NCBI GenBank assembly: GCA_021163205.1
Contig: JAGGXF010000006.1
Location: 1 to 42,666, forward strand
Origin: Candidatus Aenigmatarchaeota archaeon
GTDB taxonomy: Archaea > Aenigmatarchaeota > Aenigmatarchaeia > GW2011-AR5 > JAGGXF01
Direction of reading: 5' to 3'
DNA length: 42,666 nt
Both the position numbers and the translations under genes were made by a program. Position 1 is the stretch's first letter; each line of letters begins with the position of its first letter. The notes under the pieces were generated by a model. That model did no database searches. It was given only the letters and a program-made list of their open reading frames with translations, and was not told where the DNA came from. Positions 1 through 42,666 of the stretch are shown piece by piece.

Positions 1-1
1 A

Positions 2-46
2 AAGAAAAAGACAAAGAAAAAAACTAAGAAGAAAAAGAGAAAGTAG
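2..46 (+). CDS. 3' end of a truncated upstream CDS with a Lys-rich tail (KKKTKKKTKKKKRK*)
   Basis: Frame 2 is open from the window edge to TAG at 44-46; product unknown. Confidence 0.45.
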   Translation, partial: KKKTKKKTKKKKRK

Positions 47-75
47 GGCGAACTAGCCCCTTTTTTATTTTTCTT
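46..75 (+). terminator. Possible terminator: short GGGC/GCCC hairpin followed by a T-rich tract
   Basis: gggc(46-49)-gaacta-gccc(56-59), then cttttttatttttctt; directly follows the upstream stop codon. Confidence 0.4.
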
Positions 76-239
76 AATTTGACTTTTTTCTTTTCACGCA
101 TTTTAATTTTTTGCTGGAGCTACATGTCTTTTTTCTAAAAATTCTAACTATAATTATTACATTAATAGACTTCAAATAAAATTTTGAGAAATATTCTTGA
201 GAAATAAATTATTTATCCTTTAAAAACGGATTGAACATT

Positions 240-890
240 ATGAAGCTAGTGATAAAAGTTGGCGGTTCCCTTGCGATAGGCCCAGAAGGGCCGAGAGGTG
301 ACTACATCAGAAAACTCATTTCTGTTATCAATGAAATTGCACAGAACAATCAGCTTGTTATTGGTATCGGCGGTGGAGGAATGACCAGGCAATACGCGAA
401 AGCGATAGAATCGTTTGGCTTGACAGATGAACAAAAGGAAGAAATGTTTATTGATATTATGCGTTCTAATGTAAGACTGCTTTCTTTCCTGCTTAAAGGC
501 AAGCCTGTTTTTTCTCTGGAAGACTTGAATGAAAAAGAAAAAATACAGACAATAGGTGGTATTGCACCGGGACGAAGCTCTGACGCGAACGCGGCATTGG
601 CAGCAGAAAAAATCAGAGCAGATTTATTTATTATATTGACAGATGTTGACGGGATTTATGAAGAAGACCCGAAAAAGAATAAGAACGCGAAAAAAATCGA
701 TGTCATACCTTTTGATGAGCTTGAAAAATTTGCTATAGAAGGCAGTCCAAATAACTATGGTGTTGTTGATCCCGTAGCAATAAAAGTTATACAAAGATCA
801 AAAATACCCACGATTGTTTGCGATGGTCATGACCCAAGAATAATTCTAAAGATTCTCAACGGCGAGCGAGTTGGGACAAGAATAGAATAA
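240..890 (+). CDS. pyrH: UMP kinase, archaeal type (amino-acid kinase family)
   Basis: MKLVIKVGGSLA..., IGIGGGGMTRQY, ILTDVDGIYEEDP, NNYGVVDPVAIKVIQRSKIPT; the ATG at 240 fits better than the TTG at 231. Confidence 0.9.
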   Translation: MKLVIKVGGSLAIGPEGPRGDYIRKLISVINEIAQNNQLVIGIGGGGMTRQYAKAIESFGLTDEQKEEMFIDIMRSNVRLLSFLLKGKPVFSLEDLNEKEKIQTIGGIAPGRSSDANAALAAEKIRADLFIILTDVDGIYEEDPKKNKNAKKIDVIPFDELEKFAIEGSPNNYGVVDPVAIKVIQRSKIPTIVCDGHDPRIILKILNGERVGTRIE

Positions 891-985
891 TTAGTATAAG
901 AATAATAAAACTAACTGGGTCTAGAGATACCGTGCAGATATCTAACTATAACTCTGCTCACAATCACAGGATATGGAATGCGAGA

Positions 986-1162
986 TGCGCCCGGGCAGAT
1001 GTTCCTCATTGTTTCCGACAAAACAATGATTTTGAACTGCCGATCTCTGCCGTTTCTTCCACGCTTTTTTGCACGTGATTTTTGCGTGTGTGAAGGCAGC
1101 GTCTTTGTTTTTCACCGCTGTTTCAAACAGCGACGAAATCTAACCAACTAGACCACAGGCGC
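986..1162 (-). tRNA. tRNA-Val(CAC) interrupted by three introns (about 36, 36 and 31 nt); CCA not encoded
   Basis: Spliced reading gives a 74-nt cloverleaf: GCGCCTG TG GTCT AGTTGGTTA GGAC G CTGCC TTCACAC GGCAG AGATC GGCAG TTCAAAT CTGCC CGGGCGC A. Introns lie at about 1104-1139 (D arm), 1053-1088 (anticodon loop) and 1000-1030 (T loop), each boundary +/-1 nt. Confidence 0.88.
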
Positions 1163-1240
1163 ATGTCGATATATTTTTTCTCTGATAAACTATAAAATGT
1201 TTTAACAAGCTATTATAGACAAGCATGAAGCAATATTCCT

Positions 1241-2275
1241 ATGAAAGGTGTGTTAATGATTAGAGCGAGTGCGCCAGCTAAAGTTATATTGTTCGGAGAA
1301 CACGCGGTCGTGTACGATAAACTTGGGATTGCTGCTGCTGTCGGTATCAGGTCATTTGTCAAGATTAGAGAAAGCAAGGATAAATTTATAACAGTTATAG
1401 ACAATAGGCTCCATCTAACACAAACGTGGACAGAAGCAGAAGTTTTGAAGCTCAAGTATTTCGTAGATGAATCAAGAAAAAAAGAGGACTATGAATCCTT
1501 GAGGCAGTTATCCAAAGAGAGTGTCTTTTCTCCGATAAAATATATAATATCTTTGTTTATTGATGAACACGGTTTTGTTCCTTTTGAGCTTTCATTGGAC
1601 TCAAAAATACCAATGACAAGTGGAATGGGTTCTGGTTCATCCCTTTTTGCTTCTATCGCAGCAGCGGTTGCCGGTTTTTATAGGCTTAACATACAAAAAA
1701 AAGAAATCAGTGATATAACTTATCAGGGGGACATCATAGCTCACGGTGGGACACCATCCGGTATAGATAATAACACTGTGGTTTACGGCGGGTACATAGC
1801 ATTCAGAAAGTCGGAGAAAGTCAAGGTCTTGGACATTGAACAAAAGATACCAATTGTTATCGGCAGTACCGGCATCAAAGGGAATACTGCAGAGCTGGTT
1901 GCCGGTGTCAGAAGTCTCATAAAAGAAAATCCAGAAAAGAAAAAGATATTAGACGAAATAGGCGACATATCCCAGAGGTCTATTGACTTTATAAAAAATG
2001 GCAATTTAGAGGAGCTCGGAGTATTGATGAACAAAAACCACACACTCCTGAGAGAGCTTGGCGTGAGCCACCCCTTGGTTGAGGGGCTCTGTGAAGCTGC
2101 ATGTAACGCAGGTGCGCTGGGTGCCAAGCTTTCCGGGGCTGGCGGCGGTGGGATAATGATAGCTCTCGCAGATAGCAAAGAGAGCCAAAAAAAGATAGCA
2201 GAAGCTATAAAGAAGTCTGGCGGCGATGCAATAATAACTGATATTGGTGTTGATGGGGTCCGTCTGGCAGAATAG
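1241..2275 (+). CDS. mvk: Mevalonate kinase (GHMP kinase)
   Basis: RASAPAKVILFGEHAVVYDK, PMTSGMGSGSSLFASIAAAVAG, KLSGAGGGGIMIAL; true start may be the ATG at 1256. Confidence 0.92.
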   Translation: MKGVLMIRASAPAKVILFGEHAVVYDKLGIAAAVGIRSFVKIRESKDKFITVIDNRLHLTQTWTEAEVLKLKYFVDESRKKEDYESLRQLSKESVFSPIKYIISLFIDEHGFVPFELSLDSKIPMTSGMGSGSSLFASIAAAVAGFYRLNIQKKEISDITYQGDIIAHGGTPSGIDNNTVVYGGYIAFRKSEKVKVLDIEQKIPIVIGSTGIKGNTAELVAGVRSLIKENPEKKKILDEIGDISQRSIDFIKNGNLEELGVLMNKNHTLLRELGVSHPLVEGLCEAACNAGALGAKLSGAGGGGIMIALADSKESQKKIAEAIKKSGGDAIITDIGVDGVRLAE

Positions 2276-2361
2276 ATATATCTGGTTAAATATCGTATAG
2301 ACATGTTTAAACAACATATCAGGTCGATAAGTTAATGAGTTGGTCGGTAGGTGATAATTGA

Positions 2362-3654
2362 ATGTTGAATTTCATAAAAAAACTGGATAATAATGGTATC
2401 CTCGTAAAGATAAACAAACCAGTTTCTGTTAATTATGAGATGGCTTCTATTATTAAAAGCGTTCAGAGAAGGCCTATACTTTTTACCAAACCTGTCCTGA
2501 AGAACGGGAGAAAGTCAGAATATCCGGTCATAGCAAATTTATGTCCGACCAGGCAGCTGCTTGCAAAGGCTTTGGACACAGAAGAAAAAAATATCTTGAA
2601 AAAGATTTTAGATGCTATTAATAATCCGACAAAGCCAGCATACACAAAAGAAGAATATGAAGAAATCGACACCGATCTATCAAAACTACCTATTCTAACG
2701 CACTTTAAAAAGGATGGCGGGCCTTATGTTTCTGCCGGTGTTGTTGTTGCGAACGACCCAGAATACGGCATCAACTGTTCTTTCCACAGGATGATGGTTA
2801 TTGGAAAAGATAGGATGGTCATAAGAATATTACCGAGACACCTCAACCAATATATCGAGAGAGGGCTCAAGGAATTTTCTATATGTATAGGAATGGAACC
2901 CAATGTCTTGCTGGCATCGGCAATATCTCCAGCTATTGGGCAAAGCGAATTAGAGATAGCCAACACGATGAAACCGACAAAGATAACCGAGATAGATAGC
3001 CATGTTGTTCCTTGCGCAGATTTTGTAATGATAGCCGAGCTAACTGGCGAAACAGATAAAGAAGGGCCTTTCGTGGACCTCACAGAAACATACGACATAG
3101 TTAGAGAGCAGCCTATCATAAAGATTAAAAAAATATTTGTCAGACGGGATGCGATTTATCATGCGATACTACCCGGAGGGCTTGAACATAAGATACTAAT
3201 GGGCGTACCAAGAGAACCGACAATATTTAATGAGGTCAATAAAGTATGTGAGTGTAAAAACGTTTATATAACTCCGGGGGGTTGCTCGTGGTTACACGCT
3301 GTCATTTCAATAAAGAAAAAAAGAAAAGATGATGGTAGGAATGCAATAGAGGCAGCATTCCGAGGTCACAAATCATTAAAACACGTTGTAGTTGTTGACG
3401 ACGATATAAATATCTTTAATCCTGATGATGTTGAATGGGCTATTGCAACGCGTTTCCAGGCAGATAGCGATCTTGTTATAAAAAGAAACGAGTATGGCTC
3501 TTCTCTCGACCCATCAGCAGACCCGCAAACGAGAAAGACAACGAAACTTGGTCTTGATTGCACGATACCGTTTGATAAAAATTTCGAGAGCTTCTCAAAA
3601 GTTGACACACCCTCAAAGAATAAAATAAAAATCGATGACTATTTAGATAATTGA
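2362..3654 (+). CDS. UbiD-family decarboxylase, candidate trans-anhydromevalonate 5-phosphate decarboxylase
   Basis: UbiD-like motifs (YVSAGVVVANDPEYGINCSFHRMM, VPREPTIFNEV, VVVVDDDINIFNPDDVEWAIATRFQAD) and position among mevalonate genes. Confidence 0.85.
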   Translation: MLNFIKKLDNNGILVKINKPVSVNYEMASIIKSVQRRPILFTKPVLKNGRKSEYPVIANLCPTRQLLAKALDTEEKNILKKILDAINNPTKPAYTKEEYEEIDTDLSKLPILTHFKKDGGPYVSAGVVVANDPEYGINCSFHRMMVIGKDRMVIRILPRHLNQYIERGLKEFSICIGMEPNVLLASAISPAIGQSELEIANTMKPTKITEIDSHVVPCADFVMIAELTGETDKEGPFVDLTETYDIVREQPIIKIKKIFVRRDAIYHAILPGGLEHKILMGVPREPTIFNEVNKVCECKNVYITPGGCSWLHAVISIKKKRKDDGRNAIEAAFRGHKSLKHVVVVDDDINIFNPDDVEWAIATRFQADSDLVIKRNEYGSSLDPSADPQTRKTTKLGLDCTIPFDKNFESFSKVDTPSKNKIKIDDYLDN

Positions 3655-3704
3655 TCATTTTGGTCTAATCTAAATTATAAGTTGAAATAAAGCTGTTGAT
3701 AAAA

Positions 3705-4871
3705 ATGTACCTAACAAAAGAAGAGGAGAGAATTTACGATGGGGAAGAAGGCGTTGCCAAGCAAAAGGCAATGGAACTTCTCGTGGCACTTGGAAAAATA
3801 TATGGAGCAGATAAGTTGATACCTGTTGGCTCTGCTCAAATTGCTGGCGTTTCGTATAAGACTATAGGAGACGCTGGTATAGATTTCATAAGATTCTTTT
3901 CTGATAATGGCGCAAAGGTTTCTGTTAATAGTTATCTAAATCCTGCTGGTATGGATCTTTCTAATTGGGCTGATGCTGGTGTGAAAAATAGTTTTGCAAA
4001 AAAACAAAACGAAATTATAGAGATTTTCAGAAAGATGGGTATAAACATTACTTGTACGTGCACACCATATTTAATTGGCATAAGGCCAAAGCTTGGTGAA
4101 CATATAGCATGGTCAGAGTCATCTGCTGTTTCTTTTGTCAACTCCATTCTGGGGGCCAGGACAAACCGGGAAGGCGGGCCATCGTCTCTCGCGGCAGCAA
4201 TAATTGGAAAAACTGCCAATTATGGTTATCACCTTGACGAGAACAGAGTTGCAAATTTCTTGGTAAGAGTTAGAGCCAAGCTAAAGACGATCTCAGATTA
4301 TGGTGCTCTTGGTGTGTACGTTGGTAGGCTGGTTCAAAACAGTGTTCCTGCGTTTGAGCTTGTGCAACAAGCCACAGAAGATCAACTAAAAGCTCTCGGA
4401 GCTGCGATGGCAGCATCTGGTGCAGTTGCCTTGTTTTTTGTAAAGGGACAGACGCCAGAATGGTTTCTAGACAGTCCAGAAATAATAGAGGTGAAAGAAG
4501 AGGATATAGAAAAACTGAAAAAGGAATTAACAGACGAGAAAGATGTGGATCATGTTGTTATAGGTTGCCCACACTGTTCCCTCGATGAGATAAAAAACAT
4601 AGCAGAAAAAGTTCACGGTAAGAAACTTAAGAAAGAATTATGGATTTATACATCACGGCAGGTCAAAGAGGAAGCCGATAAACAAGGATATATTGAAATC
4701 ATAAAAGACGCCGGTGGAAAAGTTATTTCTGACACGTGCCCCGTTGTTTCTCCAATAGAAGATATGGGCTTTAAGAGCACCGCCACAAATTCTGGTAAGG
4801 CTGCGCTGTACCTAAAAAAATTATGTAAGCAAAAAATACACTTTGGTGATGTGGAGGAGATAACAGAATGA
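3705..4871 (+). CDS. Aconitase X catalytic (large) subunit, candidate phosphomevalonate dehydratase large subunit
   Basis: MYLTKEEERIYDGEEG..., IPVGSAQIAGVSYKTIGDAG, GCPHCSLDEI, ISDTCPVVSP; the ORF track start at 3696 is a TTG, and the ATG at 3705 is preferred. Confidence 0.88.
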   Translation: MYLTKEEERIYDGEEGVAKQKAMELLVALGKIYGADKLIPVGSAQIAGVSYKTIGDAGIDFIRFFSDNGAKVSVNSYLNPAGMDLSNWADAGVKNSFAKKQNEIIEIFRKMGINITCTCTPYLIGIRPKLGEHIAWSESSAVSFVNSILGARTNREGGPSSLAAAIIGKTANYGYHLDENRVANFLVRVRAKLKTISDYGALGVYVGRLVQNSVPAFELVQQATEDQLKALGAAMAASGAVALFFVKGQTPEWFLDSPEIIEVKEEDIEKLKKELTDEKDVDHVVIGCPHCSLDEIKNIAEKVHGKKLKKELWIYTSRQVKEEADKQGYIEIIKDAGGKVISDTCPVVSPIEDMGFKSTATNSGKAALYLKKLCKQKIHFGDVEEITE

Positions 4872-5263
4872 TTATCAAAGGTCGTGTTGTATCAAAGGGG
4901 GTTGCCGAGGGCGAGGCACTTGTATCTAGACATGCCATCAGCTTTCTTGGAGATGTCGATCCGAAGACAGGAAATATCATTAACAGGGGGAGCGATGTTT
5001 TTGGACAGTGCATTGCTGATAAAATTTTCATATTCCCGAATGGGCGAGGCTCTACTGTTGGCAGTTACGTAATTTATCAACTCAAAAAAAATGGCACAGC
5101 GCCCAAAGCCATATTAAACATAGAATCAGAACCAATAGTCGCAGTAGGAGCAATAATATCTGGTATACCACTTATGGATAAACTGGAGAAGAACCCGTTG
5201 GAAATAATAAAAACAGGGCAAAAAGTGAAGGTCAACGCAGAGCATGGATTTATAGAGTTATAA
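4868..5263 (+). CDS. Aconitase X swivel-domain (small) subunit, candidate phosphomevalonate dehydratase small subunit
   Basis: GRVVSKGVAEGEALVS..., IFPNGRGSTVGSYVIYQLKKNGTAPKAI; 4-nt overlap with the large subunit. Confidence 0.9.
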   Translation: MIIKGRVVSKGVAEGEALVSRHAISFLGDVDPKTGNIINRGSDVFGQCIADKIFIFPNGRGSTVGSYVIYQLKKNGTAPKAILNIESEPIVAVGAIISGIPLMDKLEKNPLEIIKTGQKVKVNAEHGFIEL

Positions 5264-5336
5264 CGAATTTTTTCGAGTCCGGTTCGTTGATTTACGATTA
5301 GTAATACACTTAAAAAGATAGTGAAATATTTCTCTC

Positions 5337-6191
5337 ATGATATCTATGCAGCCAGAATTGGTTATGATCAAGCTGGGTGGAAGCCTGTTGACAGACAAAG
5401 CCAAACCATTCACCGTCAGACCAGGTGTAATTAAACGCATAGCAAATGAAATACACAATGCTAGACAAGTAAAGGAGTTGCGTCTTATCGTTGGTCACGG
5501 CGGTGGGTCTTTTCCACACATTCCAGCTAACAAGTATCAAACAAATAAAGGAATTATAAATAAAAAAAGCTACAGAGGGATGGCCGAGGTTCAGGATGCT
5601 GCTTCGAGACTGAACAGGCTTGTAGTTAGAGAACTTTTAGACGCGGGTGAAAACGCTATTTCTATCCAACTATCCAGTTCTGGAATATCTGAAAACAGCC
5701 GCATCCAGTATATGTATACCGAACCAATAATAATGCTGCTCAGTTATGGCATGATACCTGTCCCATATGGAGATGTTTCCTTAGATAAGAAAAAAGGATG
5801 TTCGATTGTGTCAACAGAAGAGATATTTTATTATCTCGCTAAAGAATTAAAAAGGCAGGGGTTCAATCTTACCAAGATAATAAACTGTGGAATTGTTGAT
5901 GGTGTTTTCAGAGGCGATCCAATAAAAAATCCAGACTCTGAAATTATACCAGAGATAACAAACGAGAACATAGACGAAATAAGGAAATATCTTTCTGGTT
6001 CTCATGGTACTGATGTTACTGGGGGAATGCTTTCAAAAGTTGAAAAAATGTTGAAGATAGCAGCAGAGACTGGTGTCGAAACATTTATAATAAATGGTCT
6101 TATCCCCGGGAGAATAGAAAAAGCACTGAAAGGAGAAAATGTGCTTGGCACGCGAATCATAGGCCACAGCCACACGACTGGACGGGGTTGA
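5337..6191 (+). CDS. Isopentenyl phosphate kinase
   Basis: VMIKLGGSLLTDKAKPFTVR, LIVGHGGGSFPH, MIPVPYGDVSLDKKKGCSIVSTEE, DVTGGMLSKVEKMLKIA. Confidence 0.9.
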   Translation: MISMQPELVMIKLGGSLLTDKAKPFTVRPGVIKRIANEIHNARQVKELRLIVGHGGGSFPHIPANKYQTNKGIINKKSYRGMAEVQDAASRLNRLVVRELLDAGENAISIQLSSSGISENSRIQYMYTEPIIMLLSYGMIPVPYGDVSLDKKKGCSIVSTEEIFYYLAKELKRQGFNLTKIINCGIVDGVFRGDPIKNPDSEIIPEITNENIDEIRKYLSGSHGTDVTGGMLSKVEKMLKIAAETGVETFIINGLIPGRIEKALKGENVLGTRIIGHSHTTGRG

Positions 6192-6760
6192 ATTATATGA
6201 AGAATAGAATGAAGATTATTGTTGCGATAACTGGAGCATCAGGAGTAATCTATGGCTTGGAACTAGCTAAAAAGCTCAAGAACCACGAACTTTTTATAAT
6301 AGTTACAGAAAATGCAAAGAAGGTTATGGAACACGAAACCAATAACTACAAAGAAGAGCTAGAAAAGTTGAAAGAACTTGGTAAGTTTTTTGAATCCGAC
6401 GATATTGAAGCTCCAATAGCTTCTGGAAGTTTTGGCGTTGATGCTATGGTAGTGTGTCCGTGCTCGATGAAAACATTAGCAGCAATAGCAAACGGTTTTT
6501 CAGACAATCTTGTAGCAAGATGTTCAGATGTTATGATAAAAGAAAAAAGAAGATTGATACTTGTTCCACGGGAAACTCCACTATCCCCGATTCACCTTGA
6601 AAACATGCTTAAGCTTTCAAAAATAGGTATTAGCATAATACCAGCATGTCCAGCTTTTTACAATAAACCCAAAACCGTCAATGATATGGTTAACTTTGTG
6701 ATTGGAAAAATACTTGATATTCTGAAAATAGACAATAATTTGTACAACAGATGGAATTAG
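6188..6760 (+). CDS. ubiX: UbiX-family flavin prenyltransferase
   Basis: IIVAITGASGVIYGLELAKKL, VVCPCSMKTLAAIANGFSDNLVARCSDVMIKEKRRLILVPRETPLSPIHLENMLKL. Confidence 0.93.
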   Translation: MNYMKNRMKIIVAITGASGVIYGLELAKKLKNHELFIIVTENAKKVMEHETNNYKEELEKLKELGKFFESDDIEAPIASGSFGVDAMVVCPCSMKTLAAIANGFSDNLVARCSDVMIKEKRRLILVPRETPLSPIHLENMLKLSKIGISIIPACPAFYNKPKTVNDMVNFVIGKILDILKIDNNLYNRWN

Positions 6761-6772
6761 TTTGGTGATGCT

Positions 6773-7837
6773 ATGTCAACTGGGAAAAGAAAAGAAGAAC
6801 ATATAAGAATATGCCTGGAAGAAGAGATTGATTCAAACAAATCTCTGTCTGGATTTGATGATGTTTTTCTTCCACACCATGCTTTGCCAGAGATAACTTA
6901 TGATGATGTTGACCTGACAACAAAATTCTTCGGAAAAAAACTCAAGGCGCCGATATTGATAGAAGCCATGACTGGCGGAACAAAAATAGCTGAAAAGATA
7001 AACAAAAACTTGGCATGGGCCGCTGAGCAGGCAGGCATAGCAATGAGTCTGGGGTCTCAGCGCGCTGCGTTGGAAGATCCCTCCTTAGAATCAACATACC
7101 AGGTGCGAGATGTTGCACCAGACATATTTCTTATAGGTAATATCGGGCTCGCACAAGTAGACAAAGAAGAACTTACACGCGTTATACATATGATAGATGC
7201 CGACGCGGTTGCAATCCATTTAAATATTTTACAAGAGCTTGTTCAGCCAGAAGGAGACCGACAAAGTTTACGTGTTACCAAAGATATAATAGAAAAAATA
7301 AAGTTTGTGATAAAAGAAATGTCCAAGCCCGTTATAATCAAAGAAACCGGGTGTGGTGTCTCAAAAGAGGTCGCGATCAGACTCGAGAGTTTTGGGGTAT
7401 CTGCGATAGATATTTCGGGTTTGGGCGGGACAAGTTGGCCACTCGTAGAATCTTTCAGATCCGATACAAGTACGGGAAAAACATTCGCTGGCTGGGGTAT
7501 ACCGACTGTGGTTTCACTCGTGGAATGTTGCGAAAGTGTATCTTTACCAGTGATAGCATCGGGTGGTGTGCGCAGTGGTATTGATATGGCAAAGTCTCTG
7601 GCACTTGGTGCTTCGTTGTGTGGAGCTGCACTACCATTCCTAAAGCCCGCAACAGAGAGTAAAGAAAAGGTTCTTGAAAAGATAGATCAATTCATCAACG
7701 AATTAAAAATAGCTATGGTTCTCGTGAACGCAAAAACAATTGATGACCTAAGGCACAAGCCTGTTCTGGTCACGGGAAAAACAAGAGAAATCCTTGAACT
7801 TAGAGGGTTTGATATTAAAAAATATGCGAGAAGATGA
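6773..7837 (+). CDS. fni: Type 2 isopentenyl-diphosphate delta-isomerase (FMN-dependent)
   Basis: RKEEHIRICLEEEI, IEAMTGGT, MSLGSQRAALE, AIHLNILQELVQPEGDR, ISGLGGTSW, IASGGVRSGIDMAKSLALGA. Confidence 0.93.
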   Translation: MSTGKRKEEHIRICLEEEIDSNKSLSGFDDVFLPHHALPEITYDDVDLTTKFFGKKLKAPILIEAMTGGTKIAEKINKNLAWAAEQAGIAMSLGSQRAALEDPSLESTYQVRDVAPDIFLIGNIGLAQVDKEELTRVIHMIDADAVAIHLNILQELVQPEGDRQSLRVTKDIIEKIKFVIKEMSKPVIIKETGCGVSKEVAIRLESFGVSAIDISGLGGTSWPLVESFRSDTSTGKTFAGWGIPTVVSLVECCESVSLPVIASGGVRSGIDMAKSLALGASLCGAALPFLKPATESKEKVLEKIDQFINELKIAMVLVNAKTIDDLRHKPVLVTGKTREILELRGFDIKKYARR

Positions 7838-7954
7838 AACACCCAATCAGCCACCGGATTTATAACGATAGGTTTACAGCGATTTTTACTCTTTTTGTAC
7901 CATTTGTTACATCTTTGAACTTCAGTTAAGTTTGTAATTGCAACCAGAGAACAA

Positions 7955-8146
7955 TCATTTCTTAGCTCGTGCTAGTTTTCTCGTCAGATAGCCAATAACC
8001 TTGTTTCTAGCCTTCTTTTCCGTGAAAAGATTTAGTTCGTTAGCTATCTTTTTGTTTTCTTCGAAGGTTTTTTTCCATTTCCCAGGATAGCGCTCTATCA
8101 ATTCGAGCGCGGCATTCTTTATCTCCTTGGTTCTGATTTTTCCCAT
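7955..8146 (-). CDS. rps17e: Ribosomal protein S17e
   Basis: MGKIRTKEIKNAALELIERYPGKWKKTFEENKKIANEL...KKARNKVIGYLTR. Confidence 0.88.
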   Translation of the reverse strand: MGKIRTKEIKNAALELIERYPGKWKKTFEENKKIANELNLFTEKKARNKVIGYLTRKLARAKK

Positions 8147-8222
8147 ATAGACACCTGTTTTTCACTTCTTTTCATCCGTCTTATCACTTAGGTTTTAATA
8201 GATTAAAACTTTTAAATACCTT

Positions 8223-9206
8223 ATGATAGCGCACGTTACCAAGTCAGCCATCGGTTGGTTTGCTTTTGATGATAAAGGAGAGCTTATATTTTATCAACTT
8301 ATTAGTCCAGACCCAGTAGAGGCATTGGGTGTTCTGACAAGACCAATACCCAAATCTTTTCTTAGGTCTATAAAAGGCTATGAATCAAAAGAAGATGATT
8401 TTGCCAGAGAGCTTATTTCTGAGAGATTGAGAGAATATGCACTTTCTCTCGGATTCGTTGAAAAATCGCACGAACTAAACGAATTTTTGGTGAAGCTAGG
8501 TATGATGATAACAAAAGAGAAATCTAAGAGATATATAACAAAGGACAAACTTATTGTTTGTGCTTCATCTACATTAAATGATCTAAACAAGCAGATAAAT
8601 ACATTTTTTGAACATCTGCAGGAGTGGTATGGTTTGCACTATCCAGAGCTGAAACTTCCAAATGAAAAGTATACAAAAATGGTTGCTCAATATGGGTTGC
8701 GAGAACACATGCCGGGATTTAAGAGTTCGTCTGGTATTGCATTAAACGAGAAAGATATTAAAATCATAAAGCAATACACCTCTTTAATCTTGGATGCACT
8801 TAAACTAAAAAAGGGGCTGGAAGAATACATAACGGATACTGTAAAAGAAGTCTGTCCAAATATATCATCGTTGATAGATCCACTTCTCGCCGCGAGAATT
8901 CTTACACTGGCTGGATCGCTCAAGAAACTGGCAAGAATGTCTTCGTCAACTATTCAACTTCTTGGAGCTGAGAAGGCTTTGTTTAGGCACCTGAAAAATA
9001 AAAAGAGAGTCAAACCGCCAAAATACGGTCTTATATTTTTTGACAAGAGAGTGCAGAACGCTCCCAAACATGACGCCGGAAAAATAGCGAGAACGATCGC
9101 TTCAAAAATTATGATGGCCGCAAAGATAGACTACTATTCAGGTAGGTTCGAACCGAAACTAAAAGAAGACTTGGAGAAAGAATTAGAAAAAATAAGAAAA
9201 AGGTAA
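8223..9206 (+). CDS. nop5: Nop5/Nop56-family C/D box sRNP protein
   Basis: Nop-domain order with REHMPGFKSSSG, TLAGSLKKLARMSSSTIQLLGAEKALFRHLK, PPKYGLIFFDKRVQNAPKHDAGKIARTIASKIMMAAKIDYYSG; followed by fibrillarin. Confidence 0.93.
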   Translation: MIAHVTKSAIGWFAFDDKGELIFYQLISPDPVEALGVLTRPIPKSFLRSIKGYESKEDDFARELISERLREYALSLGFVEKSHELNEFLVKLGMMITKEKSKRYITKDKLIVCASSTLNDLNKQINTFFEHLQEWYGLHYPELKLPNEKYTKMVAQYGLREHMPGFKSSSGIALNEKDIKIIKQYTSLILDALKLKKGLEEYITDTVKEVCPNISSLIDPLLAARILTLAGSLKKLARMSSSTIQLLGAEKALFRHLKNKKRVKPPKYGLIFFDKRVQNAPKHDAGKIARTIASKIMMAAKIDYYSGRFEPKLKEDLEKELEKIRKR

Positions 9207-9211
9207 TAGTT

Positions 9212-9868
9212 ATGAAAGAGATCTTTAATGGGATATTCAGGTCAGAAAAAAAGCTTTATACTAAAAATCTTGTTCCTGGTGCACGTGTTTATGGAGAAAA
9301 GCTTGTCAATCTCGCAGGCACAGAATATAGGGAATGGGACCCGAGAAGGTCCAAACTTGCCGCAGCAATTCTTAATGGACTGAAGAATGTGCCAATTAAG
9401 TCAGGCTCTCTGATTCTATATCTTGGTATAAGTGCTGGGACAACAGCAAGTCATATAAGTGATATTATCGGTAAAGATGGTTTGATATATGGTATTGAGA
9501 TTTCTGAAAGGATGATGAGAGAACTCATGCCAGTTGCCGAAAAGAGAAGCAATATCGTTCCGATCTTGTCAGATGCGAGAAAGCCAGAAGAATATTTTTG
9601 GATAGAAAAAGTGGATCTGATTTACGTGGACGTTGCTGACCCCCAAGAAATGGAGATTTTTATAAGAAACGCAGAAAAATTTCTAAAGTCAGGAGGATTC
9701 GGAATGATAGCCATAAAATCCCAGAGCATAGATGTGACAAAATCACCAGAGGTCGTTTATAAACAGGAAACAACTAAACTAAAGAGAGCTGGTTTTACAA
9801 TATTAGAACAGATAGAACTAAGTCCGTATCAAGGAGGCCACGCATTTGTTCTGGTGGAGAAGTGTTAG
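9212..9868 (+). CDS. flpA: Fibrillarin-like rRNA/tRNA 2'-O-methyltransferase
   Basis: YREWDPRRSKLAAAILNGL, LYLGISAGTTASHISDIIGKDGLIYGIEIS, DLIYVDVADPQEMEIF, PYQGGHAFVLVEK. Confidence 0.94.
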   Translation: MKEIFNGIFRSEKKLYTKNLVPGARVYGEKLVNLAGTEYREWDPRRSKLAAAILNGLKNVPIKSGSLILYLGISAGTTASHISDIIGKDGLIYGIEISERMMRELMPVAEKRSNIVPILSDARKPEEYFWIEKVDLIYVDVADPQEMEIFIRNAEKFLKSGGFGMIAIKSQSIDVTKSPEVVYKQETTKLKRAGFTILEQIELSPYQGGHAFVLVEKC

Positions 9869-9927
9869 TTACATTAGTTCATCTCAAATGTATAAGATGA
9901 GTTGTTGTGGTGCTAAAGCGTGTAAGA

Positions 9928-10986
9928 TTAACCGTTTACTACTTTAATTAGTCTTTCCCTAAATTTTGGCCAGTCAGATTTTTTAATTGTCGCTCCTGCG
10001 GCTGCCTTATGTCCACCAGCAAATCCAGTGCCAACAGCTTTTTGCAACACAGCAGCGGCATCTATTTTTTTATCTTGGTTTCGTGCGCTCAATTTTATTT
10101 CCCCGCCCCTCTCTTGCCACACTATGACGAGCTTATCCAAGTACTTTTCACTGAGTATTGTTGAAACAGCGGACCTGAGATTTAGGCCAGAACTCAGCTT
10201 GTAGAAGATTATCTTACCAAAAACCTCTAAGTTCTTTTCAATATCTTTTTTTACCTCAGATAATTTGTTTTCCACTTCTTTATATGCAGATATGAGGTCC
10301 ATTGCATTTTCAGAATACAGCAAATCTTTTGGTTCTTCGATAGACTCAAGTATCTTTATTATTTTTTCTGGCCTTGCTTTTTCTTTTGCCTTGAAAGCAT
10401 TGATCATGTCAGATATATTTCCAAAAAAAGACTTTCGTATCGATTTTTGATCTGTTTTTTTTATATATTCCGGATATTTTTTCTTGGCTTTTTCTATCAG
10501 GTCCATCGAATCTTTTATGTCATAGTCAGAAACTATACCGACTATTGCAAACCAGAGAAAGTCACTCATGTCTATTATGTTTGAGCACAGTTTATATACC
10601 AGATAAGAAGCACTTCTATATATGTTCGGGTTTCTTTCTCTCGGATTAAAGTATGTGACACCAGTCGGTTTTCTGGTTATCTGATGATGGTCTATTATCA
10701 GTATCTTTGCGTATTTTTTAAGTTCCTTGATAACACCCATTTGCTGGTCCATTGCCAGGTCGAGAAAAATAAGTTTGTTCGGAAGGTAAGATTTTATTCT
10801 CTGGGGGAGATTCTTGTCAACAGGCATGGGTTGACACATGACCTTTTCTGGTTCCAGTTTTGCATACTTTTTCATGAACTTTTTCATTAATATGGCTGAG
10901 CAAATACCATCCCCGTCGTTATGAGAAACTATTATAACATTATCTGTTGGCTTCAATGCCTTCAAGAATTCTATCGCTTTTTTCAT
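9928..10986 (-). CDS. DHH/DHHA1-family phosphoesterase (RecJ-like)
   Basis: VSHNDGDGICSAILMKKF, ILIIDHHQI, C-terminal GTGFAGGHKAAAGATIKKSDW. Confidence 0.85.
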   Translation of the reverse strand: MKKAIEFLKALKPTDNVIIVSHNDGDGICSAILMKKFMKKYAKLEPEKVMCQPMPVDKNLPQRIKSYLPNKLIFLDLAMDQQMGVIKELKKYAKILIIDHHQITRKPTGVTYFNPRERNPNIYRSASYLVYKLCSNIIDMSDFLWFAIVGIVSDYDIKDSMDLIEKAKKKYPEYIKKTDQKSIRKSFFGNISDMINAFKAKEKARPEKIIKILESIEEPKDLLYSENAMDLISAYKEVENKLSEVKKDIEKNLEVFGKIIFYKLSSGLNLRSAVSTILSEKYLDKLVIVWQERGGEIKLSARNQDKKIDAAAVLQKAVGTGFAGGHKAAAGATIKKSDWPKFRERLIKVVNG

Positions 10987-11022
10987 AGAATCACTGAAAA
11001 TTTTATTTAATTGAGATTTATT

Positions 11023-11628
11023 TCATTTTGAAGATTTTTTTTCTTCCTCCGGAAGAAACAATACCCTCAGCTTTTCATTCTTCATAAAATTTATATTCGC
11101 GTCCACCATTGCATCCAGCTGATCTACAAAGTGAAGAATTATCGCTTCTGTTGTTTGTGGTGGGTTAGGTCCGCTGGGACCAAAGTGTGAGGCAACTATA
11201 TGTATAACCTCTTCTGGAAAATCCCTCGCATATAATTCGGCCGCTGCCCATATACCATGATCCATCAAGGTGTCTGTTTGTAGAACTACTCCATTATTCC
11301 AACGAAATATAAAAATTTTCATTATATCGTGTAGAAGTGCAGCGCTTATGAGATGGTCCATATTTATCTTAATGTCCGGATAGACCTTCTGAAGGTTTTC
11401 GGCTACGCTTATACATGACAACACAACAGAATAGGTGTGGTCTAGCAAACCGCCGGGGTAAGCGTGATGAAAATCCATTGGACCTGCTGGCGCATCTTCA
11501 AATTTTGAGCTAGGATATTTGAATTTTTTGTTCGTTATTTCTGGATTCTTCAAGAATTCTATAGTTTTTTTTCTAAGTTCTTTGTTCTTGATTTTTTCAG
11601 CAAGTTTTAACAATCTTTTCATATTCAA
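11023..11628 (-). CDS. HD-domain phosphohydrolase (YhaM-like HD domain)
   Basis: DFHHAYPGGLLDHTYSVVLSCISVAE, SAALLHDIMKIFIF, HIVASHFGPSG. Confidence 0.75.
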   Translation of the reverse strand: MNMKRLLKLAEKIKNKELRKKTIEFLKNPEITNKKFKYPSSKFEDAPAGPMDFHHAYPGGLLDHTYSVVLSCISVAENLQKVYPDIKINMDHLISAALLHDIMKIFIFRWNNGVVLQTDTLMDHGIWAAAELYARDFPEEVIHIVASHFGPSGPNPPQTTEAIILHFVDQLDAMVDANINFMKNEKLRVLFLPEEEKKSSK

Positions 11629-11666
11629 ACCTTCTCTATAATCTATTAAACCTTTATCAAATCATA

Positions 11667-14651
11667 TCAAATCTTTTCTATTTTTATTATTATTTTTTTA
11701 TTCTTAAAATACAACGATTCTCCCTTGTTTGCGTCAAAGGTTATTTTTCTCACACCAGCCCTTTGTTTTATTCTATCCTCAAACTTTTTGACGAGGTCTT
11801 TTACGTTTTTACTCACCTGAACATCTATACGGTCTTCCACGGACAAGGAAGCGGATTTTCGCATGGATTGTATCTTTCTCAATATTTCTCTGAGCTCAGC
11901 CTCTTCTTCCAAGTCTTCTGTCATAGCAGTTTCAAGATATATCTTGATTTCTTTATCATTCACAACAAAAACCTTCATTGGCTTGTCTATCTTTTCTAGC
12001 TTGGCTTCTTTCACATTTCCAAGTCTTTTTATGATTTCTCTTAAATCGTTGAGGTCTGTCTCACAGTCTATTGTCACAGAAGCGAGCGGCCAACGAAGCT
12101 TTAATCCTTTTCCCTGTCTTATAGCGTTCATATTTGCTAGAATTTCAAGAACAATTATCATTTTTTCTTCCAAACCAGCGTCTATCATTCTTTCATCAGC
12201 TTCTGGCCATTTCTGGAGATGAACAGATTCCTTTTCATAGATATCTTGGTAAATATACTCTGCTATATGAGGAGTTATAGGACAGAGAAGTCTCAACAGT
12301 TTTTCCATGACGTAATACAAAACAAATTCTACCGTCTTTTTATCTTCTGCGGTATTATTTTCTGAAATTCTTTCTCTTACGAGTTTTATATAAGTTCTCG
12401 AAAAATCGTTTACTGTAAAGTCTATAAGTTTTCTTCCTATGAGATGGAATTCGAATCTTTCAAAATGTCCACTCAGCTCTTTTATGAGCGTGTTTATTCT
12501 TGATAGTATCCAAACATCCTCAACGTTCAACGATTTTTCTAAATCTTTTTCCAAGTCAGAGGGTTTGTCAGCATATGTCTTCATAAACTGATAAATGTTC
12601 CAGAGAATGTTCAGATTTCTCTCAAGTTTTTTCGCTTCGTCTATACTGACCTTTTGTATGTTCCATGGTGGTAAGCCAGAACAAAAATAAAGCCTGAAAA
12701 CATCCGCACCAAGAGCTTCCATAGCTTTATCAGCCCAGATGACATTTCCGAGGGACTTGGACATCTTTTCGCCTTTTTCATCAAGCGTCCAGCCATTGAG
12801 GCAGACAGTATTGTAAGGTCTTTTACCGAATGTAGCAACAGAGCAGAACATAAGCGTGTAGAACCATCCCCTTATCTGGTCCTGCGATTCATCAACCACA
12901 TCTACAGGCCAGAGTTTTTTGAAAAGTTTTTCATTCTTATACGGATAGCCAAGTGACGCCCACGGAGATATGCCAGAATCGAACCAGACGTCCATCACAT
13001 CTTTTTCTCTGAACATACGCCCGCCACAGTCGCACCTAAGTATAACCCTGTCAACTGAGTTTTTATGCAGGTCCATGCTGTTTGGTAGCTTTTTCAGTGA
13101 ATATTTTTTTAATTCTTCTAAAGAGCCTATTGCTCTTTTCTTCCCACACTTTTCGCACGTCCAGATAGGAAGAGGTATTCCCCAATATCGCTGTCTTGTT
13201 ATTGCCCAGTCTGGAGAGTCTACTAGAAGATTCCTAAATCGCTCTTTGGCGAAATTCGGCAACCAGTTTACTTTCTCATTTTCTTTTATCATCTTATCTT
13301 TTAGCATATCTATCTTAAGGAACCACTGCTTGCTCATTCTATATATCAACGGTGATTTGCACCGCCAGCATAGTGGATATGAGTGTGTTATAACACCTGC
13401 GTGTAGCAGCGCACCCGTTTCCTTCAGTTTTTCTATTATTTTTTTATCAGCGTCCTTGACAAACATCCCAGCAAATTCTCCAGCGTCTTCTGTCAGCCTT
13501 CCTTGGGCATCAACAGGAGACGGTTCCGGAAGTCCATAGTGTTTTCCCAGCTTGTTGTCTATATCACCGTGGCCGGGAGCAGTGTGGACACAACCAGAAC
13601 CCGTGTCCATAGTGACCATATGGCCGAACTCTTCTTCTCCTGAAGTCCCATCCTTTACATATGCCTTGGATACAACACGCTTTTTCATAATAGGTATTGA
13701 TAGCACAACTCGGTGTGCATTATCGCCCAGCTCTTTTTGGATAGGAACATCCAGAACAGGTAAATATCTCACTCCTTCTAGCTCTTTTCCCATCATTTCT
13801 TTTACAACTTCATATTTTTCGATACCGCATTCTTCCATAACAGGTTCGAGTCGCTCTTTTGCAAGTATAAGATACTCGTCGTCTTTTCCGTCCTTTCTAG
13901 CAACTTTAACCTTGACATATTCCTTTTCTGGATGCACAACTATAGCTACATTAGCAGGTAATGTCCAGGGCGTTGTTGTCCATACCAGTATAAACTCATT
14001 GTTTGCACCGAGAACAGGAAATTTTACATATATGGAAGGGTCTTGTACGTCTTTGTAGGAGTCAGTAACCTCATAACCGGACAGGACAGTTTCGCAATGC
14101 GGACACCAAAAACCAGGCTTGTGTCCTTCCACCAGAAGGCCTTTCTCAAAAAGCTGCTTTACAGTCCACCAACCAGATTCGATATAATAATTTTTATGTG
14201 TCATATATGGTTCAAGCCAGCCTTTCCATGCACCCAACTGCTTGTAAAGTTTCATCCATCTAAGTTTATTGCTCTCTGCAAATTCCTGACATGCTTCTAT
14301 GAACTTGTCTACGCCTATCTTTTCTTCTATATCCCGCTTAGATTTTATTCCCAATTCTTTTTCTACCTTGTTCTCTATTGGCAAACCACCACAGTCAAAA
14401 CCAGGCTGAAACCAAGATGCGAAGCCCTGCATAAAACGTATCCTGGCCCATATATCCTTGTATACTATTGTTTTTACATGCCCAACATGTGGTATGCCAT
14501 TAACATAAGGTGGGCCATCGAGGAGATAGAATTTCTTTCCACGTTCAGCAAGGTTTTTATTAAAATCAACTATTTTCTCAGCTATCTCTTTTTTTGCCCA
14601 AAATTCCTGAATTTCTTTCTCAATAGCTTTTTGATCATATTTTCCTACCAT
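11667..14651 (-). CDS. ileS: Isoleucyl-tRNA synthetase
   Basis: DGPPYVNGIPHVGHVKTIVYKDIWAR (HIGH), KMSKSLGNV (KMSKS), WFQPGFDCGGLPIENKVEKELG, VWTTTPWTLPANVAI. Confidence 0.95.
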   Translation of the reverse strand: MVGKYDQKAIEKEIQEFWAKKEIAEKIVDFNKNLAERGKKFYLLDGPPYVNGIPHVGHVKTIVYKDIWARIRFMQGFASWFQPGFDCGGLPIENKVEKELGIKSKRDIEEKIGVDKFIEACQEFAESNKLRWMKLYKQLGAWKGWLEPYMTHKNYYIESGWWTVKQLFEKGLLVEGHKPGFWCPHCETVLSGYEVTDSYKDVQDPSIYVKFPVLGANNEFILVWTTTPWTLPANVAIVVHPEKEYVKVKVARKDGKDDEYLILAKERLEPVMEECGIEKYEVVKEMMGKELEGVRYLPVLDVPIQKELGDNAHRVVLSIPIMKKRVVSKAYVKDGTSGEEEFGHMVTMDTGSGCVHTAPGHGDIDNKLGKHYGLPEPSPVDAQGRLTEDAGEFAGMFVKDADKKIIEKLKETGALLHAGVITHSYPLCWRCKSPLIYRMSKQWFLKIDMLKDKMIKENEKVNWLPNFAKERFRNLLVDSPDWAITRQRYWGIPLPIWTCEKCGKKRAIGSLEELKKYSLKKLPNSMDLHKNSVDRVILRCDCGGRMFREKDVMDVWFDSGISPWASLGYPYKNEKLFKKLWPVDVVDESQDQIRGWFYTLMFCSVATFGKRPYNTVCLNGWTLDEKGEKMSKSLGNVIWADKAMEALGADVFRLYFCSGLPPWNIQKVSIDEAKKLERNLNILWNIYQFMKTYADKPSDLEKDLEKSLNVEDVWILSRINTLIKELSGHFERFEFHLIGRKLIDFTVNDFSRTYIKLVRERISENNTAEDKKTVEFVLYYVMEKLLRLLCPITPHIAEYIYQDIYEKESVHLQKWPEADERMIDAGLEEKMIIVLEILANMNAIRQGKGLKLRWPLASVTIDCETDLNDLREIIKRLGNVKEAKLEKIDKPMKVFVVNDKEIKIYLETAMTEDLEEEAELREILRKIQSMRKSASLSVEDRIDVQVSKNVKDLVKKFEDRIKQRAGVRKITFDANKGESLYFKNKKIIIKIEKI

Positions 14652-14721
14652 GTTGAATCCCGGCCCGTTCGCTCCGTCCCAGCGCCTAACTAAAACCTTT
14701 AAAAAACAAAATTTAAATACA

Positions 14722-14748
14722 TAAGTAAGAGGATTCGAGACTTACTTA
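14722..14748. promoter_or_regulatory. 8-bp perfect inverted repeat TAAGTAAG-11 nt-CTTACTTA upstream of ileS
   Basis: Arms at 14722-14729 and 14741-14748; abuts gtatttaaat (minus strand), the likely ileS TATA element. Confidence 0.6.
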
Positions 14749-14853
14749 AATAACAAATGCGTCGGTGTCAATATTTCCATAATTTTAAAAAACTAACCAC
14801 ACAGTATTTTTTATCAATATTTTTGTTAAATATCGAGACGAACGGGTATTTAA

Positions 14854-15357
14854 ATGGCAGAGTGCGAGATTTGCGGAAGGTCAGGAAGAACCTATAAAGT
14901 GAAAATAGAAGGCACAATTCTTTCTGTGTGTAAGTTTTGTGCTTCATTAGGCGAACCTGTGAAGATTCCGACACCACGAGGAAAGCTAGAAAAAAGAACA
15001 CACGAGCCTGTTAAATACGAAGAGGTTGAGCTTGTTCCGGACTATGCGGAAAAAATAAGAGAGGGCATGAAAAAACGAAACTATGAGGCTAAGATACTCG
15101 CAAAGTTGCTTATGGTAAAGAGGTCATATCTGGAGCGCGTGATAGCTGGAAAAACAAAGCCAGACAAAAAAACGGCCAAGAAACTTCAATACGCACTTAG
15201 AATACATATAATAAACGAACCTGAAAAGGTCAAGAAAAGGCAGAAGAAGCAGGAAAAGCCAAAAAAAACCATGCCAGAAAAGGAAAAAAAGTCACGTAAA
15301 GTTGAGCCGCTAACGATTGGGGATATCGTCCAGATAAAGATGAAAAATAAAAAATAG
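14854..15357 (+). CDS. mbf1: Multiprotein bridging factor 1-like transcription factor (zinc ribbon plus HTH)
   Basis: CEICGRSG...CKFCASLGEPVK, then HTH-like REGMKKRNYEAKILAKLLMVKRSYLERVIAGKTKPDKKTAKKL. Confidence 0.85.
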   Translation: MAECEICGRSGRTYKVKIEGTILSVCKFCASLGEPVKIPTPRGKLEKRTHEPVKYEEVELVPDYAEKIREGMKKRNYEAKILAKLLMVKRSYLERVIAGKTKPDKKTAKKLQYALRIHIINEPEKVKKRQKKQEKPKKTMPEKEKKSRKVEPLTIGDIVQIKMKNKK

Positions 15358-15440
15358 ATTTTGACATCTTTCTTATCAGGGGTTTCACCAGCAGTTAAAT
15401 ATATAATTTATAAACTTTTTATATTTCTTGGCTCAATCTA

Positions 15441-16682
15441 ATGTTAGTGATGTTTATGTTACAGCCGGTAAAAGGAACCAGAGATTTTGTTGGGGAAGAA
15501 GCGATCATGTTGCAGTTTTTGATAGATGTTATAAGGCGCACCTTTGAAAGATATGGTTTTACGCCATTAGAAACACCAGCTTTCGAATACCTCGAATTAC
15601 TCACGAAAAAAGGCGGGAAAGATATCGAGAAAGAAATATATTCTTTCAAGGACAAGTCTGGTCGCGAGCTGGGATTGAGATTCGACCTGACTGTGCCTAT
15701 GGCGCGTGTTGTAGCTTCGAAAAAACTTAAGAAACCGTTCAAGAGATATCAAATAGGCAAGGTATGGCGCTATGACCAACCGCAGGCTGCTCGCTGGCGA
15801 GAATTTATGCAAGCTGACATAGATATTGTTGGTTCAGCTTCGCCCTTGGCAGACCTGGAATGCATCAAGCCAGTTGTAGATATATTCAAGGAGCTCGGTC
15901 TAGATTTCTTCATAAAAATAAATAATAGAAAGATTCTTGAGTCTGTTGTGCGCTCATTTGGTATAGAGGACATAACAACAGCCTTTCGTATAATAGACAA
16001 ACAGGACAAAATTGGCTGGGACGAGGTCAGGAAAGAACTGAAAAAGAATTTTCCAGACAAGGACACAGATGCTTTGATTGACACAATAAAGAAAAACGAC
16101 CTGAGTGTGTTGCTTCTTGATGAAGAGGGAGAGCGGGGGTTGTCAGAGCTAAAAGAATTACTGGATCTTGGAAAAATTGTCGGAATAGATGGTTTCCTCA
16201 GAATAGATATGTCACTCGTGCGCGGTCTGGAATATTACACGGGCAATGTTTTTGAAATAATGGCTGGTCTGGATGTTAGTGTTGGTGGTGGCGGACGATA
16301 TGATAATCTAACCGAAGTTATTGGCGGTGAGAAAGAACCGGCCACAGGTATTTCTATCGGTGTTTACAGGCTGCTGAAAGTTCTACAGGACAAAAAATTC
16401 GTGCCACCAAAAAAGAAAAAAGTCTATGTTGCGCCTATTGGAGAAACGCGAGCAGAAGCCTTACAAATTCTCGACAAACTACGAGCCAACAACATCACAT
16501 CAGAAATAGACGTAATGAACCGTTCGCTGTCAAAGCAATTAGAAGCAACAGATGCTGATATCGTCGTAATCGTTGGACCAAAGGACTTGAGTAACAAACA
16601 GGTTACAATAAGGGACATGAAAACAGGTAAAGAAGAGAAAGTAGCTATTGACAAGATAATAGAAGAGGTTATAAAACTATGA
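15441..16682 (+). CDS. hisS: Histidyl-tRNA synthetase
   Basis: QPVKGTRDFVGEEA, GLRFDLTVPMARVVA, KRYQIGKVWRYDQPQAARWREFMQADIDIVG, GLEYYTGNVFEI, GGGRYDNL. Confidence 0.95.
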   Translation: MLVMFMLQPVKGTRDFVGEEAIMLQFLIDVIRRTFERYGFTPLETPAFEYLELLTKKGGKDIEKEIYSFKDKSGRELGLRFDLTVPMARVVASKKLKKPFKRYQIGKVWRYDQPQAARWREFMQADIDIVGSASPLADLECIKPVVDIFKELGLDFFIKINNRKILESVVRSFGIEDITTAFRIIDKQDKIGWDEVRKELKKNFPDKDTDALIDTIKKNDLSVLLLDEEGERGLSELKELLDLGKIVGIDGFLRIDMSLVRGLEYYTGNVFEIMAGLDVSVGGGGRYDNLTEVIGGEKEPATGISIGVYRLLKVLQDKKFVPPKKKKVYVAPIGETRAEALQILDKLRANNITSEIDVMNRSLSKQLEATDADIVVIVGPKDLSNKQVTIRDMKTGKEEKVAIDKIIEEVIKL

Positions 16683-16910
16683 GCATCCCAATCGGAATAC
16701 TTTTTGGAATTGTCGCTATGATTGGTGGTATAGAAATCACGGTGTTCCAATCTTTGTGTGCGAATGCACAGCAATAGTTGCCCCAATTGGTGCGGCGTTT
16801 CCCACAGTAACAATAATTCTGGCTAGGATTTTCTTTAAGGAAATACTAGAAATAAATCAGAAAATTGGTATTACCTCTCTTTTGGCCGGGCTAATTCTCT
16901 TATCGATATA
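16679..16910 (+). pseudogene. Decayed EamA/DMT-superfamily transporter remnant
   Basis: Frame A reads MSIPIGILFGIVAMIGGIEITVFQSLCANAQQ*; the shifted frame then reads IVAPIGAAFPTVTIILARIFFKEILEINQKIGITSLLAGLILLSI*, an EamA C-terminus. Confidence 0.75.
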
Positions 16911-16979
16911 AACCAAAAAATTCGACAATTTTTTTGAAGAAGTGAATAGCAACGCCTAACAAGTTAATAAGAAAGAGTA

Positions 16980-17102
16980 TCAGACTACTAGAACTCTTTT
17001 TCCACTGAATTGCACGTTTCTAACAACCAAGCCACACTGCTTACAGTAAACATCGCCACCCTTTCTGATGAACTCAGTTGAGCCACATTCTTGGCATTTC
17101 AT
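16980..17102 (-). CDS. 40-aa TFIIB/TFB-like zinc-ribbon microprotein
   Basis: MKCQECGSTEFIRKGGDVYCKQCGLVVRNVQFSGKRVLVV*; two CxxC knuckles as in the TFB N-terminal ribbon; absent from the ORF track. Confidence 0.65.
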   Translation of the reverse strand: MKCQECGSTEFIRKGGDVYCKQCGLVVRNVQFSGKRVLVV

Positions 17103-17330
17103 TCAATCACCTATCTAAATTTTGTTTTCCCTTTTTAAGCAATTTTCTGAATACGAACATAGAAGAGTCAATCGATATGTGTTATAATAGATGACAAAAA
17201 ATATTAAACGCAGCAAAGAAAAATATATAACCGAAGCTACTGACGAAAAGTAAAACGGCGATAAACGAACACTTGGAATAAGCTCAAAAGCCTTTAAATA
17301 CCTTCCTATCTATGAATATTTGGTTAAGCG

Positions 17331-17376
17331 TATTCTGTGATTATTTTTTAGTTATTATAAAATATATCACAGAATA
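17331..17376. repeat. 11-bp perfect inverted repeat TATTCTGTGAT...ATCACAGAATA (24-nt spacer) upstream of the PIN-ATPase gene
   Basis: Read directly at 17331-17341 and 17366-17376; a TATA-like tttaaata lies at about 17293. Confidence 0.8.
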
Positions 17377-17412
17377 GATATATAATAACATATTTACAAG
17401 AGATATGAAAAG

Positions 17413-19263
17413 GTGAATAAAATGAAAAATGAAAAAATCAAGAAAACCAAGAAGAAAAAGAAAAAAGAAAATAAACCGATTGTTCCGGACACGAGCGTCA
17501 TTATTAATGGAATTTTGTCTGAGATGATCGAAAAAGGCGAAATAAAAAACACAAAGATAATAATCCCGAAATTCGTTATGGAAGAGCTACAGGCGCAGGC
17601 GTCTCGTGGCAGGGAGATTGGATTCAAGGGCCTAGAAGAAATCAAAAAACTTGGCGAATTCGAAAAAGGAAAAAACATACATTTGGACTACAAAGGGAGA
17701 AGACAAACCTACGAAGAAATACAGCTTGCAAAATACGGAAGAATAGATGCATTGATTATTGATGTTGCCAAGCAAAACAATGCTATTTTGTATACATCAG
17801 ACATCGTACAGAAAATGGCAGCAGAGGCAGAAGGTATAGAAACCAAATATTTTGAACCATATGAAAAGGAAAAAGTTATAGAGTTAGACAAGTTACTGAC
17901 ACCAGATACGATGAGCCTTCACATGAAGGAAGGCGCCCCAATAATGGCGAAGCGCGGCAAACCCGGTGCATTCAAGCTTGTGAAAGTCAGCAGTGAGCCC
18001 CTGACAAAGGAAAAAATAGAGGCAATAATAAAAGAGATAATGGACGCAACACGATATGAGGAGGACTCGTTTATAGAAATAGGAGGCCACGCTGCCACGG
18101 TTGTTCAGCTAAAAGACATGCGAATCTCTATCGCCAGACCACCTTTTTCAGATGGAGTTGAGGTCACAGTAGTCAGACCCATTGTTAAAGCAATGCTTGA
18201 TGACTACAAGCTTGCTGACAAGCTCAAGCAGCGTCTGGCTGAAAAAGCAGATGGTGTTCTAATAGCAGGACCACCCGGTTCTGGTAAGTCAACATTTGCT
18301 GCCGCTCTTGCAGAGTTTTATGAAGAAAAAGGTAAGATAGTCAAGACCATGGAATCCCCCCGAGATTTGCAGGTTAAACCAGAGATAACACAATATACGG
18401 CATTGCATGGCAGCTTCGAGAAGACGGCAGACATCCTCCTTCTTGTGCGACCGGATTACACGGTATTCGACGAGGTGAGAAAGACAAACGACTTCAAAAT
18501 ATTTTCTGATCTACGCTTGGCAGGGATAGGCATGATAGGCGTTGTTCATGCAACAGAGCCAATAGATGCTATCCAACGTTTTATGAGTCGTATAGAGCTC
18601 GGTATGTTACCGCATGTGATTGACACGATAATATACATAAAAGACGGTACCATAAAAAAGGTTTATTCCTTGTCAATGACCGTTCGAACACCCACAGGTA
18701 TGAAGGACGAGGACCTTTCAAGACCTATCGTAGAGGTTAGAGAGTTCGATACAAATAAGCTTGTTTATGAAATATATACGTATGGAGAGGAAAATATCAT
18801 CGTGCCCGTGACAAAAAAGGAGGAACACGCTTTGCACAAGCTTGCTAAGCAGCAGATAATGAATGAAATCAAGAAATATGATAAGAACGCTGAAATAGAG
18901 TTTCTGTCACCAGGAAAGATCCTGGTAAAAGTGGAAAATAAGAAGATACCGCGAATCATCGGTAAGAAGGGCTCAACAGTTCAAGCACTAGAGAAAAAAC
19001 TGGGCATCTCTATAGATATTGCACCAAAGGTTGCAACACTTAGAGAAGCCGTAGAATATTCCTGGGAAGAAAGTGGTGCATATCTTATATTTTCCTTTGA
19101 CAAAAAATTACAAAAAAAACAGGCAAATTTCTATATAGACAAGAATTATCTCTTTTCAGCAACCATAGGCCGCTCTGGTCAGGTCAGAGTAAAGAAAACA
19201 AGCGACTTGGGCAAACAGCTTTTACAGGGGCTTGCAACTAAAAAGATAAATGTCTTCATATAA
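17413..19263 (+). CDS. PIN domain-P-loop ATPase-KH domain protein (PINA/VapC-ATPase type)
   Basis: VPDTSVIINGIL (PIN), LIAGPPGSGKSTFAAALAEF (Walker A), IPRIIGKKGSTVQALEKKLGISIDI (KH); likely start ATG 17422. Confidence 0.92.
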   Translation: MNKMKNEKIKKTKKKKKKENKPIVPDTSVIINGILSEMIEKGEIKNTKIIIPKFVMEELQAQASRGREIGFKGLEEIKKLGEFEKGKNIHLDYKGRRQTYEEIQLAKYGRIDALIIDVAKQNNAILYTSDIVQKMAAEAEGIETKYFEPYEKEKVIELDKLLTPDTMSLHMKEGAPIMAKRGKPGAFKLVKVSSEPLTKEKIEAIIKEIMDATRYEEDSFIEIGGHAATVVQLKDMRISIARPPFSDGVEVTVVRPIVKAMLDDYKLADKLKQRLAEKADGVLIAGPPGSGKSTFAAALAEFYEEKGKIVKTMESPRDLQVKPEITQYTALHGSFEKTADILLLVRPDYTVFDEVRKTNDFKIFSDLRLAGIGMIGVVHATEPIDAIQRFMSRIELGMLPHVIDTIIYIKDGTIKKVYSLSMTVRTPTGMKDEDLSRPIVEVREFDTNKLVYEIYTYGEENIIVPVTKKEEHALHKLAKQQIMNEIKKYDKNAEIEFLSPGKILVKVENKKIPRIIGKKGSTVQALEKKLGISIDIAPKVATLREAVEYSWEESGAYLIFSFDKKLQKKQANFYIDKNYLFSATIGRSGQVRVKKTSDLGKQLLQGLATKKINVFI

Positions 19264-19283
19264 TTATTATTCTTTAATCAAAT

Positions 19284-19443
19284 GCCTCCGTAGCTCAGTT
19301 TGGATAGAGCACTTGCCTCCTAACTGTCCCTGACAGTACTCATGACGATATGGAGGTGAGATGATTCTTGCTTCGGCAGGAATATGATCAAAACTTCATT
19401 CGGAGATAGCAAGGGGTCGCGGGTTCGAATCCCGCCGGGGGTG
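19284..19443 (+). tRNA. tRNA-Arg(CCU) with an 85-nt intron (19323-19407)
   Basis: GCCTCCG...CGGGGGT acceptor; T arm GCGGG-TTCGAAT-CCCGC; anticodon stem CTTGC/GCAAG; BHB with 4-bp central helix CTCC/GGAG and 3-nt bulges TAA and ATA. Confidence 0.88.
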
Positions 19444-19568
19444 TTTCTTCAAATTTTTTCAGTTTCTTCTATAAATTTGTAGCGAGAAGCAGAGAAAACA
19501 TGAACACGCCGCTTTTTATATGAATATACAAGCCACATACCAAAAGAAATTTTAGTGTCCCCTAAAAA

Positions 19569-19613
19569 CATAAATATAACTCGTGACTATAAATTATTCG
19601 GGTTATATTTATG
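19569..19613. promoter_or_regulatory. 14-bp inverted repeat (one T/G mismatch) whose right arm contains the start codon of the first surface gene
   Basis: CATAAATATAACTC (19569-19582) and GGGTTATATTTATG (19600-19613), with TATA-like ctataaatta in the spacer. Confidence 0.75.
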
Positions 19614-20834
19614 AGGAGACTTGGTTTATCCATAATATTTATTTTGACTATGATTGCTATTCTGGTTTTATCACACACAGCACCGAATGCATTAGTTGTC
19701 ATAACAGGGAACAATACGTACAACAATTATTGGGTTAACGCAACGACAAACGCGACCTATAACTTTTCTATTACAAATCCGTCTGGCAACAACAATGTAA
19801 CAGAGATAAACATATCTGTGCCTTTCGATGGCGCTACAAAGAATTTCACTGTTTATAATTCATCCATAGGTATATCTCTGGCAAACTGGAGTTGTGAAGG
19901 CTACAATACAACTGGCCCAAACGCAGGCAATATATCGAAAATCGTCTGTTCGAATACATCATCTACTCCGTTGCTTGGTCCTAGCCAAACAGTATATATA
20001 TGGTTCAATGCCACAGCTGAACAGACCGGAGAAATTAATCAGACGTGGAACATAACCACGATAGACAACAATTCAGCGGTCAACAGCACAACAGTAACAA
20101 CAGGCATAGACACTATCGCTCCTTCTCTCACACTGAAAAATATAACTCATAGCAAGTGGGGTAATATAACAGACGGTGATACTGTCAATGGTGTAATAAA
20201 CATAACAATCAATGTATCAGACAACGGAAGTGGACTCAAAAGCGCTTCGCTCAGGTTTTCTAACGCAACCTTCAACAGCTCGTGGTTTTCTTTTACGTTC
20301 AACAGCCTTGGCAATAGTCTATATTGGAGCAGCTTTGACACGAATCTGATAACAAACAACTCCGGCACATACAACCTATCTATAAGGGCTTACGATAACG
20401 TGGGAAACGTTAACCTGTCTGAGGATTTGGCCAAAAACATACTTATAAACAATACAATAATGCTCGTGGAGGACACAAGCAGGCGAGACGCCACAGCTGT
20501 TTTGAAGTCCGGGCAGAACACGTGGGGATTCTTCTTTAACATCACATATCCAGCAAACTGCACACTCAAGGTAAAAATGGCTGATTGGACAACAACAGCG
20601 AGTAGTGGTGACACAACCATATCAGTTTCAAATGTTAAAATATACAACTCAACCCAATCGGGAGGATTTTCTATAGCCAACACATATTCTGGTGGCGATG
20701 AGATTCTGCTTATCGATAAAGACAATGACGCCAGTAATGGTATACAGGCGAATTTCACAGCAAACATTACTGTGCCGCTGACGTCTGCAATATCAAGCTC
20801 TTGGACAACAACATATGGAATAGCGTGCCAGTGA
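19611..20834 (+). CDS. Secreted Asn/Thr/Ser-rich surface protein with many N-glycosylation sequons
   Basis: N-terminal hydrophobic signal (LGLSIIFILTMIAILVLS), Ig-like beta-rich body, no C-terminal TM segment. Confidence 0.65.
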   Translation: MRRLGLSIIFILTMIAILVLSHTAPNALVVITGNNTYNNYWVNATTNATYNFSITNPSGNNNVTEINISVPFDGATKNFTVYNSSIGISLANWSCEGYNTTGPNAGNISKIVCSNTSSTPLLGPSQTVYIWFNATAEQTGEINQTWNITTIDNNSAVNSTTVTTGIDTIAPSLTLKNITHSKWGNITDGDTVNGVINITINVSDNGSGLKSASLRFSNATFNSSWFSFTFNSLGNSLYWSSFDTNLITNNSGTYNLSIRAYDNVGNVNLSEDLAKNILINNTIMLVEDTSRRDATAVLKSGQNTWGFFFNITYPANCTLKVKMADWTTTASSGDTTISVSNVKIYNSTQSGGFSIANTYSGGDEILLIDKDNDASNGIQANFTANITVPLTSAISSSWTTTYGIACQ

Positions 20835-20864
20835 GGATTATTGTTTTTATGAACAGATGATAGG

Positions 20865-22178
20865 ATGAAAAAAATTATTTTGATATCGATTTTACTGGTT
20901 CAGATATTTTTAGTTCAATCAGTCATGGGAGAATACACAGGCATTCTTGATATAGGCAATACACAATACCCCCCAACAGGCATGGTTGCGGGAACAACGG
21001 GTCTTGGAACAGAAGAGCAGTGTTACTATGACAGCCAGTGTAATTCTGGTTATTGCAAAGCAGATGAAAACAACGGCAAAAAATATTGCGTTTCCAGTGC
21101 AAATGATTGTGTCTACGACGGAAATATTATTGAGGCGGGAACATCTGAGTGTATAGCTACTGATACTGTGGGAACGTGCAGCGACTCTGGTACATTTTCA
21201 ACCACGCTTTGTGAAGAGGGAAAACACTGTTCGGGTGGTGTTTGCGTTGCAGATACCCAATCACAAGACAACAGCAACTCTGGCGAGAACGAAGCACAGA
21301 ATACTCCGGCATCGTCTATAGTTATTGGTACACTATCCAACATAGAAATAGTTCAGGGGCAGACAAAAAAAGTTAAAGTAGAAATAACAAATAATGGTGA
21401 AAGGGATTTGACCGATGTGAAGTTATCACTGGAGGGTCTCCCTCTTGCTATGTACAAGATTTCTGACGAGTCTTTCTCGTTGCTCAGTAAAGGAGAAAAA
21501 AAATATTCTTATCTTGCTTTTGCCGTGCCAGAAAAAAATGAGATTAAAATATACACGATAAAGCTGACAGCTAGTGCAAAGGACACGAGCGGTGTTAGCA
21601 TATCAGACTCAGAAACATTTCTTCTAAAAGTTTTACCCAGCGAAGAAAGCAAAAAAGAGGTAAATCAGACATATCTGAATTATACGAATGTGCTCTCAGA
21701 CTTGGAAAAGAAAATAAACCAGGAAAAACTTAGTGGCAACGACGTTTCAAAAGCAGAATCTCTGCTTATTGTTGCAAAGCAAGAGCTGGGCGAGGTGAAA
21801 AAGAAAATAGATAAGGGAGACTACTATGAAGCAATTCAACTCATGAATGATGTGGCTTCTAAAATAGATCAGATAGAGCAAAGCCTGAAACAAGTCGATT
21901 CCGAGTCTAATAACAATTCAAAAATATTATGGTTTGTGGTCTATGCTGTTGTTATAGTAGTTGTGGCTCTGGTTGCTTACTATTTTTACTCAGAAAGAAA
22001 TAAAACTACTATTTTTTCTGAACTACGGAAAAAAGTTACGGAACCAGAAGAGGACAAAACTAGTGTCTCTTATAAAAACATAAAAGATGCAAAATTCAAA
22101 GAGCACGCTAAACGAGTCCATCAGTATATCAAGAATCTGTTCAAAAAGGATAAAAGCGGGTTTGGATACGCAAGCTGA
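20865..22178 (+). CDS. Membrane-anchored surface protein: signal peptide, Cys-rich region, Ig/NEW3-like domain, coiled coil, C-terminal TM
   Basis: CYYDSQCNSGYCKAD...HCSGGVC; IEIVQGQTKKVKVEITNNGERDLTDV; TM ILWFVVYAVVIVVVALVAYYFY. Confidence 0.65.
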   Translation: MKKIILISILLVQIFLVQSVMGEYTGILDIGNTQYPPTGMVAGTTGLGTEEQCYYDSQCNSGYCKADENNGKKYCVSSANDCVYDGNIIEAGTSECIATDTVGTCSDSGTFSTTLCEEGKHCSGGVCVADTQSQDNSNSGENEAQNTPASSIVIGTLSNIEIVQGQTKKVKVEITNNGERDLTDVKLSLEGLPLAMYKISDESFSLLSKGEKKYSYLAFAVPEKNEIKIYTIKLTASAKDTSGVSISDSETFLLKVLPSEESKKEVNQTYLNYTNVLSDLEKKINQEKLSGNDVSKAESLLIVAKQELGEVKKKIDKGDYYEAIQLMNDVASKIDQIEQSLKQVDSESNNNSKILWFVVYAVVIVVVALVAYYFYSERNKTTIFSELRKKVTEPEEDKTSVSYKNIKDAKFKEHAKRVHQYIKNLFKKDKSGFGYAS

Positions 22179-22241
22179 TGTCCCACCTATTCTTATCAAG
22201 ACTAATAAACTTTATATTTTGCGATTTCCAAGGAATAAATA

Positions 22242-24701
22242 ATGAAGAGATTGTTCAAACTGATATTGCTGTTTTTTTGTTTACTGTTCTCTAGCTTTCA
22301 CATAGCACATGCCATCCAGGATACTATTAATCTTCTAGACAAAAACAACAATGATGTCACATCAGCAAATGCGTGGGACAACATCACGATAAAGGTTGTT
22401 AATTCTGCAGCTGAGATTTATACTGCCAACGTTACAAGCACCGCAGACCCAAACGGCATTACTGTCTATCTGACAGGAAGCTCTGGTACATATACAGGAT
22501 GGTTCATAACATCGGAGGCAACAAGCAGTTCTGACGAACATATAATACAAGTGACTGACGGTTCTACTGTTACTGTCACCGCAGATATGGATGGAGATGG
22601 CAATGCCGGTACAGACACATTGACGTATGATAATGACCCAGACGAGATCAGAACGTACAGAACAGTTCAGAGCAATCCTTACAATGAAACGCAGACAAGC
22701 TACTTTTCAGTAGGACAGACTGTTTACGTTTATGTCTTCGCCGGAAAAAACGGTGCGCAGCAGATGAATGTTAAGAGCAATGCAGACACAACAGGCATAT
22801 CTGTTACGCTGACAGAGTCTAGTACATATCCCGGCTGGTACGAAGGTAATTTTTCAACGTCTACATCATCTAGCAACGACGCGCAGGATATTCTTAAGGT
22901 TTTCAGCAACGACATCATAACCATAACCTCGGATGTTGAAGGAGACGATGCAACAGACGCCACAAAAACAATAACTGTTCTTGACCAGGTTTATCTTTTG
23001 GATTCTGATGGAGAAAATTTAACAAAGATAAATGCGTGGGATAATGTAACAGTCAAGGTATACAATCCATCAATGAATCGCGACACAACAGCCATAGAAA
23101 ACGGCACAGTTATAATAAATAGCACAAATGATGCGACAGGAATATCTCTCACAGTAATAGAAACGGGTGCCAATACAGGAATTTTCGAAGCAACGTTTCA
23201 GGCAGCAGAGGTTTCAAGTAGCCAGAGTAACAAATGGATAAACGCGTCAGATGGCGCAACAGTTTACGTGTGGGCAGACATAGATGGAAATGGTGTTTAT
23301 GCAACGGATTCTGTTGATTATGATGTTAATCCAGATGAGGTTATAGTCAGGCGCGGTTCTGCCAGCGGAACAACAGCAGATTATGTTAATTCTGATGATG
23401 AAATATTTGTGGAAGTTTACGCGACTGCGAACATGGGCACAGGCTCTGTTACTATCAACAGCACCACAGACCCAACAGGAACAACAATAACTGTTACAGA
23501 GGATTCCGCACACAAAGGGAAATACCTTGGTAGTTTCAACATAAGTAGCACAACGGTTGCCGGTTCATCTATTCACGCAGAGAACGGAGATACCATCAAC
23601 ATAATATCTGATATAGATAATAACGATGCTTCTGATACAATCAAGACAATATATCTTGACTCCGCTAGACCAACAATATATTCGCACACTCCGGCTAATA
23701 ATGTATATGTCCAGTCTTCCCAGAACCGGACAATAGAGGTAACGCTTCATGACAATATAAAAACTGCATCGACAATAACACTTCACTGGAGATTTGGAGA
23801 TGGCTTTTGGAATAGTGGGGAGATGTCTATAAAGCCTGGTTCTTCCCAAGGAACAACTACTGTGTACACAAAAACCATAAATGAGTCTTCTGCGTCTAGT
23901 GGTTCTTCTATTTCATTTTATGTAACTGGTTATGATAATGCGGGTAATTCCATTATTGGTGGCGGCAATACATCATCGCCACTATGTATTTATTATTTAG
24001 ATGACACGGCACCTTCTATCACCATAAAATCTCCGACATCGGGCCAGGATATTGGAGCAACCTTTACATTGAATATAACGTGGAGCCCAACATACTCACC
24101 CAATATCACAGAGGCTTATTATGAAATAACAAATGGTTCGGATACGATAAAAAACAAGACAATAGATTTGTCAGATTCTAACTGCGGAAACACGAGTTGC
24201 GTTATAGAAGATATAAAAGCAACAGACTGGCCCTTAGGGTCTCTGAATCTTACTGTTTACGCGAAAGATACTGCAGGGAATGTCGGTTCAAAAACAGTGG
24301 CGATAGACTCTGTTGCTGGTGCTAGACTGACAAGGGCTCTGACGATAATACCTTCTGACAGAACCATTAACAACACAGGTACAGATAAGTTTTATATAAA
24401 GTTCTACCTCAGTGTAAAGGGAGATTATATAAGAGTAAAGATGACAGATCTGAAATACGGTTCGCATACCATAGACATAGATAACATAACTATCATGACT
24501 TATACTGATTATCAGAATAAGCAGAGAACATATGATGTTAAAAATGATTTTGACGAGACACAAGAGGTTTATGAGATAAAAGACAATATCGAGTCGACAG
24601 AGTATGCAAAGGAGACTACCGTAACTATAGAGGTCTCTGTCCCCGCAGATGTACCCCCAGGAAATTATACATCTACTTACACGATCGGTGTTTACACGTG
24701 A
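22242..24701 (+). CDS. Large secreted repeat protein with four tandem ~115-aa beta-rich repeats and Asp-rich loops
   Basis: Signal peptide LFKLILLFFCLLFSSFHIAHA; repeats ending ADMDGDGNAGTD, SDVEGDDATD, ADIDGNGVYATD, SDIDNNDASD; no C-terminal TM. Confidence 0.65.
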   Translation: MKRLFKLILLFFCLLFSSFHIAHAIQDTINLLDKNNNDVTSANAWDNITIKVVNSAAEIYTANVTSTADPNGITVYLTGSSGTYTGWFITSEATSSSDEHIIQVTDGSTVTVTADMDGDGNAGTDTLTYDNDPDEIRTYRTVQSNPYNETQTSYFSVGQTVYVYVFAGKNGAQQMNVKSNADTTGISVTLTESSTYPGWYEGNFSTSTSSSNDAQDILKVFSNDIITITSDVEGDDATDATKTITVLDQVYLLDSDGENLTKINAWDNVTVKVYNPSMNRDTTAIENGTVIINSTNDATGISLTVIETGANTGIFEATFQAAEVSSSQSNKWINASDGATVYVWADIDGNGVYATDSVDYDVNPDEVIVRRGSASGTTADYVNSDDEIFVEVYATANMGTGSVTINSTTDPTGTTITVTEDSAHKGKYLGSFNISSTTVAGSSIHAENGDTINIISDIDNNDASDTIKTIYLDSARPTIYSHTPANNVYVQSSQNRTIEVTLHDNIKTASTITLHWRFGDGFWNSGEMSIKPGSSQGTTTVYTKTINESSASSGSSISFYVTGYDNAGNSIIGGGNTSSPLCIYYLDDTAPSITIKSPTSGQDIGATFTLNITWSPTYSPNITEAYYEITNGSDTIKNKTIDLSDSNCGNTSCVIEDIKATDWPLGSLNLTVYAKDTAGNVGSKTVAIDSVAGARLTRALTIIPSDRTINNTGTDKFYIKFYLSVKGDYIRVKMTDLKYGSHTIDIDNITIMTYTDYQNKQRTYDVKNDFDETQEVYEIKDNIESTEYAKETTVTIEVSVPADVPPGNYTSTYTIGVYT

Positions 24702-25564
24702 GAAACTCGATAAATTTTATTCTGGTGTATATAATTTTATTAGGCATGCCTTTCTCCGTCTTTGCCGCACCAGTCGCGACAATAGCAGGTAATTTTACTG
24801 TTACGATAGAAAACGTTTCACAGCCGATAGAGGTCAATGAAACAGGCAGTAAACTTTTGTATATAACTCAATGTCCGGATAATGTAGAAGTTATGCAAGG
24901 GAAGAGCAAGACCGTCTCTATAGCAATCGGAAACAACGATACAGAAACGATAACAGAAATTTCCATTAGTGTGAGTGGTATAGCTTCATCATGGGTTTCC
25001 TCTGGAGAGATAGATTCATTGGAAGCAGGAGAATCCAAGCCAACAAACATAACTTTCACGATTCCAAAGACCGCAACAGTTGAGCTCAAAAATGTTAAAA
25101 TAACTGTTACAGGCAAGTCAGGTTCATTAGTCGTTAAAGATGAAAAGACTTTGAATCTAAAAATCCTTCCCGATGAAGACACAAAGGCAACAATAAAAAC
25201 CATGTATGATAACTATATGTCTCAAGCCATTGAAATAAATAAGACAATAACAAGGCTCGCAAAGAAAGGAAAAGATACATCGCTTCTGCAGACTATTTTC
25301 AATGACATCTGGGGTAAACTCACTGCCGCGAAAGCTAGCATTGACAAAGGAGATTATTTTAGCGCTTTTATAAACCTAAACGGCTTGGGAACAAAAATAG
25401 ACCTTGCGAACAAAGAGATAGAAAAAGCTTCCAAAGCCTATCCACTCTGGATTTATATTATAATAGCTTTTGTAATAATCTTGGTTTTGGTTCTTGGTTA
25501 TCTGTTTATTCCTACCAAGAGCCAAGAAGGTGAAGAAGAATATGAAGAGGAGTATGAAGAGTAG
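24698..25564 (+). CDS. Membrane-anchored NEW3-like/coiled-coil protein, paralogue of the 20865-22178 product
   Basis: NVEVMQGKSKTVSIAIGNNDTETITEI, LNLKILPDEDTKATIKTMYDNY, IDKGDYFSAFINLNGLGTKID, TM WIYIIIAFVIILVLVLGYLF; overlaps the upstream stop by 4 nt. Confidence 0.65.
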   Translation: MRNSINFILVYIILLGMPFSVFAAPVATIAGNFTVTIENVSQPIEVNETGSKLLYITQCPDNVEVMQGKSKTVSIAIGNNDTETITEISISVSGIASSWVSSGEIDSLEAGESKPTNITFTIPKTATVELKNVKITVTGKSGSLVVKDEKTLNLKILPDEDTKATIKTMYDNYMSQAIEINKTITRLAKKGKDTSLLQTIFNDIWGKLTAAKASIDKGDYFSAFINLNGLGTKIDLANKEIEKASKAYPLWIYIIIAFVIILVLVLGYLFIPTKSQEGEEEYEEEYEE

Positions 25565-25585
25565 TCCAATAGTGGAGGTCTTCAG

Positions 25586-26251
25586 ATGAAATCATTTTCT
25601 CTATTACTTTCCATTATAGGAACTTTCATATTGATAGTATCTTTTTCTATATTTGTCCAGAGCATATATCTAAAAAATATAACAAGTGAAGATTTTTTTT
25701 CAACCATTTTTGATAGCGCTATGGAAAAACAACTGCCAGATATATGTAGTCAGGCCAACCTAACAGAATGTTCCAGCATGAGTGATGTGGTTGACCAGAT
25801 ATGCGATAAATATGGTGAGACTAGCATACCGTGTGTAGAGATAAAAAAGAGATACCAAGAGATGATGGCTTACAAAGATGGGTTATACAGGAAAGAAGTC
25901 TTTGCCGGTTTTTCTATGTTCAAACTTAATCACTGGATTAATCTTACAAACAAATTTGGCATTCTTTTTATTCTTCTTGGAATGTTGCTTATATATCTGA
26001 GTGATAAGCGGATTAAAACATTACTCAAGAAAATTTCAATAGTTCTTCTTTTCACAGGAATATCATGCCTCTTATTTAGATTTTTCATAGCTTCCTTTTT
26101 TCAGAGTCAGAACATACCAACAGAAATTGTGCAGAGCTTATTTTCTGATATGATGATATTTGAGGTCAGAGCCGGCTTGCTTTGTATAGTGGCAGGAATA
26201 GTATTATTTTCAGTTCAATACCTTGCAAAAGAGAAAGACAACCGCGGATAA
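25586..26251 (+). CDS. Hypothetical multi-pass membrane protein (about 4 TM)
   Basis: Four hydrophobic segments; follows the surface locus on the same strand. Confidence 0.5.
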   Translation: MKSFSLLLSIIGTFILIVSFSIFVQSIYLKNITSEDFFSTIFDSAMEKQLPDICSQANLTECSSMSDVVDQICDKYGETSIPCVEIKKRYQEMMAYKDGLYRKEVFAGFSMFKLNHWINLTNKFGILFILLGMLLIYLSDKRIKTLLKKISIVLLFTGISCLLFRFFIASFFQSQNIPTEIVQSLFSDMMIFEVRAGLLCIVAGIVLFSVQYLAKEKDNRG

Positions 26252-26295
26252 GAGAAACAAAATTAGATAATTATCTTATTAAGCATGGAAAGATG

Positions 26296-26658
26296 TTAAA
26301 AGCATATGTTACATTCTTTTAGGGAAGGATAAACCTCTTTATGTCTCTTGCACAAAAGCCCCCTTTTTCGCACCTCTTTACAGATTTCACAAAACTTAGC
26401 CATAATCTTGTCTTGTGTGGCACCTCTCAGAATATCTGCTGTGAGCTTATCTACCATACCCTTTACAATCTTGTTTTTTACTAGGGGGCTTTGGGCTCCT
26501 CTTAGTGAGCGGGAGTACTGAGAAACGGCACCTTGTGTAATTCCCAGAACCTCAGCTACTTTTGTCTGGCTCATGTCAGCCTCAAGAAGGTTTCTTGCCA
26601 ACATTGCTCTCAGCTGTGGAAGTAGTTCCATTACGATGATTTCGCAGGGTGGCTTCAT
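26296..26658 (-). CDS. XRE-type HTH regulator with Cys-rich C-terminus (COG2522-like)
   Basis: MKPPCEIIVMELLPQLRAMLARNLLEADMSQTKVAEVLGITQGAVSQYSRSLRGA...; C-terminal CEICKEVRKRGLLCKRHKE...CNIC. Confidence 0.75.
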   Translation of the reverse strand: MKPPCEIIVMELLPQLRAMLARNLLEADMSQTKVAEVLGITQGAVSQYSRSLRGAQSPLVKNKIVKGMVDKLTADILRGATQDKIMAKFCEICKEVRKRGLLCKRHKEVYPSLKECNICF

Positions 26659-26688
26659 GCTTTATTTATCACGAGAAAGCTTTTTAAA

Positions 26689-26703
26689 TATAACAGCGTT
26701 ATA
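26689..26703. promoter_or_regulatory. Dyad TATAAC-AGC-GTTATA in the divergent regulator/iscS promoter region
   Basis: Perfect 6-bp arms read directly, lying between TATA-like sequences for both genes. Confidence 0.45.
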
Positions 26704-26726
26704 ATTTATTACTCATAATAAGGACC

Positions 26727-27911
26727 ATGGATGATTTTATGAAAAAAATATATATGGATCACGCCGCCACAACCCCCGTTGATAAGCGCGTTTTCGAGGT
26801 TATGAGACCATTTTTTTCTGATAAGTTTGGTAACGCTTCCTCCATACACGCCATCGGACAGGAAGCCAGCGATGCTTTAGAAAAGAGCCGAAAAAAGTTG
26901 GCGTCCGTGCTAAATGCGGACCCAGCAGAAATAATATTTACATCAGGCGGTACAGAGTCTAATAACTTTGCATTGAAGGGGACAGCGTTTGCTAACCGGA
27001 AAAAGGGTAAGCACATAATCACAACTAAGATAGAGCATGATTGTGTTCTTAATTCTGCCAAGTGGTTGGAAAGGCAAGGCTTTGATGTTACCTACCTCCC
27101 TGTTGATAGATACGGTTTGGTAGACTTGAATGAACTTGAGAAATCAATAAGAAAGGATACAATTCTCATATCTGTGATGCACGCGAATAACGAAATAGGC
27201 ACGATAGAGCCCATTGAGGACATAGCCAAAATTGCCAGCGAGCGAAACATATATTTTCATACAGATGCCGTGCAGACAACAGGCAAGCTGAAGATAGATG
27301 TAAAAAGACTCAACGTTGATATGCTTTCTATATCTTCGCATAAGCTTTTCGGTCCGAAAGGCGTTGGAGCGCTTTTCGTGAGAAGTGGGACAAAAATAGA
27401 TGCCCTTCTTCATGGCGGAGGCCACGAGCGCGGCATGAGGTCAGGCACGGAAAACGTTGCTGGCATTGTCGGATTTGCGGAAGCCGTTAAAATAGCCGAT
27501 AAAGAACGAGAGAGAGAAATGCCGAGGATTGCTAAGATGAGAGACAAGCTTATCAAAGAGATCTTGGATAACATACCCGACAGCTATCTTACTGGCCATC
27601 CGAAGAAGAGACTACCGATCAACGCCAGTTTTTACTTCAAGTTTATAGAAGGTGAGTCGTTGATCTTGAAGCTCGACGATAAAGGTATAGAAGCATCGAC
27701 AGGTTCTGCTTGCTCTTCCAAGTCACTTAAACCAAGCCATGTTCTACTGGCAACAGGGTTGAAGCCAGAAGATGCCCACGGTTCTCTTAGGCTCACGCTT
27801 GGTAAGGATAACACAACAGAAGAAATAGATTACGTAATAAAATCTGTTTCAGAAGCGGTAGAAGAGCTCAGAAAGATTTCACCATTTAAGAAAAGCTTTG
27901 AGAAGGTTTAA
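26727..27911 (+). CDS. iscS: Cysteine desulfurase
   Basis: IYMDHAATTPVDKRVFEVMRPFF, SGGTESNNFALKG, SISSHKLFGPKGVGALFVR, TGSACSSKSLKPSHVL. Confidence 0.94.
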   Translation: MDDFMKKIYMDHAATTPVDKRVFEVMRPFFSDKFGNASSIHAIGQEASDALEKSRKKLASVLNADPAEIIFTSGGTESNNFALKGTAFANRKKGKHIITTKIEHDCVLNSAKWLERQGFDVTYLPVDRYGLVDLNELEKSIRKDTILISVMHANNEIGTIEPIEDIAKIASERNIYFHTDAVQTTGKLKIDVKRLNVDMLSISSHKLFGPKGVGALFVRSGTKIDALLHGGGHERGMRSGTENVAGIVGFAEAVKIADKEREREMPRIAKMRDKLIKEILDNIPDSYLTGHPKKRLPINASFYFKFIEGESLILKLDDKGIEASTGSACSSKSLKPSHVLLATGLKPEDAHGSLRLTLGKDNTTEEIDYVIKSVSEAVEELRKISPFKKSFEKV

Positions 27912-27958
27912 AAATATATAAATCCAGAAAACAAGAAACAAGCGAAAGCTATTTTATT

Positions 27959-28372
27959 TTGCAGGTGTTTTTAATGTACTCAAAAAAAGTTATGGAACTT
28001 TTCAGGCACCCACACAACATGGGTAAGATAGAAAATCCAGACGGTGTTGGTAAGGTTGGAAACCCGGTTTGTGGAGATGTTATGTATATTTATATCAAGG
28101 TCGGAAAAAATGAAAAAGGAGAGGAAATAATAGAAGATATAAAGTTTGAAACATTTGGATGCGCTGCAGCCATTGCCACATCTTCCATGATAACAGATAT
28201 GGCCAAAGGCAAGACTCTCGAAGAAGCAGAAAAAATAACAAGGGATGATGTGGCCAACTATCTCGGAGGACTGCCTCCCATAAAAATGCATTGTTCCAAC
28301 CTTGCTGCAGATGGTCTCAAGGCAGCCATAGCAGATTATCGCAAGAAAAAGCCCATTAAGCCAGAAAAGTGA
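27959..28372 (+). CDS. iscU: Fe-S cluster assembly scaffold IscU/NifU-N
   Basis: KVMELFRHPHNMGKIENPDGVGKVGNPVCGDVM, ETFGCAAAIATSSMITDMAKGKTLEEA, KMHCSNLAADGLKAAI. Confidence 0.93.
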   Translation: MQVFLMYSKKVMELFRHPHNMGKIENPDGVGKVGNPVCGDVMYIYIKVGKNEKGEEIIEDIKFETFGCAAAIATSSMITDMAKGKTLEEAEKITRDDVANYLGGLPPIKMHCSNLAADGLKAAIADYRKKKPIKPEK

Positions 28373-28376
28373 TTCA

Positions 28377-28790
28377 ATGAAACTTTTATTTATCCATTCT
28401 GAATGGATGAAATATGAGGTAAGGAAAAAAACAAAAATTGCCCAAAGGCTTGAAGAAAAAGATAAGAAAAAGAAATTTGGGCAAGTCCTTGTTGTGAAGA
28501 TATGTGCAGAATCAAAAGATGAAAATAAGGACGACATTCTGGAAAAGACAGCGCGAAATATAAAAGACATCGCAAAAAAAGTAGGTGAAAGTAATATTGT
28601 TCTTTTCCCCTTTGCACACCTTTCCGATGACCTCAGCAATCCGGTATTCGCGCTAGAACTAATAAAGAATCTCAAGAAGTGTCTAGAAAAATCTGGCTAT
28701 ATCGTAGATACAGTGCCTTTTGGGTGGGTTAAAAAATGGTCTTTGGAAACAAAAGGGCACCCTCTCGCAGTTCTCTCGCGAAGATTATAA
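28377..28790 (+). CDS. Stand-alone archaeal threonyl-tRNA synthetase N-terminal editing-domain protein
   Basis: MKLLFIHSEWMKYEVRKKTKIA..., NIVLFPFAHLSDDLSNP, VPFGWVKKWSLETKGHPLAVLSRRL*; resembles the archaeal ThrRS NTD, with a stop where the catalytic body would follow. Confidence 0.8.
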   Translation: MKLLFIHSEWMKYEVRKKTKIAQRLEEKDKKKKFGQVLVVKICAESKDENKDDILEKTARNIKDIAKKVGESNIVLFPFAHLSDDLSNPVFALELIKNLKKCLEKSGYIVDTVPFGWVKKWSLETKGHPLAVLSRRL

Positions 28791-28861
28791 ATCTAGCAAT
28801 TCTAAAAATGATTTAAACTAGAAAGAGATAATACTTATTATTAGTAAAGTCGAATAAATTA

Positions 28862-29506
28862 GTGATTCTTATGATACCGCACCCAACCACGGTTCTTGTT
28901 ATCGGAAAGCCAGATGAGCATAGAGAAGAACTTGTCAATCATTTTATAGCCGATGCTCTGAAGAAAAACAAGGAAACACTCTACATAACAGTTGATAAAG
29001 ATCCGAGAGATGTTATTAATGGGCTTGGGAATCTTGTTAATATAGATGAGCATATAAAGAACAAAAAAATACATTTTATAGATTGCTACTCTGCGGCTCG
29101 ACACAAAGAAAATGAAAATGACGTCATTTCGCTTATTCATCCGAGAGATCTGAGAAAAGTTCATAAGTTGACATTAGAAAAGCTCTCGAAATTAGAGAAA
29201 CCAGAACGAGTCGTTGTTGACACCCTCTCGGGGCTATCAAGATTTAATACTCCAGCCATGATAGAATCATTCATAGACGTTACAATAGGCAGACTGAAAA
29301 AAAACGGCGCTACTGTTTTGCTTTTGGTTGATGAGGATTTTCACCCAACATATAAGGCAGATTTGGAAGTGTTAACAGACATGACCTTACGATTGTATGA
29401 AATCAAAAATAAAACAATGATATCATTATATGGACTGGTCAATGGTGTTCTTGTTCAGAGGCAGATGAAAAAAGATGAGTTTTTTGAGCAGTATTTTAAT
29501 AATTAG
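28862..29506 (+). CDS. RecA/KaiC-superfamily-like ATPase homologue lacking a canonical Walker A motif
   Basis: TTVLVIGKPDEHREELVNHFIADALKKNKETLYITVDKDP; RVVVDTLSGLSRF resembles Walker B. Confidence 0.55.
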   Translation: MILMIPHPTTVLVIGKPDEHREELVNHFIADALKKNKETLYITVDKDPRDVINGLGNLVNIDEHIKNKKIHFIDCYSAARHKENENDVISLIHPRDLRKVHKLTLEKLSKLEKPERVVVDTLSGLSRFNTPAMIESFIDVTIGRLKKNGATVLLLVDEDFHPTYKADLEVLTDMTLRLYEIKNKTMISLYGLVNGVLVQRQMKKDEFFEQYFNN

Positions 29507-29590
29507 TTTTTTTTGGCTTCTGGTTTTTGATTTCTATTCAAAAACTTACTACACATAAATTATAGATATATATGTTGTAATACTCAAAGC

Positions 29591-29893
29591 CTAATTATTC
29601 TTAGTCAGTTCCTTCTTAATTTCAGATACAACTGCTTTTACAAGGTCTCTATCTTCAAGTATCTCTGCTTTTATCGGGTCTAGCAGAATTTTTTTTGCTT
29701 TTTTCTCCAAGAGCTTTCTTTTTTCCATTTGTTTTAGCGTTTTTTCTATCATTTCTCTTTCTTTTTCGTCAAAAATTTTTTCTTCTATATAACTTAGTCT
29801 CTTATCCAAAACGGCGTTCTGTATTTCTAACATATCAATAATTTCATTCAGTTTTCGTTCATTCTCTTCTATCTTCTGAAATTTTCTGATCAT
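29591..29893 (-). CDS. Hypothetical coiled-coil protein
   Basis: Charged heptad-like 100-aa ORF in its own intergenic space. Confidence 0.5.
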   Translation of the reverse strand: MIRKFQKIEENERKLNEIIDMLEIQNAVLDKRLSYIEEKIFDEKEREMIEKTLKQMEKRKLLEKKAKKILLDPIKAEILEDRDLVKAVVSEIKKELTKNN

Positions 29894-29951
29894 TACATCA
29901 CAATATTATCTTGTTTCAATCTTTTTTAAATCTTGATTTGAACTAATCATT

Positions 29952-30578
29952 ATGCTAAAGCTCTTATCGCTCATATCGGGAGGTATAGATAGCCCAGTTG
30001 CTGCCTATCTCATTCAGAAGAACTCGAAAGAAACCCATCTGGATTTCATATTCTTTTTCACAGGAGCAGACAAAACAATAGTAAAAAAATGTATAAAGCA
30101 GATAAAAAAACAGCTCAATATCAAAAGAAAAATAAAGCTTTTCATTGTCCCGTATAAGCAAGTTATCTCTTCACTTGTTGGAATGGAAAAAAGAAGATTT
30201 CAGTGTATTCTCTGTAAGCGCGCGATGCTTCGGATGTCGAGTATCATAGCAAGAAAATACGGTTATGATGCTCTTATTACTGGAGATTCTTTGGGGCAGG
30301 TCGCATCACAGACCCTTGAAAATCTTTTTGTAGAAGACCGCGCTGGAGAAATTCCTGTTTTACGTCCGCTCATAGGTTACGATAAAATGGATATTGTTCG
30401 GGTCGCTGCTGATATCGGAACGCTTCAATTTTCTCAAAAGCATCTGGGATGTCAATTCGCTCCTAAAAAGCCGAAAACAACATCGAGCTTAGAAGAGGTT
30501 GAAAAAATAGAGAAGGAACTTGATATATCACGACTGATACGTGGAGCACTTGGAGGAGTTGAGGTCGAGGAAATATAA
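29952..30578 (+). CDS. ThiI-like PP-loop tRNA thiolation domain protein without THUMP
   Basis: SLISGGIDSPVAAYLIQK, RRFQCILCKRAMLR, ALITGDSLGQVASQTLENL, IPVLRPLIGYDKMDIV. Confidence 0.82.
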   Translation: MLKLLSLISGGIDSPVAAYLIQKNSKETHLDFIFFFTGADKTIVKKCIKQIKKQLNIKRKIKLFIVPYKQVISSLVGMEKRRFQCILCKRAMLRMSSIIARKYGYDALITGDSLGQVASQTLENLFVEDRAGEIPVLRPLIGYDKMDIVRVAADIGTLQFSQKHLGCQFAPKKPKTTSSLEEVEKIEKELDISRLIRGALGGVEVEEI

Positions 30579-30581
30579 AAA

Positions 30582-32531
30582 TTATTCGACAAGGCTGCCC
30601 TTTCCAGACGGTATAGAGTTTTGTATAATATCAAGTGGTATTTTTTTAATGGCTTCTTTCTCCTCTTCTGATATAGCTTTTGCTACTAGTCTTTCTTTTA
30701 TCTTTTCTGCAAGCTCTTTTGCTGGGGTTTCACCCGGTTTCAAGGTCAGAAAATATTTACACTTTTCATTCACTGCTTGAACAGGAGCTATCATTAACAG
30801 TTTTTTTTCAGGTTCTACGCCAATCGCAAGTCTGAGTTGGGTTTTCTTCAGATAGTTTCTTTCTCCTTGTATCTGAAAAGAACCCTTGGGCAAGCCCGGA
30901 ACCTTTTTAACTTGCTCTGGCTTTATCCAGTACACATCCACATTGCCAAGTCCCATTTGCCACGCTTTGGAATAGGCTGCTGCAAACTCAGCCGCTTCCC
31001 TGACAGCAACAGGTGTTATTTTTTTCGGTGTTTTTATTCGTGGGTCTTCTTTTGCCTTTACAACAGTAAATGGGGCTCCATGTATCTCGGCATGTAATAC
31101 GATGTCTTCTGGCTTAGTATTTTTTTTGATTAACATTTCATTTGTGTCCGCGTCTTTTCCAGCAACAACCAGGAATCCATCAGATGTCCAGAAGTATCTG
31201 TATTTTTCATACCATTTTTTTCTCTTACGTTTTTCTATGATTTTTGGCACCAAAAGCTTTTTTTCTTCTATCTTAATCTCTTTTGTTTTTTCCATAATTT
31301 TTTTGGCTTTCTCCCGTTTGGATTTCATTTTTTTTGCTTTTTCATAGAGTTCCGCTGCATTTTCCTCAACGCTTTTTCTCATGTCTATTTCTATGTTTTT
31401 TCCTCCAAGTTCAAGAACAACGATACCGTCGTGCTCTCTTATTTCTTTAATTGCGTTAGCCTCTGGTGAGTCCTCTTTTTCTACTCTCTTTTTAATCTCA
31501 TCCCACGAAAGTGTTTCCCTTGCTTTTGAAAGCGTTTCGAGAATGCTCTCGACGAGACCATAGTTTTTGTATATGATGTCCGCCTTTTCTTTTGCCTCCT
31601 TTTCTTTTTCTTCCCATTTTTTTATTGCATCTGCCTGTTGCTTCACTATCCTTTCCTTTTTTTCTTGCGTGGAGTTAATTTCAGTTTTTTTAATGAGTTC
31701 TGCCTCTCTTATTTCGTTCTCACTAAAAAAAATGTCAACAGCTTCGTTAAAGCTTTTCATTTCTTTTTTCTCAAAATTTTTATACACCTTTATATCGAAT
31801 GGAATAGCATCTATTATTTTACCGTCCATGAGAACAATTTTCGGTTCCAGCTTTTTTTGCATCAACTCTTTTATGCTCTCAAATACTTTTTTAGTTTCTT
31901 CTTGAGAAAGCGACTGAGCTATTTTGTTTTTATCTACTTCGCATAACAAAAGAATCTCTTCAGCATACTTTCCGCCAAACCCCATCTGAGCAAGTAAACC
32001 AACTATTTCTCTTGGGGATGCGTACACACTCCTTTTGAATTCCCTGAAGTCGTCTAGGAATGAGTTTGTTTTTGGAAAAGCATATTTTTCCTTTGGTGCT
32101 ATCGTTCTTTCTGACCATCGTTGAATCTCAAAAGGCATTATTATGCTGTAATTTGAATCTGTTAATATGAAATTTCCTTTATGAAAGAGTTCCAAAATGA
32201 GTTTATACTCATTTGTCTCTAATTCTATTATCCTATCAAGAGCGTGCTGAGTAATTTTTTTAATTCGTTTGTTTTTGAGTCTTTTTCTCAAAAACATTGC
32301 AAAGTTTGAAGGCGTTTCAGATACTCGCCTGTAGTTTGTTAGATGGAAACGTCCCGCACTAGCGTATAACTCAAATTCTCCGAATCCACGAGAATAGAGC
32401 CTTATTCTTATATTTCTTTCACCTTGATGAATGTCCTGATAGATTTTCTCAATTCTACTATCCACAAGAAAGTTAAGCTCATTAACTAGGAACTTTATGT
32501 CCAGTCCCGATATCTCCTTTTGTTTTTTCAT
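30582..32531 (-). CDS. rqcH: RqcH/Rqc2/NEMF (NFACT) ribosome quality control protein
   Basis: EISGLDIKFLVNELNFLVDSRIEKIYQ, FHLTNYRRVSETPSNFAMFLRKRLKN, KKWYEKYRYFWTSDGFLVVAGKDADTNEMLIKK; the ORF opens to 32576 but the MKKQKEISG start is preferred. Confidence 0.9.
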   Translation of the reverse strand: MKKQKEISGLDIKFLVNELNFLVDSRIEKIYQDIHQGERNIRIRLYSRGFGEFELYASAGRFHLTNYRRVSETPSNFAMFLRKRLKNKRIKKITQHALDRIIELETNEYKLILELFHKGNFILTDSNYSIIMPFEIQRWSERTIAPKEKYAFPKTNSFLDDFREFKRSVYASPREIVGLLAQMGFGGKYAEEILLLCEVDKNKIAQSLSQEETKKVFESIKELMQKKLEPKIVLMDGKIIDAIPFDIKVYKNFEKKEMKSFNEAVDIFFSENEIREAELIKKTEINSTQEKKERIVKQQADAIKKWEEKEKEAKEKADIIYKNYGLVESILETLSKARETLSWDEIKKRVEKEDSPEANAIKEIREHDGIVVLELGGKNIEIDMRKSVEENAAELYEKAKKMKSKREKAKKIMEKTKEIKIEEKKLLVPKIIEKRKRKKWYEKYRYFWTSDGFLVVAGKDADTNEMLIKKNTKPEDIVLHAEIHGAPFTVVKAKEDPRIKTPKKITPVAVREAAEFAAAYSKAWQMGLGNVDVYWIKPEQVKKVPGLPKGSFQIQGERNYLKKTQLRLAIGVEPEKKLLMIAPVQAVNEKCKYFLTLKPGETPAKELAEKIKERLVAKAISEEEKEAIKKIPLDIIQNSIPSGKGSLVE

Positions 32532-33012
32532 TCTTCTCACGTAAAAATTTTTTAAGAGATTTCTTCTCAATTCCAAAATATTCTTCGAATTCTTTTGTCG
32601 TTTGTATTATTTTTGTGCGCGAATGTTTTTCTGTTTTTATAAGCCCTCTTTTTTCCAATTCTGATATGTATTGATATGTTCGGTTTCCTATAACCTTCAC
32701 GATATCTGATTGTTTGACCGGTTCATAAAAAGCTATGATTGATAATACACGCAGCATGCCTCTTGGGAGGTCTGTATGATTTGTCAGGTTCGAAACTTTT
32801 TCAAGATATTTCGGTTTTACGACAAGACTGTACCCACCGACATCCGAAACTTCTATGCCGTGTTCGTCTTTGGAGTAAATATCTTCCAAGTCTTTGAGAA
32901 GCCACTTTACTTCATTTTCATCTATCTTCAATATTTTCGCCAATTCTTCTATACTTAGCGGTTTCTCTGTTGTGAAAAGACAAGCTTCAAGGAGGGCAAG
33001 TTTTTCGTTCAT
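32482..33012 (-). CDS. scpB: Segregation and condensation protein B
   Basis: ALLEACLFTTEKPLSIEELAKIL, YSLVVKPKYLEKVSNL, LPRGMLRVLSIIAFYEPVKQSDIVKVIGNRTYQYISELEKRGLI. Confidence 0.88.
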   Translation of the reverse strand: MNEKLALLEACLFTTEKPLSIEELAKILKIDENEVKWLLKDLEDIYSKDEHGIEVSDVGGYSLVVKPKYLEKVSNLTNHTDLPRGMLRVLSIIAFYEPVKQSDIVKVIGNRTYQYISELEKRGLIKTEKHSRTKIIQTTKEFEEYFGIEKKSLKKFLREKNEKTKGDIGTGHKVPS

Positions 33013-33030
33013 ATTGACACACCGAATAGT

Positions 33031-33690
33031 TTATTTGAGTCTTATGAATATTTCTTTGAACATTTCGGGCTGTCTGCAACTTATCTTGTCCCTGTTTGTT
33101 AGATGAAGAAGAGGCATAAATGTTTTTACAATTGTTTCTCGTTTCCACTCTGTGACAAGCTCAGAAAATTTTAGCTCATTTCCAACCATTTTTTTTCTGA
33201 TATTCTCATACACTTTGTCTATTATTTCCTCTATGTCTTCTTCTACTTCTATAAGGGTTTCTACTGCTTTTCGCATTCTTAGCCTTTTTCTTTCTTTGCT
33301 CTTCTTTAGTTCGAAGGCTTTTTCTAGAGCTGAAACCAACTCCGTAAGTATTATTTTCCTTTTAGGTTTTCTCTTTACTGGTACATCGAGAAGTTTGATG
33401 TTGTCTATGTCTAGAAATTCTATATCTTTCTCTTTTGATTCTCTCGTTTCTTCTTCTTCCAACAACAACTCACATTTCATGCGCAAGAGTATGGCGGCAA
33501 CGAGTATGAACCTAGCGGGTATTCTGAAATCAAAGTATTTCATTGTGTTAAGGTATTTTATGAAAGCTTCAGTAAGTTTTATTATGTCGACATCCCACGG
33601 GTCAATGCCTTCCTCTATAACTATATTGTTGATGACCTCTTCCCAGTCATAACTGATTACTATGTTCTTAATAAGATTCTGCTCTTTCAC
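33031..33690 (-). CDS. scpA: Segregation and condensation protein A (kleisin)
   Basis: IDPWDVDIIKLTEAFIKYLNTMKYFDFRIPARFILVAAILLRMKCELLL; C-terminal winged-helix-like segment VTEWKRETIVKTFMPLLHLTNRDKI. Confidence 0.88.
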   Translation of the reverse strand: MKEQNLIKNIVISYDWEEVINNIVIEEGIDPWDVDIIKLTEAFIKYLNTMKYFDFRIPARFILVAAILLRMKCELLLEEEETRESKEKDIEFLDIDNIKLLDVPVKRKPKRKIILTELVSALEKAFELKKSKERKRLRMRKAVETLIEVEEDIEEIIDKVYENIRKKMVGNELKFSELVTEWKRETIVKTFMPLLHLTNRDKISCRQPEMFKEIFIRLK

Positions 33691-33949
33691 ACACTCCCCT
33701 CATAACTTTTAGAATAAGGAGCATAAAAAGATTTTTACCGTTCCGGCTTTTCTAATTATAATCTAATTATAAATTTGGTTTCTTAGAAGAATGATTATAA
33801 TGCTCGTAAAATACAGGAATGGGTATTTTAAAGGCTGTCTCGCCAAATAGGTGAGGACGTATGCGAGCTATAGAAAGAAGACCTTTTGAATAGATACTGG
33901 CTTGAATCTCAATGTATAGTTTTGAAGCTTGTTTGGAAGAAATAATGCT

Positions 33950-36403
33950 CTAGTTCTCTGGAAGTTCTATTCCAAAAACTTTCGATACGCCATTCTCCAT
34001 CGAGACGCCAAATACTTTGTCCGCCATTCCTATTGTTATGTTACTATGCGTTATTACGATGAACTGGGTTTTTTTAGAATACTTTTTGATGAGGCTAGCC
34101 ACTAACTTGGTGTTAACCTTGTCCAATGCGGCGTCTATTTCATCTAGTATATAAAAAGGGGATGCTTTGTGCTGTTGTATTCCAAACAAAAACGCAAGAG
34201 CAGTTATAGCTTTTTCCCCGCCAGACATAGAATCTATGTTTAACATTTTTTTTCCTTTTGGCTTTGCTTCAATTATAAGGCCAGATTCTATGTTCTCCAC
34301 CTCCACAAGCCTGAGGTTGGCTTCTCCCCCAGTTAGGTCACTATATATCCGAGAAAAATTCTTGGATATTTCTGAAAGCGTCTCCATAAATTTATTATAT
34401 CTCTTTTTTTCTATTTCTTCGGCGGTTTCAGATATCGCTTTTTTTTCCTCAAGAAGTTTATCCAACTTCTGTTTTAGCTCCCCAAATTCTGTGTCTATTG
34501 TTTTATACTCTTCTATTGCTCGGAGATTTACGGGGCCCAATGAGTTTATTTCTATTATCACTTCTCGTATTTTTTCTTCGAGCTCTTCTACGGTTTGATT
34601 GTAAAAGCTTTTCACATCTTTGAACTCATTACGTTCTATTCTCAAGCCATTTAGTTTGGCTTCAATTTTGGCACGTCTTATCTTAGTTTCGCTTACCTTT
34701 TTTTCTAGAATTGACTTTTCTCTATATAGCTCTTCTCTTTTTTTTCTGAGAGAAAAAATATTTTTTTCAATTCTGGCTATGTCCTTCTCAAGTGAGGACG
34801 TTCCTTTTATCTCCTTCTTTTCTTTCACTTCCAATTTTTTTATCTTTTTTTCGAGTAGCTTAATCTCTCCTTCAATTCTTTTGTTTTCCTCTTCTAGGTT
34901 TTTTATTTCTTCCTTGTATTTTTTTATATCAATAAGCGGAGATTTTTCTTTATACCATCCTCCGACAATTGCCCCACTCGGTTCTATGAGGTCTCCATCT
35001 ATTGTTACTATCCTTATTCTTTCCTTTTTAATAATCTCTTTTGCTGTGTCTATATTTTCGACTATGATGGTATCTCCCAGAACATATTCGAGAACCTTTC
35101 TGTAATTTTCTTTGAACTTTATTAGGTCTATTGCGTACCCGATCGCCTTTTCGAATTTTTTGTTTTTATCAATGCGCTTTCCTTTTATTCTATCTATAGG
35201 TATAAATCTTATTCTTCCAAGCTTCTCTTTTTTAAGAAACCTTATTAGCTCGACCGCATTTTCTATTGAATCTACAATTATGTCGTTTTCATGACTTCCA
35301 ACAGCAACACGAATAGCTATAGAGAACTTTTCAGGAACGCTTAAAACATCCATAACAGTTCCGTGCACATACGGTTTTTTTAATTTCAATATCTCTTTTA
35401 CAACCTTATTTTTCGATTCTTGACTTTTTTCTATTATTGAGTTGAGCCTGACTATATCTCTTTTGTTAAATTCTATCTTATCCTTTTTTCTGACTAGCTC
35501 TGTTCTGATTTCGTCTATTTTTTTCCTCAGCGAGAAGTCCTTAGATTTTTCTATGATTTCTTTTCTTGTTTTTGACGCCTTTTCTTCTTCTTCTGTTAAT
35601 TTTTTGTCTACGGAAGAGAATTCCTTTTCGGTTTCCTCCAATTTCTTTTCATTTTCTTCTATAATACTATTGATTTTTTTCCACTCGATTTGAAGGTCTT
35701 TAAACTTTCTATTAACAAGACTTGCTTTAAGTCTTTTTAATTTTTCTTGCAACGAGAGATATTTTTCGGCATTTTTTTTCTCCTCTTCAAGCCTTTCCTT
35801 CAGTTTTAATTTTTCATTTACAACTATGTACATTTCTCTTACCCTTGTTTCTACCTTTTCTAGCTCTTTTTGAGCTTTCTGTTTTTTCTCTTCGAACTCT
35901 GATATCCCCGAAATGTCATCTATTATTTGGCGCCTTTCCTCTGGGCTCATTTCTATGATTTTTGTGACATCCCCCTGCATTATTATATTATAACCTTCTG
36001 ATGAAAGCCCAAGAGCGGCGAGAACTTCAAGAAATTTCCTTCTTGTCACAGTTTTTTCATTTATCTTGTATATTGAAATTCCTCTTCTGTTAACCTTTCT
36101 AGTTATTTTAATTTCTTCCTCCATCGGAACCTTTTTGTCTTTGTTATCTATATAGAGAGATACCTCAGCGTAGTCTGACGGTTTCCTGTTCTTTCCTCCA
36201 TTGAAAATAAGATTTATGAGTCTGTTCGCTCGTATCGCCTTTGCAGACGACACCCCAAGAACAAAAGTTATCGCATCCACTATATTGCTTTTTCCAGAGC
36301 CATTTGGTCCGGCTATGACCGTGAATCCTGTCGGGAACGGTATTGTTATTTTATCTGGAAAAGATTTGAATCCCCGCATTGTTATTCTATCTACCCTGAC
36401 CAT
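33950..36403 (-). CDS. smc: SMC chromosome segregation ATPase, short form (817 aa)
   Basis: MRGFKSFPDKITIPFPTGFTVIAGPNGSGKSNIVDAITFVLG, hinge HGTVMDVLSVPEKF..., MSGGEKAITALAFLF, PFYILDEIDAALD. Confidence 0.93.
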   Translation of the reverse strand: MVRVDRITMRGFKSFPDKITIPFPTGFTVIAGPNGSGKSNIVDAITFVLGVSSAKAIRANRLINLIFNGGKNRKPSDYAEVSLYIDNKDKKVPMEEEIKITRKVNRRGISIYKINEKTVTRRKFLEVLAALGLSSEGYNIIMQGDVTKIIEMSPEERRQIIDDISGISEFEEKKQKAQKELEKVETRVREMYIVVNEKLKLKERLEEEKKNAEKYLSLQEKLKRLKASLVNRKFKDLQIEWKKINSIIEENEKKLEETEKEFSSVDKKLTEEEEKASKTRKEIIEKSKDFSLRKKIDEIRTELVRKKDKIEFNKRDIVRLNSIIEKSQESKNKVVKEILKLKKPYVHGTVMDVLSVPEKFSIAIRVAVGSHENDIIVDSIENAVELIRFLKKEKLGRIRFIPIDRIKGKRIDKNKKFEKAIGYAIDLIKFKENYRKVLEYVLGDTIIVENIDTAKEIIKKERIRIVTIDGDLIEPSGAIVGGWYKEKSPLIDIKKYKEEIKNLEEENKRIEGEIKLLEKKIKKLEVKEKKEIKGTSSLEKDIARIEKNIFSLRKKREELYREKSILEKKVSETKIRRAKIEAKLNGLRIERNEFKDVKSFYNQTVEELEEKIREVIIEINSLGPVNLRAIEEYKTIDTEFGELKQKLDKLLEEKKAISETAEEIEKKRYNKFMETLSEISKNFSRIYSDLTGGEANLRLVEVENIESGLIIEAKPKGKKMLNIDSMSGGEKAITALAFLFGIQQHKASPFYILDEIDAALDKVNTKLVASLIKKYSKKTQFIVITHSNITIGMADKVFGVSMENGVSKVFGIELPEN

Positions 36404-36478
36404 AAAATCACATTTGAACGGATTGATTTTGGTTATCTGTATTATAATTATTCAGATAATATATAAAGAATTAAGCGA

Positions 36479-37666
36479 CTATCCTAGTATTTTTTTCTTT
36501 AGGCTTTTTACACCAAACCTAAGCAACGCCTTGGTTAATATGGCGGCATTGCCACCCACTATCTTCATGAGGTCATCTTTTGTTAACGAGTCTGCAAGCA
36601 TATTGAGCTGTTCGTCAGTAAGTTTTTCAACGATTTCTCTAACTTTTTCTGATTTCGCTAAGGCATTTCCTCTTTTTTCCCACCACAACGTATTATACTC
36701 AGATAGAGCGGACTCAGACCAATCGTTGTGTTCAATACAGCGCCATATAACTTTTCCTGCAATTGTTCCAGCGATCATTGCTTCTCCCATACCACCGCCG
36801 TGGATCGGATACACCTGATGGGCAGCGTCTCCGACAAGGACAAGTCCATTCATTACCATATTCTTCATAAGCCCACCAACAGGTATCGCGCCTGCGTTGA
36901 CCTCAATAACACTGCCCTTCTTGAACCTATCATTTTTCTTGATAAAGTCATCAAGATATCTCTTTGCGGTTTCTGTACTGTTGCCTACAATACCTATGCC
37001 AACATTTGCTCGAGACTCTCCTTTTGGAAAGACCCATATATATCCACGTGGTGCCATGCTATTGCTGATATAAAACTCGAGCTTTCTTGGGTCTTTCAAT
37101 TCGATTCCATCAAGCTCATACTGAAACCCAGAATCGATTAGAATAGGGTTATTCACTATTGGAAATCCGGCTCTTCTAGCCGTCAATGACTCTACACCGT
37201 CAGCAGCGACTACAACCTTTGACCTGATTTCATACTCTTCTCCAATGAAGTTTGCTTTAACACCACATACAAAATCATTCTCTTTTATCACGTCGTAGAC
37301 ATTGGCGTCTGCGATAACCTGCGCTCCAGCCTTGACAGCTTCTTCTGCTAGCCACTTGTCAAAAATCCGCCTCTCGAGCACATACCCACTGGTTTGACCC
37401 AAATCTATTAAGAACTCTTTCATATTTGGTGCATAAATATACGACCCATCTATTTCCTGTCTCCAGCATTTTCTGGGCATCTTAAGTTTTAATTCTTCTA
37501 ACGCTCCTATTGCAAATCCTTCGGCGCATCTTTTGAACATAGCAACTTGTTGTTGCTTTTCAAGAACCAGAACATCTAAGCCCAACTTAGCTGCCGTTAT
37601 CGCGGTGCTAGTGCCGCCTGGGCCAGCACCAACGACAATCAAATCATATTCTGGCTTTATGAACAT
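36479..37666 (-). CDS. Geranylgeranyl reductase-family FAD protein
   Basis: YDLIVVGAGPGGTSTAITAAKLGLDVLVLEK, CAEGF, ADGVESLTARRAG, LVLVGDAAHQVYPIHGGGMGEAMIAG. Confidence 0.9.
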   Translation of the reverse strand: MFIKPEYDLIVVGAGPGGTSTAITAAKLGLDVLVLEKQQQVAMFKRCAEGFAIGALEELKLKMPRKCWRQEIDGSYIYAPNMKEFLIDLGQTSGYVLERRIFDKWLAEEAVKAGAQVIADANVYDVIKENDFVCGVKANFIGEEYEIRSKVVVAADGVESLTARRAGFPIVNNPILIDSGFQYELDGIELKDPRKLEFYISNSMAPRGYIWVFPKGESRANVGIGIVGNSTETAKRYLDDFIKKNDRFKKGSVIEVNAGAIPVGGLMKNMVMNGLVLVGDAAHQVYPIHGGGMGEAMIAGTIAGKVIWRCIEHNDWSESALSEYNTLWWEKRGNALAKSEKVREIVEKLTDEQLNMLADSLTKDDLMKIVGGNAAILTKALLRFGVKSLKKKILG

Positions 37667-37681
37667 ATTATCACTTGATAT

Positions 37682-37855
37682 CTACTTTTCAAGTTTCAAA
37701 GCCCCAACAGGACAAAGCCTCACACAAAGTTCACATCCTATGCAACTATTTTTGTCCCATTCTGGGTGCTTTTTGAGTTCCAGCGCCTGTTTCGGACAAA
37801 CGCTAACGCAGCCACCACAAGACAGACACTTGTTTTTATCAATGATCAGTTGCAC
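37682..37855 (-). CDS. 2[4Fe-4S] ferredoxin, GTG start
   Basis: MQLIIDKNKCLSCGGCVSVCPKQALELKKHPEWDKNSCIGCELCVRLCPVGALKLEK*; two CxxCxxCxxxCP motifs; absent from the ORF track. Confidence 0.88.
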   Translation of the reverse strand: MQLIIDKNKCLSCGGCVSVCPKQALELKKHPEWDKNSCIGCELCVRLCPVGALKLEK

Positions 37856-37895
37856 AAAATCACCAATTTAAAAATATTTGCCTAGAATTTAAAAT

Positions 37896-38540
37896 ATGAC
37901 ACAAAATCTTAAAAAGCTTCACCAGGCCGCCGAAGCAGTAATATATCTAGATAAAAAAAATAAGAAAATTATAAAAGAACGCATAAAGAAAGGCTATCGT
38001 ATAAGAGAAATAGACGAGAGGCTTCGGGGATCAAGAACGCGGCTCGAATCACGACTCATTCGTCAGGCCGCCGAAGTCGGTGTCAAAACGCCGAGAATAA
38101 TCAACGTGAAAAAATATACAATAGAAATGGAGTATATAGATGGGGAACAGGTCAAAAATGTGCTATCTAAGCAATCTAGCCGAAAAGATATCTATAAAGA
38201 CATCTGCTCTAAAATTGGGGAAGCTATTGCAAAACTTCATGAAAACAATATAATACACGGTGACTTGACAACATCAAATATGATATTGAAAGAAGGTCAA
38301 ATCTATTTCATAGATTTCGGGCTCGGATTTCATAGCGCGCGCGTCGAGGATAAGGCAACTGATTTGCATCTTCTTCGTCAGGCATTTGAGTCGACGCATT
38401 TTAACATCATCAAAAAAGCATGGCCCATTATTCTTGAGGCGTACCAAAAGAATTATCCTGCTGCTAGCTCTGTCTTAAAGCGAATCGAAAAGATACAAAG
38501 TCGGGGGAGATATCGGAAAAGAAGACAGACGGATAAATGA
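37896..38540 (+). CDS. bud32: Bud32 (KEOPS) kinase, stand-alone
   Basis: AAEAVIYLDKKNKKIIKERIKKGYRIREIDERLRGSRTRLESRLI, IIHGDLTTSNMI, IYFIDFGLGF, EDKATDLHLLRQAF. Confidence 0.92.
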   Translation: MTQNLKKLHQAAEAVIYLDKKNKKIIKERIKKGYRIREIDERLRGSRTRLESRLIRQAAEVGVKTPRIINVKKYTIEMEYIDGEQVKNVLSKQSSRKDIYKDICSKIGEAIAKLHENNIIHGDLTTSNMILKEGQIYFIDFGLGFHSARVEDKATDLHLLRQAFESTHFNIIKKAWPIILEAYQKNYPAASSVLKRIEKIQSRGRYRKRRQTDK

Positions 38541-38624
38541 AATAGAAGCGATAATGAATTTTAAGTTTTTGTCTAACTCATAACAATTGGCGCACATATC
38601 AGATGGTGACCGAAACGAGACAAA

Positions 38625-39026
38625 TCAATAAAACCGCAACAAAATCCTGTAACTAATGAAATATATGACCAACATAAAGCATACAAGATAACTCACAAAT
38701 ATGGAATAAGGCATTGTTATTGTCTTTATTCCGTCAATGATCATGATAACAAATGCCAAAGCGATGAAAGACAAAAACGTTATCCTCAACGCCTTTGTTG
38801 CAACAAATTCCATTCTTTCGTCGGTTTCTCTCTTTAACTTTTTTCCAAGGGTGAGCCTTGCCGCAACCATTATTAGCTCTACAAACCCGGCATATATAAG
38901 CCAGTTGCCCAGAGAACTAAACACGGGGAAGTTAACTCCAATGTTGAAATGGTTAAGTGTTATGCCAGCTATAAAAAAACACATTGTAGATATCCCCATA
39001 ATTTTGGTTTTAGTTTTTTCTTTCAT
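38625..39026 (-). CDS. DUF2178-like membrane protein
   Basis: About 4 TM segments with RETDERMEFVATKA; adjacent to an XRE regulator. Confidence 0.6.
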   Translation of the reverse strand: MKEKTKTKIMGISTMCFFIAGITLNHFNIGVNFPVFSSLGNWLIYAGFVELIMVAARLTLGKKLKRETDERMEFVATKALRITFLSFIALAFVIMIIDGIKTITMPYSIFVSYLVCFMLVIYFISYRILLRFY

Positions 39027-39050
39027 TTCTCTACCTCCATCTATTATCGC

Positions 39051-39257
39051 TCATGTTTTGAATATATCCTCCACTCGGCATTTGAAGATTTTGGCAAATT
39101 TCAATGCCAATGGCAAAGAAGGAACATATCTGTTGTTCTCTATGGAAATTATTGTTTGTCTCGTTACCCCCACTCTCTCAGCTAACTTTTCTTGGGTCAT
39201 TCCACGCCTCTCTCGAAACTTTTTAAGCCTGTTAATCTTCAGCTTCATCTTCATCAT
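39051..39257 (-). CDS. XRE-family HTH regulator
   Basis: KFRERRGMTQEKLAERVGVTRQTIISIENNRYVPSLPLALKFAKIFKCRVEDIF. Confidence 0.9.
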   Translation of the reverse strand: MMKMKLKINRLKKFRERRGMTQEKLAERVGVTRQTIISIENNRYVPSLPLALKFAKIFKCRVEDIFKT

Positions 39258-39289
39258 GTAAAGTTTATTTTACGTATAGTATACTTTAC
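39258..39289. promoter_or_regulatory. Inverted repeat GTAAAGT...ACTTTAC upstream of the XRE regulator, candidate autoregulatory operator
   Basis: Arms at 39258-39264 (abutting the start codon) and 39283-39289. Confidence 0.45.
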
Positions 39290-39392
39290 TAAGAAAAAAT
39301 ATATAAAGCTTTCTATTTTTTGTTTGTGGCTAACAGCTTTTGGACGCGCTGGAGAAACCTTTAAAAGCCTTTTTTATCTAATAATTCTACTA

Positions 39393-39457
39393 GCTTAGTG
39401 GCTTAACTAAGCCCTGATAGCTTACCAATGCCGGGATGCAGGATTGGTGGTTAAGCT
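39393..39457 (+). promoter_or_regulatory. Two adjacent hairpins in the S15 leader
   Basis: gcttagt-ggctta-actaagc (39393-39412), then agctta/taagct with internal ccaat/attgg (39419-39457); TATA-like ctttaaaag upstream. Confidence 0.5.
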
Positions 39458-39485
39458 GATTCTGTATCTTGTTGCTGGTGATTGA

Positions 39486-39935
39486 ATGGCAAGGATGTAT
39501 TCAAGAAAGCGAGGAAAATCCGGCTCAAAAAAACCAAAAAAGAAGAAGCACGATTGGGTTATGTATAGCAAGGAAGAAATAGAAAAACTTATAATCAAAT
39601 TAGCAAAGGAAGGGTATCAATCAAGCCAAATAGGTATGATTTTAAGGGACCAATACGGAATACCGGATGTTAGGGAGTTCGGATTGAGAATAACAAAGGT
39701 TATGAAAAGACACAATCTTTTAAAGGAAATTCCTGAGGATATGTTTAACTTGATGAAGAAAGCAATAGCGCTCAGAAGACATCTCGAGACAAACAAAAAA
39801 GATGGAATCTCGAAGCGTGGCCTTATACTAACCGAGTCAAAAATCAGAAGACTTGGTAAGTATTACGTAAGAAAAGGCAGACTTCCAAAGGACTGGAAAT
39901 ATAGCCCAGAGAAAGCGAAATTGCTGGTTAAGTGA
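39486..39935 (+). CDS. rps15: Ribosomal protein S15 (archaeal)
   Basis: [67 protein letters not shown]. Confidence 0.95.
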
Positions 39936-39971
39936 TGACGTATTGAATCAAATGTTTAGTGGTGTATTCGC

Positions 39972-40655
39972 ATGGCTGTTAAGAAAGATTGGTATGAAAT
40001 CATTGCGCCAAAATTCCTAGGCAACCATGTCGTTGGGGAAACACTTACAGGAAATCCGAAGACGCTTAAAGGCAGAACAGTAGAAGTTAGTATGATGGAT
40101 ATAAATAACGATTTCTCCAAATTTTATATTAAATTAAAATTACAAGTTACTGAAGTAGACGGAAAGAAGCTTTATACAAGATTTATCGGCCATGATATTC
40201 TTAAGGAGAAAATTTACCGGATGGTTCTCAGGAGGAGAAGAAGAGTCGACAGCATAGATCTGGTGAGGACGAAAGATGGAAAGACGATAAGAATTAAGAC
40301 CATTACAATAATTCTAAGACGAACAAAAACCTCTATCAAAGAGGCGGTAAGAAAGAAGATCAGTGAAATGATAAGAGACGTTGCAGAAAAGAACACCATG
40401 GAAGAACTAGTCAAAAGTATTCTTTCCGGGAGCCTACAAAAGTCTATACGAGATCAGCTCAAAAAGATATATCCTGTCGGAGAAGTTGAAATAAGAAAAT
40501 CTGAAATCATAGAGAACGTAAAAAATAGACATAAGAAACTAACGGAATCGAACCATTTGACTAAGTCAGAAAAAGGCAAAGAAGAAGTGGAAATATCTTC
40601 GCAAACAAAAAGTTCGCAGACAACTGAAAACAAAGCGGAAAGTAAAACAAGATAA
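39972..40655 (+). CDS. rps3ae: Ribosomal protein S3Ae
   Basis: KKDWYEIIAPKFLGNHVVGETLTGNPKTLKGRTVEVSMMDINNDFSKFYIKLKLQV. Confidence 0.93.
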   Translation: MAVKKDWYEIIAPKFLGNHVVGETLTGNPKTLKGRTVEVSMMDINNDFSKFYIKLKLQVTEVDGKKLYTRFIGHDILKEKIYRMVLRRRRRVDSIDLVRTKDGKTIRIKTITIILRRTKTSIKEAVRKKISEMIRDVAEKNTMEELVKSILSGSLQKSIRDQLKKIYPVGEVEIRKSEIIENVKNRHKKLTESNHLTKSEKGKEEVEISSQTKSSQTTENKAESKTR

Positions 40656-40866
40656 AGTATAATTAGAAAGGAGCCAGAGAACACTTAAAATAACACCATA
40701 GCAGTATCCAACCATCACCGATTTTTTTGCTTTTTTACGCTCGAAGAAGACTTAAAATAAAAGCTATGTTATGAAGCTCTCTTATAATAAAACTAACAAG
40801 TTATTCTGAACAGAATTTACGTTAATAGAGAAAATCAAAAGGTTTAAATTGAGGTTGATGTGGTTT

Positions 40867-41076
40867 TTATCCCATTTCTTGCTTAGCATTCACGGCCGAC
40901 GATATCCAACAGAGACCTGCTGCCCAGATTAGTATGAATGCTATAAGCAACGCCAGGGTGTAACTTGTTGGTGTGGTTCCTTCTACCCATGCCACGTTGC
41001 CTGCTATCATACATCCTAGCAGCATGCAAACACTTCCAATAAACCATAGCCCATGTACATGAAAACTGAATTTCAT
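40867..41076 (-). CDS. Small two-TM membrane protein of unknown function
   Basis: LWFIGSVCMLLGCMIAGNVAWVEG..., YTLALLIAFILIWAAGLCWIS. Confidence 0.5.
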   Translation of the reverse strand: MKFSFHVHGLWFIGSVCMLLGCMIAGNVAWVEGTTPTSYTLALLIAFILIWAAGLCWISSAVNAKQEMG

Positions 41077-41171
41077 CTTATCACCGACTTATATTTAACC
41101 TTGAAAAGTTTTAAAGGTTTGAACCAGACATACAGAGAAATTATTTATACAGCTGCGGTAAAAGATTATTT

Positions 41172-42401
41172 GTGATTATTATGAATGAGCTTGTAGCAAA
41201 ATATTATTTTGAAGCCAATGGCGTTTCTGCTACTCAGGCAGTTAGGCAAATAATGGCAGAATCTTCTATAGGAACGTGGACAGAGCTACAAACGTTGGAT
41301 ACCAGGATGCAAAAACGCCTGGGACCAAGAGCTCTCAAATACTCAAAAACCACGGGAACCGTTGAAATTGCATATCCTATCGATTTGTTCGAACCGAGGA
41401 ACATTCCACAACTTCTTTCTGGCCTAGCCGGAAACATTTTCGGAATGAAAATAGTAAAGAATCTTAGGCTCCTCGACATAAAATTTCCCAAGAAATATGT
41501 AAAAAACTTTAAAGGTCCTAAGTTTGGTTTTCACGGAGTAAGAAAGATTTTAGGTATCAAAAAAAGACCTGTCCTCGGAACTATAATAAAACCAAAGGTT
41601 GGGCTGAGTCCAATAGAGTTTGCTAATGTTGCTTATAAGGCATATTCCGGCGGGCTGGATTTTGTGAAGGATGACGAGAATCTGACATCTCTAAGATTCT
41701 GCAAGTTCGAGGACCGTGTAATAAAAATGCTAGATGTCGTCGATAGAATAAAAGAAGAACAGGGGAGAAATGTTCTTTATGCCGCCAATGTAACGGCACC
41801 AACAAGGATTATGCTCAAGCGCGCTGATTTTGTCTATGCACACGGCGGACGATGTATAATGATAGACATACTTACGGCTGGTTTCTCTGCTTTACAAGAA
41901 CTGCGTTCACAGAATTATAAAATGGTTATACATGCACACCGAGCAGGTCACGCGTCGGTCACGCGAAACAAGAAGCATGGTATATCAATGTACCTCATCG
42001 CCAAACTTTCCAGACTTATTGGCGTAGACCAGCTCCACATAGGCACGGCTGTTGGAAAGATGGAGGGTCAGGTGAAAGAAGTTTTAGCTATAAAGGATAT
42101 TATACAAAAAGATCACGTGCGTGTGAAAGGTTATCTTTCACAAGACTGGTATAAAATATATCCTGTCTTTGCTGTTGCATCTGGAGGTCTTCATCCTCGC
42201 CTCGTTCCAGAGGTGATAAAAATCATGGGAAAAGACATAGTGATTCAGGCCGGTGGAGGAGTTCATGGACACCCAGGAGGGACAAAGGCAGGTGCCAAAG
42301 CTATGAAACAGGCTCTTGATGCAGCAATGGACGGCGTGCCTCTAAAAATTTATGCAAAAACCCACAAAGAACTTCGGGACGCCTTGAGGAGATGGCCATG
42401 A
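41172..42401 (+). CDS. rbcL: RuBisCO large subunit, type III-like
   Basis: ESSIGTWTELQT, GTIIKPKVGLSP, GLDFVKDDE, HAHRAGHA, HIGTAVGKMEG, VASGGLHP, GGGVHGHPGGTKAGAKA. Confidence 0.93.
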   Translation: MIIMNELVAKYYFEANGVSATQAVRQIMAESSIGTWTELQTLDTRMQKRLGPRALKYSKTTGTVEIAYPIDLFEPRNIPQLLSGLAGNIFGMKIVKNLRLLDIKFPKKYVKNFKGPKFGFHGVRKILGIKKRPVLGTIIKPKVGLSPIEFANVAYKAYSGGLDFVKDDENLTSLRFCKFEDRVIKMLDVVDRIKEEQGRNVLYAANVTAPTRIMLKRADFVYAHGGRCIMIDILTAGFSALQELRSQNYKMVIHAHRAGHASVTRNKKHGISMYLIAKLSRLIGVDQLHIGTAVGKMEGQVKEVLAIKDIIQKDHVRVKGYLSQDWYKIYPVFAVASGGLHPRLVPEVIKIMGKDIVIQAGGGVHGHPGGTKAGAKAMKQALDAAMDGVPLKIYAKTHKELRDALRRWP

Positions 42402-42666
42402 AAAAGCAAGAGCCAATAGAGATAAAATTGGTAGTTAAGAATACAAGTCTCGATGCCCAGGAAAAAACTATCGTTATACTCAATCAGGAAGACCTAGCTG
42501 CGCTTGGAGTATTTCCGATGAATAGGGTCATAGTTAAGAAGGGTGCGTATGATATAACATGTATTGTTAATAGCAGTAAGGAGTTTGTTAAAAGAGGGGA
42601 AATAATTTTATATAGAGAGGTTGCGAAAGAGTTGAGAGCAAATCCCGGAGACAGGGTGCTGGTTAC
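42398..42666 (+). CDS. AMP phosphorylase, N-terminal part (truncated by window end)
   Basis: MKKQEPIEIKLVVKNTSLDAQEKTIVILNQEDLAALGVFPMNRVIVKKGAYDITCIVNSSKEFVKRGEIILYREVAKELRANPGDRVLV; 4-nt overlap with rbcL. Confidence 0.75.
   Translation, partial: MKKQEPIEIKLVVKNTSLDAQEKTIVILNQEDLAALGVFPMNRVIVKKGAYDITCIVNSSKEFVKRGEIILYREVAKELRANPGDRVLV

Follow-up and report, generated by a model that had tools for sequence, protein, structure and literature searches.

Structure of the interrupted gene

A 177-nt segment on the minus strand of the genome of an uncultured Aenigmatarchaeota archaeon (window positions 1162-986) is very likely a genuine, and probably functional, tRNA-Val(CAC) gene, as judged from sequence comparison and predicted folding, and its precursor would carry three introns of the bulge-helix-bulge (BHB) type. 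The window is the whole 42,666-nt stretch of DNA that was analyzed; it is one contig (C32) of a draft genome (G000) of 811 kb that is about 91% complete. The gene consists of four exons and three introns, all on the minus strand. Exon 1 (1140-1162; tRNA positions 1-22) provides the 5′ strands of the acceptor and D stems together with the D loop, and its sequence is the same in a second species of the genus, represented by genome G001. A 36-nt intron in the D arm (1104-1139), best placed at 22/23 with 21/22 possible, separates it from exon 2 (1089-1103; positions 23-37), which supplies the 3′ strand of the D stem, the 5′ strand of the anticodon stem and the anticodon CAC. After a second 36-nt intron, located in the anticodon loop at 37/38 (1053-1088), exon 3 (1031-1052; positions 38-59) runs from the 3′ strand of the anticodon stem through the variable loop and the 5′ strand of the T stem to TTCAAA, where a 31-nt intron at 59/60 (1000-1030) divides the T loop. 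Exon 4 (986-999) contains U60, the 3′ strands of the T and acceptor stems and the discriminator A73, and the CCA end is not encoded. All three introns were placed by folding and comparison, and their boundaries, as inferred from sequence, are uncertain by one or two bases. A putative TATA-box-like element, TTTATAG (1190-1196, minus strand), recognized from upstream sequences, precedes the mature 5′ end by about 28-34 nt and sits within an upstream block that is conserved with G001.

In silico excision of 36, 36 and 31 nt yields a spliced tRNA-Val(CAC) of 74 nt with a complete cloverleaf and a usable anticodon. With each of the three boundary variants tried, ARAGORN calls the spliced product tRNA-Val(cac), and with the 21/22 variant ViennaRNA returns the exact cloverleaf. 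The first-pass annotation had proposed this isotype, anticodon and strand, as well as introns of about these lengths in the D arm, anticodon loop and T loop, and all of these proposals are borne out. Its suspicion that simple tRNA finders may miss the gene was also correct, as the unspliced gene gave no match with ARAGORN on the window and none with Rfam at gathering thresholds.

The predicted fold of the full precursor has an energy of -65.0 kcal/mol, compared with -46.4 ± 3.8 kcal/mol for shuffled sequences (z = -4.87; 0 of 200 shuffles as good). This minimum-energy fold contains all three intron hairpins simultaneously, and because they can coexist, no order of splicing is forced. We also searched with a home-made finder that allows for introns at four places, namely the D arm, the anticodon loop, the variable loop and the T loop. 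The gene scored 18.8, and the maximum for the reversed genome was 14.9. Twelve second-order Markov genomes mostly gave scores of 16.6 or less, and one of them reached 18.8. The score is thus supportive rather than decisive, and was rejected as proof by itself. The result from this one simulated genome would fit a chance pattern, in which a permissive three-intron search met tRNA-like arms by accident. Such an accident is vanishingly improbable in view of the stability of the fold, the ARAGORN call after splicing and the compensatory changes described below, and it is refuted by the existence of orthologues in two genomes, one of them in synteny.

Intron boundaries and splicing motifs

The junctions lie in BHB motifs that are near strict for the T intron, have a 3-bp center plus a mismatch for the D intron, and are relaxed for the anticodon intron. 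The T intron forms an hBHBh′ structure with the central helix UUCA/GGAA, whose last pair, an A-G mismatch, is the only departure from the strict form, and with the inner helix UCAUUGUUU/AAACAAUGA. Its site is assigned to 59/60 because the 5′ bulge is AA↓A and the 3′ bulge is CA↓U (arrows mark the cuts), which fits the 2↓1 bulge cut rule. The same motif (UUCA/UGAA with bulges AA↓N and AA↓U) recurs in other tRNAs.

In the D intron, the inner helix UUUCGUCGCUGUU/AACAGCGGUGAAA is unbroken through tandem G-U pairs, and the central helix consists of the three pairs GUU/AAC (G19-U20-U20a/AAC) with a G18-A mismatch. A 5′ bulge of AG↓A and a 3′ bulge of AA↓G place this intron at 22/23. The Val(GAC) genes of G000 and G001 have the same D-intron architecture, and applying the 22/23 layout to Val(GAC) restores GGCTAT-GACG, which is what Val(GAC) and Val(TAC) have in their uninterrupted D arms in G002, a genome of a related (sister) genus in the same family. 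Those two G002 genes, which have no D intron, read GGTTATGACG, again consistent with 22/23. Placement at 19/20 was rejected because the D loop would be too short. Placement at 21/22 is possible, but it is a poorer fit to the cut rule and to the Val D arms that lack an intron in G002.

The anticodon intron has a central helix of UUC/GAA, a 3 × 3 internal loop and the inner helix CACGC/GCGTG, and cutting at 37/38 or at 36/37 gives an identical product. These placements correct the BHB-like contexts that had been suggested for the junctions, and the one at the anticodon intron holds only in relaxed form.

Conservation and probable gain of introns

The decisive evidence that the gene is genuine is not its finder score but its conservation in G001 (the metagenome-assembled genome Candidatus Aenigmatarchaeota archaeon GMC4.metabat2.263), which belongs to the same genus and has a UMP kinase of 80% identity. 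The G001 copy is 82% identical and has each of the three introns at the matching site. Exon bases agree at 73 of 74 positions, whereas nucleotide identity across the genomes is 75.7% over 547 kb aligned. In the T intron of G001 the inner helix is UCGUUGUUGC/GCAACAGCGA, with compensatory changes relative to G000; between CATTGTTT/AAACAATG in G000 and CGTTGTTGC/GCAACAGCG in G001, at least two pairs are changed on both sides (A-U to G-C and U-A to G-C) and the UUC/GAA core is kept. The anticodon intron of G001 is shortened to 23 nt, with CAT/ATG as its inner helix.

The same comparison bears on the possibility of a pseudogene or a gene in decay, in which insertions have left a one-time tRNA-Val unable to give a mature product and GTG codons are read by Val(TAC). 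Val(TAC) does exist and the BHB of the anticodon intron is relaxed, but the near-perfect conservation of exons between genomes that differ at about 24% of bases, the compensatory changes in the T-intron helix and the conserved upstream block all argue for a maintained gene. Moreover, all other resolved tRNA genes of G000 are built alike, and a second Val(CAC), which had been proposed as a check on the assignment, was looked for across the 811-kb, roughly 91% complete draft and none was found. We thus consider decay very improbable and retain the interpretation as a functional gene. The Val anticodons resolved in G000 are CAC, GAC and TAC, with one gene each, and GTG accounts for about 19% of Val codons in long open reading frames (ORFs). 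Since Val(TAC) could read GTG by wobble, the Val(CAC) gene is not strictly essential.

The D intron of Val(CAC) is identical in G000 and G001 at all 36 bases, and the other two introns differ. At 75.7% genome identity, this raises the possibility that the intron is more than a mere spacer and has an additional role, perhaps as a stable RNA after excision. The Ala(GGC) and Ile(GAT) D introns likewise show 100% identity between the two genomes. However, no Rfam family is matched at the gathering threshold and no box C/D motif is apparent by eye, and D introns may instead be constrained by their long helix as a substrate of the splicing endonuclease EndA or homogenized by gene conversion. An additional function for this intron is thus unlikely.

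The tRNA-Val(CAC) gene of G002 is in synteny, adjoining the UMP kinase gene, and its T loop is uninterrupted (TTCGATT). It has a D intron before G18-G19, not after position 22, which indicates that the D introns of G002 and of the G000 and G001 genes occupy sites that are not homologous. Because the T loop is interrupted in two species and intact in the sister genus, the T-loop intron is most simply viewed as a gain in the lineage of this genus, with loss in G002 as the alternative.

Interrupted tRNAs throughout the genome

Similar introns appear to have invaded the whole tRNA set. Gene and intron counts for the three genomes come from the home-made finder applied to draft genomes, and for G000 the genes counted are those above the decoy level. 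By this measure, all 31 resolved tRNA genes of G000 are interrupted, with about 48 introns (1.55 per gene), and three introns are present in Val(CAC), in Asn(GTT) and in a presumed Ile(TAT) gene. In addition, G000 has about ten other T arms that are preceded by tRNA-like sequence and also appear to be interrupted (decoys, 0). There are 29 tRNA genes with about 44 introns in G001, and 20 with about 34 introns in G002, where one gene is uninterrupted. Interruption on this scale accounts for the small number of tRNAs that standard tools recover here. For example, Rfam matches only 6-16 tRNAs in each tested genome of this order, but 30-40 in G032 and G037, two other members of the class.

Sequence similarity between introns indicates copying from one tRNA to another and turnover inside the genus. 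In G001, Gly(CCC) and Arg(CCT) have T introns with 96% identity over 77 nt, and the Arg(CCT) gene of G000 has no T intron.

Several other genes of the set have unusual features. The tRNA-Arg(CCT) gene of G000 lies in the window (19284-19443, plus strand) and has an 85-nt anticodon-loop intron; its G001 orthologue has an extra T-loop intron of 84 nt, the one nearly identical to the Gly(CCC) T intron. Two Pro tRNA genes, one with the anticodon TGG and the other with AGG, are adjacent in G000 (C6:29901-30103) and in G001 (C5:10633-10929), and their D introns are exchanged between the two genomes. An A34, as in the anticodon AGG, is unusual for archaea. The tRNA read as Ile(UAU) (G000 C18:27362-27550, G001 C27:16419-16581, G002 C12:61886-62059) has three introns in the two species of the genus and two in G002, and ATA is the most frequent Ile codon in long ORFs. 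In the Cys(GCA) gene of G002 (C12:27301-27479), the anticodon intron resembles a tandem duplication, with two near-identical copies of the intron unit.

The splicing endonuclease

One EndA gene was found in G000, on contig C18 (L009:1474-2076, minus strand). It encodes about 200 amino acids with one N and one C EndA domain, and the sequence is nearest to the catalytic chains of N. equitans and M. jannaschii. A hidden second subunit was rejected, as a phylum-specific profile found nothing above noise among the ORFs of G000, G001 and G002. The first-pass annotation expected non-canonical junctions usually to go together with a broad-specificity endonuclease. The single short enzyme found is neither of the two broad-specificity types. 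It has no insertion at YYGK, the place of the crenarchaea-specific loop of the (alpha-beta)2 type, where the aligned PDB chain 2cv8 has 11 residues, and no EndA of the three-unit epsilon2 type (about 390 amino acids) was found in the G000 genome. Three-unit epsilon-like EndAs of 400-455 amino acids were found only in other families of the class, either alone or beside a short EndA. Across the phylum, epsilon-like genes of 410-455 amino acids are patchy (G006 C50, G011 C2, G032 C2 and G039 C72; L231-L234), and those of G006 and G011, the two that were fully aligned, contain an SVRK motif.

The most unusual part of the case is the active site of the short EndA, which lacks the full Tyr-His-Lys triad of the classical catalytic subunit. 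The Tyr and His are kept, and the position of the catalytic Lys (K156 of M. jannaschii when residues are counted along the aligned chain) is occupied by Ala in all 49 motif-matching short EndAs of the phylum. Ala at this position abolishes cleavage by the A. fulgidus and ARMAN-2 enzymes (PMC12397907). The short form is nonetheless probably an active splicing enzyme, because most genomes have only this form. An Arg or Lys that follows the lost Lys is unlikely to be the substitute, because 6 of 49 sequences have Thr, His or Ser there. All 49 share an invariant GPK loop, which lies between the catalytic Tyr and the His, and its lysine might perhaps have taken over from the lost one. The insertion between Tyr and His is not the crenarchaea-specific loop, which sits elsewhere (PMC6379350, PMC12397907). 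We tentatively propose, as a possibility that we would not yet favor, that Aenigmatarchaeota splice a tRNA set that ranks among the most interrupted on record with a single short EndA in which the GPK-loop lysine, adjacent to the catalytic residues Tyr and His, replaces the lost catalytic lysine. If true, this would be a new answer to how catalysis and a broad substrate range are combined in a one-gene (alpha4-like) EndA, and tRNA introns would still be moving between genes within a genus.

Maturation of tRNA-Val(CAC) could then proceed as follows. The precursor would be transcribed from its own promoter, EndA would cut six junctions at BHB motifs that can form side by side, and the exons would be joined by RtcB, for which the genome has a ligase gene (E = 2.6e-172). 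CCA would be added after splicing, and the mature 74-mer would decode GUG. Counting against this scheme are the weak BHB of the anticodon intron, the mismatch in the central helix of the T intron, the absence of the catalytic lysine from EndA and a draft genome that is about 91% complete.

Relation to known systems

Three-intron tRNAs and near-universal tRNA introns are already known elsewhere. Our search of the literature (open-licence papers) found no description of such tRNA interruption, or of such an EndA, in Aenigmatarchaeota. The present findings extend dense interruption of tRNAs at multiple sites to this DPANN phylum, place the probable gain of a T-loop intron by species comparison, and point to a splicing endonuclease without a lysine that was thought to be indispensable.

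The association of multi-intron tRNAs mainly with Thermoproteales, as first assumed for this gene, is correct in that they are known there, but they are not confined to that order. ARMAN-1/2, Korarchaeum and N. equitans are among the other archaea for which they have been reported (PMC4033280), and in the Asgard Atabeyarchaeia and Freyarchaeia introns interrupt 92-95% of tRNA genes (PMC11291895). Three-intron examples from Thermoproteales are pre-tRNA-Glu(UUC) of Pyrobaculum calidifontis and pre-tRNA-Pro(UGG) of P. islandicum (PMC4390854), which, like tRNA-Val(CAC), combine canonical and non-canonical sites in three BHB introns per gene. The density of about 1.5 introns per tRNA gene is also similar, with 71 introns in 46 genes of P. 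calidifontis and, by our home-made finder, about 48 in 31 here; Thermoproteales have 0.84 introns per gene and archaea in general 0.21 (PMC8450103). However, our host belongs to DPANN, the tRNA is a different one, and the endonuclease is a short single-gene EndA rather than (alpha-beta)2, with no crenarchaea-specific loop at the usual place.

As in Atabeyarchaeia and Freyarchaeia, nearly all tRNA genes are interrupted, often at several non-canonical sites, although those archaea belong to an unrelated phylum and have much larger genomes (2.8-3.6 Mb). ARMAN-1/2 (Micrarchaeota) resemble G000 as small-genome DPANN archaea with non-canonical introns (PMC4033280, PMC12397907), but they have an epsilon2 endonuclease, whereas no epsilon-type EndA was found in G000 and some of its sister families have one. 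Finally, near-identical introns in different tRNAs, such as those in the T loops of Gly(CCC) and Arg(CCT) in G001, recall the intron transposition described for Thermoproteales, but the present cases come from Aenigmatarchaeota and from a single genus.
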